This document shows positions 1-64,000 of a stretch of DNA of 64,000 bases, piece after piece. The DNA lies in NCBI RefSeq assembly GCF_025231485.1, contig NZ_CP104003.1, forward strand, positions 2,294,001 through 2,358,000, written 5' to 3'. The first letter of the stretch is position 1. Every line of letters starts with the position of its first letter. The position numbers and the translations under genes are program-made. The stretch is from Salinirubellus salinus. Lineage in GTDB: Archaea; Halobacteriota; Halobacteria; Halobacteriales; Haloarculaceae. Under the pieces are notes generated by a model. It did not search any database. It saw nothing but the letters and a program-made list of their open reading frames with translations, and had not been told where the DNA came from.

Positions 1-233
1 CGCGCTCCCGCGAGGCGACGTTCGAGGTGGCCGGCGGCGGGACGGTCCAGGAGACCGAGTTCGTCACGGAGCCGGGGGCGTACTTCGTCACGGTGGAACT
101 GGAGACGGGCGCGCGAGCCACGACGTGGCTCGGACTGTCCGAGCGCGCGGCGGGTGGCGTCGCCGGGGAGAGACTGGAGGTCTACGTCGGCGGAGACGGT
201 GACGTGACGGCGTTCTCCCCGAGTGCGGAGTGA
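1..233 (+). CDS. C-terminal part of an unidentified protein (5' end outside window)
   Basis: An open frame enters from the left edge and ends at TGA 231-233. About 76 residues are visible, with alternating beta-type segments such as EPGAYFVTVELETGARATTW and an acidic end. This looks like the tail of a beta-sandwich or surface-type domain, but I do not recognise a family. The first ATG in frame is at 27, and the frame is open upstream of it, so the gene is treated as truncated by the window edge. It converges on uppS, with 57 bp between the stops. Confidence 0.55.
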   Translation, partial: RSREATFEVAGGGTVQETEFVTEPGAYFVTVELETGARATTWLGLSERAAGGVAGERLEVYVGGDGDVTAFSPSAE

Positions 234-290
234 CGGGCAGGTCGAGGACGGGGCGGTGGTCGTGCGGTCGGCACGGAACGTCGACCGGGT

Positions 291-1205
291 CTAGTCCGCG
301 ACCTGTCCATCCTCGCCGTCCAGTTCCTCCACCTCGCCCGGCAGGGCGTCGCGGAACCGGGCGAGCACCTGCCGGGCCTCGACCAGTTCCACGTCCCCCA
401 GCGACCGGACGAGCGCGAGCGCGCGTTCGGCCCGCGACTGACGCCACGAGGCCTGCCGGGACTCGTAGGTCCGGATGGCCCGCAGGAAGTCGACCCGTCG
501 GAACTCGGGCCAGTACGGCGAGCAGAAGAAGACGGCGGCCTCGTTGCCGTTGGCGTGCCACGGGAGGAAGTTCGAGGTGCGCTCGTCGCCGCCGGTGCGG
601 ATGATGAGGTCGACGTCGCGGGCGGGACCGCGGTAGAGGCGCTCCTCGATGGCGGCGACGTCCACCTCGTCGGCCGAGAGGTCGCCGCGCTCGACGGCGC
701 GGGCCACGTCGCGGGCGGCCGAGAGCAGTTCCGCGCGCCCGCCGTAGGCGAGCGCGACGTTCAGCGTGAAGCGGTCGTAGCCCGCCGTGCGACGCTCGGC
801 GTAGTCGACGGCCTCGCGCACGCGAGCTGGCAGGCGGTCCACCTCGCCGATGGCGCGGATGCGGACCTCGCGGTCGTGCACCTCCTCGCGGTCGGCGAAC
901 TCGCGGAGTTTCGACTCGATGAGGTCGAACAGGTGTTCCTGTTGCTCGGGCGGGCGGTCGAAGTTCTCGGTCGAGAAGGCGTAGAGCGTGAGTTCCTCGA
1001 CGCCGAGGTCCGCACACCAGTCGAGCATCCGCTCGGTTGTCCGGGCGCCCGCGCTGTAGCCGTCGGTGGCCTCGCCCCCCTCCTCGCGGGCGTACCGGCG
1101 GTTGCCGTCCTGGATGACGGCGACGTGTGCCGGTGCGCCGGAGAGTTCACGCTCCAGCAGTCGCTCGTAGACCCGCAGCACTCGGCGGCGCACGGCCTCC
1201 AACAT
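291..1205 (-). CDS. uppS: Undecaprenyl/polyprenyl diphosphate synthase (cis-prenyltransferase)
   Basis: 304 aa. It condenses isopentenyl diphosphate in cis onto an allylic prenyl diphosphate to make the long polyprenyl (dolichol-type) glycan carrier used for S-layer and archaellin N-glycosylation. The N-terminal catalytic motif is AVIQDGNRRYA (Asp33, with Gly/Asn/Arg following), and the C-terminal IPP-binding signature IIRTGGDERTSNFLPW is intact. Length is normal for haloarchaeal members, which have an N-terminal extension of about 25 residues. A weak TATA-like tract lies about 25-30 nt upstream of the ATG. The last 25 residues are acidic. The gene stands alone. Confidence 0.95.
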   Translation of the reverse strand: MLEAVRRRVLRVYERLLERELSGAPAHVAVIQDGNRRYAREEGGEATDGYSAGARTTERMLDWCADLGVEELTLYAFSTENFDRPPEQQEHLFDLIESKLREFADREEVHDREVRIRAIGEVDRLPARVREAVDYAERRTAGYDRFTLNVALAYGGRAELLSAARDVARAVERGDLSADEVDVAAIEERLYRGPARDVDLIIRTGGDERTSNFLPWHANGNEAAVFFCSPYWPEFRRVDFLRAIRTYESRQASWRQSRAERALALVRSLGDVELVEARQVLARFRDALPGEVEELDGEDGQVAD

Positions 1206-1290
1206 CGTTCCGGGGTGGGTCGCCCCGAACTATGTACCTTGTGGCGTCACCGGGTCGCTGCCGGCCGGTTACCCCGGTCACCGACGAGTT

Positions 1291-1298
1291 TTTATAAG
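1291..1298 (+). promoter_or_regulatory. TATA box of the cold-shock gene
   Basis: TTTATAAG is centred about 27 nt upstream of the ATG at 1322, the spacing expected for a leaderless haloarchaeal message. It stands out against the surrounding GC-rich sequence. Confidence 0.7.
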
Positions 1299-1321
1299 TC
1301 AATCGCCTCGTTCAGGGTGCA

Positions 1322-1516
1322 ATGGCGACCGGCACGGTTGACTTCTTCAACGACACGGGCGGCTACGGCTTCATCACGACGGACGAGTCCGACGAGGACG
1401 TCTTCTTCCACATGGAGGACATCGGCGGGCCCGACCTCGAGGAGGGCCAGGAGGTCGAGTTCGAGATCACGCAGACCGACAAGGGTCCGCGCGCGAAGAA
1501 CCTGACCCGTCTGTAG
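1322..1516 (+). CDS. cspA: Cold-shock domain protein (CspA family)
   Basis: 64 aa, a single OB-fold cold-shock domain. RNP-1 is GGYGFI (residues 13-18) and RNP-2 is DVFFHM (26-31), the aromatic patches that bind single-stranded RNA or DNA. As usual in halophiles, the surface is strongly acidic (DESDEDV, DLEEGQEVEFE). The family acts as an RNA chaperone or transcription antiterminator. The gene is monocistronic with its own TATA box. Confidence 0.95.
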   Translation: MATGTVDFFNDTGGYGFITTDESDEDVFFHMEDIGGPDLEEGQEVEFEITQTDKGPRAKNLTRL

Positions 1517-1627
1517 ACGGCAGTCGAACGGTTCGAGAGACGTTCTCGGGGCCGGCCGGGGAGCGACAGCGTCGGCCGGCGCGAGCGGATTCGGAACCGG
1601 TATGCCCGTCCGGGGGCGACTCCGGGT

Positions 1628-2026
1628 ATGACGGAGACGGCCGATGCCGACCTGTACCGGCGGGTGGAGGCGCTGCTGGAGCCCGGCGACATCCAGTTGA
1701 ACGGGCTGGTGCTCCACACCGACCTGACGACCGAGGAGGAGTCGGTGCTCCACGAGCGGACGGTGGCCGTGGGCGACCTCATCGCCGAACACGCCACCGA
1801 GGAGGACACCTACATCTACTCGGGCAACGACGACCCCGACTTCGGGCTGAACCAGCATCAGGGGCTGACGCTGACCGGCGACGAGTTCGTCTGGGAGTGC
1901 CAGCAGCTCCTGCGCGACGGCACCTACGACGTCGTGTTCTACTACGAGGCGAGCGCGGACCAGGCGGCCATCCTCGAGGCCGTCGAGGCCGAGACGGGGG
2001 ACCGCGTCGTCGGCATCGAGGGGTAG
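1628..2026 (+). CDS. Conserved haloarchaeal protein (DUF5778-like)
   Basis: 132 aa, soluble and acidic, with no signal peptide or membrane segment. It reads like a small alpha/beta protein with repeated acidic helices and a C-terminal VVFYYEASADQAAIL segment. From memory it resembles the haloarchaeal DUF5778 family, whose function is unknown. It sits between the cold-shock gene and the heme genes but has its own spacing (111 bp before, 108 bp after), so no operon is implied. The ATG at 1628 gives the conserved-looking start METADADLYRRVEALL minus the Thr. Confidence 0.7.
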   Translation: MTETADADLYRRVEALLEPGDIQLNGLVLHTDLTTEEESVLHERTVAVGDLIAEHATEEDTYIYSGNDDPDFGLNQHQGLTLTGDEFVWECQQLLRDGTYDVVFYYEASADQAAILEAVEAETGDRVVGIEG

Positions 2027-2134
2027 GGGGCAGCCGACACCCGACGTTCGCGCGGCGATCTCGCTGCCGCCCGACCGCGCGTCTCGGACACCGCTAACGC
2101 GAGGCTTATCCACCACCGACCCGGACCACTCCGT

Positions 2135-3193
2135 ATGGAGACGGACGCCGACCTCGACCGGGTGGACCGGGCGGTGCTCAACGCTTTCCAGGGTGGGTTC
2201 CCGGTCTGCGAGCGGCCGTTCGACCCCGCGGCCGCGGCGCTATGCGAGCGAGGTATCGACGTGACCGCCGACGAGCTCCTCGAACGGGTGCGACGACTCG
2301 ACGAGGACGGGGTCATCTCGCGGTTCGGCGCGCTGGTCAACGCCGAGGCCATCGGCGGGACCGCGACGCTCGTGGCGATGCACGCCCCGCCCGAGCGGTT
2401 CGACGAGGTGGCCGAACAGGTCAACGCCCACCGCGAGGTGGCACACAACTACGAGCGCGAGCACCCGCACCTCAACATGTGGTTCGTCGTCTCGGTCGCG
2501 GACAGCGACGAGGTGGACAGCGTCCTCGGCGACATCGAGGACGAGACGGGCCAGCCGACGTACAACATGCCGAAGGAACGCGAGTTCCACGTCGGCGCGA
2601 AGTTCCTGCTCGACGGCCCCATCCCCGACGGCGACGTGGACCTCTCACACCTCGGCCCCGACGTGGAACCGACGGACGCGACGACCATCACCCCCGAGGA
2701 GCGCGACCTCGTCGTGGAGATACAGGGTGGACTCCCGGTCACCGAGACGCCGTACGCCGACGTGGCCGACGCCATCGGCGCGGACCCCGAGTGGGTCCGC
2801 GCGACCGTCAAGCGGTTCGACCTGGAGGGGAAGGTCCGCCGCGTCGGGCTCGTCCCGAACCACTACGCGCTCGGCTACACGGAGAACGGGATGACCGTCT
2901 GGAACGTCCCCGACGATATCGTCGAGGAGGTCGGCCCCGAGATAGCGACGTTCGAGTTCGTCACGCACTGCTACCGCCGGCCGCGCCACGACGGCGTCTG
3001 GCCGTACAACTTCTTCGCGATGACCCACGGACGCTCGGAGGAGGAGAGCAAGGCCCGCATCGAGGAGGTGCGCCAGCGGATGGCCGAACACTGGGACGTG
3101 GGAGACGAGGACTGGGACTCGCTGTTCTCGACGCGCATCCTGAAGAAGACGGGCATCAGGCTGGAGGAACGCGCGGAGGCGAACACGGTCTGA
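2135..3193 (+). CDS. Siroheme decarboxylase, AhbA and AhbB fused (Lrp/AsnC fold)
   Basis: 352 aa made of two Lrp/AsnC-like halves: residues about 6-165 (HTH-like segment, then LNMWFVVSVADSDEV and a PKEREFHVGAKF motif) and about 185-345 (a second HTH-like segment, then THCYRRPRHDGVWPYNFF). The His/Arg-rich HCYRRPRH motif is typical of AhbB. AhbA/AhbB remove two acetate carboxyls from siroheme to give 12,18-didecarboxysiroheme in the alternative archaeal heme pathway. The next genes, a Met8-like dehydrogenase (0 bp gap) and hemA, make siroheme precursors, which supports the enzyme role over a regulator role. A TATA-like GGCTTATCC lies about 30 nt before the ATG. Confidence 0.85.
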   Translation: METDADLDRVDRAVLNAFQGGFPVCERPFDPAAAALCERGIDVTADELLERVRRLDEDGVISRFGALVNAEAIGGTATLVAMHAPPERFDEVAEQVNAHREVAHNYEREHPHLNMWFVVSVADSDEVDSVLGDIEDETGQPTYNMPKEREFHVGAKFLLDGPIPDGDVDLSHLGPDVEPTDATTITPEERDLVVEIQGGLPVTETPYADVADAIGADPEWVRATVKRFDLEGKVRRVGLVPNHYALGYTENGMTVWNVPDDIVEEVGPEIATFEFVTHCYRRPRHDGVWPYNFFAMTHGRSEEESKARIEEVRQRMAEHWDVGDEDWDSLFSTRILKKTGIRLEERAEANTV

Positions 3194-3868
3194 ATGATCC
3201 CCCTGCTCCACGACTTCACGGGCGAGACGGTGCTGGTGTTCGGCGGCGGCCCGGTCGGTGCCCGGAAGGCCCGTCGGTTCGCCGAGGAGGCTCGCGTCCT
3301 CGTCGTCAGTCCCGAGTTCTGCGACCGCTCGTTCGAGCCGAGCGAGCGGCGCCACCCCGACGCCGGCGTGGAGTTCGTCAGGGACGCCCCGGACCCCGAG
3401 GGGGTCGAGGGGTACGTCGAGCGGGTCGGCCCGGCGCTGGTCGTCGCGGCCACGGACTCGGCGGCGGTGAACGAGGCAGCCGTCGAGGCGGCTCGCGAGC
3501 GCGGGACACTGGTCAACCGAGCGGACGAACATGGCGGCCGCGAGGCTGGCAGCGTCGTCGTCCCGGCGACGGTCAGGGACGGGTCGGTGCTGGCCGCCGT
3601 GGCGACCGGCGGGCGGGCACCGGCGCTCTCGAAACACCTCCGCGAGCGCATCGAGTCCGACCTCGAAGGGGCGGGCGCGATGGCCGACCTGTTGGGCGAG
3701 CTACGGGAGGGGTTCCAGCGAACGGAGATGCCGCCTGAGCGCCGCCGAGCGGCCGTCAGGGCGATTCTCAGGGACGATAGTGTATGGAAGCATTTAGGTA
3801 CGGACGGGGCCAAGGCCCGACGACTAGCCGAGGACGTCGCCGCAGACGTTCCGGGTGACACATCGTGA
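3194..3868 (+). CDS. Precorrin-2 dehydrogenase / sirohydrochlorin ferrochelatase-like (Met8/CysG N-terminal type)
   Basis: 224 aa. The N-terminal NAD-binding Rossmann motif is VLVFGGGPVGARKARRF (residues about 14-30), followed by the family signatures VVAATDSAAVNEA and TGGRAPALSKHLRERIE. It oxidises precorrin-2 to sirohydrochlorin and in some members inserts iron to form siroheme. It starts directly after the siroheme decarboxylase stop and overlaps hemA by 4 bp (GTGA), so the three genes form one heme operon. There is no methyltransferase domain, unlike full-length CysG. Confidence 0.9.
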   Translation: MIPLLHDFTGETVLVFGGGPVGARKARRFAEEARVLVVSPEFCDRSFEPSERRHPDAGVEFVRDAPDPEGVEGYVERVGPALVVAATDSAAVNEAAVEAARERGTLVNRADEHGGREAGSVVVPATVRDGSVLAAVATGGRAPALSKHLRERIESDLEGAGAMADLLGELREGFQRTEMPPERRRAAVRAILRDDSVWKHLGTDGAKARRLAEDVAADVPGDTS

Positions 3869-5241
3869 CCACGCCGACAGGACTCATCTCCGGAGTGAGC
3901 GTCTCCCACCACTGCGGGGGTATCGACGACATCGGGGCGGTGAGTCACAGCACCCAGCAGGAGACCGTCGCGCGACTGCTGGGCCGGGAGGGGGTGACCG
4001 AGGCGTTCGTCGTCCAGACGTGTAACCGAGCGGAGGCGTTCGTCGTCGCGGACGACGCCGCCACCGGCCGCGCGGCGCTCGCCCCGTACGTCGACCCCGT
4101 CGACGAGGCCGTCGTCGACGAACTCGACCACGAGGCCAGCCTTCGACACCTGATGCGCGTCGCCGCGGGCCTCGAGTCGCTCGTCGTCGGCGAGGACCAG
4201 ATCATCGGGCAACTCCGGGCCGCCTACGAGGACGCCCGCGCCGCCGGTGGCGTCGGCCCCGTCCTCGAGGAGGCCGTCGTGAAGGCCATCCGTGTCGGCG
4301 AACGGGCACGCACCGAGACGGCCATCAACGAGGGGGTCACCTCGCTCGGGAGCGCCGCGGTCCGGCTCGCCCGCGAGGAGATCGACCTCGAGCGGACCGC
4401 CGCACTCGTCGTCGGCGCCGGCGAGATGGGCGCGCTCGCGGCCCGCGCACTCGACGGCGTCGTGGAGCACGTCGTGATCGCGAACCGCTCGCTCGAGAAC
4501 GCCGAACACCTCGCGGAGTCGCTCGACGGCCCGGCGAGCGTCGTCGGCCTCGACGCGGTCCCCATCGCACTCGCAGAGGCCGGTCTCGCCGTGACCGCCA
4601 CCGCGAGCCCGGGGTACGTCCTCGACGCCGAGGCGCTGGCGAACGCGGGCGAGACGCTCGTCGTCGACCTCGCACAGCCACGCGACGTGGCCCCCGAGGC
4701 CGCCGACCTGGACACCGTGACGTTGCGCGACCTCGACACGCTCGAGGCGGTGACCGCGGAGACACGTGACCGCCGGCGCGAGGCCGCCGCCGCCGTCGAG
4801 GCCATCATCGACGAGGAGTTCGAGAACCTCGTCACCCAGTACAAGCGCAAGCGGGCCGACGAGGTCATCGCCGCGATGTACGAGGGCGCCGAGGAGACCA
4901 AGGAGCGAGAACTCCGCACCGCCGTCTCGCAGCTCGAGTCCGCCGGCGACCTGACCGACGAGCAACGCGAGGTGGTGGCGTCGCTCGCCGACGCCCTCGT
5001 CGGGCAACTGCTCGCCCCACCCACGCAGAGCCTCCGGGACGCCGCCGAGAACGACGACTGGTCGACCATCAACACCGCACTCCGGCTCTTCGGTCCGGGG
5101 CTCGACCTCGCCGACCAGGAACCCATCGAGACGGAAGCGCCCGCTCCGACGGCCACGGCCGACGTGGACCCCGAGGAGATCCCCGAGGGGGTACAGGACC
5201 GGATGCCAGAGCGGGTGCTTGAACGGCTCTCTGACGACTAA
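3865..5241 (+). CDS. hemA: Glutamyl-tRNA reductase
   Basis: 458 aa. It reduces glutamyl-tRNA to glutamate-1-semialdehyde, the first committed step of tetrapyrrole synthesis. The catalytic cysteine is Cys53 in VVQTCNRAEAF. An NADP-binding segment (ALVVGAGEMGALAARAL) and a C-terminal dimerisation helix region follow. A GTG start at 3865 overlaps the preceding stop (GTGA), which suggests translational coupling. Residues after about 420 are a low-complexity Pro/Ala/Glu tail common in haloarchaea. Directly after the TAA lies a hairpin repeat that may act as a terminator. Confidence 0.96.
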   Translation: MTTPTGLISGVSVSHHCGGIDDIGAVSHSTQQETVARLLGREGVTEAFVVQTCNRAEAFVVADDAATGRAALAPYVDPVDEAVVDELDHEASLRHLMRVAAGLESLVVGEDQIIGQLRAAYEDARAAGGVGPVLEEAVVKAIRVGERARTETAINEGVTSLGSAAVRLAREEIDLERTAALVVGAGEMGALAARALDGVVEHVVIANRSLENAEHLAESLDGPASVVGLDAVPIALAEAGLAVTATASPGYVLDAEALANAGETLVVDLAQPRDVAPEAADLDTVTLRDLDTLEAVTAETRDRRREAAAAVEAIIDEEFENLVTQYKRKRADEVIAAMYEGAEETKERELRTAVSQLESAGDLTDEQREVVASLADALVGQLLAPPTQSLRDAAENDDWSTINTALRLFGPGLDLADQEPIETEAPAPTATADVDPEEIPEGVQDRMPERVLERLSDD

Positions 5242-5340
5242 GCAACCACTTTTTGCACGCGAGGCGTGGCTCCGCCGCGCCTCGCGGCAAAACCGTGGGG
5301 AAGAACGCTCCTCGCGCCTGCGGCGCTCGGCGTACGCTGG
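5242..5340. repeat. Intergenic palindromic repeat after hemA (CCACTTTTTGC...GCAAAA type)
   Basis: Immediately after the hemA stop comes ACCACTTTTTGC, then GCGAGGCG (5259-5266), which pairs with CGCCTCGC (5278-5285). TTTTGC (5251-5256) pairs with GCAAAA (5287-5292), followed by CCGTGGGGAAGAA. The same architecture occurs after rnhA (28396-28520). It could be an intrinsic terminator or a dispersed haloarchaeal palindromic repeat. The arms differ in sequence between copies but keep the pairing. Confidence 0.7.
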
Positions 5341-5405
5341 TGGATATCTGTGTGGTGGTCCCGTGCAGAAGACCCCTCGCTCGCCGGCGCCGGACGCCGC
5401 CCCGG

Positions 5406-5675
5406 TCAGTCGTCGTGTTCGGACCAGTAGTTGAGCCACTCGGCGAGGCCACCGCGCATCCCGTCGACGCTGACCCGGACGGTGCCGTCGAGTCCCCACC
5501 GGGCGAACGGAGCGTCGTCGCCGTAGCGGAGCGGCACGTCCACCTCGAACTCCTCGAAGGTCGCCTCCAGGTCCTCGGCCTCGTCTATCTGAGCATCGAG
5601 GACGTCCTCGATGGCGTCCATCCACGTATACTCGAGGGCGGCCGGTTCGCTCCCCGGCCGGGCGCTATCGGACAT
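5406..5675 (-). CDS. Conserved haloarchaeal small protein, function unknown
   Basis: 89 aa, very acidic, no membrane segment. It contains VDVPLRYGDDAPFARWGLDG and ends GGLAEWLNYWSEHDD. The organisation suggests a compact alpha/beta fold. I do not recognise a functional family. It is convergent with hemA, separated by the palindromic repeat, and the TTTAG-like tract at about 5700-5706 could be its TATA box. The ATG at 5675 is the only plausible start. Confidence 0.6.
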   Translation of the reverse strand: MSDSARPGSEPAALEYTWMDAIEDVLDAQIDEAEDLEATFEEFEVDVPLRYGDDAPFARWGLDGTVRVSVDGMRGGLAEWLNYWSEHDD

Positions 5676-5841
5676 GCGCGAGAGTTCCCTCGCTCCGTGC
5701 TAAACAGTTTCGTTGGCTCCAACCTCGTGAGAGCGTGCCGGCCCGGGGTTTCGTTCGCCACGACGGCCGACCGAACCGAGCACACCAGCGTACGTCGAGC
5801 GCCGCGCGAAGTGCAAAACGTAGTGGGCGAGAAGTGGCTGT

Positions 5842-6156
5842 TTAACGAGCGGCCCGCGGCCCACGCGAGGACCGCTTCACCTCGAAGACGGCCGCCGCGG
5901 CGAGTTCGTGGGCGAACGCGTCGTCGACGTCGGTCGAGAGGTTGGCGCTGACCACGGACCCGGCCGGGGGACGGACGGCGACGGTGGCCCGCGGCCCGTC
6001 GGCGCCGTCGACGATCTCGCTGCCCACGACGAACTCGTCGGGGAGTAACGCACGCGTCTCGGCGGTGACCGACGCGACCGAGCGCCGCAGCGCGCGGCGT
6101 TGCTCCGCGTCCAACTCGGTCTCGGGGAGCCCCGCGTAGGGGGTGTTTCCGTGCAT
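5842..6156 (-). CDS. Conserved haloarchaeal protein (DUF5811-like)
   Basis: 104 aa. It starts MHGNTPYAGLPETELDAEQ and carries a central beta-rich part (EFVVGSEIVDGADGPRATVAV). It resembles from memory the haloarchaeal DUF5811 family of unknown function. There is no signal peptide. A TATA-like CTTTATACC (reverse strand) is about 35-40 nt upstream of the ATG. The 166 bp between this gene and the next hold no other credible ORF. Confidence 0.65.
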   Translation of the reverse strand: MHGNTPYAGLPETELDAEQRRALRRSVASVTAETRALLPDEFVVGSEIVDGADGPRATVAVRPPAGSVVSANLSTDVDDAFAHELAAAAVFEVKRSSRGPRAAR

Positions 6157-6221
6157 GTAGGTCTGTCACCCTCGTAGCGGTGACGCGGGTATAAAGGCGT
6201 CGTCCACGGCGACAGCCGCCC

Positions 6222-6707
6222 TCAGCACAACGGCTCGCTCTCTCCGTACACCGCGAGGACGAGCGCCGTGACGTATCGGTCGGGGTCGGGGTCGGCGGTG
6301 ACGAGGCGGAGGCCGTCCTCGCCGTCCCACGTCCGGTCGGGCCGGAGCGACCGGCCGTGTTCGAGGCCGTCCTCGACGCGCCGGCGGACGGCGTCGGGGT
6401 CCGTCCCGCCGGACTCGTAGAAGATGCCCGGTCCCTCCGCAGACCGCGACCAGCCGAGGGCGGCGGCAGCCGTCCCCTCCGCGCCGGGGGCGAGCGTGGC
6501 CCGACCCTGGACGACCGTGAGGCCGTTGCCGGCCGGGCCGAGGTCGGGCGCCTCGCCGACCACCTCGACGCGGGCGTCACCGGGGAGGACCGACGAGACC
6601 GTGACGAGGTTGTAGTCGTGGACGTTCGCCGCTGCGAGCGCCGCGTCGTACGAGGCCGTGGCCGTCGGGCCGGTGGCAGTCCCCCAGACGACGCGGACGA
6701 GTCCCAT
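6222..6707 (-). CDS. pdaD: Pyruvoyl-dependent arginine decarboxylase
   Basis: 161 aa from the ATG at 6707. It decarboxylates arginine to agmatine, needed for polyamines and for agmatidine in archaeal tRNA-Ile. The self-cleavage site is the Ser-Ser in NLVTVSSVLPG, where the second serine becomes the pyruvoyl group. GPGIFYESGG further on is also a family motif. An in-frame ATG 51 nt upstream (6758) would add a Pro-rich stretch unlike the family. A TATA-like CGTAACC about 30 nt before 6707 supports the shorter start. Monocistronic. Confidence 0.93.
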   Translation of the reverse strand: MGLVRVVWGTATGPTATASYDAALAAANVHDYNLVTVSSVLPGDARVEVVGEAPDLGPAGNGLTVVQGRATLAPGAEGTAAAALGWSRSAEGPGIFYESGGTDPDAVRRRVEDGLEHGRSLRPDRTWDGEDGLRLVTADPDPDRYVTALVLAVYGESEPLC

Positions 6708-6804
6708 ATCTGGTCGTGGGGGATTCGGGGCGAAGGGGGTTACGGTTCGGGACGACACGGGGCAGTCGGCGCCGGGCGTGGGCGGGGCTGTGATAGCCGC
6801 CGGG

Positions 6805-7215
6805 CTAGTGGACCTCCCGCCGAATCGTCACCGTCTCCCGTGACTCGAGGACCACCCAGAGACGGTGCAGTCCACTGTCGGCGTCGACGGTTCGGCTGGC
6901 GGTCGAGCCGGTGTCGAGCGTCACGGTCACGTCGGCAGTCGCGGGGTCCGCCCCCTCGCGCGGGAGGGCCTCGGTGAACGTCCTGGAGTCGTCGGCGCCG
7001 ACCGCGACCCGGCGGTCGAAGGGGGTGGACCCGTCGGCCAGTTCGACGGTGACAGTCGGGGTGAGGTCGACGGTCGCATCGCTGTCGACGAACAGTTCGG
7101 AGCGGTGATGTCGGCCCGCGAGCGCGGTCCGCGGGTCGACACAGCCGGCGGTGAGGAGAGCGAGCGATGAGGCGCCGAGGCTAGCGAGGAGGCCTCGTCT
7201 GGAGGGGCGGCGCAT
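6805..7215 (-). CDS. Putative Tat-exported lipoprotein, unknown function
   Basis: 136 aa. The N-terminus has a twin-arginine-like start (RRPSRRGLLASLG), a hydrophobic core and a lipobox LLTAGC, so a lipid-anchored extracellular protein is expected. The mature part has repeated beta strands (TVTVELADGSTPFDRRVAV, DVTVTLDTGSTASRTV), consistent with an Ig-like or carboxypeptidase-regulatory fold. No catalytic motif is visible. Neighbours give no clue to its role. Confidence 0.6.
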   Translation of the reverse strand: MRRPSRRGLLASLGASSLALLTAGCVDPRTALAGRHHRSELFVDSDATVDLTPTVTVELADGSTPFDRRVAVGADDSRTFTEALPREGADPATADVTVTLDTGSTASRTVDADSGLHRLWVVLESRETVTIRREVH

Positions 7216-7254
7216 ACAGGTGCCGAGACAGGGCGAAGTAAGTGTCTTCTCCCG

Positions 7255-7935
7255 CTACTCCAGCAGCGAGGGGTCGTTCTCGACCATGTAGAGGGTGCGT
7301 GCGGCGACGTTCACCGCGTGGTCGCCGACGCGTTCGAGGTCACGGACCGTCAGCAGGAGTCGGGAGACGTCCTGCATCAGCCGCTCGATGTCCGCGTCGC
7401 TCTGGTCACCCTCGAGTTCCGTCTCGATGAGTTCGCGGACGACGGCGTCGGTGGCGCGTTCGCACATCGCGTCCACCTCGTCGTCGCGCTCGGCGACGGC
7501 GAAGCAGGCCTCCACGTCGTCCCGTGCGTAGGCGTCCATCGCGTCCTCGAGCATCTCGGCGACGGCCTGGCCGATGGCCTGCACGTCGACGTCCGGGAAG
7601 CGGTCGTAGTGGGCGTCGAGGGTGTAGGCACCGAGGTTGGTCGCGAGGTCGGCGACCCGTTCGAGGTCCGTGAGGATCTTGAACGAGGCCGCCACGAGCC
7701 GGAGGTCGCCGGCAACGGGCTGTTGGAGCGCCAGCAGGTCGATACACTCACCCTCGAGGTCGAGGTACATCTCGTTGATCTCCTCGTCACCCTCGATGAC
7801 CTCGTGGGCGAGGGCCTCGTCCTTCGCCTCGAGCGCGTCGAGGCCGGTGCGGAGTCGCTCCGAGACGACCTCCGACATGAACAGGACGTCCTCGCGGAGG
7901 TCCGCGAGCGACTGCTGGTAGGATTCGCGTGGCAT
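7255..7935 (-). CDS. phoU: Phosphate uptake regulator PhoU
   Basis: 226 aa, two tandem PhoU three-helix repeats (about 10-110 and 115-215). Characteristic acidic metal-binding motifs are EVIEGDEEINEMYLDLE in the first half and AVAERDDEVDAMCERATD in the second. PhoU represses phosphate transport when phosphate is abundant, working with the Pst transporter, but no pst genes are in the window. The reverse-strand promoter shows two TATA-like tracts between 7955 and 7972, about 28 nt from the ATG. Confidence 0.95.
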   Translation of the reverse strand: MPRESYQQSLADLREDVLFMSEVVSERLRTGLDALEAKDEALAHEVIEGDEEINEMYLDLEGECIDLLALQQPVAGDLRLVAASFKILTDLERVADLATNLGAYTLDAHYDRFPDVDVQAIGQAVAEMLEDAMDAYARDDVEACFAVAERDDEVDAMCERATDAVVRELIETELEGDQSDADIERLMQDVSRLLLTVRDLERVGDHAVNVAARTLYMVENDPSLLE

Positions 7936-7983
7936 GGTGTCTGGTCCCGGATTTTCTACATATACCTATATACCTTTGGATAG

Positions 7984-8205
7984 CTACAGGCCGAGGAGGC
8001 CGCCGACGGGCCCGAGGAGGCCGAGCACCCAGAGGATGGCGGCGACGACCGCCGCGACGACGACGATCTTCCACGCGATGCGGAGGACGATGCGCGCGAC
8101 GAGGATGACCACCGCGACGATGAGGAGGGTCGTGAGGATGCCGGGGAGCGAGAACAGTCCCTCCATCTGCAGGGGAAGCGGGGGGAGCGTGAGCGGGTTG
8201 AGCAT
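7984..8205 (-). CDS. Small membrane protein, unknown
   Basis: 73 aa from the ATG at 8205. One or two hydrophobic segments are present: LLIVAVVILVARIVLRIAW and VVVAAVVAAILWVLGLLG. A longer frame to 8304 exists, but its extra 33 residues are not hydrophobic, and a TATA-like CGCTTAACC sits about 28 nt before the internal ATG. The gene lies upstream of phoU on the same strand, but the phoU promoter separates them. Function unknown. Confidence 0.6.
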   Translation of the reverse strand: MLNPLTLPPLPLQMEGLFSLPGILTTLLIVAVVILVARIVLRIAWKIVVVAAVVAAILWVLGLLGPVGGLLGL

Positions 8206-8603
8206 GGACGAAGCGTCACCGTGCTGGTGGTTAAGCGTACTGGCCCCGTCCGTGGGTCTCACCCCCACACGACGTCGGACGGGCGTCACGCGCCCGACTG
8301 ACACGCGGCGTTCGGAACCCCCCTTTCGTTCGCCTGCGAAGACGGTCGCCGTCGGGTGAATCTAGAGTCGAAAAGACCACTTTCACTCCGGTCTGACTAC
8401 CCTTATGCGTCGTCCACACACTTGTAGAGACCGTCGCGTGAGACCACGCGCGTGCCGGGAAGTCAGACACGAAAAGTGCAAACAGTGAGACACCCGTCAC
8501 GCCCTGAAACCCACCGCCGGAGGGTCATTCCGGCGACCGAGTATACCCAGATTGCCACTACTATGACAGGAACACGTTTCCACCGGAACCGGGGGGGTGC
8601 CTG
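8206..8603. other. Intergenic region upstream of nrdJ
   Basis: About 400 bp between divergent genes. The left end holds the promoter of the small membrane gene. The rest contains a possible TATA-like CCTTATGCG at about 8401 and GAGTATACCC at about 8538, either of which would give nrdJ a long or short leader. I found no credible ORF, and no cobalamin riboswitch hallmark (no AGCCAGGAGACC-type B12 box), even though the downstream enzyme is B12-dependent. Confidence 0.4.
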
Positions 8604-11600
8604 ATGTCCACGCCGGACCTCTCTGCCGACGACCTCACCCTGCCAGTCAAGCGGACCGACGGCGAGACGCTGGCGGACCGACTGACCGACAACGCCTACC
8701 ACAACATCCTGCCGGCGAGGTACCTCCGCAAGGACCACAACGGTGACCTCGTCGAGACGCAGGAGGACCTCTTCCCCCGCGTCTCGAAGAACATCGCGCT
8801 CGCAGAGGTCGTCTTCGAGGCCGGCCGCCGAGACGAGACGGTCTCGGTCACGCCGGACCAGCTCAAGCCGGACCACCCCCGGCGCGACGAACTCGCCGCC
8901 GAGGTCTTCGGTGAGGGGACGACGGCAGCCGACGACGCCGAGACCGAACTCACGCCCGAGAACGTCAACAAGTTCGCCTACGACACGGTCGTCCCGGAAC
9001 TCGACGCCGACCTGCGCGAGCACGTCGAGAGCGTGGAGGCGGAGTTCCGCGACCTGATGGAACGGCTCTCGTTCGTCCCGAACTCGCCGACGCTGATGAA
9101 CGCGGGCGACGAACTCCAGCAGCTCTCGGCCTGTTTCGTCGACTCTCCCGACGACGACCTGACGGACATCCACCAGACGGCCAAGGAGGCCGCCGAGGTG
9201 TTCCAGTCCGGCGGCGGGATGGGCTATGCGTTCTGGCAGCTCCGACCGTACGGCGACGCCGTCGGCTCCACCGGTGGTATCGCCAGCGGTCCGATGACGT
9301 TCATGGAGACGTTCGACCAGATGTGCGAGACCATCGCGCAGGGTGGCACCCGACGTGGCGCCCAGATGGGCGTGATGCGTGTCTCGCACCCCGACGTCAT
9401 CGAGTTCATCCACTCGAAGAACAAGGACGTCTCGCTGGCTCACTGTCTCCGGCTGAACGACCCCGACGACTACACCTACACCACCTTCGCCGAGGCGCTG
9501 GAGGAGGCCCGTGACCTCATCGACGAGGACGGGCGCGTGCCCAAGCACCTCCGCAACGCCGTGGAGGGCCACCTCTCGAACTTCAACATCTCCGTCGGCG
9601 TCACGGACGACTTCATGGAGGCGCTGAAGAACGGTGAGGAGTTCACCTTCGAGAACCCCCGCACCGAGGAACCCCACATCGCCAGCGAGGAGACGAAGGA
9701 GATGTACTCCCGCTACGGCCTCGGCGAGTACGTCGAACCCGGCGAGGAGTTCTCCATCCCCGCACAGGTCCTTTGGGACCGCATGGTCGACGGCGCCTAC
9801 GAGAACGGCGAACCGGGCGTCATCTACCTCGAGCGGGTGAACAAGGAGCACTCGTTCGACGTCGAGGAGCACCCGGACCACCGCATCCTCGCGACGAACC
9901 CCTGTGGCGAGCAGCCCCTCGAGGAGTACGAGGCCTGCAACCTCGGGCACATCAACCTCTCGACGCTCGCCGCGCAGGACGCCCCCGACTGGCGCGTCTG
10001 GTCGGCCGAACACGCCGACGAGTACGACTCCACCGAGGCCGCCGTGGACGCCTTCCTGCAGGAGGCCATCGACGTCGAGGAGTTCGACCACCGCATCGAG
10101 TGGGGGACCCGGTTCCTCGAGAACGTCGTCACGATGTCGGACTTCCCGGTCGAGAAGATCGAGCAGAAGGTCCGCGAGATGCGGAAGATCGGTCTCGGCG
10201 TGATGGGGCTGGCACAGCTCTACATCCAGCTCGGCATCCGCTACGGCAGCGACGAGGGCAACGAGGTCGCCCGCCAGCTGATGCGACACATCAACCACGG
10301 CTCGAAGGCCGCCAGCCACCAGCTGGCCGAGGCGCGCGGGCCGTTCGCCGAGTGGGACAACTCGAAGTACGCGAACCCGACCGAGTACCGCGAGTGGTTC
10401 GAGAAGCAGACCGGCGAGTCCGCCGACGACTGGGCGGACGGCTACCCCATCCGGAACCACAACACGACGACCATCGCGCCGACCGGCACCACCTCGATGG
10501 TGGGCAACACCTCCGGTGGGTGTGAGCCCATCTTCTCGGTGGCCTACTTCAAGAACGTCTCCGACGACGTGCAGGGCGACGAGATGCTCGTCGAGTTCGA
10601 CGACTACTTCCTCCGCATCCTGGAGGCCAACGACATCGACGTGGAGGCCGTGAAGGCCGAGGCCGTCGAGCAGATGCAGAACAACGCGTTCGACGGCATC
10701 GACTCGCTCGACCGTGTCCCGGACGCCATCGCCGAGCTGTTCGTCGTCACGGCGGACCTCTCGGGCATCGACCACGCCGCGGTCCAGTGTGCCTGTCAGG
10801 AGGGGGTCGACTCGGCCATCTCCAAGACCTGCAACTTCCCGAACTCCGCCTCGAAGGAGGACATGGACGAGGTGTACCGCTACATCTACGACCACGGTGG
10901 CAAGGGTGTCACCGTCTACCGCGACGGCACCCGCTCGAAGCAGGTGCTGACGACCCGTGCGGACAACACCGAGTTCTCCAGCATGGACGAGGACGAGGCC
11001 GCCGAACAGCTCCTCGAGAACATCGACCAGGCGTTCGGCGACATCGAGCGGTTCCTCGACCACGACGCCGTGCAGGAGCGCTTCGGCGACGCCATCGACC
11101 TGCTCGCGGCCGAGCAGGAGCCGTCGGTCGACTACGCGGAGAAGCAGGCCCGCCCGGACGTCCTCCGTGGCGTGACCCAGCGCATCGACACCGGCTACGG
11201 CAAGGTCTACATCACCATCAACGAGGACGTGGACGCCGGCCAGCCGTTCGAGCTGTTCGCCAACACCGGCATGTCCGGTGGGTTCACCGCCTCCTTCACG
11301 GAGGCGCTGGCGAAGTCCATCTCCGTCGCGCTCCGCTCGGGTGTCGACCCGAACGAGATCGCCGACAAGCTCCGGGGCATCCGCTCCCCGAAGGTCGCGT
11401 GGGACAAGGGTGAGCAGATCAACTCCATCCCGGACGCGTTCGGCGTCGCCCTGCGGCGCTACCTCGACGACGAGATCGACAAGCCGTACCCGCGCCAGCA
11501 GAGTCTGACCGAGGTCTCCGAGAGCGAGGTCGACGAACTGCAGGACCAGGAACCCGACCGCGAACCGCCCGCCCCCGAGACCGACGGCGGCGGTGTGGCG

Positions 11601-11741
11601 GCCGAGTCCGGCGACACGGACGCCACCCAGTCGCTCATCGACGCCGGCGAGAGTCCGGAGTGTCCGGACTGCGGCGCGATGAGCCTCTACTTCAGCGAGG
11701 GCTGCAAGACGTGCGAGTCGTGTGGCTGGTCGGAGTGCTGA
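8604..11741 (+). CDS. nrdJ: Adenosylcobalamin-dependent (class II) ribonucleotide reductase
   Basis: 1045 aa. It reduces ribonucleotides to deoxyribonucleotides with an adenosylcobalamin radical, needing no oxygen. Visible signatures are SPTLMNAGDELQQLSACF (active-site Cys), the NPCGEQPLEEYEACNLG motif, and the PTGTTSMVGNTSGG substrate loop. The C-terminus is a zinc-ribbon-like tail, CPDCG...CKTCESCGWSEC, holding the shuttle cysteines that re-reduce the active site. An acidic linker (about 950-1015) joins the tail. I see no intein interruption: motifs run through without extra domains. Confidence 0.96.
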   Translation: MSTPDLSADDLTLPVKRTDGETLADRLTDNAYHNILPARYLRKDHNGDLVETQEDLFPRVSKNIALAEVVFEAGRRDETVSVTPDQLKPDHPRRDELAAEVFGEGTTAADDAETELTPENVNKFAYDTVVPELDADLREHVESVEAEFRDLMERLSFVPNSPTLMNAGDELQQLSACFVDSPDDDLTDIHQTAKEAAEVFQSGGGMGYAFWQLRPYGDAVGSTGGIASGPMTFMETFDQMCETIAQGGTRRGAQMGVMRVSHPDVIEFIHSKNKDVSLAHCLRLNDPDDYTYTTFAEALEEARDLIDEDGRVPKHLRNAVEGHLSNFNISVGVTDDFMEALKNGEEFTFENPRTEEPHIASEETKEMYSRYGLGEYVEPGEEFSIPAQVLWDRMVDGAYENGEPGVIYLERVNKEHSFDVEEHPDHRILATNPCGEQPLEEYEACNLGHINLSTLAAQDAPDWRVWSAEHADEYDSTEAAVDAFLQEAIDVEEFDHRIEWGTRFLENVVTMSDFPVEKIEQKVREMRKIGLGVMGLAQLYIQLGIRYGSDEGNEVARQLMRHINHGSKAASHQLAEARGPFAEWDNSKYANPTEYREWFEKQTGESADDWADGYPIRNHNTTTIAPTGTTSMVGNTSGGCEPIFSVAYFKNVSDDVQGDEMLVEFDDYFLRILEANDIDVEAVKAEAVEQMQNNAFDGIDSLDRVPDAIAELFVVTADLSGIDHAAVQCACQEGVDSAISKTCNFPNSASKEDMDEVYRYIYDHGGKGVTVYRDGTRSKQVLTTRADNTEFSSMDEDEAAEQLLENIDQAFGDIERFLDHDAVQERFGDAIDLLAAEQEPSVDYAEKQARPDVLRGVTQRIDTGYGKVYITINEDVDAGQPFELFANTGMSGGFTASFTEALAKSISVALRSGVDPNEIADKLRGIRSPKVAWDKGEQINSIPDAFGVALRRYLDDEIDKPYPRQQSLTEVSESEVDELQDQEPDREPPAPETDGGGVAAESGDTDATQSLIDAGESPECPDCGAMSLYFSEGCKTCESCGWSEC

Positions 11742-11768
11742 ACTGACGGACTGACTCCCCTCTTCTCT

Positions 11769-12404
11769 CTACGTTCGCGCCACGAGCGAGAGGCGTCGCT
11801 CCTCGTCCCGGGTGACGACGAGACACCGCCCGCCCGCGACGATGGGCCCGTGGAACGAGGGGCTGTCGAGCGGGACCCGTCCGCGCTCGGTCCCGTCGGC
11901 CAGCGAGATGGTGCGGAGTGACCCCGAAGGGTGTCCGTCGCCGCGCTGGTCGGTGACGGCGGTCAGGTACACGCCGTCGCCGGCGACGACCGGGCGACCG
12001 AACGAGACCGGTTCGTCCGCCTCCCCGTCCACGTACGTCCAGCGCACGTCACCGCTCGTCGGGTCGCGGGCCTCGACCCGGTCGTCGTAGAAGCCGTTGA
12101 ACTCGACGTGGACGAGGAGCGTCTCGTCGGTGCGGGCGACCACCGTCCGGCCGCCGTCGACCTCGTCGGCCTCGAGAGGCGCGGTCCACGCCGATTCGAC
12201 CGCGAGCGAGTCCGGCGCGGTCGCACCGGGCGAGACACCGGTGTTCCCGGCGTCGTGGTGCGGGTGTGCCCAGTCGGTCGGTTCGGTGAGGAACGGGGCC
12301 GGAGCGGGCGTCGATCGACCGGTGAGTCCTTCCAGCGAGGTACAACCGGCGAACGCGGCCGTGCCGGCGGCCGCGAGGAGGGCGCGTCGCGTCGGGGAGG
12401 GCAT
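11769..12404 (-). CDS. PQQ-like beta-propeller lipoprotein, apparently short
   Basis: 211 aa from the ATG at 12404. A Tat/lipoprotein signal (MPSPTRRALLAAAGTAAFAG then Cys) is followed by WAHPHHDAGNTGVSPGA and two propeller-like blades (GDVRWTYVDGEADEPVSFG, VVAGDGVYLTAV). Haloarchaeal members of this type normally run to about 380-430 aa with six to eight blades. This one stops 27 bp from the nrdJ stop, so it may be a C-terminally truncated relic. The visible part has no internal stop or frameshift. Confidence 0.65.
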   Translation of the reverse strand: MPSPTRRALLAAAGTAAFAGCTSLEGLTGRSTPAPAPFLTEPTDWAHPHHDAGNTGVSPGATAPDSLAVESAWTAPLEADEVDGGRTVVARTDETLLVHVEFNGFYDDRVEARDPTSGDVRWTYVDGEADEPVSFGRPVVAGDGVYLTAVTDQRGDGHPSGSLRTISLADGTERGRVPLDSPSFHGPIVAGGRCLVVTRDEERRLSLVART

Positions 12405-12457
12405 TCGTTCCCCGTCACGGAGCCGCCGCCGAGTAGTTTCCGGCCGAACGACAGGTC

Positions 12458-12964
12458 TCAGGCCTTGCCGTTCAGCGGGCAGATGAAGAAGTTCGGTGGC
12501 GCGCCGTCGATGGCCGGCCGGCCCTTCGTGATGGTCAGGTCGCCCGCCGCCTCGGCCGCCAGCACCGCCGCCTCGGAGGTGAGCGGTTCGGCGAGCGTCA
12601 CGCCCGGCGCCAACCGGGCGCTGTAGTGGACCCACTGCCCGCCGTTCCAGTCCTGGTCGCCCGGCGCGGCTTCGGAGACGAACGGCGACCCGCCACCGTT
12701 TACTCCGTCGTTCGGCGGGAGCGAGGTCGGTGTGCCGTCGTTGACGAAGTAGATGACGTCGCCTGGCACCGGCTCCGAGTCCAGTACCTTCACCACGTTC
12801 GTCCGGTAGAGGGCGCCGTTCGCCCAGACCCGACCGAACTGCTTCGCGTTCTCGCTCCGACCGTTGCTCGCCGACGCGCTCCCGAGCGTCCCGAGGCCGG
12901 CGCCCGTCACCGCGAGCGTGGCACCGGTCCGGAGTACCGTCCGTCTGCTGTGTCCATCTGCCAT
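12458..12964 (-). CDS. Tat-secreted protein, unknown function
   Basis: 168 aa. The signal MADGHSRRTVLRTGATLAV is a twin-arginine leader followed by an Ala/Gly-rich hydrophobic stretch, with likely cleavage after SASAS. The mature part (FGRVWANGALYRTNVVKVLD; GDVIYFVNDGTP) shows no family I recognise. The final NFFICPLNGKA contains its only cysteine. It lies 53 bp upstream of the propeller lipoprotein on the same strand, so both could be one transcript of exported proteins. Confidence 0.6.
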   Translation of the reverse strand: MADGHSRRTVLRTGATLAVTGAGLGTLGSASASNGRSENAKQFGRVWANGALYRTNVVKVLDSEPVPGDVIYFVNDGTPTSLPPNDGVNGGGSPFVSEAAPGDQDWNGGQWVHYSARLAPGVTLAEPLTSEAAVLAAEAAGDLTITKGRPAIDGAPPNFFICPLNGKA

Positions 12965-13160
12965 CTCGTATCACGGGCCTCTCGGCCCGGTAGAGGGCTC
13001 GTCGACCCTCTGAAAAGGCGTTCTGCGAGTTCCGGGCGAACTCCGTACGAGCTTCGTTCGGGCTGCGGCTCGAGTCCGTCTAGAATTCGCTCACGGCTTC
13101 GAGCTGGTCGTCCTCAGCCCCATCTGATAGCCGAACGGGTCGCGGGGCGACCCCACCGGC

Positions 13161-13661
13161 TCAGGCCGGTTCCTGCCCGGTCTTCGTCGCGTGGACCTCG
13201 AGCAGTCTGATTTCGAACTCGACGCGCTCGCCCGCGAGTTCGTGGTTGAAGTCGACGGTCACCTCCGCGTCCCTCACGTCGGTCACCCAGCCGGTGTCGC
13301 CGCGGTCGCTCCTGACGAGTTCCCCCACGTCGACCGCTCCACTCCCCGCGTCGACGTCCTCGCGAGGGAACGTCACGACGCTGTCCTCTTCGACGCGGCC
13401 GTACGCCTCCGACGGGTCGAGCGTGACGGTGCGGGTCTCGCCCGGCTCCATCCCCTGGACGGCCTCGTCGATGCCGGGGAGGACGTGGCCCTCACCGACG
13501 CGGAACTCGAGCGGCTTGAAGTCGCGGTGGTCGTGATAGACACCCGAGTCGAGCGCCACGTCGACGTCCGTGGTCTCGAACACCGCACCGGCCTCGGGAC
13601 CGTCGACCAGCCGGCCGGTGAGGTGGACGATGGCGACCTGTCCCGGTTCGACGCCCGCCAT
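13161..13661 (-). CDS. slyD: FKBP-type peptidyl-prolyl isomerase (SlyD-like)
   Basis: 166 aa. An FKBP domain with an IF (insert-in-flap) domain: VAIVHLTGRLVDGPEAGAVF at the start, PLEFRVGEGHVLPGIDEAVQ for the active site, then the flap domain and the closing VDFNHELAGERVEFEIRL strand. It catalyses prolyl cis-trans isomerisation and acts as a chaperone. Its ATG is 1 bp from the sulfite-oxidase stop upstream, so it is cotranscribed and may help fold that cofactor-loaded Tat substrate (inference). It lacks the His-rich metal tail of bacterial SlyD. Confidence 0.92.
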   Translation of the reverse strand: MAGVEPGQVAIVHLTGRLVDGPEAGAVFETTDVDVALDSGVYHDHRDFKPLEFRVGEGHVLPGIDEAVQGMEPGETRTVTLDPSEAYGRVEEDSVVTFPREDVDAGSGAVDVGELVRSDRGDTGWVTDVRDAEVTVDFNHELAGERVEFEIRLLEVHATKTGQEPA

Positions 13662-13662
13662 C

Positions 13663-15132
13663 TCACTCCTCGACGGTGCAGGTCACCGCGTGGACGAGGT
13701 GGGCGTTGTTCCCGTAGCCACCCTGGTTCCACGGGAACTGGTCGTCCTGGATGGACCGGAGCTGGTCCTCCGGCGCGGAGATGCTCGCCGGCTGGGTGTA
13801 ACCGCGCTCGTCCGTGGCCCGCGAGACGAGCGTGTGCTCGCCGGCCGAGGGCTCCTGCCAGACGTAGCGGAACTGTCGCCACCCGGTCGGGGCACCGACG
13901 GGGCCGAAGAACTCCGCTTCGCCCCACGTCTCGCCGCCGTCGGTGGAGACCTCGACCGTCTCGACGGCGTCGTCACCGGCCCACGCGACGCCGATTATCT
14001 CGATGGTGCCGGCGGGCGACGGGGAGACGGTCTGCCCCTCGCCGGGGTAGCCGATGAGGGACTTCTCCACCTGGTCGTACATGTAGGCGTTGTTGATCTC
14101 GTCGGTCTGGTCCATCTGCTCGCGCGTGTCGTACACCGGGATGTCCTCGTAGTGTTCCGCGCGGGTGTCCTCCTCGGGGACGACGCGGTAGGAGTACTGC
14201 TGCCAGTGGGTGTAGGTCCGCTGGCCGTCCTCCGGGGCGCCCGGCTCCTCCCACTCGTCGCCGATGACCATCGAGTCCATCACGTGCATCCGGTCGACCC
14301 ACTTGACGTTGTTACAGCCGAACCAGCCGGGGACGAGCAAGCGCACGGGGAACCCGTGGTCGGGAGAGACCGGCGAGCCGTTCATGTTGTACGCCAGCAG
14401 CGTGTCGTCCATCACCTTCTGCATCGGGATGGACCGGGTGAAGATGTCCTCACCCTCCGGGTGTTCCCCACCCATGACGGTGAGGAAGTGTCCGTCGCTC
14501 GTCTCCGCTCCGTAGGACTCGAGGATGTCGGAGACGGGCGTCCCGGTCCAGACGGTGTTCCCGACCGCGCCGTAGTGCCACTGGTTCCCCCCGACCTGCG
14601 GGTCGAAGAACGACCGGCCGTTGCCCGCACACTGCATGGTGTGGGTGACCGACTGGGTCCGGAACGAGTGCTTGATCTGCTCCATCGAGAGCTCCACCTC
14701 ACCGTCGACCATCCCGGTCAGCGAGACGGTCCACTCCGACTCCTCGATGTCCGGTGTCGGGTAGTGGTTCCGGATGTAGTGCTCCTCGCGCGGCGTGATG
14801 TAGTCGGTGTAGGTGGCGCGGGCGGCGGCCTGTGCGTTCTCCGGCTCCGGCGAGAGGATCTCCAGCCCGGGGTAGCGTGCCTCCAGCGGTTCCTGCTCCG
14901 GTTCCGGCGTCTCGGTCTCCGTGGGGGGTTCGGTCGGCGGCTCCGTGGGTGGTTCGGTCGGCGGCTCCGTCTCGGCCGGGGTCGGCGTCCCGGTGTCCTG
15001 GCCACACCCGGCGAGGACGCCCACCCCCGCCAGCGACCCCGTCGCCATCAGGAGTCGTCGTCGTCTGACGAACCGATCACGCGACGAGGCTTCCTCCGAG
15101 TCCCGCTCCGTTCTCGGCTGGTGCTGTGACAT
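13663..15132 (-). CDS. Sulfite-oxidase-like molybdopterin enzyme, Tat lipoprotein
   Basis: 489 aa. A twin-arginine region (DRFVRRRRLLMATG) leads to a lipobox with Cys43 (GVLAGC). A Thr/Glu/Pro linker (residues 48-82) contains a PPTE repeat. The molybdopterin domain follows, with the Mo-ligand cysteine at Cys168 in QCAGNGRSF and the pocket motifs HGFPVRLLVPGWFGCNNVKW. The C-terminal Mo-co dimerisation domain (about 370-489) has WRQFRYVW. Likely reaction: oxidation of sulfite or a similar sulfur compound outside the cell, with electrons to a cupredoxin. A halocyanin gene lies just upstream on the same strand. Confidence 0.87.
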   Translation of the reverse strand: MSQHQPRTERDSEEASSRDRFVRRRRLLMATGSLAGVGVLAGCGQDTGTPTPAETEPPTEPPTEPPTEPPTETETPEPEQEPLEARYPGLEILSPEPENAQAAARATYTDYITPREEHYIRNHYPTPDIEESEWTVSLTGMVDGEVELSMEQIKHSFRTQSVTHTMQCAGNGRSFFDPQVGGNQWHYGAVGNTVWTGTPVSDILESYGAETSDGHFLTVMGGEHPEGEDIFTRSIPMQKVMDDTLLAYNMNGSPVSPDHGFPVRLLVPGWFGCNNVKWVDRMHVMDSMVIGDEWEEPGAPEDGQRTYTHWQQYSYRVVPEEDTRAEHYEDIPVYDTREQMDQTDEINNAYMYDQVEKSLIGYPGEGQTVSPSPAGTIEIIGVAWAGDDAVETVEVSTDGGETWGEAEFFGPVGAPTGWRQFRYVWQEPSAGEHTLVSRATDERGYTQPASISAPEDQLRSIQDDQFPWNQGGYGNNAHLVHAVTCTVEE

Positions 15133-15186
15133 GCAGTAGCACTCTCCGGAGCAGCGGGTATGAAATGTCGCTTGGTCCTCACTAAC

Positions 15187-15666
15187 TCACTCGGTGACGG
15201 TGACCGAACCGACCATCCCCTGGCCGGCGTGTGGCGTACAGACGTAGACGTACTCGCCGGGCACCGTGAACTCGTGCTCGAACACCTCGTCGACCTCCAT
15301 GATGGCGAAGTGCTGGTCGCCCTCGTAGGAGTGGAACGGTTCGGCCCCCTCTGGGTTCTCGCACCTCGGCGCGGCGTCCGGGTGGCTCGTCACGTTGTGG
15401 CCCGGGCTCATCGCCTCCCACCTGACGGTGTCGCCCACGCTGATCTCGATGTCCTCGGGCTCGAACCGGAGGCGCCCTTCCGGCCCGACGGCCACGTCCG
15501 TGACGCCACTCGACGGGGTCGGCGTCGCCGTCGGTTCCGGTGTCGGCTCCGGTGTCGGTTCCGGCGTCGGCGTCGTGTCACCGCCACCGTCGCTGCTACA
15601 GCCAGCGAGCGACGACCCGAGGGCCAGCGCGGCCGCCGTCCGCAGGTAGGTGCGTCTTCCAGGCAT
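15187..15666 (-). CDS. Halocyanin-like blue copper lipoprotein
   Basis: 159 aa from the ATG at 15666 (a second ATG lies 12 nt upstream). Tat-type start MPGRRTYLRTAAALALG, lipobox cysteine Cys23, then a TPEP-repeat linker, then one plastocyanin-like domain. Copper ligands are visible: His in SPGHNVTSH, then Cys, His and Met in YVCTPHAGQGM. It carries electrons on the outer membrane face. It lies 54 bp upstream of the sulfite-oxidase-like gene and could be its electron acceptor. The reverse-strand TATA TTATATAC at about 15693-15700 gives a near-leaderless start. Confidence 0.9.
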   Translation of the reverse strand: MPGRRTYLRTAAALALGSSLAGCSSDGGGDTTPTPEPTPEPTPEPTATPTPSSGVTDVAVGPEGRLRFEPEDIEISVGDTVRWEAMSPGHNVTSHPDAAPRCENPEGAEPFHSYEGDQHFAIMEVDEVFEHEFTVPGEYVYVCTPHAGQGMVGSVTVTE

Positions 15667-15751
15667 CGTGCACGCCACCCGACGGGAGGGACCCGTATAT
15701 AACCTGAATTAGTGAGTACCAACGAACCCACGCCGTCGGAGGGTTCCCCAC

Positions 15752-15764
15752 CAAAATATATATG
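15752..15764 (+). promoter_or_regulatory. Strong TATA region between halocyanin and HTH-10 regulator genes
   Basis: AAAATATATATGC in the divergent intergenic region faces the regulator gene. It is far enough (about 140 nt) from the ATG at 15903 to leave a long untranslated leader, unless an upstream in-frame start is used. The opposite-facing halocyanin TATA lies 55 bp to the left. Confidence 0.5.
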
Positions 15765-15902
15765 CGCGTTTGTGCGTAACGTTGACACGAAACGACGTAG
15801 TACGGACGACAGGCGCGACGGAGACGAGACCAGACCGGTCCCGAGAGCGGGGGACCCGCCGGCGTGGGCACTGGGGCGACTGAGGGGAGACCTCCGAGAC
15901 AC

Positions 15903-16658
15903 ATGCGCGAACTCACCTTCGAACTGGAGTACGAGCCCGGTGCCGACCCGCTGATGGACACCTTCATCGAATCGCCGTCCCTCTCGTCGGACGGCATCGC
16001 GAGCTGTATCCGCCGGGACCGACTCTGGCGGCTGGAGCGGTTCGTCGGGCCAGCCTCGGCGCTCGACCGGGTCGAACGCGTCCGGCTGGATTCCGAGACG
16101 CCGCGCGAGGAGATGACCCACACCGAGTGCGGGGCGGTCAGGGAGCACGACGTACTGGAGCGGGCACCGGCCACACTCGTCCTCTACACCCACGTGAGAC
16201 GCCTGCACACCTGCGACTCGGTGCTGGCGCTGGCCGCACGCCACCTCGACCTCGGGGTCGTGTTCCAGACGAAACGCCGCGAGGACTGCCAGAGGTGGCG
16301 CCTGCTCATGCGCTCGGAGGAGAACGTCGACGTGTTCTACGAGCAGGCGACCGAGCATCTCGGCGACGGCATCGAGCTCCACATCGGACGGCTCGGACCG
16401 GCCGAACGACTCGACTACGACTCCCTGGCGACGGTGTCCGTCCCGGAGGAGCAACGCGAGACACTCCGGGCGGCCATCGAACACGGCTACTACGAGACCC
16501 CACGACAGCTCACGGTCGCGGAGCTCGCCGAGGCCCTCGGCGTCCCCCAGTCGACGGTCTCCTACCGGCTCCGGCAGGCCGAGGCGCAGCTCGCCAAGGG
16601 GTACCTGCACCGGTTCAGCGCCGAACGGGGCCACTACAGCCCGAACGACGCCGACTGA
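15903..16658 (+). CDS. Bacterio-opsin-activator (Bat)-type HTH-10 transcription regulator
   Basis: 251 aa. The C-terminal HTH-10 domain (about 185-240) contains LTVAELAEALGVPQSTVSYR. The N-terminal part (1-160) is the Bat-associated sensory-like region, with a Cys/His-containing segment (TCDSVLALAARH, then ECG and DCQRW). Such proteins activate local genes for respiration or light energy. It is divergent from the halocyanin/sulfite-oxidase/FKBP cluster and so probably controls it (inference). The ATG at 15903 is preferred over an in-frame GTG 13 codons upstream. Confidence 0.85.
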   Translation: MRELTFELEYEPGADPLMDTFIESPSLSSDGIASCIRRDRLWRLERFVGPASALDRVERVRLDSETPREEMTHTECGAVREHDVLERAPATLVLYTHVRRLHTCDSVLALAARHLDLGVVFQTKRREDCQRWRLLMRSEENVDVFYEQATEHLGDGIELHIGRLGPAERLDYDSLATVSVPEEQRETLRAAIEHGYYETPRQLTVAELAEALGVPQSTVSYRLRQAEAQLAKGYLHRFSAERGHYSPNDAD

Positions 16659-16683
16659 GCGCCGTCGGTGAGGACTACCGGCC

Positions 16684-16980
16684 CTACTTCACGGTCACGT
16701 ACGTCAGGAACACGAGCGCGACCATCTGCAACGCCCTGAGCACCATCACGACCTGCTGGACGCCGGGGTCGCCCGAGTAGAGCATCTGCATGCTGAAGAA
16801 GAAGTATATCGCCGCGGCGTTCTCCAGCAGCAGGACGGCCCCGAACGCGACGAGGCCCGCGATCATGCTCGACCCGAAGGTCCGGTAGTTCCGTAGCCAG
16901 ACGACGGTGAGCGTCCCGAGCAGCAGGACGTTCACCGCCGCCATCGCGCTCGCCATCAGGATGGTGTTGCTCATCGCCAT
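16684..16980 (-). CDS. Small three-helix membrane protein (DUF7521-like)
   Basis: 98 aa with three hydrophobic segments: ILMASAMAAVNVLLLGTLTV, MIAGLVAFGAVLLLENAAAI and VVMVLRALQMVALVFLTYV. It lies 3 bp after the stop of a winged-helix gene, so they form a two-gene unit. The same kind of pair (HTH plus small membrane protein) appears again at 44063-44748 in the motility cluster. From memory this family is the haloarchaeal DUF7521. Its role is unknown; a membrane sensor or anchor for the HTH partner is a guess. Confidence 0.75.
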   Translation of the reverse strand: MAMSNTILMASAMAAVNVLLLGTLTVVWLRNYRTFGSSMIAGLVAFGAVLLLENAAAIYFFFSMQMLYSGDPGVQQVVMVLRALQMVALVFLTYVTVK

Positions 16981-16983
16981 ATC

Positions 16984-17313
16984 TCAGTCCTCCGTGTCCG
17001 CGTCCGCGTCGTGCTCCGCTCGCTCGGCCTCCTCGTCGAACGCCACCTTCGCCGTGATGGTCTCGAACGTCTCGCGGTGGCGCTCGAACCGGTCGGTGAG
17101 GAAGTAGAGCGCGCCGTACTCGTCGCCCGAGCGCTCGACCACGTCGTGCTCCATGAGCATGTCGAGGTGGTGACGGACGGTGTTGTAATCGACGTCCAGC
17201 CGTTCGGCCAGCTGGTTGGCGTTGCGCGGCCGGTCGTCGATGGCTCTGACGATGCGGACCCGGTTGGCTCCGCCGCGCGTGCCCGCCAGCAGGTACCAGA
17301 GCGCCTTCTCCAT
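16984..17313 (-). CDS. Winged-helix (ArsR-like) HTH regulator
   Basis: 109 aa. The winged helix covers residues about 5-75: NRVRIVRAIDDRPRNANQLA, LDVDYNTVRHHLDMLMEHDVV as recognition helix, then a wing (SGDEYGALYFLT). The tail is acidic (AEHDADADTED). There is no metal-binding Cys pair. It is followed 3 bp later by a small membrane protein and preceded by a membrane sulfite-oxidase-like gene on the same strand 94 bp away. Confidence 0.88.
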   Translation of the reverse strand: MEKALWYLLAGTRGGANRVRIVRAIDDRPRNANQLAERLDVDYNTVRHHLDMLMEHDVVERSGDEYGALYFLTDRFERHRETFETITAKVAFDEEAERAEHDADADTED

Positions 17314-17407
17314 CCGCGGTCACCGAACCGGTCGCCGGGCGAGCGTAAAGAGGTGTCCCCCCGAGCCGCCGCCATCGGCACCGGCCGGCTGCCACGTGCG
17401 GCCGTCA

Positions 17408-18904
17408 CTATCGCACCGTCTGCCGAACCCACCCAGCCGGCCCGTCGGGGTACGGTCCCGTCGGCTCCTCGCCCTGCATCCGCCCCTCGTCGTCGTACAT
17501 CCGGACGACGACCTCGTGTTCCCGGCCGGGCGACTCGTAGCGGTGGACCCACTGGCGCCACACGTCCGTACCGGGCAGGCGCTCGGAGAGGTCGGCGTCG
17601 GTCCACGTCGCCCCGCCGTCGACGGACACCTCGACGCGGGAGACGCCCGCGAGTCCGGCGTAGGCGTGGCCTGCGACCTCGGTACGGCCGTCCGCCAGCG
17701 TGTTGACGGCGTGGAGCTTCGCGACCGGCTTGACCGGGCCGGTGCCGTGCCAGCCACGCTCCTCCCAGTAGCCGTCGACCTCCTGTTCGAGGATCTCGAT
17801 CTCGGTCAGCCACTTCACGTTGATCTCGCCCCAGTGTCCGGGGATGAGCGCACGGACCGGCGCACCGTGGCCCCGCGGGAGCGGTCGGCCGTTCATCCGG
17901 TATGCCAGCAGCCCGTCGCGGAGCGCCTCGAGCGGGAACTCCTCGTAGAAGCCGTCCGCGGCCCGGAGCATCACGCAGCAGGGGCCGTCCGGGAGACCCG
18001 CCTCCTCCACGAACGGCATGATGTCGGTCACCGTCCAGAGCGCGTTGTCCATCTTCGTGCCGTTGAGTTTCTCCCCGACACACCGGAGCGTGACGAACTC
18101 CTCGTGGGACTCGCGGGCGGTGACGTCCGCGTAGTCGAACGTCCGTTCCTCGTCGACGGCGCCGGTCACCCGGAGCGACCACTCCTCGGGAGCGACCGTG
18201 GGGTCGACGGAGTTGATGTCGACCTGGTAGAACCGCCGGCTGACGAGCGGTTCGATGCCCTGCACGTCGAGTGACTTCGCCTCGGCGTCGGCGAGCAGGC
18301 GGGCGGGTTCGCCGGTGACGGCCACCTCGCCGGGACTCCGGTTCGCGTCGACGCGCCGCCCGAGGAGGAACCCGAGACCGACGACGCCGACGGCGCCCGC
18401 GAGACCGGTCAGGACGCTCCGCCGCTCGGCGTCCGTCGCCGTCGGGTCGACGAGGCGGGCCGCCTCGGCGACGGTCAGCAGCACCGCGACGCCGAGGCCC
18501 GCACCGAGCGACTCGACGAGCGACCCGGTGAGGAGAGCGCTGGCGGTCCAGACGGCGAGGCCGGCGAGGAGCGCACCGACGAGCGAGACCGCGGGTCGGT
18601 CCAGCGTGGCAGCGACGTTCCGGCCGGTGACGAGGCCCGCGAGCGAGAGCGCGGCGAACAGCACCGCGGTGAGGGCGACGGCACCCAGCAGCGCGAGTTG
18701 CTGGCCGAGACTCCCGAGGACGGTGATGGCGAAGGTGACGAGCGCTCCGGGCGTGACCCGTGCGACGGCGCTCTCGATCGGGGCGACGGCGAACGCGGGG
18801 GTGAAGCCGGCGGCGGCGTACGAGCCGGCGACGCCAGCCACGCCCGCGAGGAGGGCGAGGAGGGCCAGCGGGACGACCCCCCGGAGCCGTGTAGCAGTGG
18901 ACAT
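17408..18904 (-). CDS. Membrane-anchored sulfite-oxidase-like molybdopterin enzyme
   Basis: 498 aa from the ATG at 18904 (an ATG 18 nt upstream is also possible). The first 185 residues hold about five to six membrane helices, an N-terminal domain not seen in classical sulfite oxidases. The molybdopterin domain has Cys275 in TLRCVGEKLNG as the expected Mo ligand and AYRMNGRPLPRGHGAPVRAL as pocket motif. The C-terminus is the Mo-co dimerisation domain (VSVDGGATWTDADL). The helices may pass electrons to quinone or simply anchor the enzyme. It is a second member of this family within 4 kb. Confidence 0.85.
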   Translation of the reverse strand: MSTATRLRGVVPLALLALLAGVAGVAGSYAAAGFTPAFAVAPIESAVARVTPGALVTFAITVLGSLGQQLALLGAVALTAVLFAALSLAGLVTGRNVAATLDRPAVSLVGALLAGLAVWTASALLTGSLVESLGAGLGVAVLLTVAEAARLVDPTATDAERRSVLTGLAGAVGVVGLGFLLGRRVDANRSPGEVAVTGEPARLLADAEAKSLDVQGIEPLVSRRFYQVDINSVDPTVAPEEWSLRVTGAVDEERTFDYADVTARESHEEFVTLRCVGEKLNGTKMDNALWTVTDIMPFVEEAGLPDGPCCVMLRAADGFYEEFPLEALRDGLLAYRMNGRPLPRGHGAPVRALIPGHWGEINVKWLTEIEILEQEVDGYWEERGWHGTGPVKPVAKLHAVNTLADGRTEVAGHAYAGLAGVSRVEVSVDGGATWTDADLSERLPGTDVWRQWVHRYESPGREHEVVVRMYDDEGRMQGEEPTGPYPDGPAGWVRQTVR

Positions 18905-19007
18905 ACCCGGACTGACGGCCACACGCCGTAAGTCCGTTCTCCGAACTCCGTCTAGAATCTGCCCCGACTCCCACTGGATTCAAGCGCAGTGCGGCCGAAG
19001 TGGTGGT

Positions 19008-19127
19008 ATGAGTGGTGGCCCACGCTGTCCGACCTGCGACGGGGAACTCTACAAGCGCCACTGCAAGTACGTCTGCCCGGCACACGGCGTCGTGATGGAC
19101 TGCGCGGACACCTTCTGGAACCGCTGA
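19008..19127 (+). CDS. Small zinc-binding protein
   Basis: 39 aa, with five cysteines and two His: CPTC (7-10), Cys19, CPAHG (23-27) and Cys31, ending DTFWNR. This Cys spacing fits a single small zinc knot. It resembles the haloarchaeal HVO_2523-type small zinc finger proteins as I remember them. It stands alone between divergent and convergent neighbours. Short but credible because of the conserved cysteine pattern and an ATG following GTGGT. Confidence 0.7.
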   Translation: MSGGPRCPTCDGELYKRHCKYVCPAHGVVMDCADTFWNR

Positions 19128-19163
19128 GCCGGCCACTGAGCCGGGCGGCGGGGGGCGCCGGGG

Positions 19164-20063
19164 TCAGTCGACGCCGCCGACGAACGCGTCGGTCTTCCGG
19201 ACCGTCAGCACGGGCCGCTCGGCCCGGCGGAGGATGCGCTCGGCGGTGCTCCCGAGGACGGCGTCGGTGACCCCGCGCCGGCCGTGCGTGCCGACCACGA
19301 GGAGGTCCACGCCCGCCTCGTCGGCGTACGCGAGCAGTCCGGGGACGGGAGAGTCCTCGCGGACCGCCGCCACCGCCTCAACGCCCGCGGCCTCGGCCCG
19401 CTCGACGACCGCCTCGGTCGCCCGCTCGGCCTCGGCCTCGAGGAAGTTCCGCCACTCCAGCACGGGGGCGTCCTCGGCGCCGGTCCCGAGCCGGCCGAGG
19501 TCGACGAGACTGACGGCGTGGACGCGCGCCCCGGTCCGGGTGGCGAGGTCGATTCCGTGTTCGACCGCCGCCTCGGCCGCCTCGCTCCCGTCTGTGGCGA
19601 CGAGGACGTCACCGTACGCCTCCTCGAGGATGGGGTCGGCCCCGTGGGTGGCGAGGACGGGGACGGCCGCCCGCTGGACCACGCGCTCCGTGACGCTCCC
19701 GGACACGTAGCGGCGCACCCCCTTCCGGCCGTGGGTACCCATCACCACGAGGTCGGCGTCGTGGGCCTCGGCGTACGAGAGGATGACCTTCGCGGGTTCA
19801 CCCCGCTCGTTGTCTCGGTGCACCGTGACGTCGCCGACCGCCTGCGCCGCCGTGTTCAGCCACACGTCGCCAGTCCGTTCCAGCCGCTCGACGAACTGCT
19901 CGTCGATACCGCCCGCGCTGAACGGGCCGGCGGCCGCCTGCACGTCGAGGACGGCCAGCAGGTGGACCGTCGCGTCGAACTGGCGGGCGAGGACGCCGGC
20001 GTGTTCGGCCGCCCGTCGCGCGTGGTCGCTCCCGTCGGTGGGGACGAGGATGTCGTCGTACAT
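19164..20063 (-). CDS. Universal stress protein, tandem UspA domains
   Basis: 299 aa from the ATG at 20063 (an in-frame GTG lies two codons upstream). Two UspA domains: DDILVPTDGSDHARRAAEH, closing with VVMGTHGRKGVRRYVSGSV, and a second DVLVATDGSEAAEAAVEHG, closing with LLVVGTHGRRGVTDAVLGST. Both have the G-2x-G-9x-G(S/T) ATP-binding signature, so nucleotide binding is expected. Role: stress tolerance in the cytoplasm, not further specified by neighbours. Confidence 0.93.
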   Translation of the reverse strand: MYDDILVPTDGSDHARRAAEHAGVLARQFDATVHLLAVLDVQAAAGPFSAGGIDEQFVERLERTGDVWLNTAAQAVGDVTVHRDNERGEPAKVILSYAEAHDADLVVMGTHGRKGVRRYVSGSVTERVVQRAAVPVLATHGADPILEEAYGDVLVATDGSEAAEAAVEHGIDLATRTGARVHAVSLVDLGRLGTGAEDAPVLEWRNFLEAEAERATEAVVERAEAAGVEAVAAVREDSPVPGLLAYADEAGVDLLVVGTHGRRGVTDAVLGSTAERILRRAERPVLTVRKTDAFVGGVD

Positions 20064-20144
20064 CGTCACTCGACACGCCAGTTGACCGCCGCGGGGGATA
20101 AGCGATTACCTCGCCGGCGCCCGGTCGGGCGGTGGGCCGGTCGG

Positions 20145-20825
20145 CTACTCCGAGACGCCGGGGAGTCCACCGCGCCACGCCCGGTAGAGCGGCCCAGCGA
20201 CCAGCAGGACGGCGACGGCGAGCGCCGCCACCCCCAGCGGCACGCCCGCCGAGACGCCCTCGACCCGGAGCGTCTCGAGCGATGCCCCCAGCAACACCGC
20301 CGTCGTCACCCACGGCAACTCGCCCAGCGCCGTCCCCAGCGCGTACGCCGGCAGGCCGATGCCCGACAGCCCCGCGCCGTAGGAGACGGGGTCGGCCGGC
20401 AGCGGCGCGAGCCTCGCGGCCGCCAGCCCCCGCACGTCGCCGGTCACGGAGAGGAAGCGCGCACCGGTGTCGCCCGCGCGGCCGAGCAGGCCGTCGCCGC
20501 CCGCCTCGTCCAGCCCGGCGGCCCCCGAGCGCCGGGCCAGCAGGTACGGCGGCAGGCAGGTCACGACGGCCCCCGCGAGGCCGACGGGGATGGCCATCGG
20601 CCCGAACAGGTAGCCCAGCAGCACCGAGAGGACGCTGATGGGCCACGCGAGGAACGGACGGACGAGGTAGGCCACGAGGAGCGCGGGCGCGAACAGGAGC
20701 GGCCGCTCGGCGAGCGTCGAGAGCGCGTCGGCCACGCGGGCCGGGGAGGTGAACAGCACGCCCGCGACCACGAGACCCGCGAGGACGCCGACCGCCGCCA
20801 CCTGCCGTCTCGTCGCCCGGTTCAC
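20145..20825 (-). CDS. TVP38/TMEM64 (DedA-like) membrane protein
   Basis: 226 aa, GTG start at 20825. About five to six hydrophobic segments. The family signature region is present: RPFLAWPISVLSVLLGYLFG then AIPVGLAGAVVTCLPPYLLA, followed by SVTGDVRGLAAARLAPLPAD and PVSYGAGLSGIGLPAYALGT. The family is implicated in lipid scrambling or phospholipid transport. The gene is divergent from the gene at 21280, with a 454-bp palindrome-rich spacer between them. Confidence 0.85.
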   Translation of the reverse strand: MNRATRRQVAAVGVLAGLVVAGVLFTSPARVADALSTLAERPLLFAPALLVAYLVRPFLAWPISVLSVLLGYLFGPMAIPVGLAGAVVTCLPPYLLARRSGAAGLDEAGGDGLLGRAGDTGARFLSVTGDVRGLAAARLAPLPADPVSYGAGLSGIGLPAYALGTALGELPWVTTAVLLGASLETLRVEGVSAGVPLGVAALAVAVLLVAGPLYRAWRGGLPGVSE

Positions 20826-21279
20826 GCGTGTTCGTGGTTCCTGTCACGGCATACGCCTTCTGGTGTCTGTGGGTGGGGTGTCCGGGCTCCGTCGCAGTCG
20901 ACGGGTCTCGGTGGCGACGAGCGGAGGGGCGAGCACGGTACCACTGAACCGCACCACTCAACGGCCGCTCGGTCCGTGGACGCGGACCGGGACGGCGTGC
21001 CGGCCCTCCCCCGTTGCGACGAGACGCGCCACGGGCCGTCTGGTTCGGTCGGTCGGCCGACCCACTCGGCCTGTGCGCCTGCCGTGAGCGAAGCGAACGG
21101 GGGCGCACGATGGGGGAGGGCAGGGCCGCCGTGTCGCGCCAACCGGCGCGACCGGCCGTTGTGCGGCGCTGTCTCCCCTGTACCGTGATTCGCACGCTCG
21201 CTCGGTCCGAACGACCACTCGTTCGCCAACCCCTGACCACGGACAACGTTTAATCTAGCCCCACACCCACGGACTACCT
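20826..21279. other. Intergenic region holding a 254-bp nested imperfect palindrome
   Basis: No convincing ORF. Instead paired segments occur symmetrically: 20934-20941 with 21180-21187 (CACGGTAC/GTACCGTG), 20959-20967 with 21153-21161 (CAACGGCCG/CGGCCGTTG), and 21003-21012 with 21112-21121 (GCCCTCCCCC/GGGGGAGGGC). Each arm carries its own small hairpin at the matching place (CGGTCCG/CGGACCG on the left, GTCGCGCC/GGCGCGAC on the right). It could be a structured RNA or two inverted copies of a mobile repeat. A TATA-like TTTAATC at 21249-21255 serves the gene at 21280. Confidence 0.6.
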
Positions 21280-21639
21280 GTGCCGGACCGCGAACAGGTG
21301 GAACTGGGCGTCCAACTGCTCGAACGCCTCGAACACGCCGAACTCCCGCTGAGCGAGGTCATCGACCGCATCGAGACCATCACCTCGGACCCCGCGACGA
21401 CCCGCGAGATCCTCGACGTGGCCGAGATGCGCGGCGTCATCGACCGCGAGGACGGCGTCGTCCACGTCGCCAGCGGGAACTTCCTCTCGTTCCAGTCCGA
21501 GGTGGTGGAGAAGAAGGGGGAGTTCACCTGCAAGCGCTGCGGGGCGAGCATCTCGACGGGCTACTTCATGCAGATGAGAGCGGGCGATCTCGGGCCGTTC
21601 GGGTCGTCGTGTATCCGGAAGGTGACGGGACGGGAGTGA
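21280..21639 (+). CDS. Conserved haloarchaeal protein with HTH-like N-terminus and zinc-site C-terminus (DUF5830-like)
   Basis: 119 aa, GTG start about 28 nt after a TATA-like tract, so probably leaderless. Residues 1-65 look helical and winged-helix-like (TTREILDVAEMRGVIDREDG). The C-terminal part has FTCKRCGASISTG and SSCIRKV, a three- or four-cysteine cluster able to bind zinc. From memory it resembles DUF5830 of Halobacteria, function unknown. A regulatory or RNA-binding role is possible but unproven. Confidence 0.7.
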   Translation: MPDREQVELGVQLLERLEHAELPLSEVIDRIETITSDPATTREILDVAEMRGVIDREDGVVHVASGNFLSFQSEVVEKKGEFTCKRCGASISTGYFMQMRAGDLGPFGSSCIRKVTGRE

Positions 21640-21709
21640 GCGGGCGGCGGGGCGACGGCACCTGTCGAGGGGCGCAGGCCGTTTAGTGGTCGCCGCACGA
21701 ACGACGCCC

Positions 21710-22069
21710 GTGCTCGTCAGCGTCCACCACTACGAACTGACCGACTCGACCACCGACGAGGCGTTCCGCGAGGCTGTCGGCGAGGCCGAGACGCGCGACC
21801 TGTTCGACCTGCCGGGCCTCGTCGAGTACCGGTTCCTGCACGGCGTGAAGGGTGCTCGAGAGGGGCGGTACGCGGCGCAGTGGGTCTACGAGAGCCGCGA
21901 GGCGTGGGTCGAGTTGTGGGGGCCGGCCGACGCCCCGCTACCGCCGAGCGAGTACCCACAGCGCTGGCGCGTCTGGGAGGACGAACTGCTCGGGCCGCTG
22001 CTCGTGGGCGAGGCCGACGACATCGAGTTCACGACGTACGAGGTGGTGGACGCAGGGCGAGAGGAGTAG
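21710..22069 (+). CDS. Conserved hypothetical protein, dimeric alpha/beta-barrel-like
   Basis: 119 aa from the GTG at 21710. A TATA-like TTTAGTGG at 21681-21688 is 28 nt upstream. An earlier GTG (21686) would overlap that box. The sequence has a ferredoxin-like pattern: strand VSVHHYELTD, helix DEAFREAVGEAE, strand LVEYRFLHGVKG, strand YAAQWVYESREAW and a final IEFTTYEVVD. Such folds occur in monooxygenase and NIPSNAP-type proteins, but no catalytic residue is recognisable. Confidence 0.6.
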   Translation: MLVSVHHYELTDSTTDEAFREAVGEAETRDLFDLPGLVEYRFLHGVKGAREGRYAAQWVYESREAWVELWGPADAPLPPSEYPQRWRVWEDELLGPLLVGEADDIEFTTYEVVDAGREE

Positions 22070-22140
22070 TCTCCCGGAGTGTTCTCACGGTGCCCGGTGC
22101 ACCGCTCGCGCGCTCCGAGGACCGCCTTCGGCGCCCCTCA

Positions 22141-23136
22141 CTACGCCAGCGGCGTCCGCTCCACCACCGTCCCGTCGACGGTGGGGTACTGCTCGACGAC
22201 CTCGCCGCGCTCGAGGTCACCGTTCTCGATCATCTCCTCCAGCAGCCACCACGCCACCTCGACGTGGTTCGTCTTGACCGTGTAGAACTCCTCGGGGACC
22301 CCGAGGTCACGGAGGTGGGCCTCGTCGACCCACGTCTTCCCGTAGACGAGCGTGCCGTCCTCGGTGACGTCGTCGAACGGGCGCGAGATGTTCTGGGCCA
22401 TCCGCTTCAGTCGGTTCCGGTGCTGGGCGGCGTCCTTGAACACGCTGGTGCAGAAGTAGACCCGCGGGTGCTCGCCCATCACGTCGAGGATCTCCTCGCG
22501 GGCGCCGTCGACGGCGCTCATGTGGCCCTCCTTGAGTTCGTAGCCCTCGGCCTTCATCCGGCGGAAGTTCCCGTCGGACATCTCGAACTCGTTGACGTTG
22601 CAGAACTCGGCGGCCCCCTCGTCGAGGAAGTCGAGGAACTCCGTCTCCGCGCGGATACCGGGAATCTCGAACGCGGGCGTCAGCCCCTCCTCACGGGCGA
22701 CGTAGAGGATGTCCTCCCACTCCGTGCCGTGCATGTCGCCCCAGAGTTCGTACGGCGGGTGGAACCGGATCTCGTCGAGACCGGCCTCCGAGAGGCGCCG
22801 CATGTTCTCGCGCCCGCCGGTGATGCCGGTGTAGAGGTGGGTGTGGTGGTCCTCGCCGAACTCGTCCTTGAGGAGCCGGAGATACCGGGTCGTCTTCTCC
22901 ATCGCCTCCTGCGGTTCGCCGCCGGTGATGGAGGTGCCGAGCGCGTCCATCCGCTTGGCTTCCTCGACGATGTCCGAGTCCTGCTCGACCTTCCGTTCGT
23001 TGGCGTAGACGTCCGTGACGTTCTTGCGGTTCTCGCCGAGCGGGCAGTAGAAGCAGTCGCGCTGGTCGCAGTAACCGTAGACGAACAGCACCATCTTGCC
23101 ACCTTTGGCACACTGCTCACAGCCCTTCGATATCAT
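22141..23136 (-). CDS. Radical SAM protein (archaeal COG2108-like)
   Basis: 331 aa from the ATG at 23136. An N-terminal Cys pair (SKGCEQCAKGG) precedes the radical SAM cluster motif GYCDQRDCFYCPLGEN. Its spacing is Cys-X4-Cys-X2-Cys rather than the usual X3/X2. A GGEP-type SAM-binding motif follows (ITGGEPQEAM). The rest fits a partial TIM barrel (HLYTGITGGRENMRRL, IRFHPPYELWG). Substrate unknown. An ATG 57 nt upstream (23193) is in frame but adds a non-conserved-looking piece. No maturase partner lies nearby. Confidence 0.85.
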   Translation of the reverse strand: MISKGCEQCAKGGKMVLFVYGYCDQRDCFYCPLGENRKNVTDVYANERKVEQDSDIVEEAKRMDALGTSITGGEPQEAMEKTTRYLRLLKDEFGEDHHTHLYTGITGGRENMRRLSEAGLDEIRFHPPYELWGDMHGTEWEDILYVAREEGLTPAFEIPGIRAETEFLDFLDEGAAEFCNVNEFEMSDGNFRRMKAEGYELKEGHMSAVDGAREEILDVMGEHPRVYFCTSVFKDAAQHRNRLKRMAQNISRPFDDVTEDGTLVYGKTWVDEAHLRDLGVPEEFYTVKTNHVEVAWWLLEEMIENGDLERGEVVEQYPTVDGTVVERTPLA

Positions 23137-23205
23137 CGGTTGTCCCGAGTAGCGGGCCGAGTGACAAAAGCCGTGCGAACTGGCACGGCCCACGGCGGGG
23201 GAGGT

Positions 23206-24063
23206 TCAGTCCCGACGGGCCCCGAGCAGGCCGCCGGCGACGATGGCCAGGAGTCCAACCGCGACGCCGAAGCCGGGGCCGTCGCCGCTGGAGCCGCCGG
23301 GGGTCGTCCCGGCGTCCGTCGGCGAGTCGGTCGTACCGTCCGGCGTCGGCGAGTCGGTCGGCGTGGACGTCGGCTCCGCGACGACGACCGCGTCCACCTC
23401 CGTCAGCGTCCGGTTCGCACCGTACACGCTCACCGTCGTGTCCGTCCCCGAGGCCTGCGCGCCGAGGTCGAAGGTCGCCTCGAACGACCCGTCTTCGGCG
23501 ACCGTCGCGGCCTGCGACTTCAGGAAGGGGTTCTCGCCGGACGAGCGCACGCGGACGACCACCTCGCTGTCGGGGGCGAGCGTCGTCGACCCCGAGACGG
23601 TGGCGTCCGAGCCGTTGACGAGCGAGAGCATCTCGCCCTCGTGGTCGAGCGTCGCGTCGCCGAGGGTCACGGCGTCGGCGGTGGTGAGTGTCTGGTTTGC
23701 CCCGTGAACCGTGACGGTGGCGTTCGCGCCGACCGGGGCGTCGCTCAGGTCGAGGGTCACGGCGAACGTCCCGTCGTCGGTGACGGCCGTCGTCTCTTGG
23801 ACGATGAACGGACTCGCGCCGCTGGAGCGGACGCGGACGGTCACCTGTGACCCGGGGTCGAGCGTCGTCGTCCCGGTGACGGTGGTGTTCGGGCCGTTGA
23901 CGAGCGAGACGTGGCCGCCGTCGTACTCGACGGTCGCGGACTCGGCTGTCTGTGTCTCGGCCGAGAGGGCCGACGATGCTGTCACCGTGGGAGCGACGGC
24001 GGCCGTGGCGAGCGTCAGCGCGAGCGCCACGACCACCGCCACCCGGTGGAGATTCTCTGTCAT
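23206..24063 (-). CDS. Surface protein with two tandem domains and PGF-CTERM-like anchor
   Basis: 285 aa from the ATG at 24063. Sec-type signal (VVVALALTLATAAVAPTVTA). Two homologous domains of about 85 residues follow: the first from VEYDGGHVSLVNGPNTTVTG and the second from LDHEGEMLSLVNGSDATVSG, each ending V-GAN-TLT, as in BGTF-like surface domains. A Thr/Ser/Pro/Asp stalk leads to the C-terminal PGFGVAVGLLAIVAGG segment and a basic end (GARRD), the pattern of archaeosortase-processed PGF-CTERM proteins. N-glycosylation sequons are frequent (NTT, NAT, NQT, NGS, NRT). Confidence 0.8.
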   Translation of the reverse strand: MTENLHRVAVVVALALTLATAAVAPTVTASSALSAETQTAESATVEYDGGHVSLVNGPNTTVTGTTTLDPGSQVTVRVRSSGASPFIVQETTAVTDDGTFAVTLDLSDAPVGANATVTVHGANQTLTTADAVTLGDATLDHEGEMLSLVNGSDATVSGSTTLAPDSEVVVRVRSSGENPFLKSQAATVAEDGSFEATFDLGAQASGTDTTVSVYGANRTLTEVDAVVVAEPTSTPTDSPTPDGTTDSPTDAGTTPGGSSGDGPGFGVAVGLLAIVAGGLLGARRD

Positions 24064-24287
24064 CGTGGAGGGCGGACGGCCGTCGGGCGGCACGTCCCGT
24101 CCGATGCTGCTGGAGGCACGGAAAAGTACTTTCTCGAGACTCAAACAGCCGTTTCGCCCTACCAGCCGAACGTGTCCGAGCGGGTGGGGACGCCGTACCG
24201 CTGTTCGTCCGGCGCCGACTCCATCGCCGGGCGGTTCGGGGCCGTCGTGTCAGTAGCGTTATCCGGGTCTCGGTCGTCTCCAGTGGT

Positions 24288-25604
24288 ATGTCCGGAGCCC
24301 AGCGCCGTGCGCTCGCCATCGTCTTCGGGGTGGTGTTCCTCGACCTGCTGGGGTTCAGTATCGTCATCCCCATCCTGCCGTTCTACGCGCGGGCGTTCGG
24401 CGGCGACGAACTCGCCATCGGGGCGCTCGCTGCCGTCTACTCCCTGATGCAGTTCGTCTCGGCACCGTACCTCGGGTCGCTCTCGGACCGCTACGGCCGC
24501 CGGCCCATCCTCGTCCTCTCGCTGTGTGGCAGCGTCGTCGCGTGGACCATCTTCGGCCTCGCGGGGAGCCTCGCGGTGCTGTTCCTCTCGCGTGGGCTGG
24601 CCGGCGCGATGGGGGGGAACATCGCCACCGCACAGGCCTACGTCGCCGACGTGACCCCACCGGAGGAGCGCGCGAAGGCGCTGGGCTTCCTCGGGGCCGC
24701 GTTCGGTCTCGGATTCATCGTCGGGCCGGGCGTGAGCGCAGGGCTCACGCTCCCCGGTGTGGTGGATACGGTTGACGCCGTCCTGCCCGCGGTCGTCCCC
24801 ATCGACCAGTTCTCGCTCCCCGCGTTCGCCGCTGCGTTCGCCAGCCTGCTCGCCGTGGTCGGCGCGCTCGCGTTCCTCCCCGAGAGTCGCGAACTCGACG
24901 ACGCGACCGTGGCGGGAGACCGCCCCTCGCAGGCCGCAGCGCTCCGCGAGGCGCTCACCGACCCCGGCCTCCGGGGGCTGGTCGTCGCGTTCTTCCTCTT
25001 CTCGTTCGCCTTCTCCGGCGTCCAGGTCATGTTCATCCCGTACGTCGCCGACGTGTACGGGTACGCCGAGGCGCAGGCCGCACTCCTGCTGACCTACATC
25101 GGCGTCCTCGCCGTCGTGGTGCAGGGCGGCCTCATCGGCCCGCTGACCGAGCGGTACTCCTCGACGCGGCTGACCGTGTTCGGCGCGGGCCTGCTGGCCG
25201 TCGCCCTCGTCGCCATCCCGTTCACGCGCGAGTTCGGCCTGCTGTTCCCCGACCTCACGGGCGTCGCCGGCTTCCTCACGCCCGCGTTGCTCGCGCTCCT
25301 GTTCGTCCTCGCGTTGCTCTCGCTCGGGAACGGTGTCCTCGGCGTCACCCTCACGGCGCTCGTCTCCGGGCAGGCCTCGGCCGACCGACAGGGGAGCGCC
25401 TTCGGCATCACGCAGGGGGCCGGCAGCCTCGCGCGAACCGTGGGGCCGGTGCTGATGGGCGCGCTCTACGCCAGCGTCGGGTTCCAGTCCCCGTTCGTCC
25501 TCGGCGGCCTCCTCGTCCTCCCGGTGGTCGCCATCGCGCTCTACCTCCGGGTCGGCGACGAGGCCGGCGAGCCCCAGCCGGCCGACCCCGCACAGGCCCG
25601 CTGA
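24288..25604 (+). CDS. MFS drug/multisubstrate efflux transporter (TetA-like)
   Basis: 438 aa, twelve predicted membrane helices. The family A-loop is GSLSDRYGRRPILVLSL (between TM2 and TM3), and motif C-like glycines occur in AAFGLGFIVGPGVSAGLTLP. The start ATG at 24288 follows a TATA-like CGTTATCCG at about 24257-24265. The much longer open frame upstream has no supporting features. Proton-coupled export of small molecules is the family role; the substrate is unknown. Confidence 0.9.
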   Translation: MSGAQRRALAIVFGVVFLDLLGFSIVIPILPFYARAFGGDELAIGALAAVYSLMQFVSAPYLGSLSDRYGRRPILVLSLCGSVVAWTIFGLAGSLAVLFLSRGLAGAMGGNIATAQAYVADVTPPEERAKALGFLGAAFGLGFIVGPGVSAGLTLPGVVDTVDAVLPAVVPIDQFSLPAFAAAFASLLAVVGALAFLPESRELDDATVAGDRPSQAAALREALTDPGLRGLVVAFFLFSFAFSGVQVMFIPYVADVYGYAEAQAALLLTYIGVLAVVVQGGLIGPLTERYSSTRLTVFGAGLLAVALVAIPFTREFGLLFPDLTGVAGFLTPALLALLFVLALLSLGNGVLGVTLTALVSGQASADRQGSAFGITQGAGSLARTVGPVLMGALYASVGFQSPFVLGGLLVLPVVAIALYLRVGDEAGEPQPADPAQAR

Positions 25605-25673
25605 GTCTCGTCGCCGCCGGCCGACACGTCACCGGCCGCGAGACTCATACCGCCCGACCGCTTCCGGGGAGAC

Positions 25674-26381
25674 ATGACCGACCCCGCAGACGCCCGCCTC
25701 CAGACCTCCCGTCGTGCGTTCCTCGGTACCAGTGGCCTCCTCCTCGCCGCCGGCCTCGCCGGGTGTACCGGGCGCTCGCTGGCCTCGTTCGCCGCCTCGC
25801 CCGCGACGGTCCCCGCCGCGACGCTCGACCGGACGGGCTACGAGGAGCGCAGCGTCGACGAACGGGTCGTCCGGCAGGGGTTCGGCGGCGTGGATGCCGT
25901 CGAGGTACGCAACTGGGTGGCCCAGTACGAGCGACCGCTCGCCCCCTCGGTGCTCGACGCACTCCCCGGCACCGACGACGCGGGCGACCAGCGGGTCGCC
26001 GTCTTCGCCGTCCTCTCCACCCCGAAGGTGGAGGTGGGCGGCCGGGAGTTCAACCCGGTGGCCGGCTTCTCCGCGAACGACGTGCTGGACCTCGTCCAGT
26101 CGACCTACGGAGGTCTCCGCGAGGTCGAGCGGGCCGACGACCGGGCGGTGACGGTGCTCGGGACGGCCACGAGGGTCGTGGAGTACCGCGCCGCCGGTGG
26201 ACTGGAAGCGGGGGGCACGTCGGCCGACGTCGAGGGGCTCACGGACCTCTCGGTCCACGTCACGGACCCGGTCGAACACGGTGGGGACTTCGTGGTCGGG
26301 CTCGCGGCTCACCCCGCCCTCGCGGCCATCGAGCGGGGGACGGTCGACCGCCTGCTGGAGTCGATAGAGCACGAGGCGTAG
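25674..26381 (+). CDS. Haloarchaeal lipoprotein (DUF6517-like)
   Basis: 235 aa. Tat signal SRRAFLGTSGLLLAAGLAG with lipobox Cys following (LAGC). The mature part has alternating strands and ends in a conserved-looking HVTDPVEHGGDFVVGLAAHP segment. It resembles the haloarchaeal DUF6517 family of unknown function. It follows the MFS gene by 69 bp on the same strand, so cotranscription is possible. Confidence 0.75.
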   Translation: MTDPADARLQTSRRAFLGTSGLLLAAGLAGCTGRSLASFAASPATVPAATLDRTGYEERSVDERVVRQGFGGVDAVEVRNWVAQYERPLAPSVLDALPGTDDAGDQRVAVFAVLSTPKVEVGGREFNPVAGFSANDVLDLVQSTYGGLREVERADDRAVTVLGTATRVVEYRAAGGLEAGGTSADVEGLTDLSVHVTDPVEHGGDFVVGLAAHPALAAIERGTVDRLLESIEHEA

Positions 26382-26397
26382 CGCGGCGGGGGCGGAG

Positions 26398-26560
26398 CGG
26401 TGCCGATGCGGAGCGGTCCGGACCCACCAGCGTCCGCGAGCGTAGCGAGCGGTTCACCCGCGCCGAGCGAAGCGAGGCGCGGCTTTTTCATCGACGTTTT
26501 TGCGCGAGGGGGTCGCGCCGGAGGCACGACCCCGAGCGGAAAAAGGTCGCGCGACAGAGT
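26398..26560. repeat. Intergenic palindromic repeat upstream of the DUF373 gene
   Basis: Contains GCGCGGCTTTTTCATCGACG, then TTTTTGC (26497-26503), a hairpin GGGGTCG...CGACCCC and GCGGAAAAAGG. The T-run/hairpin/A-run order matches the elements after hemA and rnhA, but the flanking words differ. The upstream part is also palindromic (AGCGTAGCGAGCG; GCCGAGCGAAGCGAGGCGC), a pattern often seen in haloarchaeal intergenic repeats. Confidence 0.55.
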
Positions 26561-26597
26561 GTTAACGGATGCCGCCGTAGGTGTCTCCGAACCACCC

Positions 26598-27686
26598 GTG
26601 CTGCTCGTGCTCTGCGTGGACCTCGACGACGACCTCGGTCGGAAGACCGGCTTCGAGACGCCGGTCATCGGTCGCGAGAGCGTCGAGCGGGCCGCGACCG
26701 CACTCGCCACCGCCGACCCGGAGGACTCCGACGTGAACGTCCTGTTCGCCGGCCTGCACCTCTACGACGACATCGAGGACGAACAGGTGGAGGTCGCCGC
26801 CGTCACCGGCACCGCGAAGTCAGACGTCGCCGCCAACCGGAAGGTGGGCGACGAGGTCGACACCGTCCTCGCGTCGCTGACGACGGGCGAAGACGTGCGT
26901 GCGCTCGTCGTCACCGACGGCGCGCAGGACGAGTCCGTGCTGCCGGTCATCCGCTCGCGGGTGCCCATCGACGGAGTCCGTCGCGTCGTCGTCCGGCAGG
27001 CCCAGAGCCTCGAGTCGATGTACTACACGCTGAAACAGGTGCTCTCGGACCCCGAGACCCGCGGGACCATCCTCGTGCCGCTCGGCATCCTCCTGCTCAT
27101 CTACCCCATCGCCATCCTCGGTGACGCGCTGGGGTTGCCGGGCTCGACGCTCGGGGTGGTCTCCGCGCTGCTCGGCCTCTACCTCCTGTTCAGGGGGCTC
27201 GGGCTCGAGCAGACCATCGACCGGAGCGCCGAGCGCATCCGCCAGTCGCTCTACGGCGGACGCGTCCAGCTCGTCACCTACGTCGTGGCGCTCGCGATGC
27301 TGTCCGTCGCGGGGTTCAGCGGCCTCCAGTCCGTCGAGGAACTCGGTGGCATCGAGGCCGTCGGGGTGGCGGGCGCGCTCGCGGGCGCGACGTTCGGCGC
27401 CGTCCAGTGGCTCGCAGCCGGCGGTATCATCGCCTCGCTCGGGCGCATCACCGACGAGTACCTCTCGGGCGGGTTCCGCTGGCGCTACCTGAACGCGCCG
27501 TTCTACGTGGCCGCCATCGCGCTCGTCCTGTTCGCGCTCTCGGGGTTCTTCCTCGCGCGCGTCTCGCTCTCGGAGCTCGCGGGCGCACTCGCCGGCGGCA
27601 CCCTCATCGGCGTCGTGAGCACGCTCGCGTTCGCCGTCGCCGAACAGCGATTCCCCCGCCGAAGCGAGGGCGAGGCCCCGCAGTAG
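26598..27686 (+). CDS. DUF373 family membrane protein
   Basis: 362 aa from the GTG at 26598. The N-terminal soluble domain starts LLVLCVDLDDDLGRKTG and continues with VIGRESVERAATALATADPE and LVVTDGAQDESVLPVI, all typical of DUF373. About six hydrophobic segments follow from residue 160 on. Function unknown; the soluble part looks nucleotide- or metal-dependent because of its Asp clusters. The start fits the family, whereas the long open frame before it covers a repeat element. Confidence 0.88.
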   Translation: MLLVLCVDLDDDLGRKTGFETPVIGRESVERAATALATADPEDSDVNVLFAGLHLYDDIEDEQVEVAAVTGTAKSDVAANRKVGDEVDTVLASLTTGEDVRALVVTDGAQDESVLPVIRSRVPIDGVRRVVVRQAQSLESMYYTLKQVLSDPETRGTILVPLGILLLIYPIAILGDALGLPGSTLGVVSALLGLYLLFRGLGLEQTIDRSAERIRQSLYGGRVQLVTYVVALAMLSVAGFSGLQSVEELGGIEAVGVAGALAGATFGAVQWLAAGGIIASLGRITDEYLSGGFRWRYLNAPFYVAAIALVLFALSGFFLARVSLSELAGALAGGTLIGVVSTLAFAVAEQRFPRRSEGEAPQ

Positions 27687-27731
27687 GTGGTCGGCGTCGG
27701 ACCCACGCGTGACACGACCTCACACGTGCAC

Positions 27732-27741
27732 CTAATTTAAG
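27732..27741 (+). promoter_or_regulatory. TATA box of the RNase HI gene
   Basis: CTAATTTAAG is about 30 nt upstream of the ATG at 27766, the only AT-rich tract here, pointing to a leaderless transcript. Confidence 0.65.
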
Positions 27742-27765
27742 TACCGTGGGTACCGTAGCGGAGGT

Positions 27766-28395
27766 ATGGCCGCGTACCACCGGCCTGGCCTCCGGAATCT
27801 GTTCGACGACTCCCCGACCCCCCACATCGCCCACCCTCCCCACACCCACCGTCGAGACTACTACCTCGCAGCCGACGGCTCGTTCCGTGGTGGTGGCGAG
27901 GGGGGACTGGGAGTGATCATCGAGACCCGCGACGGGGAGCCCGTGGCTCGGCTCTCGGTCCCCGACCGGGTCCCGGACAACAACGTGGCCGAGTACCGCG
28001 CGCTCCACCTCGGACTGGACGTGCTGGCCGCTCGGGCACCCCCCTCGGCGCGGGTCGGCGTCCTCGTCGACCACGACGACCTCGCGGCGAACGTCAACCG
28101 CGCCATCCTCGCGGGCGAGGCCAGCGGCTATCGCCCCCCGCATCCATTCCGCGTCCCCGACGCCGCCGAACACCACTGGCGGGGCATCCGCGCCCGCCTG
28201 CACGGGTTCGCCGAGTTGCGTGCCGCCCGCATCTGCTCGGCCGAGAACCCCGCGCACCCGCTGGCGAACACGCCGGGCCAGTACGCACACGTCAACGCCG
28301 AAGCCGACCGCTGTGTGCTCCCGTCGGCGTCGCTGGAACCCGAGGAGGAGCAGGTGCCGCCGCCGAGCCGGGCGAATCGGCACGCCTCCGACTAA
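27766..28395 (+). CDS. rnhA: RNase HI family protein
   Basis: 209 aa. It cleaves the RNA strand of RNA-DNA hybrids. Catalytic acidic residues are in YYLAADGSFRGGGEGG (Asp), DNNVAEYRALHLGLD (Glu), VGVLVDHDDLA (Asp) and the late HVNAEADRCV (Asp), in the right order and spacing. The first 30 residues are a family-specific Pro/His-rich extension. The TAA stop is part of the palindromic repeat that follows. Confidence 0.88.
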   Translation: MAAYHRPGLRNLFDDSPTPHIAHPPHTHRRDYYLAADGSFRGGGEGGLGVIIETRDGEPVARLSVPDRVPDNNVAEYRALHLGLDVLAARAPPSARVGVLVDHDDLAANVNRAILAGEASGYRPPHPFRVPDAAEHHWRGIRARLHGFAELRAARICSAENPAHPLANTPGQYAHVNAEADRCVLPSASLEPEEEQVPPPSRANRHASD

Positions 28396-28545
28396 CCACT
28401 TTTTGCACTTCGTGCGGCGCTCTGCGAGCGCCGCGCTCAGGCAAAAACCTGGGGAAAAAGTCGCGGCATCGGGGGCTTCGCCCCCACTCGCCGCGTACGA
28501 AACGCCTCGCTCGCTGCGCTCGCTCGGCGTACGGTTACAGCAGTA
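28393..28545. repeat. Intergenic palindromic repeat after rnhA
   Basis: Begins at the rnhA stop: TAACCACTTTTTGC, then GCGGCGCTC (28414-28422) pairing with GAGCGCCGC (28426-28434), then GCAAAAACC and GGGGAAAAAG. Two further hairpins follow (GGGGGCTTCGCCCCC at about 28470-28484; CGCTCGCTGCGCTCGCTCG at about 28511). Same family as the repeat after hemA. Likely a terminator and/or dispersed element. Confidence 0.75.
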
Positions 28546-28565
28546 GCGGGGTCGGGAACACGGCT

Positions 28566-28733
28566 CTAGGGAGTCAGCCCGAACATCGCGAACCCGACCA
28601 GCAGCGAGGCCAGCAGGCTTCCGACGCCGATGGCGAGCATCAGCGGGAGCGAGGAGACGGTACCCAGCGCGGCACCGATGGCGATGGGCGCGGGGACGCT
28701 CGCGAGGAGCACGTCGTACTCGCGCTGTGACAT
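28566..28733 (-). CDS. Very small two-helix membrane protein
   Basis: 55 aa. Sequence begins MSQREYDVLLASVPAPIAIG and has two hydrophobic stretches (about 11-30 and 31-53) ending AMFGLTP. The promoter is clear on the reverse strand: ATTTAATTATC at about 28749-28760 lies 20-28 nt before the ATG. Such 50-60-residue membrane proteins are common in Halobacteria and of unknown role. Confidence 0.65.
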   Translation of the reverse strand: MSQREYDVLLASVPAPIAIGAALGTVSSLPLMLAIGVGSLLASLLVGFAMFGLTP

Positions 28734-28877
28734 GCCCGGGTGAAGTGGCGCCTGATAATTAAATGTTATTAGGCCGCGTCGGAGGGGTCGAGCGGGGATT
28801 CAGGCTACGGCCGACGTCGGCCGCGGGCGCCGTGGACGACACACCACGAGACGTCGACACACGCCCCCCGAAGACGT

Positions 28878-29690
28878 ATGTCGGAGGGCGCCCGTCACCC
28901 GTCGATGACCGAGTCCCCCGAGAGCGACGCCCCGGAGACACGCGAGAACCGCGACCTCTGGGACGCGTGGAGCGACGCCTTCCAGGCCGCGTGGCGAGCC
29001 GACACCGACGAGGGCGAGCTCCCGCCCGCCGGGGTCTTCCTCGGCCCTGACGTGCACGACGACGAGACGCGTGCCGAGGTGCTCCCCGACCTCGACGGAC
29101 TGGACGCCGTCGAACTCGGCTGTGGCGGTGGACAGGGCACCGTCGGGCTCGCCCTCGAAGGCGCGAACGCGACGGGCGTCGACTTCTCCACCGGGCAGCT
29201 CCGGTGGGCCCGCGAACTCCGCGCGGCCTACGAGGTCGAGGCCGACTTCGTCGCCGGCGACGTGACCGACCTCCCCCTCGCCGACGACCAGTTCGACCTC
29301 GCGTACTGCTCGTGGGTGTTCCAGATGGTCGACGACCTCCACGCCTGTTTCGCCGAGGCCCACCGCGTCCTCCGACCCGACGGCGAGTTCGTCTTCGCCG
29401 TCCCGCACCCGTTCTACGAGACGTTCGACGCCGACGAACGCGAACTCGACTGGTCCTACTTCGACCGCGGGCCCGAGCGCAACCCCATCGGCGAGTACGA
29501 CCCGGACATGCTCGTCTACCACCACACGGTGGGCGACTACCACGAGGCGCTCACGAACGCGGGGTTCACCGTCGAGCGACTGCTCGAACCGGGGTCGAGC
29601 GATCCCGACGTGTACGAGGAGCAGTGGAGCCACAAGCCCGACCTGATGGCGATGGTGCCGCCGGCGCTGGTGGTGAAAGCGGTGGCGTGA
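28878..29690 (+). CDS. SAM-dependent methyltransferase (class I)
   Basis: 270 aa (a second in-frame ATG at 28905 gives 261 aa). Class I Rossmann methyltransferase: motif I is AVELGCGGGQGTVGLAL, the acidic residue of motif II is in GVDFSTGQLRWAR, and VFAVPHPFYETF lies near motif V. The ubiE/COQ5-like fold acts on small molecules, substrate unknown. The C-terminal part (HHTVGDYHEALTNAGFTVE) is a typical cap. The gene is followed by an AT-rich island. Confidence 0.88.
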   Translation: MSEGARHPSMTESPESDAPETRENRDLWDAWSDAFQAAWRADTDEGELPPAGVFLGPDVHDDETRAEVLPDLDGLDAVELGCGGGQGTVGLALEGANATGVDFSTGQLRWARELRAAYEVEADFVAGDVTDLPLADDQFDLAYCSWVFQMVDDLHACFAEAHRVLRPDGEFVFAVPHPFYETFDADERELDWSYFDRGPERNPIGEYDPDMLVYHHTVGDYHEALTNAGFTVERLLEPGSSDPDVYEEQWSHKPDLMAMVPPALVVKAVA

Positions 29691-29729
29691 GCCATTTGGT
29701 TTATCATTCGACAGCTTTCAATCAGTAAT

Positions 29730-30410
29730 GTGTCGTCACGTCAGGGCCCAGAAAATGCACTGTCGAAGGTCTTCAACCACCCTCTTGGGTTTCTGAAGGA
29801 AGCCTTGTGGCCACCCAGCTATGAAGCACGGCCAAAGACTGGCATGCTACTCGTCGCGATATGCTCAGTCTTTGTCCTCGAATTGGGTCTGACATTTCGG
29901 TATGGCGCTGGGAGTACCGAGAATTTGCTTGCATACTTTTTTAAATACGAACCATGGCTTGTGTAGCCAATAGCCCCACTCCTTCACCGTGGATTCGGGC
30001 ACTTCCTTGCAAATATCGTATTTATCCACATAGCGTCGCCGGTTGAAAGTGGTTTGAACAGACGGAAATACATCTCTCTCTTGTTGTTAGCAGGCTACGT
30101 ACCTGTTTACGCCGATGGAGTGAAATTCGTAATATTTGGCCATGAACCACACGTAGCCGTATACGGAGCTAGCGCATTCGCCTTTGGCCTGCTGGCCTAT
30201 GAAGTCGGCTCGCACATAGGGCGTAACTGGGAATTGACTCCCAGACAATGGCTGATAGTGGTGTGTGGACTCGCCGCTGTAGCGGTTGTTATCAAAAACG
30301 GAATCATATCACTCTGGAACCCAATTTCACTCCACCTCGGTCATCTTGGAGGAGCGTCATTTGGGATAGTCCTCGGCTACATTTGGGGACCGAGCGACAG
30401 TTCGAGGTAG
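29730..30410 (+). pseudogene. Rhomboid-family intramembrane protease gene with one in-frame TAG
   Basis: One reading frame (GTG 29730 to TAG 30408-30410, 227 codons) is continuous except for a TAG at 29964-29966. Upstream: ALWPPSYEARPKTGMLLVAI and hydrophobic helices. Downstream in the same frame: APLLHRGFGHFLANIVF (the rhomboid His/Asn motif), VYGASAFAFGLLAYE (serine nucleophile region) and HLGHLGGASFG (catalytic His). A TATA-like GGTTTATCATT at 29698-29708 precedes the GTG. The DNA is much more AT-rich than its neighbours, so it was probably acquired by transfer. A TTG at 30054 could start only the last half. Best read as a recent nonsense pseudogene or a sequencing error. Confidence 0.75.
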
Positions 30411-30414
30411 GTAA

Positions 30415-32229
30415 TTACTTCCCCCAGAACGGGTCCACTTTCCGGTGCTTCTCCAGATACTGACTCAGCGCCTCTATCTCGTCGCTCGGGATCTCGTCAC
30501 GCAACTCCTGCTCCAGAATCTTCGCGTGTTTCTCTGGCAGTTCCGTCCAGAGTTCGTCGCCCTCGTCTATCTGGCGGCCGACGGTGGGGCCATCGATGGA
30601 GACCGCGGCCCGCTCGCCGGCCCGGAGTTCGTCGATGTCCTCGCCCTCGTCCTGGATGGACTTGAGCATCCCAATCCGCTTGGGCTTGCCACCCTCCCAC
30701 TTGGCGATGTTCGAGTTGCGCTTGAGCGTACCGGCCATCACCTCGACGCCGACGACGGCGGGGCTGGACTGGCGGAAGACGTGGTCCTCGAGGATTCGGA
30801 ACCGCGAGGGCCGGATGATCTTGTCGAGCACCTGCTCCTGCTGGGAGCGCTCGATCTCGTCGACGTACTCCTCGTACTCCTCGACGAGCTGGTAGATGAC
30901 GTCGGACTCGAACAGCCGCACCCCCTGCTCGTTCGCCCGGCGCTCGGCGTCTTTCAGCACGTCGACGTTGAACGCGAGGATGACCTCGTGCTTCGGCTCG
31001 TTCGCGGTGGAGGCGACGGCGATGTCGCGCGGCGCCACGTCACCGACCTCGGCGCGGACGACGGGCACCTCGGCCTCCGCCAGCGCGTCGGCGATGGCCT
31101 CCAGCGACCCGAGCGTGTCGGCCTTGACGACGACACCCTCCTCCTCGGTCTCGACCTCGAGGCCGGCGAGTTCGGCCTGCACCTCCTCGACGACCTCGGC
31201 GACGGGCTGGTCGCGCACCACGCGGACCGGGGCGCCGGCGATGGCGTCGTCGAGGTCCGGGGCGGCGATCTTCACCCCCGCCGCGGCCCGGACCTCGGGC
31301 ACCTTCTCGAACTGCTTCTCGGTGCGTATCTCGGCGAGCGGTCGGGGCTGGAGGAGCGCCCGGACCTGCGTGACGATGGGTTCGTTCAGCCCCCCGACGA
31401 CGATGGTGTCGTCCGTGCGGACGCTGCCGTCGTAGAGCACCACGTCGAGCGTCTTGCCGAAGCCGCGTTCGTCCTTCACCTCGAGGACGGTGCCGGCACC
31501 CGGCCCGGTCACGTCGATGGCCATCGCCTCCTTCATGTAGCGCTGCGAGAGGCCCATCAGCACCGCGAGCAGGTCCGGCACGCCCTCGCCCGTCATCGCG
31601 GAGACGGGGACGACACCGACGTTGCCCTGGAAGTCACGGACCCGCCAGTACATGTCCGCGGAGAAGTCGTTCTCCGAGAGCTGGCCGATGATCTCGTAGA
31701 GCGCCTCGTTCAGCCGCGACTCGGCCCGATCGGACTGGGCCTCCATCGACTGCTGGATGGGGCTGTTCTCGTTCGGGTTCCAGCCGGGGGTGGTGTCGAC
31801 CTTGTTCGCGGCGACGATGAACGGCGTCTGGGTCCGTTTCAGGATGTCTATCGCCTCCAGCGTCTGTGGCTGGAAGCCGTCGTTCACGTCGACGACGAGG
31901 ATGGCGATGTCGGCGAGCGCACCCCCCCGGGCGCGCAGCGTCGAGAACGAGTGGTGACCCGGCGTGTCGATGAACAGCAGGCCGGGCAGGTCGAAGTCGT
32001 CGGGGTTCACGAGCGCCCCCGAGATCTCCGAGATGGTCTCCAGCGGGACGGCGGTCGCCCCGATGTGCTGGGTGATGGCGCCGGCCTCACCCTCGATGAC
32101 GGCCGACCCGCGGACGCGGTCCAGCAGGCTCGTCTTCCCGTGGTCGACGTGTCCGAGGACGGCCACGATGGGCGTCCGCAGCGACTGCTCCTCTCCGCTC
32201 GCCTCGTGGTCTGTGTCTGTGTCGGACAT
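30415..32229 (-). CDS. infB: Translation initiation factor aIF5B (IF-2 family)
   Basis: 604 aa. A GTPase that joins the ribosomal subunits at initiation. G1 motif GHVDHGKTS (residues 26-34), switch/G3 DTPGHHSF and G4 NKVD are intact, followed by two beta-barrel domains and the IF2 domain 3. The C-terminal helical domain (FRILEDHVFRQSSPAVVGVE, onwards) is of the eukaryote/archaeal type. Length is normal and there is no intein. An acidic N-terminus (MSDTDTDHEASGEE) fits a halophile. Confidence 0.96.
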   Translation of the reverse strand: MSDTDTDHEASGEEQSLRTPIVAVLGHVDHGKTSLLDRVRGSAVIEGEAGAITQHIGATAVPLETISEISGALVNPDDFDLPGLLFIDTPGHHSFSTLRARGGALADIAILVVDVNDGFQPQTLEAIDILKRTQTPFIVAANKVDTTPGWNPNENSPIQQSMEAQSDRAESRLNEALYEIIGQLSENDFSADMYWRVRDFQGNVGVVPVSAMTGEGVPDLLAVLMGLSQRYMKEAMAIDVTGPGAGTVLEVKDERGFGKTLDVVLYDGSVRTDDTIVVGGLNEPIVTQVRALLQPRPLAEIRTEKQFEKVPEVRAAAGVKIAAPDLDDAIAGAPVRVVRDQPVAEVVEEVQAELAGLEVETEEEGVVVKADTLGSLEAIADALAEAEVPVVRAEVGDVAPRDIAVASTANEPKHEVILAFNVDVLKDAERRANEQGVRLFESDVIYQLVEEYEEYVDEIERSQQEQVLDKIIRPSRFRILEDHVFRQSSPAVVGVEVMAGTLKRNSNIAKWEGGKPKRIGMLKSIQDEGEDIDELRAGERAAVSIDGPTVGRQIDEGDELWTELPEKHAKILEQELRDEIPSDEIEALSQYLEKHRKVDPFWGK

Positions 32230-32340
32230 GAGAATCGAACCCCGGAGAACTCCTTGCCCGCAGTGGGCGACGTGGTGGGTTAAGTCTTTCAGAACGCCCT
32301 CGGCCCCGGCGTGGGGGCCAGCGTCGCCGGCCGACCCGGG

Positions 32341-32925
32341 CTACTCGACGGTGAACGACCCGCGCATCCCGATGGACTGGTGCGGGTCGCAGTGGTAGCT
32401 GTACTCGCCGGGCGTGTCGAACGTATAGGCGTACGTGTGCCCCGAGCCGAACGTGCCGTCGTCGTCGCCCGCCCAGTCGGCGCCGTCGGGCTGGCCACCG
32501 TCGTCGGGCGAGACGTTGTGTCCCCCGGAGGCCCACTCCCAGAGGACGGTGTCGCCGACGCCGATGGTGAACGTCTCGGGCTCGAAGACGACCCGCCCCT
32601 CCGGCCCGACGGCGACGGTGCGGTCGGGCACGGGCGTCGCCCGTGCGGTGGCGGTGGGCGTGTCGGTGGCCGTCGGGGAGTCGGTCGCTGTCCGCGTCTC
32701 CGTCGGCGCCTGCGTGTCGGTGGGGGTGCGCGACTCGGTCGGCGTCGGCGAGTCCGTCCGGGCATCCGTGGCGGTCGGTGTCGGCGACTCCGTCGGCGTG
32801 TCGGTCGGCGTCGCCGTCGGCGAGTCCGTCGCCCCCGGCGTGGGGGTGCCGTCGCCGCCGCTACAGCCGGCCAGCCCGACCAGCGTGGCTGGCATCGAGA
32901 CTCTGAGGAACGTGCGTCGGTCCAT
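32341..32925 (-). CDS. Halocyanin-like blue copper lipoprotein
   Basis: 194 aa from the ATG at 32925. Signal MDRRTFLRVSMPATLVGLAG followed by lipobox Cys21. A long Thr/Pro/Ser/Asp linker (about 25-95) precedes one plastocyanin domain. Copper ligands: His in GGHNVSPDDG, Cys and His in YSYHCDPHQ, Met in SIGMRG. It probably shuttles electrons outside the membrane. Unlike the halocyanin at 15187 it has no redox enzyme beside it. The linker DNA is repetitive and encodes TDTP/SPT-like repeats. Confidence 0.88.
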   Translation of the reverse strand: MDRRTFLRVSMPATLVGLAGCSGGDGTPTPGATDSPTATPTDTPTESPTPTATDARTDSPTPTESRTPTDTQAPTETRTATDSPTATDTPTATARATPVPDRTVAVGPEGRVVFEPETFTIGVGDTVLWEWASGGHNVSPDDGGQPDGADWAGDDDGTFGSGHTYAYTFDTPGEYSYHCDPHQSIGMRGSFTVE

Positions 32926-33048
32926 ACACGGACGACGGCCGCGCCCCACAAGAGCGTTCACCCAAAAGGGACCCGAAACCGACGGCAGTGGCCGCCAGGC
33001 GTCCGACACCCCGTGGCGTTTATGTACCGCGCGGTGATTCGCATCGAT

Positions 33049-33288
33049 ATGGTAGAGATACTCGCCGAGAATCTCTCGGGCAAGACCGTCATGGGTGACG
33101 ACGGCGCCGAACTCGGCCTCCTGTACAACATCACGATGCGGATGAAGACCGGACAGCTGGGCCACCTCATCGTCGACCCCGGCGAGCGTGGGGTCAACGC
33201 CGACTTCGAGGTCGACGCGCACGGCCACTACCTCGTCCCCGTCTCGAACGTGCAGGCCGTGAAGGACCACATCGTCGTCCGTCGGTAG
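33049..33288 (+). CDS. PRC-barrel domain protein
   Basis: 79 aa, a single PRC-barrel: AENLSGKTVMGDDGAELG and the closing VPVSNVQAVKDHIVVRR. ATG at 33049, 26-30 nt after a TATA-like GTTTATGTA, so likely leaderless. It is followed without a gap by nob1; pairing of a PRC-barrel protein with Nob1 suggests a role in ribosome maturation, as in other archaea (inference). Confidence 0.9.
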   Translation: MVEILAENLSGKTVMGDDGAELGLLYNITMRMKTGQLGHLIVDPGERGVNADFEVDAHGHYLVPVSNVQAVKDHIVVRR

Positions 33289-33744
33289 ATGCGAGTTCTC
33301 GACAGTTCGGCGTTCATCGACGACTACCACGTCACCGGCGACGTGGCGACCATCCCGATGGTCCGCGAGGAGTTACAGGACTCGTCGGGCTACCGCTTCG
33401 ACGCGCTCGAGGGGAGCGGGATGCGACTCCACGTCCCCGAACCCGGCACGGTCGAACGGGTCGAGCGAGCCGCCCGGACCACCGGCGACGCGACGGAGCT
33501 CTCCACGACCGACGTGCGCCTGCTCGCGGCCGCCTTCGAACTCGACGCTACCCTCGTCACGGACGACTACGCGATGCAGAACGTCGCCGACGAACTCGAC
33601 CTCGAGGTCGAGGTCATCGCGCAGGAGGGCATCGACGAGCGTATCGACTGGAACTACCAGTGTCAGGGGTGTGGCCGCGTCTACGACGAGCACCGCGAGC
33701 GCTGTGAGATCTGCGGGGCCGACCTGACCCGCAAGCGACCCTAG
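33289..33744 (+). CDS. nob1: rRNA maturation endonuclease Nob1
   Basis: 151 aa. A PIN domain starts at once (MRVLDSSAFIDDY, Asp5 as first metal ligand; ATLVTDDYAMQNVA for the later acidic cluster), followed by a C-terminal zinc ribbon (CQGCG and CEICGA). It cleaves the 3' end of pre-16S rRNA at the small-subunit maturation step. The ATG directly follows the PRC-barrel stop, so both are cotranscribed. Confidence 0.95.
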   Translation: MRVLDSSAFIDDYHVTGDVATIPMVREELQDSSGYRFDALEGSGMRLHVPEPGTVERVERAARTTGDATELSTTDVRLLAAAFELDATLVTDDYAMQNVADELDLEVEVIAQEGIDERIDWNYQCQGCGRVYDEHRERCEICGADLTRKRP

Positions 33745-33745
33745 G

Positions 33746-33907
33746 CTAGGCCTGCGGCTCGGGTTCCGGGTCCGACTCGTCCGCGTACTCCAGTCCGGCG
33801 TCGATGAGCTGGCGGACCACCTCCTGTTCGGTGACGCCGTACCGGGTCGCCAGTCGCTGGACCCGTTCTGCCTGTCGCTCCTCGCACAGGACGGTCAACC
33901 GGTACAT
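33746..33907 (-). CDS. Small CopG/ribbon-helix-helix-like protein
   Basis: 53 aa: MYRLTVLCEERQAERVQRLA then TRYGVTEQEVVRQLIDAGLE. This fits a ribbon-helix-helix monomer (one strand, two helices) with an acidic tail. Its stop is 1 bp from the nob1 stop, so the two genes are convergent and touch. A DNA-binding role is likely by fold, target unknown. Confidence 0.65.
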   Translation of the reverse strand: MYRLTVLCEERQAERVQRLATRYGVTEQEVVRQLIDAGLEYADESDPEPEPQA

Positions 33908-34031
33908 GTGCCCTCCTTCGGCGGAGCGACGATAAGCCTCAGTCAGACATCTGTCACAAGCTCACGGGGCGGGGAGTGTCGTCGCCACCGGGAAGTCACG
34001 CGGGCCGAGAGGAACGCCCGGAGCGAGGGCG

Positions 34032-34784
34032 TCAGACTCCGCCCGACACCTGGAAGTAGAGGCTGGTGAACAGGATGGCGTTGTAGACGCCGTGGACCAG
34101 CGAGGGGACGACGATGTTCTCGGTGCGCTCGTAGATGGCACCGAGGATCATCCCGAGGACGAACGTCACGGAGATGTAGACGAGGATACCCGAGAGCGGG
34201 CCGCCGAGGAGGGCGAAGACGTGCGCGACGCCGAACAGGCTCGAGGCGATGGCGATGGCCGGCACCGCGGAGTACGAGCGCCGGAGCACCCCCTGGATGG
34301 CCCCGCGGAACAGGAGTTCCTCGCTCGGGCCGACGACGAGGATGGCGAGCGGGATGAGCAGCGGGACGAGCCCGGGGTTCTGCTGGCCGGCCTCGACGAT
34401 GCTGTTCTCGGCGGGGGTGACGTTCAGGAGCGAGACGATGGCCACGATGCCGAGGTAGCCCGCGAACAGCGCGACCAGCCCGCCGACGGTCCAGCCGACG
34501 TCCCTGAGCGTGGGGACCCGGAGGCCGACGAGGCCCCAGTTGTCGGTGACGGCCATGTACAGCACGACGGCGACGCCGAAGCCGACCCCCTGCAGGACGA
34601 TGCCGGCGATGGCGAACAGGATGGGCTGCTGCTGGAGGTCGATACCGACCGCACCGATGGTGACGATGCCGACGCCGAAGACGACGACGGCGGTCAGGAA
34701 GCCCGCGACGGTCAGGCCGACGCTGGTCCCGACGCTCCGGAGTTGCTGCCCCCGGTCGGCGTTCGAGGCTGTGGAGCCTTCCAT
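34032..34784 (-). CDS. CPBP-family intramembrane metalloprotease (CAAX/Abi)
   Basis: 250 aa, about seven to eight membrane helices. The three catalytic motifs are present: EELLFRGAIQG (EExxxR type), SLFGVAHVFALLG (FxxxH) and SLVHGVYNAILF (HxxxN). Family members process or bind membrane proteins. The frame ends 55 bp before pgi. The N-terminus is a short polar stretch with ASNADRGQQL. Confidence 0.9.
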   Translation of the reverse strand: MEGSTASNADRGQQLRSVGTSVGLTVAGFLTAVVVFGVGIVTIGAVGIDLQQQPILFAIAGIVLQGVGFGVAVVLYMAVTDNWGLVGLRVPTLRDVGWTVGGLVALFAGYLGIVAIVSLLNVTPAENSIVEAGQQNPGLVPLLIPLAILVVGPSEELLFRGAIQGVLRRSYSAVPAIAIASSLFGVAHVFALLGGPLSGILVYISVTFVLGMILGAIYERTENIVVPSLVHGVYNAILFTSLYFQVSGGV

Positions 34785-34839
34785 TGCCCCGGACTACGGG
34801 CCGGCGTCGAATATCCCTTTCCTCCTTGGCCGAGCAGCC

Positions 34840-36132
34840 CTACTCCACCACCAGTCGCCGCTTCTCGGCCACCGCGTCGGCCTCCTCGAACTCGCCACCG
34901 CCGAGCAGACCGCGGGCCGCACGCTTGCCCCACTCCACCGCCGGCTGGGTGAACGTCTCCACGCCGTGGAGTTCCCCGACGAGGATGCAGGCCGCCTCCA
35001 TCGCCACGAGCAGTTCGCCAACGCCCTCCGGCGTCGGGTCGACGGTCAGCCGGACGTTCGGCTGGCCGGCCGCCGCCAGCGACGCCTCCGTCGCCGCGAA
35101 CTCCGCGTCGACGAGGTCGCCGAGCGTCGTCTCACCGTCCCCGAGGTAGGCGAGACCCGCCACGTCCGTCTCCGGGATGGGCACGTCGGGGCGCTCGCTC
35201 GACTGGACGAGCGTCACGAGCTTGTCGTGCCGGCCGGCGCGGTAGAGTTGCAGCTGGGAGTGCTGGTCGGTCGCGCCGAGCGCCCGCACCGGCGTCTGGC
35301 CGAGGCCGTCCTTCCCGAGCGACTCGGCCCAGAGCTGGGCGAACCACTCGGCGAACGGCTCGAGCGACTCGAGGTAGGGCATCACGGCGTTCGTCGTCGC
35401 ACCGCGGTTCTCCAGCGCGTAGCAGACCGCGCCGTAGGCGTAGGCCGGCGAGTCGAACAGCGACAGCGCGAGCGACTCGCGGGCCGCGCGGCCGCCGACG
35501 AGGACGCCCTCGACGTCGCCGCCCAGGATCGCGGCCGGGACCAGCCCCACCGTCGAGAGCGCGGCGAACCGGCCGGGAACCCCCTCGGGCACGTCGAGCG
35601 CGGGCAGGCCCTCCGTCTCGGCGGCCGCCCGGAGCGGACCGTCCGCGCCAGTCGTGACGACGGTCCGCTCGGTCCAGTCGACGCCGGCCTCGGTCATCGC
35701 CTCGCGGACGACGAGGAAGTTCGCCAGCGTCTCGGCGGTGGTGCCGGACTTCGAGACGACGTGGACGGCGGTGTCGGCCAGCGGGAGCGCGTCGAGGACG
35801 CGCCGGGTCTCCGCGGGGTCCACGTTGTCGAGGACGGCGTGGCCGTCGAGTCCGAGCGCACGCGAGACGGTGACGGCGCCGAGCGCTGACCCGCCGATGC
35901 CGACGGTGAGGACGTGGTCGGCGTCGGTCAGCGGTTCGACCGCCTCACGGATCTCCGTCGCGTCCGTCGTCTCGGGGAGGTTCAGCGCGGCGTAACCGAA
36001 CTCGTCGTCGGCCATCCCCCGTTCGATGCGTTCGTGGACGCGTGCGACCCGCTCGTCGAGTCGTTCGAGTGCCCCCTCGGAGACGCCCGGCCGGGCGACG
36101 TCCGAGAGCGCGTTGCCGATGTCGACCTGCAT
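34840..36132 (-). CDS. pgi: Glucose-6-phosphate isomerase
   Basis: 430 aa, PGI-superfamily of the short archaeal/bacterial type. Sugar-phosphate binding motifs: TVGIGGSALGAVTVSRAL and HVVSKSGTTAETLANF. A later TQPAVEWGKRAARGLLGG matches the C-terminal PGI signature. It interconverts glucose-6-phosphate and fructose-6-phosphate; in haloarchaea mainly for gluconeogenesis and sugar breakdown. Its start overlaps no neighbour. Confidence 0.95.
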   Translation of the reverse strand: MQVDIGNALSDVARPGVSEGALERLDERVARVHERIERGMADDEFGYAALNLPETTDATEIREAVEPLTDADHVLTVGIGGSALGAVTVSRALGLDGHAVLDNVDPAETRRVLDALPLADTAVHVVSKSGTTAETLANFLVVREAMTEAGVDWTERTVVTTGADGPLRAAAETEGLPALDVPEGVPGRFAALSTVGLVPAAILGGDVEGVLVGGRAARESLALSLFDSPAYAYGAVCYALENRGATTNAVMPYLESLEPFAEWFAQLWAESLGKDGLGQTPVRALGATDQHSQLQLYRAGRHDKLVTLVQSSERPDVPIPETDVAGLAYLGDGETTLGDLVDAEFAATEASLAAAGQPNVRLTVDPTPEGVGELLVAMEAACILVGELHGVETFTQPAVEWGKRAARGLLGGGEFEEADAVAEKRRLVVE

Positions 36133-36234
36133 ACTCGGGTCTCAGAGCGTGGGGGCAAGACGTTTGGTTTCTGCGTGGCGCCCGCGTGTGCCGACAGCGT
36201 CACGCCTAAGCGGCGCTCGCCCCCACTGCCGGGT

Positions 36235-36660
36235 GTGCAGTCCGACGACCCGACGGTCATCCGGTCGCTCGCGGTCCACACCGACGACGTGGTGGCGGCG
36301 CTCGAGGCCAACGCCGCACGCGACGCCGGCGCCGTCCTGCGCGTGACCCCGCCGTTCAACGGCCGGATGCGTGCGCGCCTCCACCTCGCCGGCGGCGAGG
36401 GCGCGTACGACACCGACCCCGAACCGATACACCTCGCGCCCGAGCGACTCGTCGACGACGAGGCACCCCCCTATCCGACGCCCGACGAGACGGAGGACGA
36501 GTTGCGCGAGCGCGGCGAGTACAGCACGGACCGACACCGCGAGTACCACGCCGAGCGGGTCGACACGTGGCGCGAGGCGCTCCGTGACCACCTCGTCGAG
36601 CGGACCGCCGTCCCGGCCGTCGCGGCGGGCCACGACGTCGACGTCCTGCCCCTCGGCTGA
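36235..36660 (+). CDS. Conserved haloarchaeal protein (DUF8009-like)
   Basis: 141 aa from a GTG at 36235 (another GTG lies 2 nt earlier but out of frame). No membrane segment. It has VLRVTPPFNGRMRARLHLAG and an acidic C-terminal half with RHREYHAERVDTWREALRDH. I recall similar haloarchaeal proteins (DUF8009) without known function. A TATA-like CGCCTAAGC lies about 27 nt upstream. Confidence 0.65.
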   Translation: MQSDDPTVIRSLAVHTDDVVAALEANAARDAGAVLRVTPPFNGRMRARLHLAGGEGAYDTDPEPIHLAPERLVDDEAPPYPTPDETEDELRERGEYSTDRHREYHAERVDTWREALRDHLVERTAVPAVAAGHDVDVLPLG

Positions 36661-36750
36661 GGGACCGCCGCGACACCGACCACGCCGCCCGCGAGACGGG
36701 AACGCTCCCCACGACTATCGAGCACTCCGTAGTTTCCGGAACCAATCTCT

Positions 36751-36783
36751 CAGAGGCGTTCGTAAAACTTCTAACCGCCTCTG
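36751..36783. other. Inverted repeat in intergenic region before small membrane gene
   Basis: CAGAGGCG (36751-36758) and CGCCTCTG (36776-36783) form a perfect 8-bp stem with a 17-nt AT-richer loop. It is 120 bp upstream of the small membrane gene and 91 bp after the previous stop. It may be a terminator or regulatory hairpin. The rest of 36661-36903 contains a TATA-like GGTATATGG at 36857 and nothing else I recognise. Confidence 0.45.
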
Positions 36784-36903
36784 AGCACTTCGTGAAACGT
36801 CCGTTTCCCACCCAGTAACCGGAGTGAAAGGTGCTGAAATCAATCGAATGCTCTGTCGGGTATATGGGGTCGGCTGCCCATGGTCTGGGTGAGGCCGCAC
36901 CCC

Positions 36904-37152
36904 ATGTCCACCACGACTCCCTCCACCCTGACCGACGAACGAACGACTGCCCTCCAGGACGTTGCCGCCCGCGCGGCACGGAGCCTCCGTGGCCCCGTCC
37001 AGGCCCTCGGGTTCTGGAGTGCCGTCCTGCTGCCGTTCGCCTCGCTGTACCTCCTGGCCGACGGTCTGGCCGGGAGCGAACTGGCCCCGCTTGTCGCGCT
37101 CCTCGTGCTGAACGCCCTCGCGCTGGTCGTCGGCCACGACCACCGTCGCTGA
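36904..37152 (+). CDS. Small membrane protein, unknown
   Basis: 82 aa from the ATG at 36904, which begins MSTTTPSTLTDERTTALQDV. Two membrane segments: WSAVLLPFASLYLLADGLAG and LAPLVALLVLNALALVVGHD. It ends HRR. No relative recognised. The upstream in-frame ATG at 36880 adds MVWVRPHP and is less likely given the TATA-like tract at 36857. Confidence 0.6.
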   Translation: MSTTTPSTLTDERTTALQDVAARAARSLRGPVQALGFWSAVLLPFASLYLLADGLAGSELAPLVALLVLNALALVVGHDHRR

Positions 37153-37275
37153 CCCGACCCCGCACCCCGCGTTCGGCCCTCACCGGTCCCCTTCTTCCCC
37201 GCGGCCCGACACACGACGGCCGGACTGGCGAGTGCCAACACAGGGTTCTCGCCGTCGGCCGACCACCGGCCCGCC

Positions 37276-37689
37276 ATGGCAGAGCAGGAACACGGCATCG
37301 GTGTCGACGTCGAACACGTCGACCAGGAGGGCGAGCGACCCGAGGCAGGCGACGGGTTCTTCGAGCGACTGGTCGGCGACCTGAGCGACCGGGCGGGCGT
37401 CGAGTCGGTCTACGGCGACCCGGTCACCGTGGGCGACCGGACCGTCGTCCCCGTCGCCCGCGTCGCCTACGGCTTCGGCGGCGGCTCCGGGGAGGGCGAT
37501 GACGGCGAGGGCTTCGGTGCCGGCGGTGGCGTCAGCGCCACTCCCATCGGCGCCCTCGAGGTCGACGGCGACGGGACGCGGTTCGTCCGGTTCGACGAGC
37601 GACGACGCCTCCTCGGGGTCGCCGGACTGACGTTCCTCGCCGGTATCGCGCTCGGCCGGCTCGGGAACCGGACCAGTAGCGACGACTGA
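37276..37689 (+). CDS. GerW/YtfJ-family protein
   Basis: 137 aa. Core motif VYGDPVTVGDRTVVPVARVAYGFGGG, a Gly-rich loop (GFGAGGG) and VSATPIGALEV are typical of the GerW (sporulation protein YtfJ) family. In archaea its function is unknown. A C-terminal hydrophobic stretch (LLGVAGLTFLAGIALGRLG) may associate it with the membrane. Convergent with the downstream UPF0104 gene. Confidence 0.85.
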   Translation: MAEQEHGIGVDVEHVDQEGERPEAGDGFFERLVGDLSDRAGVESVYGDPVTVGDRTVVPVARVAYGFGGGSGEGDDGEGFGAGGGVSATPIGALEVDGDGTRFVRFDERRRLLGVAGLTFLAGIALGRLGNRTSSDD

Positions 37690-37707
37690 CGCCCGACGAC
37701 GGCGCCG

Positions 37708-38754
37708 TCACTCCTCGACGTCGGCCGCCGTCGGCCGGCCGCCGGGGCGCACCGCGACACCCACGCCACCGAGGAGCGCCGAGAACCCGTCGCCGGTCGC
37801 GCGGTAGAGCAACACCGCGGCGCCGACCGTCGCCACCGGGAGACCGGTGAGCGCCACGAGCAGTCCCGTGAGTGCCAGCTCCACCCCGCCGATACCGCCC
37901 GGCAGGGGGACGCCGTTGGCGACGGTTCCCGCGGGGACGACGAACAGCGCCAGCGCGAGCGGGACGGGCGCACCGAGTGCCGCGAACGCGAGGTAGAGCG
38001 GCAGTGCGGCGAGACACCAGCCGAGCGCCGCGAAGATCAGCGCCCACGCGAGCGCCCGGCGGTCGCCGCGGATGGACGCGAGCGTGCCCGCCGCCCGGTC
38101 GAGGGCCTCCTCCACGCGCGGGCGCGCGAGGCGCGTCGCCACCCGTGTCGAGAGCCGTCCGACCGTGGCCCGCCCGACGGCCGCGAGGCGGTGGACGGCC
38201 GTGCGGACCAGCCCCGGTCGCCGGCCGACGGCCGTGGCCACCACGCCGAGAGTCACGGTCAGCCCCGCCGTCGCCGGGAGCAGCGCGCGCCCGACGGGGA
38301 CTGAGACGGCGTCGGCGACGGGAGCGGGGACGCCGACGAACGCGAGGCCGACGAGGGCGGGCGGGACACAGCCGAGGAAGCCGACGACCTTCCCGGTCAG
38401 CACCGCCGTCAGGTCGCGCTCGAAGCCGAGTCGCGTCTCGCGCCCCAGCGCGTAGGCCATCACCGCCGGGCCGCCGGCGCGGCCGCCGGGGAGCGTGAGC
38501 TTCAGGAAGACGCCGGTGACGTACGCGAGGCCGAACGCGCCCGGTGCGGCCGTCGCGCCGGCCGCGTGGTGGAGGCGGCGCTGTGCCTCGCTCCACGACG
38601 CGAGCGCGCCGAACGTCGACAGACAGGCCAGCACCACGAGTCGCGGGTCGGCGCGCGAGAGGTCACGCACCACCCGCTCGGGACCGAGGACGAGGAGGAA
38701 GCCCACGAGTAGGGCGACGGCGAGGAGAGCGGCGAGCGGGCGGCGACGACGCAT
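37708..38754 (-). CDS. Lysylphosphatidylglycerol-synthase-type (UPF0104) membrane protein
   Basis: 348 aa, about eight membrane helices. The family motif region (AYVTGVFLKLTLPGGRAGGP then AYALGRETRL) and PLPGGIGGVELALTGLLVAL near the C-terminus match UPF0104/LPG synthase TM proteins. These flip or transport lipids; no aminoacyl-transferase domain is attached, so it is not a complete MprF. The ATG at 38754 is chosen because the longer frame has no membrane start. Confidence 0.88.
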   Translation of the reverse strand: MRRRRPLAALLAVALLVGFLLVLGPERVVRDLSRADPRLVVLACLSTFGALASWSEAQRRLHHAAGATAAPGAFGLAYVTGVFLKLTLPGGRAGGPAVMAYALGRETRLGFERDLTAVLTGKVVGFLGCVPPALVGLAFVGVPAPVADAVSVPVGRALLPATAGLTVTLGVVATAVGRRPGLVRTAVHRLAAVGRATVGRLSTRVATRLARPRVEEALDRAAGTLASIRGDRRALAWALIFAALGWCLAALPLYLAFAALGAPVPLALALFVVPAGTVANGVPLPGGIGGVELALTGLLVALTGLPVATVGAAVLLYRATGDGFSALLGGVGVAVRPGGRPTAADVEE

Positions 38755-38871
38755 CGACGGAACGTGGGGTTCGACGAATTTGAGTCTGCGGGTCGGTCCA
38801 TCGCGCGAGTCCCGGCCCGTCCCGGCGGGCCGTGTCGAGGGCTTTTCGACCACCGGGGCCGACGCGGGGGT

Positions 38872-39111
38872 ATGGAGTGGCACGTCGTGGACGACGGCGA
38901 GGAGCGGATCGAGTGGGAGCGCCGCGACCGGTTCGTCCGGGTCGTCTGCCGGGCGACGACGAGCGGCGAGTGGGCGGTGACGCTCGACGCGCTCGAACAG
39001 GCTCCCGAGGGACAGGACTACGCCCGGGAGACGCACCCGACCCGCGAGGCGGCCGAGGAGCGGGCGGCGGCGTGGCGCGAGGCCTACGCGGGCGAGGACG
39101 AGGACGGGTGA
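38872..39111 (+). CDS. Small conserved haloarchaeal protein (DUF7543-like)
   Basis: 79 aa. MEWHVVDDGEERIEWERRDR then VVCRATTSGEWAVTLDALEQ, followed by a charged helix. A short alpha/beta protein. From memory similar to the DUF7543 family; function unknown. It precedes the S66-type gene by 45 bp in the same direction. Confidence 0.6.
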   Translation: MEWHVVDDGEERIEWERRDRFVRVVCRATTSGEWAVTLDALEQAPEGQDYARETHPTREAAEERAAAWREAYAGEDEDG

Positions 39112-39156
39112 CACGCCCGGCCAAACCACTTGTACGACCGCGCCGCACGCGGGGAC

Positions 39157-40221
39157 GTGACCGACGACGCCACCCCGACCGTCGCCCCACCCGTCTCGCC
39201 CGGTGACCGGGTGGCGGTGCTGTCGCCCGCCTCGGGCGGCGGCCACCGCTTCCCCCACCCGTACGAGCGTGGCCTCCGCCTGCTCCGCGAGCGCTTCGAC
39301 CTCGAGCCCGTGGCGTTCCCGACGGCGACGAGGTCGAGCGAGTGGCTCTACGACCACCCCGAGGAACGCGCCCGCGACCTCGAACGGGCGTTCCGGGACC
39401 CGGACATCGGAGCCGTCCTCGCCACCATCGGCGGCAACGACCAGGTCCGGGTCCTGAAGCACCTCGACGGGGACGTCCTCGCCGCCACCCCGACCCGGTT
39501 CTTCGGGTCGAGCGACAACACCCACCTCCACAGCCTGCTCTGGGAGCGCGGCGTCGTCTCGTACTACGGCGGCGACGTGCTGACGACGCTCGGGACGGCC
39601 GTCGACCGCTTCGCCGAGGCGGGCGAGTGGCTCGGGCGCGCCCTGTTCGACGAGACGTTCGGCGACCTCACGCCGGCGGCCGAGTGGACCGACGAGGACC
39701 CGGACTGGTTCGCGCCCGACTACCACGGGACGGCCCTCGAACGCGAACCGTGGGAGTGGGCGTGGCGTGGCGGCGACCAGCGCGCCGAGGGCCGGCTCTG
39801 GGGGGGCTGTCTGGAGGTCCTCGACACCGTCCTCGCGGCCGACCGGACCTGTCCCGGGACCGACGCGCTGGCGGGCGGCGTGCTGTTCCTCGAGTCGAGC
39901 GAGGAACTGCCGGGCGAGAGTGAGGTGAGGCGGATGCTCCTCGGCATGGGCGAACGTGGGGTGCTCGGGGCGGTCGACGCCGTCCTCGTCGGGCGACCGA
40001 AGGCCCGGAACCCCCACGAGGACCCCGGCTCCGAGGCGCGGGCCGCGTACCGCGAGGCGCAGTACGACCTCGTGACGGACGTGGTCGCGGAGTACGCCCC
40101 CGAGGTGCCGGTGGTCTGCGGGGTCGACGTGGGCCACACCTACCCGACGGCGCCGCTCCCCGTGGGCGGGCGGTGCGTGGTCGACCCGGCGGCCGAGCGC
40201 GTCACGTTCCCGACCCGGTGA
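39157..40221 (+). CDS. S66-family LD-carboxypeptidase (MccF-like)
   Basis: 354 aa from the GTG at 39157 (TTG at 39130 is an alternative). Serine peptidase family S66 with the nucleophile in FFGSSDNTHLHS, the catalytic Glu region in GVLFLESSEE and His in VDVGHTYPTAPLPVG. Such enzymes cut muropeptides in bacteria or detoxify peptide-nucleotide toxins (MccF). Haloarchaea lack murein, so the substrate here is not known. A 9-bp-armed inverted repeat follows the stop. Confidence 0.85.
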   Translation: MTDDATPTVAPPVSPGDRVAVLSPASGGGHRFPHPYERGLRLLRERFDLEPVAFPTATRSSEWLYDHPEERARDLERAFRDPDIGAVLATIGGNDQVRVLKHLDGDVLAATPTRFFGSSDNTHLHSLLWERGVVSYYGGDVLTTLGTAVDRFAEAGEWLGRALFDETFGDLTPAAEWTDEDPDWFAPDYHGTALEREPWEWAWRGGDQRAEGRLWGGCLEVLDTVLAADRTCPGTDALAGGVLFLESSEELPGESEVRRMLLGMGERGVLGAVDAVLVGRPKARNPHEDPGSEARAAYREAQYDLVTDVVAEYAPEVPVVCGVDVGHTYPTAPLPVGGRCVVDPAAERVTFPTR

Positions 40222-40232
40222 ACCGGCAGACA

Positions 40233-40252
40233 TAGGTGGCCCCGGCCACCTA
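40233..40252. promoter_or_regulatory. 20-nt inverted repeat before the KaiC-like gene
   Basis: TAGGTGGCCCCGGCCACCTA, 9-bp arms with a CC centre, lies 11 nt after the S66 stop and 10 nt before the ATG at 40263. It could be an operator, a terminator of the S66 gene, or an RNA hairpin hiding the start codon. The arms are too short and the T-run is missing for a classic terminator. Confidence 0.5.
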
Positions 40253-40262
40253 CCTTGTCCCG

Positions 40263-40841
40263 ATGAGCGAAGAGTCCGGGCCGGTCGCACTGAGCGAGGC
40301 CCGAACCGTCCTCCTCCTGGGCGCACCACACGACTCGCACATGGGCGAGGGGTGTCGCAGCCTGATCCACGGCGGTGACGCCGACCACGTCCTGGTCGTC
40401 CTGCTGGCACGCTCCCCGCGCGAGTGGATCGAGTGGTGGGAGCGCCACGAGGGGACGGTACCCGAGGAACTGGTGTTCGTCACCACCGGCGACCCGCCCT
40501 CCGGGCTCCCGCCGGGGACGAGCGTCGAGCGGGTCTCCTCGCCGACGGACCTGACCGCACTCGGCATCCGCGCGGCGGACCACCTCGAGCGCTGGGCCGA
40601 ACAGGGGGTCAAGCCGTCGCTCTGTTTCGACTCGCTGACCGTCCTCCTGCAGTACGTCGACGTGGAGACGGCGTACAAGTTCCTGCACGCGCTCTCGACC
40701 CGCGTGGCGAACGCGGACGCGCGCGCACACGTCCACCTCGACCCGCGGACCATGGACGAACGGACGCTCTCGACGGTCGAGTCCATCTTCTCGGCCGTCG
40801 CCCGCCACGACGGCGAGTCGTGGAACATCGGCCGGCGCTGA
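40263..40841 (+). CDS. RecA/KaiC-fold-like protein without Walker A (DUF7504-like)
   Basis: 192 aa. It resembles the haloarchaeal KaiC-like signal-transduction proteins: VLLLGAPHDSHMGEGCRSLI at the P-loop place lacks the GxxxxGK[ST] motif, while LCFDSLTVLLQYVDVETAYK fits the Walker-B region. It is therefore probably a catalytically silent relative. It borders the chemotaxis cluster and is convergent with the chemoreceptor fragment. Role unknown. Confidence 0.6.
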   Translation: MSEESGPVALSEARTVLLLGAPHDSHMGEGCRSLIHGGDADHVLVVLLARSPREWIEWWERHEGTVPEELVFVTTGDPPSGLPPGTSVERVSSPTDLTALGIRAADHLERWAEQGVKPSLCFDSLTVLLQYVDVETAYKFLHALSTRVANADARAHVHLDPRTMDERTLSTVESIFSAVARHDGESWNIGRR

Positions 40842-40859
40842 ACCGGAGCGGAGCGGTGA

Positions 40860-41225
40860 CTACCGCTCGCCGCCGTCGGTCACCGCCGGGCCGGTCGTCG
40901 GGCCGTCCGCACCGGTCGCCTGTGCGCCGCGGCGCCCGTCGAACGCGTCCAGCAACGCCGCCAGGTCCTCCGTCCGCCGAGCGAGGTGCTCGACGCCGTC
41001 GGACACCTCGGCCACCGCCGAGGCCTGTTGCTGGGCCGCGGCGCTCACACTCTGTGCCTCCGCGCTGGTCCGGTCGGTCTCGGCCTCGATGCGGTCCATC
41101 CCGCTGCGGGCGGCGTTCGCCGCCGTCGTCCCACGCTTCCCGTCCGCCGCCGCGTCCGTGGTCAGCGACGAGAGCTGGGCCGTGGAGGACGATATCTCCT
41201 CGACGGCGGCCGAGAGGTCGTTCAT
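40860..41225 (-). CDS. Truncated chemoreceptor-like (MCP) coiled-coil protein
   Basis: 121 aa from the ATG at 41225. The helix MNDLSAAVEEISSSTAQLSS and AAQQQASAVAEVSDGVEHLA resemble the MCP cytoplasmic hairpin near its C-terminal arm, but the conserved tip motif that binds CheA/CheW (GRGFAVVA-like) is absent. No transmembrane or ligand domain is present. It follows cheD at 100 bp in the same direction. Either a relic of a deleted receptor or a small coiled-coil protein. The part of the frame upstream of 41225 only overlaps cheD. Confidence 0.55.
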   Translation of the reverse strand: MNDLSAAVEEISSSTAQLSSLTTDAAADGKRGTTAANAARSGMDRIEAETDRTSAEAQSVSAAAQQQASAVAEVSDGVEHLARRTEDLAALLDAFDGRRGAQATGADGPTTGPAVTDGGER

Positions 41226-41325
41226 CGAGTCGGTCAGGTCGAGCAGTCGCTCGGTCTGATCGGCCGACCCGTCGGGTCGAGTCCCGTCCGGCGTCCCGGG
41301 CGGTCCCGGGGCACCGGAACGGAGT

Positions 41326-41841
41326 TCAGAGTAACAGGTCGCCACTGGCCGCCGAGGCGACGAGGAGGGCACCCGAGTCCACCTCCAGCGTGAGCGACCG
41401 GCCGTGATCGCCGCCCACGTCCCGGCCGACGACGGGGACGCCGGCGCGTTCGAGCGCCGCCTCGGCGGCCTCGACGTTCCGCTCGCCGATGCTCCCGTCC
41501 GCCGAGGAGAACTCGAACATGTCGCTGCCGCCCGCGAGTTTCGCCCGGAGGTCGGTGGCACCCTGCTGGCGCAGGGCCTCGACGAGCGCCGGGACGGCCG
41601 TGTTCGCGTACTTGCCGGGGCGGTCGGGGTCGCTCGCCTCGGGGAGCATCACGTGGGCGAGCCCGGCGACGCCGGCCGCACGGTCGGAGAGCGCCACGCC
41701 GACACAGGAACCGAACCCCGACGAGCGGAGCCGCTCACCCGTGGCGGCAGTCCGGAACTCCGCGATGCCGACCCGTATCGTCTGGGGGTCGTCGGTGGCG
41801 TCGACCGGCGCCGTCTCGGCCGCCGAGCCGTAGACCCGCAT
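41326..41841 (-). CDS. cheD: Chemoreceptor glutamine deamidase CheD
   Basis: 171 aa. Deamidates receptor glutamines and is controlled by CheC. Active-site cysteine Cys46 in SSGFGSCVGVAL and His63 in GLAHVMLPEAS are present, followed by KYANTAVPAL and LRAKLAGGSDMFEF as family motifs. Its ATG overlaps the last base of cheC, so the genes are tightly coupled. Confidence 0.95.
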   Translation of the reverse strand: MRVYGSAAETAPVDATDDPQTIRVGIAEFRTAATGERLRSSGFGSCVGVALSDRAAGVAGLAHVMLPEASDPDRPGKYANTAVPALVEALRQQGATDLRAKLAGGSDMFEFSSADGSIGERNVEAAEAALERAGVPVVGRDVGGDHGRSLTLEVDSGALLVASAASGDLLL

Positions 41842-43001
41842 CAGTCGGCGGCGGTCGGCAGTGTCTCGAGTGCCCGTTCCAGGTCCCGTTCCTTCGGGAG
41901 CGCGTAGACCTCACAGCCGAACGCCCGCTCCGGGGTCCGTATCTCCGACTCGACGAGGAACGCGTGGTCCTGTGTGGCCGCCAGCGTGGCCGCCAGCGGG
42001 TCGAGGATGGCCGGCCCCATGTCGTGGACGAACTGCGGCGGCGAGATGTCGATGGTCGTCTCCAGCGCGTTCGCCCAGCCGTCGACGAACCCGCTCGTGA
42101 GGACGTTGCCGATCTCCTGGATGGCGGACTGGCGCATCCCCTCGAACCCCTCGCCCTCGGCGCCCGGCATCAGGGCCTCCACGACCCCTTCGGCGGACGG
42201 TTCGTCGAACAGGATGGCGATGTACCCCTCCGGGGGGCCCCCGAACTCCAGTACGGTCCCCACGCGCACGTCCCCGTCGAGGTGGCCCGGGATGGACTCG
42301 ATGGGGACGAACGTGAGCGTGCTCACCGCCACCTCGGCGTCGATACCCGTCATCGCGCTCATGTTGGCGGTGGCCTGACGCGCCCCGTCCTCGACGAGTG
42401 CGTTGAACTGTCCGAGTCGGTCGACCGGCACGCCCGCGAACGGGGAGCCCGCGACGCTCTCCGGCGTCGGGAACATGAAGATGCGGAACGAGAGGTCCTC
42501 GCCCACCCCGCGGAGTTCGCTCTCGAAGACGAAGGTGTCCGCCGCCGTGTCGTCGAGGAGTCCCCCGAGCGGTCCGGCGACCCCCGCGTCGGCCCCCTCG
42601 CGTTCGACGAACTCGGGCGGCGTGATGTCGATGGTCTCACCGAGGTAGTCCGCCCAGCCGTCGATGAACCCGGAGATGGTGATGTTGCCGACCTCCTGCA
42701 GGCCGGCCCGGGAGTCGGCCTCGTCGGCGTCCGGCAGGAGCGACTCCACCACCCGGTTGGCGCAGGCCGGGTCGAACCAGAGCAGCGTCTCGCCGGCGAG
42801 GCCGCCGTCGAACCCGATGCGGACGCCGACGAACGGCTCCGCGAGCGTTCGCCGGACGTCCTCGGCCGTCGACACCCGGACGCGGGTGACGTCCACCTCC
42901 GTCTCTATGCCGGTGAGCGCGGAGAGCGACGCGGACGCGGCCGTGGCCCCGGCGTCGGCCAGCCGGGTGACCGTCCCCAGCGAGTCGAGGTCGACAGCCA
43001 T
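41841..43001 (-). CDS. cheC: Double-domain CheC phosphatase
   Basis: 386 aa with two CheC repeats: the first has QEVGNITISGFIDGW (about 100-115), the second QEIGNVLTSGFVDGW (about 310-325). Each shows the Glu...Asn pair of the CheY-P phosphatase site. Both copies start with TGI(D/E)(A/T)EV. It dephosphorylates CheY and interacts with CheD. The fusion of two copies is a known haloarchaeal arrangement. Located between cheY (1 bp before) and cheD. Confidence 0.93.
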   Translation of the reverse strand: MAVDLDSLGTVTRLADAGATAASASLSALTGIETEVDVTRVRVSTAEDVRRTLAEPFVGVRIGFDGGLAGETLLWFDPACANRVVESLLPDADEADSRAGLQEVGNITISGFIDGWADYLGETIDITPPEFVEREGADAGVAGPLGGLLDDTAADTFVFESELRGVGEDLSFRIFMFPTPESVAGSPFAGVPVDRLGQFNALVEDGARQATANMSAMTGIDAEVAVSTLTFVPIESIPGHLDGDVRVGTVLEFGGPPEGYIAILFDEPSAEGVVEALMPGAEGEGFEGMRQSAIQEIGNVLTSGFVDGWANALETTIDISPPQFVHDMGPAILDPLAATLAATQDHAFLVESEIRTPERAFGCEVYALPKERDLERALETLPTAAD

Positions 43002-43002
43002 C

Positions 43003-43371
43003 TCAGACCTTCGCGGGAGCGACGTCGGCTATCGCCTCCAGGACGTTGGGCTTCTGGAACGGTTTGGTGATGTACCCGTCCGCGCCGGCCTCGACGGCCG
43101 CACGCATCTTCTCCTCCTGCCCCACGCTGGTGCACATCACCACGCGGGAGTCCGGGTCCGCCTCCTTGATGGCCGTCGTCGCCTCGATGCCGTCTCGGAT
43201 GGGCATCACGACGTCCATCGTCACCACGTCGGGGTCCAGTTCTCGGTACAGCTCGACCGCCTCGACGCCGTTCTCGGCCTCGCCCACGACCTCGTGCTCC
43301 CCGTCCAGCAGTTGCTGGAGCAGGTTCCGCATGAACGCGGAGTCGTCGACGATCAGTACGGTGTGTCCCAT
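43003..43371 (-). CDS. cheY: Chemotaxis response regulator CheY
   Basis: 122 aa from the ATG at 43371. Acidic pocket Asp9/Asp10, phosphoacceptor Asp53 (VTMDVVMP), Thr81 and Lys103 (ITKPFQ) are all present. CheY-P contacts the archaellum through CheF. First gene of a cheY-cheC-cheD-(MCP fragment) operon. The motility operator at 43417-43434 and a TTATGC box (43398-43403, reverse) lie upstream. Confidence 0.96.
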   Translation of the reverse strand: MGHTVLIVDDSAFMRNLLQQLLDGEHEVVGEAENGVEAVELYRELDPDVVTMDVVMPIRDGIEATTAIKEADPDSRVVMCTSVGQEEKMRAAVEAGADGYITKPFQKPNVLEAIADVAPAKV

Positions 43372-43397
43372 ACGTCCCGAAGGTGGGAGAATCCTCT

Positions 43398-43434
43398 GCA
43401 TAAGGGTTGGCCCCCGATTATCGGGCCTGAGAAC
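43398..43434 (-). promoter_or_regulatory. Motility-type promoter of the cheY operon
   Basis: Operator at 43417-43434: ATTATC-GGGCCT-GAGAAC on the + strand (inverted half-sites, 6-nt spacer). On the reverse strand the GATAAT half-site begins 19 nt upstream of the TATA-like TTATGC, which is 32 nt from the cheY ATG. Same architecture as at archaellin, arlCE, cheB/cheW and the FlaD/E genes. Confidence 0.7.
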
Positions 43435-43452
43435 GACGTGCCGTACCCCAGC

Positions 43453-43965
43453 TCACTCGACGTTGACGCCCTCCTCCGAGACGGCCGCAAGCAGGTCGGC
43501 GATGTCGTCCTCGGGAGTCAGGTCGTGTGCGGCGACGAGCCGTGCGAGGGTCCCCGGTGGGTATCTGACCGTGAGCCCGGAGGCCCGCAGGAGCACGCCG
43601 AGCACCTCCTCGGGCGGGCTGGACGGGTCGACGCCGGCGGCGTACCAGAGCAACAGCGAGCGGAACACCTGCCCGAGGTCGTCGGCGAACACGGACGTCT
43701 CGCTACTGGCGTCGCCGAACCGGGCGGCGACGACGAACCCGTGGGCGGTGTCGGCGTCCTGAACCCGCTCGAGTGCCGATGTGCCGGCCGGGCCGTCGCC
43801 AGCGGCCGGCGGGTCGCCCATCTCGGCCGGGTCCGGGGGGTCGGGCGACTCGTCGGCGTCGGCGGCGATGACGAACCGACCGTCCGAGAGCCGCGCGGCC
43901 CGCTCGGAGCGTTCGATGTCGAGTTCCTCCGGGCCGAGGACGCCCTCCTCGTCCTCTCGACTCAT
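43453..43965 (-). CDS. Haloarchaeal protein in the motility cluster (DUF7500-like)
   Basis: 170 aa from the ATG at 43965. The first 75 residues are acidic and disordered-looking (DADESPDPPDPAEMGDPPA). The C-terminal half (VFRSLLLWYAAGVDPSSPPE then LAAVSEEGVNVE) is helical. From memory it belongs to a haloarchaeal family (DUF7500) found near che genes. It lies upstream of cheY on the same strand, but a 81-bp spacer holding the cheY promoter separates them. Confidence 0.7.
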   Translation of the reverse strand: MSREDEEGVLGPEELDIERSERAARLSDGRFVIAADADESPDPPDPAEMGDPPAAGDGPAGTSALERVQDADTAHGFVVAARFGDASSETSVFADDLGQVFRSLLLWYAAGVDPSSPPEEVLGVLLRASGLTVRYPPGTLARLVAAHDLTPEDDIADLLAAVSEEGVNVE

Positions 43966-44062
43966 GCGTCCCGTTCGACAGCCCCACTCAAATCCGTAGT
44001 GGGACGCTCGCCGGACGAAACGCCGGTAGTTTTTACTACTGATAACGCGGTGATAATCACGA

Positions 44063-44401
44063 ATGGACCCGGACGAGACCCTCCTGGTCCTCGGGACACA
44101 GTACAACTCGGCCATCCTCGGGGCGACCGACGAGCCGAAGTCGGTCAAGCAGCTGTCGAACGACCTCGACATCCCCATCGCCACCTGCTACCGCCGGGTG
44201 GAGGAGTTGACCGAGGCCGGGTTGCTGGAACTGGACGACCGCGTGCTGTCGGACGAACACCGGCGGACCAGCGTCTACCGTCGGCGGGTGGACGAGGTCA
44301 CCGTCCAGTTCACCGAGGCGGGGTACGAGGTGGACGTGGCCGAGCGGAGCCAGGTCAAGAACAAGCTCGACGACGTCTGGCGGACGATGGCCGACGACTG
44401 A
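44063..44401 (+). CDS. Winged-helix HTH regulator, candidate motility regulator
   Basis: 112 aa. Winged helix over residues 1-75: GATDEPKSVKQLSNDLDIPI, then IATCYRRVEELTEAGLLELD as recognition helix and wing. A C-terminal helical tail (about 85-112) may dimerise. It has GATAAC and GATAAT words (44041-44057) just before its ATG and a TATA-like TTTTTACT at about 44030, so it may regulate itself. It is the only DNA-binding protein inside the cluster that is close to the shared operators. Confidence 0.8.
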   Translation: MDPDETLLVLGTQYNSAILGATDEPKSVKQLSNDLDIPIATCYRRVEELTEAGLLELDDRVLSDEHRRTSVYRRRVDEVTVQFTEAGYEVDVAERSQVKNKLDDVWRTMADD

Positions 44402-44407
44402 CTGCCA

Positions 44408-44444
44408 GTTCTCGGGGGCGAGAATCGAGGGCACAGGTTCATAC
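44408..44444 (+). promoter_or_regulatory. Motility-type promoter of the small membrane gene
   Basis: Operator GTTCTC-GGGGGC-GAGAAT (44408-44425), the most symmetric example in half-site form. TATA-like TCATAC starts at 44439, 19 nt from the GAGAAT start, and the ATG at 44467 is 28 nt further on. Confidence 0.7.
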
Positions 44445-44466
44445 GAACGCCCGAGTAGCGCCGAGT

Positions 44467-44748
44467 ATGCCACTCACTGGACCGCTCTACCTGCTGTTCA
44501 GCGCCACCAACGTCACCGCTGGACTGCTGGTGGCTGGCCTCTCGGCCCGCGCGTACCACCGGACCCAGAAGGTGTCGATGCTCCACCTCGCGGTGGGGTT
44601 CACGCTCGTCGCGGCGGCGACGCTCGCCACCGTCGCCAGCCTCGAACTCGCGGCCGCGCCGCTGGGCCGGCAGGTCCTCCTCGTCGAGGGAGCCATCTCG
44701 ACCGTCGGGCTGCTGTTCGTCGTCTACAGCGTCGTCACACACACGTAA
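44467..44748 (+). CDS. Small membrane protein paired with HTH (DUF7521-like)
   Basis: 93 aa with three hydrophobic segments (LYLLFSATNVTAGLLVAGLS, LHLAVGFTLVAAATLATVAS, GAISTVGLLFVVYSVVTHT). It follows the HTH gene at 65 bp and has its own operator-bearing promoter. The same kind of pair occurs at 16684-17313. Its motility-type promoter suggests that it works with the archaellum or its sensing. Confidence 0.8.
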   Translation: MPLTGPLYLLFSATNVTAGLLVAGLSARAYHRTQKVSMLHLAVGFTLVAAATLATVASLELAAAPLGRQVLLVEGAISTVGLLFVVYSVVTHT

Positions 44749-44879
44749 CACACCTGGTAGTTATCGGGACGTCGAACGGCGAGCGACGCCACGAGCCGCC
44801 CCACGCGTGAGGGCGCACGCGTCCACAGTGATGGTACGAAGTGTACCGTTCGAACCACCGAAACCGACGTACTGCGGCC

Positions 44880-44917
44880 GTTTTCAATGTCGATAATTAG
44901 GGCCGAGCAGTTATATG
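44880..44917 (+). promoter_or_regulatory. Motility-type promoter of archaellin
   Basis: Operator GTTTTC-AATGTC-GATAAT (44880-44897), left half-site weaker. TATA box TTATATG starts at 44911, 19 nt from GATAAT. The ATG is at 44996, so a leader of about 57 nt is expected, with GGAG at about 44979-44982 as ribosome binding site. Confidence 0.72.
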
Positions 44918-44995
44918 CAACCACCCGGTCGGTAGAGGTGTTGACCTTCAACGTTCGCGGGGCGGACGTGGGGTCAGAACGGAGACAAACACGAC

Positions 44996-45619
44996 ATGTT
45001 CGAAAACGAATCAGAAGAGAACGAGCGGGGTCAGGTCGGTATCGGGACCCTGATCGTCTTCATCGCCATGGTGCTGGTCGCGGCCATCGCGGCTGGCGTC
45101 CTGGTGAACACGGCTGGGTTCCTCCAGAACACGGCGGAACAGTCCGGTGAAGAGAGCGTAGAACAAGTAACTAACCGCGTCCAAGTGGTGAGTTCCTACG
45201 GTGTCGTTGGTAACAGCGACGACGTGAAGACGGTCAAACTGACTGTCCGGTCGTCAGCTGGGTCTGGCGACATTGATATGGAACAAGCGACCGTGAATTA
45301 CCTCTCTGACGACACTGTCAGCAATCTGGCGTACGCCGGGAACGCGGAAGCCGACATCGCGGCAGATGGGAGTGATTTCGCCGTTGTTCCGGTGAGAAAC
45401 CCCGGCGGTGCACTCCCGGTCTTCACCGATGATGGCGACCGAGCGAACATCGTCATCAATACGGCTGCACTGGAGTCTGACGTCGCCAGTGGAAAGCTGG
45501 AAGCGGGCGAAGAGGTCAAATTGGAGATCACGACAGAAACCGGTGACAAGACCGTTGTTCGGTTCACCGTTCCGGATTCGCTCGCAGGCAAGAGCGAAGA
45601 CGATCCGGTCTCACTATAG
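44996..45619 (+). CDS. Archaellin (major archaellum filament subunit)
   Basis: 207 aa. Class III-type signal: a charged start ([12 protein letters not shown]) with cleavage before Gln13, then [20 protein letters not shown] as the N-terminal polymerisation helix. The remaining beta-rich part forms the exposed domain. It is the only archaellin in the window. Its sequence uses more A/T-rich codons than the neighbouring arl genes (e.g. GAAGAGGTCAAATTG), suggesting a different history. The gene stands alone between its own promoter and the convergent RAD55-like gene. Confidence 0.95.
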
Positions 45620-45786
45620 AACCGCCTTCGAAACTCCTTCCGAGCCACACTACGCTCTTTCGAGCGTCCTTCATTTTCTCGCACCCTACGCCCCGAGCGA
45701 CCGCCACGGTCGCCGGGGTGACGTGCGTTCCGAACGGCGAGCGACAGCCGTCGCTCGGCACCACGAGAACCGAAGAGTCGGACCGC

Positions 45787-46548
45787 TCAGAAGTCGAAGT
45801 CGTCCGGAGCGCCGCCACCCCCACCGCCCATCCCCATCGGGTCGTTGTTCAGCCCGAACAGGTCGGCGGCGTCGGGGTGGACCTCGATGCCCGCGTCGGT
45901 GATCTCGAGCGGGAACAGGTCGGACTTGGTCGCCTGCTTGCGCATCTTGGCCACCCAGACGAACCGGTTGCGGGTCCCGCGGGTGGGCGTCTGGCCGAGG
46001 TAGATGTTCCCGTCCGTGAGGAAGTTCTCCAGGCCGATGTCGGTCCGGGGGAACAGCGCGGACTGCTCGTGGGTGAGCAGCGAGGTCAGGTCGTTCTCCT
46101 TCAGGATGTCGATGAGTTTCAACAGGTAGCGCCGGCGCTCGGTGTCGTCGTCGAAGAACATCTGGAACATCGTCAGCGAGTCGACGACGATGCGTGAGTA
46201 GCGGTCCTCGGTGAGGTCAGAGAGGACCGTATCGAGCGTCGAGGAGAAATCGGCCTCCTGGAGTAGGTCGCGCTTGTCGTACACCTTGATGTGGCCCTCC
46301 TCGACGTACTCGCCCCAGTGCTCCAGACCCACGGACTCGGCGGCCTCCTGGATGTCGTCGCGGGTCTCCTCGAACGAGAGGTAGAGCCCGTCCTCGTCGA
46401 ACTGCTCGACGCCGTTGTAGACGAACTGCTGACAGAGGATGGACTTCCCCGTTCCGGGGTTGCCACTGACGAGGACCGCGGCGTTCTTCACCAGCCCACC
46501 GTCGAGTACCTCGTCGAGGCCGGGGACCCCGGTCTTCACCTGTTGCAT
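45787..46548 (-). CDS. RAD55/KaiC-like ATPase
   Basis: 253 aa from the ATG at 46548. Walker A is GNPGTGKS (29-36), and the Walker B region is RIVVDSLTMFQ. It ends in a Gly-rich/acidic tail (GMGGGGGGAPDDFDF). It is related to the archaellar ATPase ArlH but is a separate single-domain KaiC-like protein. It sits inside the archaellum cluster on the opposite strand, between archaellin and arlCE. Its promoter (CTATTTAC, reverse, at about 46571) lacks the shared operator. Confidence 0.85.
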   Translation of the reverse strand: MQQVKTGVPGLDEVLDGGLVKNAAVLVSGNPGTGKSILCQQFVYNGVEQFDEDGLYLSFEETRDDIQEAAESVGLEHWGEYVEEGHIKVYDKRDLLQEADFSSTLDTVLSDLTEDRYSRIVVDSLTMFQMFFDDDTERRRYLLKLIDILKENDLTSLLTHEQSALFPRTDIGLENFLTDGNIYLGQTPTRGTRNRFVWVAKMRKQATKSDLFPLEITDAGIEVHPDAADLFGLNNDPMGMGGGGGGAPDDFDF

Positions 46549-46669
46549 ACCCCCGAGTAACCGCTCGCGAGTAAATAGCTGTGGGGCGACGAACGCGCCG
46601 CGAGTCGAGGACGCGACCCCCACCGGCGCCCGCACTCGCCCCCACGCGTGTGGCGCTCGCGCCGCGCCC

Positions 46670-46707
46670 GTTATCGGCGCTGATAATTCGAGACCAAAGT
46701 TCATATG
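46670..46707 (+). promoter_or_regulatory. Motility-type promoter of arlCE
   Basis: Operator GTTATCGGCGCTGATAAT (46670-46687), 6-nt spacer. TATA-like TCATATG begins at 46701, 19 nt from GATAAT. The ATG at 46731 is 30 nt downstream, so the message is likely leaderless. Confidence 0.75.
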
Positions 46708-46730
46708 TCGAACCTCGGTACCGAAGAGCG

Positions 46731-48110
46731 ATGCAGATAGCGAGTACCGCGACCGCCTCGGTTCTCACGGACCCGACGGTCGCCACGGAGAGTGCCGTGA
46801 TGGTCTGGCACCTCCTCGTGAGCCTGCTCGCGCAGCCGGAGCTCGCCCTCGTCCTCCCCGCCGTTGGGGGGATGTTCGACCTCGGGGGGAAGGGCGAGAG
46901 CGAGGGCGACGACGTCGACGGGGACGACGTCGAGGACGCCGACACCGGCTTCGCGGGGGACGGGGACGACGGGATGGACGGGATGGACGACTGGGACGAC
47001 CTCGACGACGGCGATGACGACTGGGCCGAGGACGCCGGTGGCACCCAGGTGGGGGAGTTGGAGGACAAGGTCAACAGCCTCGAGACCGACCTCAGTGCCG
47101 TCTCCTCCTCGATGGAGACGGTGAAAGAGGAGAACCGCCAGCTGGCCGAGACGGTCGAGGAGGCCGACGAGACCATCCGGAAACTGCTCGACGTCTACGA
47201 GATCGTCACCCGCGGCATCAACCCGTTCGTCGACGACGCCGAGGCGATGGCCGCCGCCGACGGGAGCTTCGGCCTCTTCGGCGACCAGGCGAGTGAGGAG
47301 CCCATCGACCCCGAGATCGCCGGCGCCGACGCCGAGTCGTTCTTCGACGACGACTTCGACGACTTCGACGACTTCGGGGAGGAGGCCGACGAAGCGACCG
47401 AGGGCGACGAGGACGACGAGGGCGGCGGCGCCTCGTTCGACGAACTGAAAGCCGAGTACGACGCCGACGACGGGAGCTGGGAGGACGTCGTCGACGAGGA
47501 GGGAGAGGAGGAAGTCGTGGCCCCCGAATCCGATGAGGATGACCTCGACGACGAGGCGGCCGCGGACCTCCTCGAAGCGGAGGGGGACGACGAGGACGCG
47601 TGGGGTGAGGAACCCGGCCTCGAGGGCGAGGACGAACCGGAGTCGGAACCTGAACCCGACGCCATCGTGGACGAGCAGGTGCCCGAACCGGAACCCGAAC
47701 CCACGCCGACCCCGCTGGCGAACGGGAACGGGAGCCAGAACGGCCACGCGGGGAGGGCCGGGAACGGCCACGCACGCGACGACCGGCCGTACCTCGCGGC
47801 AGTCCCGACGGGCTACGCCGCCGAGGTGGTGCTGCTCGACTGGGCACGCCACCTCGTCGACGAGGGCGACGCCGCCGGCGCCGTCGACGCCTTCCGTCAC
47901 TACGAGCGGCTGGGGTGGATATCCGAGCCGGTCCGGCGTCGGCTCGCGACGCTGGCGACGGAGCTCTGCGACGCGCCGACCACCTCGACGGTCGAACTCG
48001 GGCCGGAACACCACCGACGGAGCCTCGAGTACGTCAGCCGACTCGCCGGGCGACCGGTGACCGGCGGTCTCATCCGCGAACGCGACGGGCGCCTCACGGG
48101 GGGACCGTAG
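46731..48110 (+). CDS. arlCE: Archaellar stator/switch protein, FlaC and FlaD/E domains fused
   Basis: 459 aa. An N-terminal hydrophobic patch (about 1-40) and an acidic region lead to the FlaC coiled coil (KVNSLETDLSAVSSSMETVK to KLLDVYEIVTRGINPF). A 200-residue Asp/Glu-rich low-complexity linker precedes the C-terminal FlaD/E domain (RPYLAAVPTGYAAEVVLLDW, LGWISEPVRRRLATL). FlaC/D/E make the cytoplasmic ring that receives CheF/CheY signals. First gene of arlCE-F-G-H-I-J-cheF. Confidence 0.93.
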   Translation: MQIASTATASVLTDPTVATESAVMVWHLLVSLLAQPELALVLPAVGGMFDLGGKGESEGDDVDGDDVEDADTGFAGDGDDGMDGMDDWDDLDDGDDDWAEDAGGTQVGELEDKVNSLETDLSAVSSSMETVKEENRQLAETVEEADETIRKLLDVYEIVTRGINPFVDDAEAMAAADGSFGLFGDQASEEPIDPEIAGADAESFFDDDFDDFDDFGEEADEATEGDEDDEGGGASFDELKAEYDADDGSWEDVVDEEGEEEVVAPESDEDDLDDEAAADLLEAEGDDEDAWGEEPGLEGEDEPESEPEPDAIVDEQVPEPEPEPTPTPLANGNGSQNGHAGRAGNGHARDDRPYLAAVPTGYAAEVVLLDWARHLVDEGDAAGAVDAFRHYERLGWISEPVRRRLATLATELCDAPTTSTVELGPEHHRRSLEYVSRLAGRPVTGGLIRERDGRLTGGP

Positions 48111-48575
48111 ATGGGGTTCGGCGTGAGCGGAGCCACCGCGGTGGTCGTCGTCGGCCTGTTCGTGAGCGCCGGCATCTTCTACGACGCGGCCGCGACGAGC
48201 TACGAGGCCGTCGACGAGGCCGAGGACGACCGCGCCGAGGCCCTGCTCGAACAGCGCAACACCGCCGTCGCCGTCGCCAACGCGGCCATCCAGTCGCCGG
48301 GGAACGCGCTCGTCGTGACGATGGAGAACACCGGGTCGACGACCCTCGGCGTGCCCGAGACGACACTGCTCGCGGAGAACGTCGTCGTCCCACACGACGC
48401 GAACGCGACGTGGGCCGTCGAGAGCGACACCGGGACCGAGGTGTGGCTCCCCGGCGAGACGCTCGAGGTCACCGTCTCGCGGACGTGGCTCGACACCACC
48501 TTCGACGGCGGCGACCCGACCCGCGTGAAGGTGGCGACCGACACCGGCGTGAGTGACGCGGCGGAGGTGCGCTGA
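48111..48575 (+). CDS. arlF: Archaellum stator protein ArlF
   Basis: 154 aa. N-terminal membrane helix (GATAVVVVGLFVSAGIFYDA) then a beta-sandwich outside domain (LVVTMENTGSTTLGVPE). ArlF binds the S-layer and anchors the motor. It starts directly after arlCE and overlaps arlG by 1 bp. Confidence 0.92.
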   Translation: MGFGVSGATAVVVVGLFVSAGIFYDAAATSYEAVDEAEDDRAEALLEQRNTAVAVANAAIQSPGNALVVTMENTGSTTLGVPETTLLAENVVVPHDANATWAVESDTGTEVWLPGETLEVTVSRTWLDTTFDGGDPTRVKVATDTGVSDAAEVR

Positions 48576-49024
48576 TGGCCGACTCCACCATCCCCTCGCT
48601 CGTGATGTTCATCGCGAGCATCATCCTCGCGGCGGCGGTCAGCGGCGTCCTCATCAACACCGTCGGGGGCGTCTCGCGGGCCGTCGACGCGCAGGGCGGC
48701 GACCTCGCGACCAACATCGAGACGGACGTGGAGATCATCAGCGACGCCGGCAGCCCCGTCTACGACGACGGGACCGGGGAGGTCACGCTGCTCGTGAAGA
48801 ACACGGGCCAGCGCTCGCTCCCGGCCGACGCGACGGTGCTCGACGTCATGCTCGACGGCCAGTACCAGACCGACGTGACCGTCACCGAGGTGACGGGTGC
48901 CCCCGAGTGGGGCCGGGGTGACGTGGTCGAGGTCGTGGTCGGCGTCGGCCCGCTCGGCGCCGGCGACCACCGGGTCAAACTGGTCACCCGCGGCGACGAG
49001 GAGGTGTTCACCTTCCGCGCATGA
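48575..49024 (+). CDS. arlG: Archaellum stator protein ArlG
   Basis: 149 aa. N-terminal helix (LVMFIASIILAAAVSGVLIN) and a beta-sandwich (TGEVTLLVKNTGQRSLPA) like archaellin and ArlF. It polymerises with ArlF to link the motor to the S-layer. It overlaps arlH by 4 bp (ATGA). Confidence 0.92.
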   Translation: MADSTIPSLVMFIASIILAAAVSGVLINTVGGVSRAVDAQGGDLATNIETDVEIISDAGSPVYDDGTGEVTLLVKNTGQRSLPADATVLDVMLDGQYQTDVTVTEVTGAPEWGRGDVVEVVVGVGPLGAGDHRVKLVTRGDEEVFTFRA

Positions 49025-49767
49025 GCAACCAGTTCCCGCTCGGTCTCGACGACCACGACCGGCTCGCCGCGGAACTCGGTGGGGGGCTCCCGCGCGGCGC
49101 CATCGTCCTCGTCGAGGGCGAGTACGGTGCCGGCAAGTCCGTGCTGAGCCAGCGACTCACCTACGGGTTCTGTCAGGAGGGGGTCTCGGTGACCTACCTC
49201 TCGACGGAGCTCGAGGTGCGAGGGTTCCTCGACCAGATGCACTCGCTCTCCTACGACGTGGTCCGGCCGCTGCTCGACGAGCAGGTGCTGTTCCTCCACG
49301 CCGACGTCGGGGGGAGCGGCGCGCTGTCCGGCGACGACGACCAGGAGCGCCGCGAACTGCTCACCCGGCTGATGGACGCCGAGACGATGTGGCAGTCCGA
49401 CGTGATCGTCGTAGACACGTTCGACGCCATCCTCCGGAACGACCCGAAGTTCGAGGCGCTCGTGCGGCAGAACGACGAGCGACAGGCCGCCCTCGAGATA
49501 ATCGGCTTCTTCCGGGACGTGGTGAGCGAGGGTCGCACCATCGTCATCACGGTGGACCCGACCACGGTGGACGACGAGGCCATCGGTCCGTTCCGCTCCA
49601 TCGCCGACGTGTTCCTCGAACTGGAGATGACCGAGGTGGGCAACGACGTGCGGCGCAACATCTCGGTCAAGCGGTTCGCCGGCATGGGCCAGCAGGTGGG
49701 AGACACGGTGGGGTACTCGGTCCGTTCGGGTATCGGCATCGTCATCGAGTCACGGAGCGTCGCCTGA
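49021..49767 (+). CDS. arlH: Archaellum motor ATPase-regulator ArlH
   Basis: 248 aa, RecA/KaiC-like. Walker A GEYGAGKS (Lys39), Walker B in VIVVDTFDAIL. It binds ATP and docks to ArlI. A single ORF without interruption; its start overlaps arlG. Confidence 0.94.
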   Translation: MSNQFPLGLDDHDRLAAELGGGLPRGAIVLVEGEYGAGKSVLSQRLTYGFCQEGVSVTYLSTELEVRGFLDQMHSLSYDVVRPLLDEQVLFLHADVGGSGALSGDDDQERRELLTRLMDAETMWQSDVIVVDTFDAILRNDPKFEALVRQNDERQAALEIIGFFRDVVSEGRTIVITVDPTTVDDEAIGPFRSIADVFLELEMTEVGNDVRRNISVKRFAGMGQQVGDTVGYSVRSGIGIVIESRSVA

Positions 49768-49768
49768 G

Positions 49769-51436
49769 ATGACCACGGAGCACGGTTCCGCCACGATATC
49801 CGCCGACCTCAAGAGCGAGGCCGGCCGGTGGAGTCACCTCCGTGAACACCTCAAGCGGTTCAAGCAGATCACGGGCGAGTTCCCGAAGCTCATCCCCGGT
49901 CCCGAGGGGGAGTACGAGTCCCCCCGCCCGAACGTCATCTACCACCTCGGTGGGCCCATCTACGTCCAGGTGTACGGCAACCTCGGCGAGGACACGAAGT
50001 ACTACGCCATCGAGCCGGAGCTGAACGAGGACGAACGCTCCGTGTTCACCGTCGTCAAGAACAAGTTCCTGGAGCGGTCGGTCTCGAAGTCGGCCCCCAC
50101 GACCGACGAGGGGTACGAACAGCGTATCGTCGAGTTGCTCGACGAGATCGTCCACATCGCGGAGCAGGCGAAGGGCACCTTCCAGCGCGTCCTCTCGCGG
50201 TTCAACCTCGGGAAGACCGAGGTCACGAAGGAGACCTACGAGAAGATCCGGTACCGCCTGATACGCGACATCGTCGGGCTGGGCCCGCTCGAGCCCATCA
50301 TGCGCGACGAGGCCAACGAGGACATCCACATCATCGGCCCGAAGCAGGTCGACGTCGAGCACGGCGTCTACGGCCTCATCGAGACCACCGTCGAGTGGGA
50401 GGACAGCGCGGAGTTCGACAACTGGATCCGGAACATGGGCGAGCGCATCGGCGACCCGGTCAGCGACTCCGACCCCATCGTCGACTCCACGCTGCCGGAC
50501 GGGTCGCGTATCAACATCATCTACTCCGACGACGTCTCGCTGCGCGGGTCCTCGCTCACCATCCGGCAGGGCGAGGACATCCCGCTGTCCGTGTTCCAGA
50601 TCACGAAGTGGGGCACGCTCTCGCCCGAGTTGGCAGCCTACCTCTGGCTGTGTCTGGAGAACGAACGGACGGTGTTCGTCGTCGGCGAGACGGCGTCGGG
50701 GAAGACGACCACGCTCAACGGCATCCTCTCGTTCATCCCGAACGACTCGAAGATATACACCGCCGAGGACACCGCCGAGGTGCTGCCCCCCCACGACACG
50801 TGGCAGCAGCTCCTCACGCGAGAGTCCGAGGACGGCGGCGGGGTCGACATGTTCGACCTCGTCGCCGCGGCGCTCCGCTCGCGGCCCGACTACATCATCG
50901 TGGGCGAGGTGCGTGGCGAGGAGGGCCGCATGGCGTTCCAGGCGGCCCAGACCGGCCACCCGGTGATGCTCACGTTCCACGCCTCGAACATCGTCTCGAT
51001 GATCCAGCGGTTCACGGGCGACCCCATCAACATCCCCGAGACGTTCATGGACAACTGTGACGTGGCGCTGTTCCAGAACCGCGTCAAGCGGGGCAACGAC
51101 ACCCTCCGGCGGGTCACGAGCGTCCACGAGATAGAGGGCTACTCCAAGGAGATGGGCGGGGTCGTCACCCGCGAGGTGTTCTACTGGGACCCCGTGGACG
51201 ACGAGATCGTGTTCCAGGGGATGAACAACTCGTACATCCTGGAGGAGAAGATCGCCACCCTGCTCGGCTACGAGGACACCCGCGACATCTACGACGACGT
51301 GGCGTTCCGTGCGGAACTCGTCGAGCGGGCCATCCAGGAGGGTATCCTCGACTACCACGCGGTCAACGAGTTCATCGACGACTACCAGCGCGACGGGATG
51401 GAGGGCATCCCGTTCACCATCCACAGGGAGGGCTGA
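49769..51436 (+). CDS. arlI: Archaellum assembly/rotation ATPase ArlI
   Basis: 555 aa, type II secretion-like hexameric ATPase. The N-terminal domain (about 1-230) is followed by the ATPase core with Walker A VVGETASGKTTTLNG, an Asp-box (IYTAEDTAEVL), Walker B DYIIVGEVRGEEG and a His-box (HPVMLTFHAS). It powers filament assembly and rotation. It follows arlH with 1 bp between. Confidence 0.95.
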   Translation: MTTEHGSATISADLKSEAGRWSHLREHLKRFKQITGEFPKLIPGPEGEYESPRPNVIYHLGGPIYVQVYGNLGEDTKYYAIEPELNEDERSVFTVVKNKFLERSVSKSAPTTDEGYEQRIVELLDEIVHIAEQAKGTFQRVLSRFNLGKTEVTKETYEKIRYRLIRDIVGLGPLEPIMRDEANEDIHIIGPKQVDVEHGVYGLIETTVEWEDSAEFDNWIRNMGERIGDPVSDSDPIVDSTLPDGSRINIIYSDDVSLRGSSLTIRQGEDIPLSVFQITKWGTLSPELAAYLWLCLENERTVFVVGETASGKTTTLNGILSFIPNDSKIYTAEDTAEVLPPHDTWQQLLTRESEDGGGVDMFDLVAAALRSRPDYIIVGEVRGEEGRMAFQAAQTGHPVMLTFHASNIVSMIQRFTGDPINIPETFMDNCDVALFQNRVKRGNDTLRRVTSVHEIEGYSKEMGGVVTREVFYWDPVDDEIVFQGMNNSYILEEKIATLLGYEDTRDIYDDVAFRAELVERAIQEGILDYHAVNEFIDDYQRDGMEGIPFTIHREG

Positions 51437-51437
51437 G

Positions 51438-53198
51438 ATGGCCGCCGAGCCCGGGACCGAGAACGAGCGGACGACCGGGGCCGCGACCGGCGGGGCCGAC
51501 GGCGTCGACTGGCTCGAACTGGCCGAGTCGGTGCTCGAAGCCTACGAGAAGATGGAGATACCGCTCCGACGGTACGGGCTCCTCGTCCTCGCGCCCGCGG
51601 CGATGCTCTTCGCGTTCTCCGTGGTCGGGCTCGTCGTCCTCCCGTTCGGCCTCGTCGTCCGGCTGCCGCTGGTCCTGCTCGGGACGGTGCTGTTCGGCGC
51701 GGCGCTGGTCTACCCCAAGTTGCTCGTCGAGCAGGAGCGCATCGCGCTGGAGCGACAGATCAACCTCATCGTCACGCACATGACGGTGCTCTCGCAGACC
51801 AACATCGACCGCGTCGAGGTGTTCCGCACGCTCGCCCAGGAGGAGGAGTACGGCGCGCTCGCCGAAGAGATGGGCCGCATCGTCCAGCTGGTCGACGCGT
51901 GGAACCAGTCGCTCGACGAGGCCTGCCAGCGCCGCGCCCGACAGGTCCCCTCGAAACCCCTCTCGGACTTCCTCGACCGGATGGCCTACTCGCTGAACGC
52001 CGGGCAGGAACTCGGCGACTTCCTCCTCGGAGAACAGGAGGCGATGACGCAGGCGTACGTCACCGTCTACGAGGGGACGCTCGACAACCTCGAGGTGATG
52101 AAGGACCTCTACCTGTCGATGATCCTCTCGATGGTGTTCGCGCTGGTGAACGCCGTCGTCCTCCCGATGCTGACGGGGGTGGACGCCGCGACGACCGTCG
52201 CGGCCGTCCTCGTCGTGTTCGTCCTCGTGCAGGCCGGGTTCTACTACGTCATCCGCACCATGTCGCCGTACGACCCGGTCTGGTACCAGGCCGGCGACCA
52301 CCGGACACGCGACGACTGGCTGCTGCTGGGGACCGTCGCCGGCGCGGGGGTGCTCGCGGCGCTGCTGCTGCTCGGCGGCGCCGTGATGTGGTTCCTCGGC
52401 GGGTCGCTCGGACGGTTCGCCGCCGACCTCCCCCTGCCGCTGAAGGCGGCCATCCCGGTGACGCCGCTCGTGATCCCGGGCATCGTCGTCCGTCGGATGG
52501 AGGAGGACATCAAGGACGTCGACGAGGAGTTCCCGACGTTCATCCGTGCGCTGGGGTCCTCCGAGAGCGCGAAGCAGGCGACGACGACGGCGGTGCTCGA
52601 GACGCTCCGCGAGAAGGACTTCGGCGAGCTCTCCTCGCACATCGAGGGGCTGTACACCCGGCTGTCGATGCGCCTCGACACCGGTCACTCGTGGTACCTG
52701 TTCGCCGCCGAGAGCCGCTCGTACCTCGTCCAGAAGTTCTCCGAGATGTACAACCTCGGCCGGCAGATGGGTGGCGAGCCCAAACTGCTGGGCGAACTCA
52801 TCAGCCGGAACATGAACGAGGTGCTCCAGTTGCGCGAACAGCGCCGGCAGGCGACGGTGACGCTCATCGGCGTCATCTACGGCATCACGGCCGCGGCGTC
52901 GTTCACGATGTTCATCGGGCTGGAGGTGACGGTGGAGCTCGCGGAGATATCGAGCGAGATGAACCTCGACGCCACCGGCTTCGGCGCCCAGTTGCTCTAC
53001 GCCGGCGTCTACGACGTGCCCGCCATCGAGTACCTGTTGACGCTCATCGTCCTGTTCAACGCCGCGCTCTCCTCGCTGATGATCCGGCAGGTTGACGGCG
53101 GTCACAAGGCCAACGCCTACTTCCACTTCGTCCTGCTGCTGTGGCTGGGTGCCCTGCTCGGCGTGGCGACGCGCTCCGTCGCGGGGGCGTTGCTGTGA
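51438..53198 (+). CDS. arlJ: Archaellum membrane platform protein ArlJ
   Basis: 586 aa, about nine membrane helices in two groups with large cytoplasmic loops (RMDTGHSWYLF region and the KDVDEEFPTFIRALGSSESA loop typical of T2SF domains). It forms the base into which ArlI inserts. Start ATG at 51438 chosen for fit after the arlI stop. It overlaps the following cheF by 4 bp (GTGA). Confidence 0.93.
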   Translation: MAAEPGTENERTTGAATGGADGVDWLELAESVLEAYEKMEIPLRRYGLLVLAPAAMLFAFSVVGLVVLPFGLVVRLPLVLLGTVLFGAALVYPKLLVEQERIALERQINLIVTHMTVLSQTNIDRVEVFRTLAQEEEYGALAEEMGRIVQLVDAWNQSLDEACQRRARQVPSKPLSDFLDRMAYSLNAGQELGDFLLGEQEAMTQAYVTVYEGTLDNLEVMKDLYLSMILSMVFALVNAVVLPMLTGVDAATTVAAVLVVFVLVQAGFYYVIRTMSPYDPVWYQAGDHRTRDDWLLLGTVAGAGVLAALLLLGGAVMWFLGGSLGRFAADLPLPLKAAIPVTPLVIPGIVVRRMEEDIKDVDEEFPTFIRALGSSESAKQATTTAVLETLREKDFGELSSHIEGLYTRLSMRLDTGHSWYLFAAESRSYLVQKFSEMYNLGRQMGGEPKLLGELISRNMNEVLQLREQRRQATVTLIGVIYGITAAASFTMFIGLEVTVELAEISSEMNLDATGFGAQLLYAGVYDVPAIEYLLTLIVLFNAALSSLMIRQVDGGHKANAYFHFVLLLWLGALLGVATRSVAGALL

Positions 53199-54100
53199 GC
53201 TCGCCGAGCGGGAAGGGTGCGAAGGGGGGCGAGCGGCCGGTCGTCGACTTCGTCGCCAGTTTCGTCGCCGGCGGCGCCGGCCCGTACGTCCCGCTCCGGG
53301 GTCGCGTGGTGATGTCCTCGCGGCGGCTCGTCCTCGTCAACGCCGCCGCCCGGACGAACGTCCCGTTCGGCGCCATCGACGACGTGGCCATCGGCCGGGT
53401 CCCCGAGAACGTCGCGGACCTCTTCGACGATACGGTGCTCGTCGGGTACGCCACCGGTGACGGGCGCCGGCGGACGGCCATCGTCGGCGCCGAGACGGAG
53501 CACGTCGACCGCTTCGCCGGCCTCCTCTACAGGGCGCTCCTGGAGGGGCAGGACGTCGTGGTCCGCTACGCCACCCGCGTCGGCGGCCGGTTGCGCGACG
53601 AGACGCCCGTCCGCTCGTGCTCGGCCTCGCTCGACGTGGGGGCGGGGACGCTCACGTTCGAGGACGGGGCCGGCTGGACCGAGACCATCGAGGCGGACGA
53701 GGTAGGGTACGTCCGCTGGGTCGACCGGACCATCGGCGGCGAGACGCGGACGGTGCTCTCGGTCGAGCACGTCGAGGACGGGTCAGCGCTCACGACGGAG
53801 GTGTGGATGCGCTCGCCCCGGCGGCTGAACGTACTCGGGCGCTTCCTCCGACAGGAGTTCTCGGCCGCCGCCGCCGGTGCCTCCACGGTCGACGTCGACG
53901 AGGACGACCTCGAGGTGCTCGTCGCCATCCACACCCTCGGCGAGGACGCGACCGAGATGATTCGGGGCGACGAGACGATGAGCGAGCGCTGTGAGTGGCT
54001 CGTCGACGAGGGACTCGTCGAGGACGGCCCGACCGGCCTGCAGGCGACGGCGCAGGGCCACGTCCTGCTGAACCGGCACTTCGAGTCGGTGAACGAGTAG
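53195..54100 (+). CDS. cheF: CheF, archaeal chemotaxis adaptor (copy 1)
   Basis: 301 aa, GTG start that overlaps the arlJ stop. CheF links CheY-P and CheC to ArlCDE so that the signal reaches the motor. It has a first barrel domain (VVMSSRRLVLVNAAARTNVP) and a second (LSVEHVEDGSALTTEVWM), and a C-terminal winged-helix-like end (CEWLVDEGLVEDGPTGLQAT). Being the last gene of the arl operon ties adaptor dose to motor dose. Confidence 0.9.
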   Translation: MSSPSGKGAKGGERPVVDFVASFVAGGAGPYVPLRGRVVMSSRRLVLVNAAARTNVPFGAIDDVAIGRVPENVADLFDDTVLVGYATGDGRRRTAIVGAETEHVDRFAGLLYRALLEGQDVVVRYATRVGGRLRDETPVRSCSASLDVGAGTLTFEDGAGWTETIEADEVGYVRWVDRTIGGETRTVLSVEHVEDGSALTTEVWMRSPRRLNVLGRFLRQEFSAAAAGASTVDVDEDDLEVLVAIHTLGEDATEMIRGDETMSERCEWLVDEGLVEDGPTGLQATAQGHVLLNRHFESVNE

Positions 54101-54329
54101 GGTCGTGAGGTGGGTCCGGGGTGTTCGGTAACGACGTGCCGGGCAGCGGGCGGGACGGACGCCGTGGTGAGGAGGGGCCGAGCGCGTCGGGATACAGCGT
54201 GAACCGTACCGGAGCGCGACCCGTTCGATCTGCACCGCGCTGGTCTCCACGCTCCTCGCCACGGCACACGGTCGTGGAGAGTCGCTCGACACGAGGTGGG
54301 TCCCACGCCGAGCGAGACGGCCGGCTGGA

Positions 54330-55196
54330 CTACTGCGTCTCGATGACGTCGCCGGCGATGTGCCGGCCTCGCGCGTTCAGCTCCACCTCGCGCCGGACCC
54401 GGACCTCCTCGACGACCTGCAGTTCGAGCAGTCGCTCGACGAGTTCCTCCGCCTCGTCCACGTCGATGCCGAGGAAGTCGGGGATGTCGAACGGCGAGAC
54501 TCCGGAGTAGAGCGCCATCACGACCTGCTGTTCGGTCTCGTCGAGGTCGACGTCGACGCCGACGTGGTCCTCGCGCTGGCCGAACACGGTGGCGAGGATG
54601 GCACACTGGCGGGCCTTGCCCGTGAAGTACGTCTCGACGCTGGTCCCCTCCTCGTCGGCGTGTTCGACCTCGAGGACGCGCCGGGTCGACCCCTCGACTG
54701 TCCGCTCGGCCGACCGGACCGCCCCCACGTCGTCGTACGGGATCTCGACGAACTCCCCCTTCGGCGTCGCCATCGCCACCGCGTCGGGTTCGACCTTCAC
54801 CCGGGCGTCCTGCCACTCCGAGTCCTTGACGACACCGCCGACCTTCGCCGGGTGGCGGGTCCGGAGCGCGTCGCGGCCGACGAGCGCGCCGTAGAACGCC
54901 GTCTCGAACGTCTCGTCGTGGACCACCACGAGCAGAACGTCCTCGTCGATGTGGACGGAGAGGTAGTCGGCCTCCCCGGCGACGCGCTGGTTCACGTCGA
55001 ACCGACCGCCCACGTTCGTCACCTTCGAGAGGGCGACGGTGAGTTTCCCGCCTGTGCCGGCCAGCACCAGCCGACGGTTCGACAGGAGGACGCGGCCGGG
55101 CGTCCAGTCGGCGTCGTCGACGGGGCGACCGCTCCGTCTGGCCCAGCAGAACTTCCCCCTCGCGTCCGCGAGTCGTCGCTCGTCCGTGCGCTGCAT
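54330..55196 (-). CDS. cheF: CheF, archaeal chemotaxis adaptor (copy 2)
   Basis: 288 aa. Same two-barrel plus C-terminal helical arrangement as copy 1: TPGRVLLSNRRLVLAGTGGK, VLEVEHADEEGTSVETYFTG, ending ELNARGRHIAGDVIETQ. Only distantly similar to copy 1. Last gene of the cheB-cheA-cheR-cheF operon, so each operon carries its own CheF. A 229-bp spacer with no gene separates it from copy 1 (convergent). Confidence 0.9.
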   Translation of the reverse strand: MQRTDERRLADARGKFCWARRSGRPVDDADWTPGRVLLSNRRLVLAGTGGKLTVALSKVTNVGGRFDVNQRVAGEADYLSVHIDEDVLLVVVHDETFETAFYGALVGRDALRTRHPAKVGGVVKDSEWQDARVKVEPDAVAMATPKGEFVEIPYDDVGAVRSAERTVEGSTRRVLEVEHADEEGTSVETYFTGKARQCAILATVFGQREDHVGVDVDLDETEQQVVMALYSGVSPFDIPDFLGIDVDEAEELVERLLELQVVEEVRVRREVELNARGRHIAGDVIETQ

Positions 55197-55199
55197 CGA

Positions 55200-56021
55200 C
55201 TACCCCCGCTGCCGGTAGACCCGGCGGCGTCTGTCGACGGCCTCGAACGCGTCGCGACAGTCCGGCGGCAGCGTCTCGGTCAGCCCGACCACAAGGTGCC
55301 CACCGGGGGCGAGCCCCGCCAGGAGCGTCGACACCATCCGTGCCTTCGCGCGCTCCTCGATGTAGATGAACAGGTTCCGACACACCACGAGGTCGAACTC
55401 GCCGGCCGGCTCCCCGTCGGTCAGGTCGTGGCGGCGGAACGTGACCAGGTCGCGGACCCGGTCGTCGACGACCACCGCGTCGTCGGTGACCGTGACGTAC
55501 TCCGTGGCGCCGTCGACGGCCGTGAGCTGTTCGACCGGGTCGTCGGTGCCCGACCGCCGGTAGCGGCCCTCGCGGGCGCGTCGGAGTATCCCACGGTCGA
55601 TGTCCGTCCCGACGATGTCGACCCGACGCTCGTCGATGGCGGGGTCGAGGAACGCAAGCATCGCCATCGAGTAGGCCTCCCGGCCGTCCGAGGAGGCGGC
55701 CGACCAGATGCGGACCCGGCCGTCGACCTCCCGGAGCACCTCCCGGACCACCGCCCACACCTCCGGATTTCGGAAGAAGGAGGTGACGTTGACGCTCAGC
55801 GCGTCGAGCAACGCCTCGCGCTCGTCGGCCTCGTCGTCGAGGAGGCGACCGTACGCCTCGTACCCCTCGACACCACGCCGGCGCATCCGGGCCTCCACCC
55901 GTCGGCGGAGGTAGGCGTCGTTGTACGAACTGGTCCGGAAGCCGAGGTCACGCTCCACATCACGCAGGAGTCGCTGGAAGGCCGGGTCGGCCTCGGACGA
56001 CTCGGTTCGACTCCCACTCAC
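55200..56021 (-). CDS. cheR: Chemotaxis protein methyltransferase CheR
   Basis: 273 aa. N-terminal four-helix domain (about 1-75; VNVTSFFRNPEVWAVVREVL) and a SAM Rossmann domain (RIWSAASSDGREAYSMAMLA, FDLVVCRNLFIYI). It methylates receptor glutamates. Overlaps cheA by 4 bp and precedes cheF by 3 bp. Confidence 0.96.
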   Translation of the reverse strand: MSGSRTESSEADPAFQRLLRDVERDLGFRTSSYNDAYLRRRVEARMRRRGVEGYEAYGRLLDDEADEREALLDALSVNVTSFFRNPEVWAVVREVLREVDGRVRIWSAASSDGREAYSMAMLAFLDPAIDERRVDIVGTDIDRGILRRAREGRYRRSGTDDPVEQLTAVDGATEYVTVTDDAVVVDDRVRDLVTFRRHDLTDGEPAGEFDLVVCRNLFIYIEERAKARMVSTLLAGLAPGGHLVVGLTETLPPDCRDAFEAVDRRRRVYRQRG

Positions 56022-58105
56022 GGGCCCACCTCTCCCTGACTCGACGGGAGCGTCGCCACGTCGAGGATGGGGATGACCTTCCCGTCGCCGATGACCGCCG
56101 CACCCGAGAGGCCCTCCACGTCGTGGAGCGGTCCCTCGAACGGCTTGACCACCACCTCCTCCTGCTGGGTCACCCGGTCGCAGTGCAGCGCGACCGGCCG
56201 CTCGGTCGGCTTGATGCGGACGAGCATCCCTCCGGAGGTGGCCGCGGCCTCACTGGACCGCACGCCACCGTCCGCGGCGAGTCCACCGTCACCACCGGAC
56301 GCGACGGCGCCGTCGCCGAGCACCCGGTTCAGGTGGACCAGCGGGTAGACGCGGTCCTCGTGGCTCAGCACCTCGCGGCCGTTCACGGTGTGGACCCGCT
56401 CGGTCTGCAGGACCTCGTCGACGCTGGAGACGGGGAGGCCGAACTCCTGACCGCCCACCTCCACGAGCAGGATGCGGATGATGGCCACCGAGACCGGCAG
56501 TCGGATGGTGAACAGCGTCCCCTCGCCGGGCGTCGAGTCGACGCTCACGTTGCCGTCGAGCTTCCGCACAGTCGTCCGGACCACGTCCATCCCGACGCCG
56601 CGGCCGGAGACGTCGGTCACCTCGTCGGCGGTGGAGAAGCCGGGGTGGAAGACGAGGTCGTGGACCGCCGAGTCCTCCATCGACTCCAGTTCGGCGGGGG
56701 AGTGGAGGCCCCGTTCGGCCGCCTTCTCGCGGATCGCGTCGGCGTCGATGCCACCTCCGTCGTCGCGCACCTCGACGACGACGTGGTCCTGCTCGCGCGT
56801 CGCGGTCAGCTCGATGGTCCCGGTCCGCGGCTTGCCGGCCATCTCCCGGTCGTCCGGTGGCTCGATGCCGTGGTCCGCGGCGTTCCGCAGGACGTGCATC
56901 AGGGGGTCGGCGATCTCGTCGAGGATGGTCCGGTCCAGTTCGATGTCGTCGCCCGCTATCACGAGGTCGATCTGCTTGTCCTGCGAACGCGCGAGGTCAC
57001 GGACGAGCCGTGGGAACTTGCTCACCACCTTCCGCAGCGGGATGAGCCGCATGTTCATCACCGTGTTCTGGAGGTTCGTCGAGATCTTCTCCAGTTCGTC
57101 CATCGCGTCCGCTGCGGTCCGGTCGTCGGTGGCGTCCACCACCCGCCGGAGCTTGATGCGCGAGGTGACGAGCTGCTCGACCAGTTCGTGCAGTTCGTCC
57201 AGTTGCCCCACGTCGATCCGCACGGAGCGGACGGTGGTGTTCGACGCGCGCTTCGGGGTCGAGCCGTCGGCGTCCGGCCCGGCCTCCGTGTCCGCCTCGG
57301 TGTCGGTCTCGAACGCCCTTCCGCCGCCCGACTCGGCCCCGGATTCGGCCTCGCCCCCGGCCACGGCATCGGGAGCCCCGTCCGCCTCGACGGTCGTGAC
57401 CTCGACCCCGGTGACGCCCCAGCACCCCTCGAGCGTCGCCGCGAGGTCGTCGACTGGAGCGGCGTAGAGCGCGACCGTCTCGTCGAACTCGCCGGCCTCC
57501 AGCGCCTCGCGGTCGGGGGTCGTCCCGTACAGCGGCAGGTCGGCCGGCAGGTCGCCGAGGAAGAGGCCGGCGTCGACACCCTTCATCTCACCCGTCTGGA
57601 GCGTGACGGTGGCACGGACCACCGGGCCGCCATCTGCCGCCTCGCGGACACCCTCGGGAACGACGGCGGACGGTCCCGTGGCGGGGTCGGTGGGTGTGGG
57701 GTCGCCGTCCGCGCTGTCCACGACCGTCTCCCCGTCGAGGACGGCCCGGATCTGGTCGACCACGTCGTCCACCTCGGTCTCGGGGGTGCCGGTCGCCTCG
57801 ATGTCGGCGACGATGGCCTCGAGGCGGTCGACGCCGGCGAACACGAGGTCCATCAGCGCCGGGGTGACGGCGAGTTCGTCGTCGCGAACGTCGTCGAGCA
57901 GGTCCTCCACGGCGTGAGCGAGGGTGGCGCCGCTGGCGAACCCCATCGCGCCGAAGTTCCCCTTCAGCGTGTGGGCTCGCCGGAAGATGCGGTCCATCGC
58001 GTCCCGGTCGTCCGGGTTCGACTCCAGCTCGAGCAGGGCGTTGTTCAGGTCGTCGATGCTCTCCTCTGCCTCGTTGATGAACTCCTGGTAGACGTCGTCG
58101 TGCAT
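56018..58105 (-). CDS. cheA: Chemotaxis histidine kinase CheA
   Basis: 695 aa. P1: phosphorylated His45 (FRRAHTLKGNFGAMGF). P2-like region follows, then P3 dimerisation (DELHELVEQLVTSRIKL), P4 ATPase with N-box HVLRNAADHGIEPP and G-boxes (VEVRDDGGGID, SGRGVGMDVV), and P5 (CheW-like) to the end. The P2 part (about 165-270) looks atypical. Operon position: cheB, then cheA, cheR, cheF. Confidence 0.96.
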   Translation of the reverse strand: MHDDVYQEFINEAEESIDDLNNALLELESNPDDRDAMDRIFRRAHTLKGNFGAMGFASGATLAHAVEDLLDDVRDDELAVTPALMDLVFAGVDRLEAIVADIEATGTPETEVDDVVDQIRAVLDGETVVDSADGDPTPTDPATGPSAVVPEGVREAADGGPVVRATVTLQTGEMKGVDAGLFLGDLPADLPLYGTTPDREALEAGEFDETVALYAAPVDDLAATLEGCWGVTGVEVTTVEADGAPDAVAGGEAESGAESGGGRAFETDTEADTEAGPDADGSTPKRASNTTVRSVRIDVGQLDELHELVEQLVTSRIKLRRVVDATDDRTAADAMDELEKISTNLQNTVMNMRLIPLRKVVSKFPRLVRDLARSQDKQIDLVIAGDDIELDRTILDEIADPLMHVLRNAADHGIEPPDDREMAGKPRTGTIELTATREQDHVVVEVRDDGGGIDADAIREKAAERGLHSPAELESMEDSAVHDLVFHPGFSTADEVTDVSGRGVGMDVVRTTVRKLDGNVSVDSTPGEGTLFTIRLPVSVAIIRILLVEVGGQEFGLPVSSVDEVLQTERVHTVNGREVLSHEDRVYPLVHLNRVLGDGAVASGGDGGLAADGGVRSSEAAATSGGMLVRIKPTERPVALHCDRVTQQEEVVVKPFEGPLHDVEGLSGAAVIGDGKVIPILDVATLPSSQGEVGP

Positions 58106-58107
58106 TG

Positions 58108-59190
58108 TCAGTCCCCTCCACCGCTCGTCACCGCCGCGGCCACCGCGCCCGCCACGCCGTCGGCCGGGACCACCCGGTCGACGACGCCGGCACCGATGGC
58201 CCGGCGCGGCATCCCGAACACCGCCGCCGTCGCCTCGTCCTGTGCCAGCGTCCGCGCGCCGGCCCGCTTCATCGCCCGCAGGCCGTCTGTGCCGTCACCG
58301 CCCATGCCCGTGAGGACGACCCCGACGAGCGGGTCCTCGACCCGTCGGGCGGCGCTCGCCATCGTCACGTCGACCGCGGGGCGGACGTTGTTCACCCGCG
58401 GTCCGTCGTCGAGGGCGACCCGGAGGCGACCGCCGGCGTTGCGCCGCACCGCGAGGTGCGACCCGCCGGGCGCCACGAGCGCCTCGCCGCCGCCGATTCG
58501 GTCACCGTCGCCCGCCTCGGACACGTCGTACGGGCCGGCCGCGTCCAGTCGCTCGGCGAACCGCGCGGTGAACCCGTCGGGCATGTGCTGGACCACCAGC
58601 ACGCGCAGGTCGGCCGCCCGCGGCAGGTCGGCGAACAGCCGTTCGACGACCGCCGGGCCGCCCGTCGACGCCCCCACGACGAGGACGGGGTCCGCGACGT
58701 ACGACCGCTGGGCGGGCGCGCGCGTCGCAGGGGTCGGCGTGGCTGTCTCCGACGGGACCAGACTGGTCGCGTCGACGCTCGCCACGGCCGGCACCTTCTC
58801 GGTGAGTTCGCGCCGGAACGCGCCCACCCCGCCCCGGTCGGGGTCGGGTTTCGGCGTGAAGTCGGCCGCCCCCTTCGAGAGCCCCTCGAGGGTCACCTCG
58901 GCCCCCTCGGTGGTGTGGGCCGAGACGAGCAACACCGGCGTCGGCGTCTCGCGGACGATCTGCGCCGTGGCGGTCACCCCGTCCATCCGGGGCATCTCCA
59001 CGTCCATCGTCACCACGTCGGGATCGTGGTCGGCCACGGCGGCGACGGCTTCGTGCCCGTCGGCGGCCGTCGCTACCACCTCCACGTCCGCCTCGCGGAG
59101 CGTCTCGACGACGAGCGACCGCATGAACGCCGAGTCGTCGACGACGACGGCCCGGAGTCTGCCCTTCCCCCGGGACCGCTGGCCGGTCAC
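58108..59190 (-). CDS. cheB: Chemotaxis methylesterase CheB
   Basis: 360 aa from the GTG at 59190. The receiver domain has Asp63 (VTMDVEMPRMDG). The methylesterase domain has Ser in LVVGASTGGPAVV, His in VVQHMPDGFT and Asp in VVLTGMGGDGTDGL. The longer frame upstream of 59190 has no ATG with domain support. The GTG overlaps the stop of an 11-codon ORF (see 59187-59222). Two codons separate it from cheA. Confidence 0.93.
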   Translation of the reverse strand: MTGQRSRGKGRLRAVVVDDSAFMRSLVVETLREADVEVVATAADGHEAVAAVADHDPDVVTMDVEMPRMDGVTATAQIVRETPTPVLLVSAHTTEGAEVTLEGLSKGAADFTPKPDPDRGGVGAFRRELTEKVPAVASVDATSLVPSETATPTPATRAPAQRSYVADPVLVVGASTGGPAVVERLFADLPRAADLRVLVVQHMPDGFTARFAERLDAAGPYDVSEAGDGDRIGGGEALVAPGGSHLAVRRNAGGRLRVALDDGPRVNNVRPAVDVTMASAARRVEDPLVGVVLTGMGGDGTDGLRAMKRAGARTLAQDEATAAVFGMPRRAIGAGVVDRVVPADGVAGAVAAAVTSGGGD

Positions 59191-59222
59191 CGGCGACCCC
59201 CACGGGCCCTGCTGTTCTCCAT
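59187..59222 (-). CDS. 11-residue leader ORF overlapping cheB by GTGA
   Basis: ATG at 59222 to TGA 59187-59189 encodes MENSRARGGRR. The stop overlaps the cheB GTG start (GTGA), the same coupling used by hemA and cheF here. The ATG is about 33 nt from the reverse-strand box TCTTGT (start 59255), so it would be at or near the transcript's 5' end. It may be a true leader peptide that loads ribosomes for cheB, but so short an ORF could also be chance. Confidence 0.4.
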   Translation of the reverse strand: MENSRARGGRR

Positions 59223-59249
59223 CACTGGTATCCGGTATCCGAACGCCGT

Positions 59250-59286
59250 ACAAGAACGTGTCCCCCCGATTATCGCCGTCGAGAAC
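59250..59286. promoter_or_regulatory. Divergent motility-type operator between cheB and cheW
   Basis: ATTATC-GCCGTC-GAGAAC (59269-59286). On the reverse strand GATAAT starts 19 nt before TCTTGT (59255, a weak TATA) toward cheB. On the + strand GAGAAC (59281) starts 19 nt before TTATGT (59300) toward cheW. One operator thus serves both promoters. Confidence 0.72.
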
Positions 59287-59299
59287 CGGCACCGTGTGC

Positions 59300-59305
59300 T
59301 TATGT
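59300..59305 (+). promoter_or_regulatory. TATA box of cheW
   Basis: TTATGT lies 19 nt from the GAGAAC start and 28 nt from the ATG at 59328, giving a leaderless cheW message. Confidence 0.65.
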
Positions 59306-59327
59306 CCGGGAGCGGGCACCGGGAGGT

Positions 59328-59786
59328 ATGAGCATGGAGGCAGAGACGCCGGCGGTCGACGACGCGCCGGAGGGTGAGACGGTCCAGGTGCTCGAGTTCG
59401 CGCTGAACGACGAGACGTACTGCGTCGACATCGAGTACGTCGCCGAGATCGTGGACCGGACCGAACTGACGAACGTCCCGAACGCCCCCCACGCCGTCGA
59501 GGGCGTGATGGACCTGCGCGGACGGACGACGGCCATCGTCAACCCGAAGACGCTGCTCGGACTGGCCGACGCCGCCGAGTCGAAACGCATCGTCATCTTC
59601 AACTCCGACACGGTGGACGACGGCGCGACCGGCTGGGTCGTCGACGAGGTGTTCCAGGTCGTGCGCGTCACACCGGGCGACGTCGAGGCCCCACCGTTCG
59701 ACGACGACTCCATCCGGGGGGTCGTGCGCCGCGAGGAGGAGCTGGTCATCTGGGTCGACCCGGAGGCGGCGAGCGCGGGCGTCTGA
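59328..59786 (+). CDS. cheW: Chemotaxis coupling protein CheW
   Basis: 152 aa. CheW beta-barrel: VQVLEFALNDETYCVDIEYV, VMDLRGRTTAIVNPKTLLGL, TGWVVDEVFQVVRV and VVRREEELVIWVDP. It couples receptors to CheA. Monocistronic, divergent from cheB. Confidence 0.95.
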   Translation: MSMEAETPAVDDAPEGETVQVLEFALNDETYCVDIEYVAEIVDRTELTNVPNAPHAVEGVMDLRGRTTAIVNPKTLLGLADAAESKRIVIFNSDTVDDGATGWVVDEVFQVVRVTPGDVEAPPFDDDSIRGVVRREEELVIWVDPEAASAGV

Positions 59787-59895
59787 GGGCGACGACCGCT
59801 CCGGCCCGGTCGAAGGGCACGGTCTGGTTCTGCGGTGTCGGTCGAGGACGACCGGGGCCACGCGCCACCGGTTCCGGCGGCGTCGACGCCCCGAC

Positions 59896-60417
59896 TCAGT
59901 CCAGCGACGCGAGTTTCGCCACGAAGACGAGACTCTGCTGGTGGTCGTCGACGTCCAGCGACTCGCCCGCCGGGGGAGCCGGGAATCCGCGGAGGTACTC
60001 GGCGAGCTGGTCCTCGGCGCGCTCTGTGAGCCACCCTACGGAGCGGTAGTAGCGCAGCGCGTCGAGCGTCGCCCGGTAGCCCGCCCGGTCGACGAGGAAC
60101 GCGAGCCAGTCGAAGACGACGCTCTCGGCGGCGTACCCCGAGGGCACCGCCTCGAGGTAGGGACGCTGTCCGGCGGTCGCCTGGTGTATCAGGAGCTGTT
60201 CGAGCCGGTCGGCCCGGCCCGAACGCTCGCCCGCGCCGGTGCTGCTCGCGTCCGGTCCCGCCCCGGCCCGCTGGCCGGTCTCCCCGTCCGTCGTCGTGCT
60301 CCGTGCCCCCGCGCGTTCGTGGTCCCACGTCCCACCCAGCTCGTTGCCGAGCCGCGCTGCGGCCCGCTCGACGGCGTCGCCGGGGTCGCTCGTCGTCCGG
60401 CCGTCGTCCGTGCTCAT
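59896..60417 (-). CDS. FlaD/E-domain protein (extra archaellar switch paralogue 1)
   Basis: 173 aa from the ATG at 60417. The first 80 residues are polar and low-complexity. The C-terminal FlaD/E domain starts RPYLEAVPSGYAAESVVFDW and continues ALRYYRSVGWLTERAEDQLA, ending HQQSLVFVAKLASLD. Same domain as arlCE residues about 355-445. Its motility-type promoter shares an operator with the divergent actin operon. It may bind the archaellum ring or recruit it elsewhere. Confidence 0.85.
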   Translation of the reverse strand: MSTDDGRTTSDPGDAVERAAARLGNELGGTWDHERAGARSTTTDGETGQRAGAGPDASSTGAGERSGRADRLEQLLIHQATAGQRPYLEAVPSGYAAESVVFDWLAFLVDRAGYRATLDALRYYRSVGWLTERAEDQLAEYLRGFPAPPAGESLDVDDHQQSLVFVAKLASLD

Positions 60418-60440
60418 GGCTCCACCGAGTGGTGAGTCCT

Positions 60441-60496
60441 GCATAAGTGCTGTCCCCCTGGTATCAGTTCCGATAATTTGGACCGTGCAGTTATGT
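60441..60496. promoter_or_regulatory. Divergent motility-type operator between the two FlaD/E genes
   Basis: GGTATC-AGTTCC-GATAAT (60460-60477). Reverse side: GATACC starts 19 nt before TTATGC (60446 down to 60441), 29 nt from the ATG at 60417. Forward side: GATAAT (60472) starts 19 nt before TTATGT (60491), 28 nt from the ATG at 60519. Both sides predict leaderless transcripts. Confidence 0.75.
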
Positions 60497-60518
60497 GTCG
60501 CGGTTCGAACGTCGAGGT

Positions 60519-60629
60519 ATGAGACGGGCGACACGACTGGCGGTGTCGGCACGCGTCGCGGACACCGAGTCGACCGACCGTCTCAGTCCACGGTGGCGGA
60601 CGGGCCGTCGGGCTGGGTGGTGCGCGTGA
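60519..60629 (+). CDS. 36-residue leader ORF overlapping the FlaD/E gene by GTGA
   Basis: ATG at 60519 lies 28 nt after the TATA-like TTATGT, exactly where a leaderless transcript should begin. It encodes MRRATRLAVSARVADTESTD, 16 further residues and TGA 60627-60629. The stop overlaps the GTG of the next gene (GTGA, 60626-60629). The protein is basic, unlike most neighbours, and I recognise no family. It may be a real small protein or a leader that couples translation to the FlaD/E gene. Confidence 0.5.
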   Translation: MRRATRLAVSARVADTESTDRLSPRWRTGRRAGWCA

Positions 60630-61285
60630 GCGCGGACCTCGACCCGACGGCGTACGACGTGGACGAACTGCGGCGGGCGGCCCGCGGGCTCGGTTCTGCG
60701 CCGTCGCGGGACGACGCGGCGGGGACGAGACCGTCCGCCCCCGCCCGTGCGGCGGCCGCCGAGGAGCTGCTCCTCGCCGCGGCCGAGGGCCACGCCCGAC
60801 GCCCCTACCTCCCGGCGCTGCCGGCGGGGTTCGGCGCGGAGGCGACGGTCGAGGAGTTCTGCTCGTTCCTGCTGGAGCGGGCCGGCTTCTCGCGGGCGTA
60901 CCGGACGCTCGCCCACTACCACGAGACCGGGTGGCTCGGGGCGGCGGCCCGCGAGGCGCTGGAGACGCGGCTGACCGGGCTGGCCGACGGGACCGACCCC
61001 CGGCCGGCGGGTGGCCGACTCACCTCCGAGGACCACCGCGTCTCGCTCGTCTACGTCGCCCGGCTGGCGACGGTCGGCGAGGACGGCGGCCCCGCCACGG
61101 ATGGGGGCGAGCCGAGCCCCGACTCGCGCCCCTCGCCGGACCTCTGGTCCGACGGCGGCGTCGACGGCGCCCGCACCATCGACCCCGAGACCCTCGCGGA
61201 GTGGTTCGGGGACGGCGCGGTCCCGGTCGCGTTCCCCGGCGGCGGACTCGCTGACGACGCACCTTCCCACGACTCAGGACAATGA
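60626..61285 (+). CDS. FlaD/E-domain protein (extra archaellar switch paralogue 2)
   Basis: 219 aa from the GTG at 60626, which yields a start MSADLDPTAYDVDELRRAAR like other FlaD/E proteins (an earlier GTG at 60593 is possible). The FlaD/E domain has RRPYLPALPAGFGAEATVEE and LAHYHETGWLGAAAREALET. A C-terminal extension of about 70 residues (WSDGGVDGARTIDPETLAEW) is not seen in the other two. It overlaps the actin-like gene by 4 bp (ATGA). Confidence 0.82.
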   Translation: MSADLDPTAYDVDELRRAARGLGSAPSRDDAAGTRPSAPARAAAAEELLLAAAEGHARRPYLPALPAGFGAEATVEEFCSFLLERAGFSRAYRTLAHYHETGWLGAAAREALETRLTGLADGTDPRPAGGRLTSEDHRVSLVYVARLATVGEDGGPATDGGEPSPDSRPSPDLWSDGGVDGARTIDPETLAEWFGDGAVPVAFPGGGLADDAPSHDSGQ

Positions 61286-62379
61286 CCGACGAAACCGACA
61301 CCGACGACGTTCGAGCGGACGGGGGCGTGGCTCCCGTCGGCGTGAAGCTAGGCAGTACGCGTACCGTGGCCGTCTTCCCCAACGGGGAGGTGACCGAGGT
61401 GGCCGAGTCACTCACCTGTCTCGCCACCTACGAGGACTCCCTGACCGGCGAGGAGCGGGTCCTCTTCGGCGAGGAGGCCGCCACCGAGTACCCGGACCGC
61501 GCGGAGTACACGCTCCGCTCCGGGCTCCCCGAGGACGACGACCGGGCCGACCTCACGGGTCGGTTCTTCGACGCCTTCCTCGGGGACGCGGGGGTCCCGA
61601 CCGACTCCGCGGTGGTGTACGCCATCCCGAGCATCGACAACGAGCGCGGCCTCGAGAACCTCCGGACGGTCGTCGAGGGCTCCTCGGTCGGCGGGCGGTT
61701 CACCCGCGCGTACCCGGAGTCGCTCTGTGGCGCGGTCCCGGCGATGGGCGACGGCCTCGAGGCGGTCGACGAGATCTTCGTCTCGGTCAACATGGGCTCG
61801 ACGAACCTCGAGGTCAGCGCCTACCGCCGCGGCGAACAGGTGGCCCCCTACGCCACCGGCACCGTCACGGGCAACGAGGTGGACCGCCGCATCGTGGGCT
61901 ACGTCGAGGAGGAGACCCAGCGCCGCGTCGCCATCGACATCACCACCGCGCGCGAGTACAAGGAGGACCACGCGGACTTCGTCGACTACGAGGCGTTCGA
62001 CGACGTCGTCCAGCAGCCCGGGGGCGGCTCACACCAGTTCACCATCGAGGACAGCGTGATGCGAGCCGTCGACGAGTACGTCGACGAGGCCGTCGAGGAG
62101 GTGGCCAACGGTTTCCTCCCGAAGCTCGCCTCGACGAACATGAAGGTGTACCAGCTCGCGCTGGAACAGCCGGTCGTCCTCACGGGTGGGATGGTCGCCA
62201 TCCCCGGGCTCGTCGAGGCGTTCGAGCGCCGGCTGAGCGAGGCGCTCGACCGCGAGGTCACGGCCGTCGCACCCGACGAACCCGTCCGTGCGGCCGCCGT
62301 CGGTGCCCAGCGCATCGCCGAGCGCCTCGCGGCGGTCCACGCCGGCGGTGCCGACGCCGCCGCCGCGGCCGACGACTGA
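61282..62379 (+). CDS. Actin/MreB-fold protein (haloarchaeal salactin/volactin-like)
   Basis: 365 aa. Actin-superfamily layout: phosphate-1 loop VGVKLGSTRTVAVF (19-32), phosphate-2 loop EIFVSVNMGSTNLEVSAYRR (164-183) and adenosine motif VVLTGGMVAIPGLVEAFERR (about 295-315). The usual Asp of phosphate-1 is Lys22 and that of phosphate-2 is Asn170, unlike classical actins. It likely forms filaments in the cytoplasm. It overlaps the FlaD/E gene before it by 4 bp, so it is translated with it under a motility-type promoter. Confidence 0.82.
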   Translation: MTDETDTDDVRADGGVAPVGVKLGSTRTVAVFPNGEVTEVAESLTCLATYEDSLTGEERVLFGEEAATEYPDRAEYTLRSGLPEDDDRADLTGRFFDAFLGDAGVPTDSAVVYAIPSIDNERGLENLRTVVEGSSVGGRFTRAYPESLCGAVPAMGDGLEAVDEIFVSVNMGSTNLEVSAYRRGEQVAPYATGTVTGNEVDRRIVGYVEEETQRRVAIDITTAREYKEDHADFVDYEAFDDVVQQPGGGSHQFTIEDSVMRAVDEYVDEAVEEVANGFLPKLASTNMKVYQLALEQPVVLTGGMVAIPGLVEAFERRLSEALDREVTAVAPDEPVRAAAVGAQRIAERLAAVHAGGADAAAAADD

Positions 62380-62383
62380 GCCG

Positions 62384-63061
62384 GTGCGCCGAACGGTCGA
62401 GCGCGTCGAGCCCGACGCCGAACCCGACCCGATACCGGCCGACTTCTTCGAGGACGACGATGTCCGAGCCACGGCGTCGCTGGAGGCGGGCTGGGTCGCG
62501 CTCTCGGACACGGAACTCCTCCGGTACCATCCCGACGGCGAGCCACCGCTGGCGCGGGTCCCCCTGCCGAACGTGGCCGCGCTCGAACTCCAGCGGACCG
62601 GCGGGGGTCGCCTGCTCGCGTTCGTCCCGCGGCTGGTCACGTTCGGGATGGGCGCGCTGGTCGCCGGCCTCGTCCTCCGGGGGTTCTCGCTGCCGACGAG
62701 CGCCGCCGAGGGGGCCGGCACCGAGGGGCTGGGGTCGCTGCTCGGCGTATTGAGCGCCGCGCTCTCGACGCTCGCGAGTGGCCTGCTCCTCGGCGGTGTG
62801 GGACTGGTGTTCCTCGCCGTCTGCCTCGTGGGGGTCGCGCTCTCGCGCCGGGAGACGGAGCTGGCCGTCGAGCGAGCGGGTGGGGCGTCGGTCACCTGCC
62901 CGGTCGGCGAGCGAGCTGGAAAGCGGGCGCTGCGGGCACTCGAACCCGGGCTGGCGGGGGGAGCGCCGCGGGAGGGGGACGAGGCCGCCAGCGACGAGGG
63001 GTCGCTGGCGAGGACTCAGTCGTCCGCCGAGACTCCGGTCGAGAGGTCGTCCTCGAGGTAG
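62384..63061 (+). CDS. Two-helix membrane protein after the actin-like gene
   Basis: 225 aa, GTG start 5 nt after the actin stop. An N-terminal cytoplasmic-looking part (VALSDTELLRYHPDGEPPLA) resembles a PH-like barrel; two hydrophobic segments follow (GMGALVAGLVLRGFSLP and LASGLLLGGVGLVFLAVCLV). The C-terminal 50 residues are polar. The last 46 bp overlap the 3' end of a convergent gene. It may tether the actin-like filament or the FlaD/E protein to the membrane (inference). Confidence 0.65.
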   Translation: MRRTVERVEPDAEPDPIPADFFEDDDVRATASLEAGWVALSDTELLRYHPDGEPPLARVPLPNVAALELQRTGGGRLLAFVPRLVTFGMGALVAGLVLRGFSLPTSAAEGAGTEGLGSLLGVLSAALSTLASGLLLGGVGLVFLAVCLVGVALSRRETELAVERAGGASVTCPVGERAGKRALRALEPGLAGGAPREGDEAASDEGSLARTQSSAETPVERSSSR

Positions 63062-63183
63062 GCGACCGCACAGTCGGTCGAGCAGAAGCGACTCCCGAAC
63101 TCCATGTGCGGGTGGTGGTGGCGGAGGGTCACCCACCGGCCGTCGGTGTCGATAGGCGACTCACATCGGTCACAGCGCGGCAT
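63016..63183 (-). CDS. Small zinc-finger protein
   Basis: 55 aa: MPRCDRCESPIDTDGRWVTL and SRFCSTDCAVAYL give two CxxC / CxxxC pairs for one zinc. The His-rich centre (HHHPHM) may add a ligand. No known family. Its 3' end overlaps the membrane gene, and a perfect hairpin precedes it. Confidence 0.6.
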   Translation of the reverse strand: MPRCDRCESPIDTDGRWVTLRHHHPHMEFGSRFCSTDCAVAYLEDDLSTGVSADD

Positions 63184-63234
63184 CTTGCATCGTGATACGT
63201 GGGCAGGGGTTCTGTAGGTTACTCTTCTGGCGGT

Positions 63235-63261
63235 GGGCGTCACCCGGAGCGGGTGACGCCC
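63235..63261. promoter_or_regulatory. Perfect 11-bp inverted repeat in divergent promoter region
   Basis: GGGCGTCACCC (63235-63245) and GGGTGACGCCC (63251-63261), loop GGAGC. It lies between the divergent zinc-finger gene (63183) and the gene at 63344. It could be an operator shared by both or an RNA hairpin in one leader. Confidence 0.55.
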
Positions 63262-63343
63262 GTCGGACCGCGAGCCAACCACTATTACGGTCGCCTCACA
63301 CTCCCCACGCGAACGGGGCTCGCCCCGACCGCAATCACGACCG

Positions 63344-63916
63344 ATGCTCCCCGACCTCCCCGACGACGGCCGCAAGACGGTGTTCTGCGTGGATTGTGAC
63401 GAGTGGCGCCACCCCCGACACGCCTGTGCCCGAGACCCGACACACGACACGGCACCGCTGCCGGTCCTCCAGCTCAGAGCGGAGGGGCCGCTATCGCCGG
63501 CTGGGTTCCGCGACCGGGACGGGAGCTTCGGTCCGGAGGTCCGCCAGCAACACGACGTGACCAAGTTCGACCTGATGGCACACTCGAAGGGCCGCAACTC
63601 CACGTTTGGGGCGACGACACCGGTGTACTATCTAGCTGGGGAGCACGACCCGGCGCAGGTCATCTCGACGTGGCTCCGGGTGAACGAGTCGCTGTTGGCC
63701 GGGCGCGGTCTGAGCACCGAGAACGTCTCGCGTGCGCTCTCGAAGCGTGAGTTCCGGGCGGCGTGGCGGGACCTGCGCGAGGAGCGGACGTTCGAGTTCC
63801 TGCAGGAACCAGCGCAGTCGAACCACGGCGGGGGCCAGATGGAGGACGTCGAGTGCCCGTTCTGCGGCGCGATGGTCAAACGACTCCCGACACACCTCCC
63901 CTGCGCCTCGCAGTAG
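63344..63916 (+). CDS. Cys/His-rich protein, unknown function
   Basis: 190 aa. N-terminal Zn-like site (FCVDCDEWRHPRHACARDP) and C-terminal site (VECPFCGAMVKRLPTHLPCA). The middle (RGLSTENVSRALSKREFRAA) is helical. No catalytic motif or family recognised. A TATA-like ACTATTACGG at 63281-63290 is about 58 nt upstream of the ATG. Confidence 0.6.
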   Translation: MLPDLPDDGRKTVFCVDCDEWRHPRHACARDPTHDTAPLPVLQLRAEGPLSPAGFRDRDGSFGPEVRQQHDVTKFDLMAHSKGRNSTFGATTPVYYLAGEHDPAQVISTWLRVNESLLAGRGLSTENVSRALSKREFRAAWRDLREERTFEFLQEPAQSNHGGGQMEDVECPFCGAMVKRLPTHLPCASQ

Positions 63917-63942
63917 GCACTGGGGGAGTTGAACAAAGTGAG

Positions 63943-64000
63943 TGCCCGGGGCGGGCTCCGAACCCGCGATCTCCGCATGACCCAGGTGCGAGGCAGGCAG
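63943..64000 (-). tRNA. 3' part of a tRNA (5' part beyond the window edge)
   Basis: On the reverse strand: a T-arm (GCGGG-TTCGGAG-CCCGC), then the acceptor 3' strand CCCGGGC (63944-63950) and discriminator A at 63943; CCA not encoded. Upstream of the T-arm an AGATC variable loop and a TGCGG stem (3' half of the anticodon stem) can be read, preceded by GGGTCA. The left half would need more sequence. The stretch before the anticodon stem does not fit a normal 7-nt loop, which suggests an intron, as in haloarchaeal elongator tRNA-Met or tRNA-Trp. Anticodon not resolved. Confidence 0.75.

Follow-up and report, generated by a model that had tools for sequence, protein, structure and literature searches.

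A non-coding interspersed repeat with inverted, hairpin-bearing arms in the haloarchaeon Salinirubellus salinus: a probable non-autonomous mobile element

A nested palindrome between two divergent genes

A 254-bp nested imperfect palindrome is located at 20934–21187 of the window, by which we mean the whole 64,000-nucleotide stretch of Salinirubellus salinus DNA analyzed here (assembly GCF_025231485.1, contig NZ_CP104003.1, positions 2,294,001–2,358,000). A preliminary description of this locus offered three readings, and the question is which of them applies: a gene for a long rod-like RNA, two inverted copies of a dispersed element, or a bidirectional regulatory region. The palindrome and its mirrored arm hairpins were confirmed, and the outer 8-bp stem and the imperfect inner arms were located (Table 1). 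It lies, as described, in a gene-free spacer of 454 bp (20826–21279) between divergent genes, encoding a VTT-domain protein on the minus strand and DUF5830 on the plus strand. Both strands, whose folding had been recommended, fold strongly. A minimum free energy of −170.7 kcal/mol (z = −7.05) was obtained for the plus strand of 20934–21187 and −164.0 kcal/mol (z = −6.00) for the minus strand, and none of the 200 dinucleotide-preserving shuffles used as controls for each strand folded as well. The head between the two arms gave a fold z-score of −2.7 in this copy, and values between −1.4 and −4.0 in seven further ones. Since the GC content is 70% and short stems are common, a chance palindrome in a GC-rich spacer might be considered. 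It retains practically no probability, however, as the shuffles never reached the observed fold and about 37 loci were found, many with the same layout; the family of copies refutes it, and the remark that the structure is too ordered for chance holds.

A family of inverted arms dispersed in one genome

When the 254-base sequence was compared with its own genome (4.38 Mb, two contigs) using BLAST, 13 matches including itself were obtained at E ≤ 0.001, the own-genome matches at this threshold showing 69–84% identity, and 48 were obtained at E ≤ 1. A covariance model (R1) was then built from an alignment of 22 arms. Its application to the genome, which is the single-arm search proposed in the preliminary description, identified 51 arm matches at E ≤ 0.1 in approximately 37 loci; the large contig holds all of them and the second contig none. 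A search of the fetched regions at E ≤ 1 gave 57 arm matches, of which the weakest may be chance. The second of the three readings, that of a dispersed element in two inverted copies, was hence right in substance, as the arm recurs about 50 times, often as an inverted pair. Fourteen loci contain two inverted arms and a head, with 238–394 bp between the outer arm ends. A head-less mini form was observed at at least two loci, and the remaining loci contain a single recognizable arm. The arms are inverted in the 14 full and 2 mini elements, so that terminal inverted repeats are present. A second type of head (type B), which is longer and accompanied by one arm without the hairpin, is common to several copies. 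The copies are mostly 65–80% alike, and among near-full-length matches the highest identity, 78%, was that between two type-B copies.

Each arm carries, going inward, TTCTGTGnCGnCGAGCG, then an end motif followed by CGGTAC, and then a stretch that is partly conserved and ends in GGCCGG, before the hairpin and ACGGCnnCCTGCCCTCCCCCG. The end motif appears in two forms, designated T (GGGGAGACTAGCG, with CTAG near the end) and S (CAGACGCGCGARTCR, GCGARTCR). Most complete elements possess one T and one S arm and are hence directional; L092 and L093 (3032753) are exceptions. In the window copy, the left arm is a degenerate T (CGAGCA) and the right arm a clear S. Conservation among the 51 arms fades 20–29 bp outside CGGTAC, which places the bounds of the window copy at approximately 20907 and 21214. 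The described extent of 254 bp hence holds for the palindrome, but the real unit is slightly larger, approximately 310 bp. In L076, L081, and L091, the orientation of the head between the T and S arms is reversed, as if arm–arm recombination had flipped it. A motif resembling the outer end (CTGTGGCGACGAGCG-like) is found in tandem just outside the elements at L085:4131–4190, L089:4075–4130, L092:3870–3933, and L094:13887–13940. The window contains 14 CTAG sites against 50.4 expected and 86 GATC sites against 228 expected, yet many T arms keep CTAG at their end.

Table 1. Features of the repeat copy and its surroundings in the window.
Feature	Position	Strand	Basis
VTT-domain (DedA/TVP38-like) membrane protein, flanking gene outside the repeat	20145–20825	−	Pfam PF09335, E 2.6e-14
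Whole repeat copy	~20907–21214 (approximate ends)	+	Arm matches and conservation profile, 51 arms
Left arm, T-like, GAGCGGAGGGGCGAGCACGGTAC...CCCTCCCCCG	20911–21013	+	Model R1, 76.0 bits, E 7.4e-11; arm typing
Outer 8-bp stem, 5' half, CACGGTAC	20934–20941	+	Pairs with 21180–21187; sequence, fold
Imperfect arm stretches	20948–20976 / 21144–21172		76% complementary
Left arm hairpin, CGGTCCG..CGGACCG	20970–20989	+	7-bp stem, 6-nt loop; homologous hairpin covaries across 22 arms
Inner stem, 5' half	20992–21012	+	86% complementary to 21112–21132
Head, three small hairpins	21014–21110	+	~21016–21029, 21033–21072 (core GGCC..GGCC), 21073–21108; folds
Right arm (S), GAGCGAGCGTGCGAATCACGGTAC...CCCTGCCCTCCCCC, in the opposite orientation to the left arm	21111–21211	−	Model R1, 89.7 bits, E 3.3e-13; arm typing
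Inner stem, 3' half	21112–21132	+	86% complementary to 20992–21012
Right arm hairpin, GTCGCGCC..GGCGCGAC	21133–21152	−	8-bp stem, 4-nt loop; sequence, covariation
Outer 8-bp stem, 3' half, GTACCGTG	21180–21187	+	Pairs with 20934–20941; sequence, fold
DUF5830, flanking gene outside the repeat	21280–21639	+	Pfam PF19148, E 1e-53
Probable degenerate head-less mini-copy	54163–54262	.	Two weak R1 matches, one per strand (21.8 and 16.1 bits); palindromic, after an ORF end

The copies are intergenic, and the neighboring genes, whose orientations were assigned by a simple ORF heuristic, are convergent, tandem, or divergent, convergent pairs being common. By eye, these neighbors resemble ordinary cellular genes. 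Two similar genes (M29-type aminopeptidase-like by eye) at L090:3728–5254 and L093:4054–5538 have repeat arms on both sides, which could reflect cargo, segmental duplication, or coincidence. The 1.4–3.6 Mb region, about half of the chromosome, holds 34 of the 37 loci (p = 5e-7 in a test devised post hoc; p = 0.012 for the largest empty gap). Nothing was found that sets the window locus apart from the other approximately 37 loci.

Of 29 relatives, 25 retain the divergent VTT/DUF5830 pair, and in these the distance between the aligned starts is 71–162 bp against 455 bp here, leaving no room there for the repeat. When the repeat of approximately 308 bp is subtracted, the spacer becomes approximately 147 bp, which is inside the range of the relatives. 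A B-type copy occupies the gap between the genes for SecD and RNase HII, which, taken from the aligned ends, is 440 bp here and approximately 2–240 bp in most of the relatives in which the two genes are still close neighbors. These short orthologous spacers, found in most relatives for the two gene pairs examined, support an insertion that would have occurred in this lineage. The suggestion of a bidirectional regulatory region thus found no support as a general function, because the element is also located between convergent and tandem genes and the same divergent pair has a short spacer in relatives.

No match to the family was detected in 38 relatives at E ≤ 0.01, nor in a further 145 genomes of the same taxonomic family at E ≤ 0.001 or in 391 other genomes sampled from the order, all of these genomes being from outside the genus of the source organism. 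In the 145- and 391-genome searches, scoring was limited to the top 27 or 10 candidates of each genome, and a weak or solitary copy may have escaped detection. BLAST gave no match in phage, plasmid, and virus collections. Pattern searches of public genomes other than its own returned 13 scattered single matches in unrelated bacteria, which were taken as chance, and three viral patterns returned 0, 1, and 0 matches, the lone one (L191) reaching only 13 bits under the arm model and likewise taken as chance. As far as searched, the family therefore appears to be restricted to this haloarchaeal lineage. The open-access literature on haloarchaeal palindromic repeats yielded the classes known from Haloquadratum and no description of the present family, and the approximately 310-bp repeat is apparently an undescribed family of a known kind of element. 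In Haloquadratum walsbyi, three classes of transposase-free repeats have been defined, namely MITEs, palindrome-associated transposable elements (PATEs), and small mobile repeats (SMRs) (PMC3119063).

Tests of coevolution in the small hairpins and the long stem

Compensatory changes in the palindrome were found in one of its parts and not in the other. In the small arm hairpin, 96.6% of the cells were paired, and double changes were observed in 9 of the 12 pairs. Forty-six cells were changed on both sides, as compared with 11.4 in shuffles, and this covariation was destroyed when the partner was slid by one to three bases. The arms used here were collected by sequence similarity and not by a structure model, so that the hairpin was not built into the alignment. 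A full-length alignment of ten elements was too gappy in its right half for a test of the head, and the arms were used instead. In the test of the long arm–arm stem, the arms of one element formed Watson–Crick pairs at 62.8% of positions, against 63.0% ± 1.1 when each left arm was matched to the right arm of a randomly chosen other element (p = 0.56), and double changes numbered 55 within elements and 59 after permutation. Permutation of alignment scores gave p = 0.07–0.97 depending on the stretch, and with a sample of 16 elements the inner stem (p = 0.096) may have a weak effect. The consensus shared by the two arms is what produces the long stem, in which no coevolution was seen; the long palindrome is a by-product of two inverted arms and not an RNA rod. 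A striking palindrome can hence mislead, as coevolution is absent from the eye-catching long stem and present in the small hairpins. Template-switch repair can yield compensatory changes without selection (PMC8794818), and since it is a possible source of the paired changes, the hairpin covariation does not prove a function.

A structured non-coding RNA, a long rod with side hairpins that is encoded many times and acts as RNA, could account for the strong fold of both strands and for the covariation of the arm hairpin, and three type-B copies (L083, L087, and L089) fold 14–18 kcal/mol better in the T-to-S direction. If an RNA from one strand were under selection, G-U wobbles should exceed A-C mismatches on that strand. 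The arm hairpins, however, contained 12 G-U and 17 A-C pairs with no clear strand pattern, and the 14 elements showed no consistent strand preference, their mean folding energy differing by −1.2 kcal/mol between strands. The Rfam search gave no match at the gathering threshold or at E ≤ 1, so that no described RNA family was recognized. The wobble counts, the equal folding of the strands, and the absence of an Rfam match favor a strand-neutral origin of the hairpins at the DNA level. The rod form of the RNA was rejected on the arm permutation, in which the long stem showed no coevolution, together with the strand tests; the rod-like RNA of the preliminary description was thus not borne out, and a structured non-coding RNA of this kind is improbable.

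Rival functions and the mobile-element reading

The repeat could also serve the host. One possibility is a protein-binding chromosomal landmark, such as a nucleoid, segregation, or recombination site, that is beneficial and was multiplied in this lineage. Inverted arms with conserved ends fit dimeric binding, CTAG is rare in the window and yet retained in many T arms, and 34 of 37 loci are gathered in 1.4–3.6 Mb; but that clustering test was devised after the data were seen, the size and form vary widely (head A, head B, mini, and single-arm), and no match was found in the 145 other genomes of the taxonomic family, so we regard a landmark as unlikely. ERIC and NEMIS repeats of bacteria are thought to act as mRNA 3'-end or processing elements or as insulators, and a similar role between genes, however the repeat was spread, would suit the copies that often fill convergent-gene spacers and start approximately 30–80 bp past the stop codon. 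Copies are also located between divergent genes, however, including the one in the window; the region contains no T-tract terminator-like sites, and a general effect of GC-rich hairpins is indistinguishable from a specific one. Such a role is consequently improbable as well. A search of the region for an intrinsic terminator or a sigma-70 promoter found neither; sigma-70 promoters are not applicable to archaea.

Given its dispersal, its presence where relatives are empty, its inverted arms, and its maintained local hairpins, this non-coding, lineage-restricted interspersed repeat is probably a non-autonomous mobile DNA element of a foldback, PATE/SMR-like type, whose mobility we infer. A putative enzyme supplied in trans would recognize the arm through its fixed sequence together with the hairpin, read by its shape after extrusion as a single strand or cruciform, and would insert the element into gene spacers. 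The existence of truncated and mini copies agrees with such an element. The strongly diverged copies give no sign of recent movement, and copies mostly 65–80% alike suggest that most are old and would have diverged or been truncated since insertion. No flank repeat above background, as expected for a target-site duplication, was detected in 16 elements, and decay in old copies is a possible reason. The genome possesses a single Y1 transposase gene (PF01797), and no arm was found within 1.5 kb of it, so that this Y1 search identified no IS200/IS605 partner. Old, hairpin-rich selfish DNA is the best reading of the repeat, in preference to a specialized RNA or a regulatory switch. A bolder version, which we consider doubtful, is a new kind of archaeal mobile DNA whose inverted ends, consisting of hairpins conserved in shape and free in sequence beside the fixed T and S motifs, would be read in folded form by an enzyme with no relation to the known transposases, the two ends being told apart as in single-strand transposition.

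Comparison with known repeat classes

ERIC, NEMIS, and BIME/REP sequences of bacteria are imperfect palindromes between genes that occur in many copies within one lineage. The present repeat resembles them in these respects, by description and not by sequence, whereas it is archaeal and its head is more complex. Unlike REP/BIME sequences with a RAYT, no copy here is adjoined by a RAYT-type (Y1) gene. MITEs are similarly short, non-coding, inverted at their ends, and dispersed in gene spacers, and a target-site duplication is often, though not always, present in them. Here, no target duplication was found, and the Y1 search identified no parent transposon sharing these ends.

Closer likenesses are found among the haloarchaeal classes. 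The present family and PATEs are both short and non-coding, with many diverged haloarchaeal copies, near-terminal palindromes, no target duplication seen, and short forms consisting of the termini only beside long ones. The near-terminal palindrome corresponds here to the covarying arm hairpin, which type-B copies do not have in one arm. PATEs, however, contain no inverted terminal repeats and share their ends with IS605-type transposons (PMC3119063), whereas the ends here are inverted arms for which the Y1 search found no IS605-type partner. SMRs likewise have inverted ends, no target duplication, a length too short to code, and no known parent transposon, the last of these judged here by the Y1 search. 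Their copies are commonly >95% alike, A-type SMRs are approximately 110 bp long, and their mobilizer is unknown (PMC3119063); the present copies, in contrast, are approximately 310 bp long and mostly 65–80% alike. Recognition of haloarchaeal SMRs has been called enigmatic (PMC3119063), and hairpins of conserved shape and free sequence beside fixed end motifs provide a concrete lead on how transposase-free repeats are recognized. Because the present family fails one defining feature each of SMRs and PATEs, it is filed under neither. With it, a haloarchaeal genome gains a repeat family that is apparently undescribed and that would be new as a family, although its kind is known.
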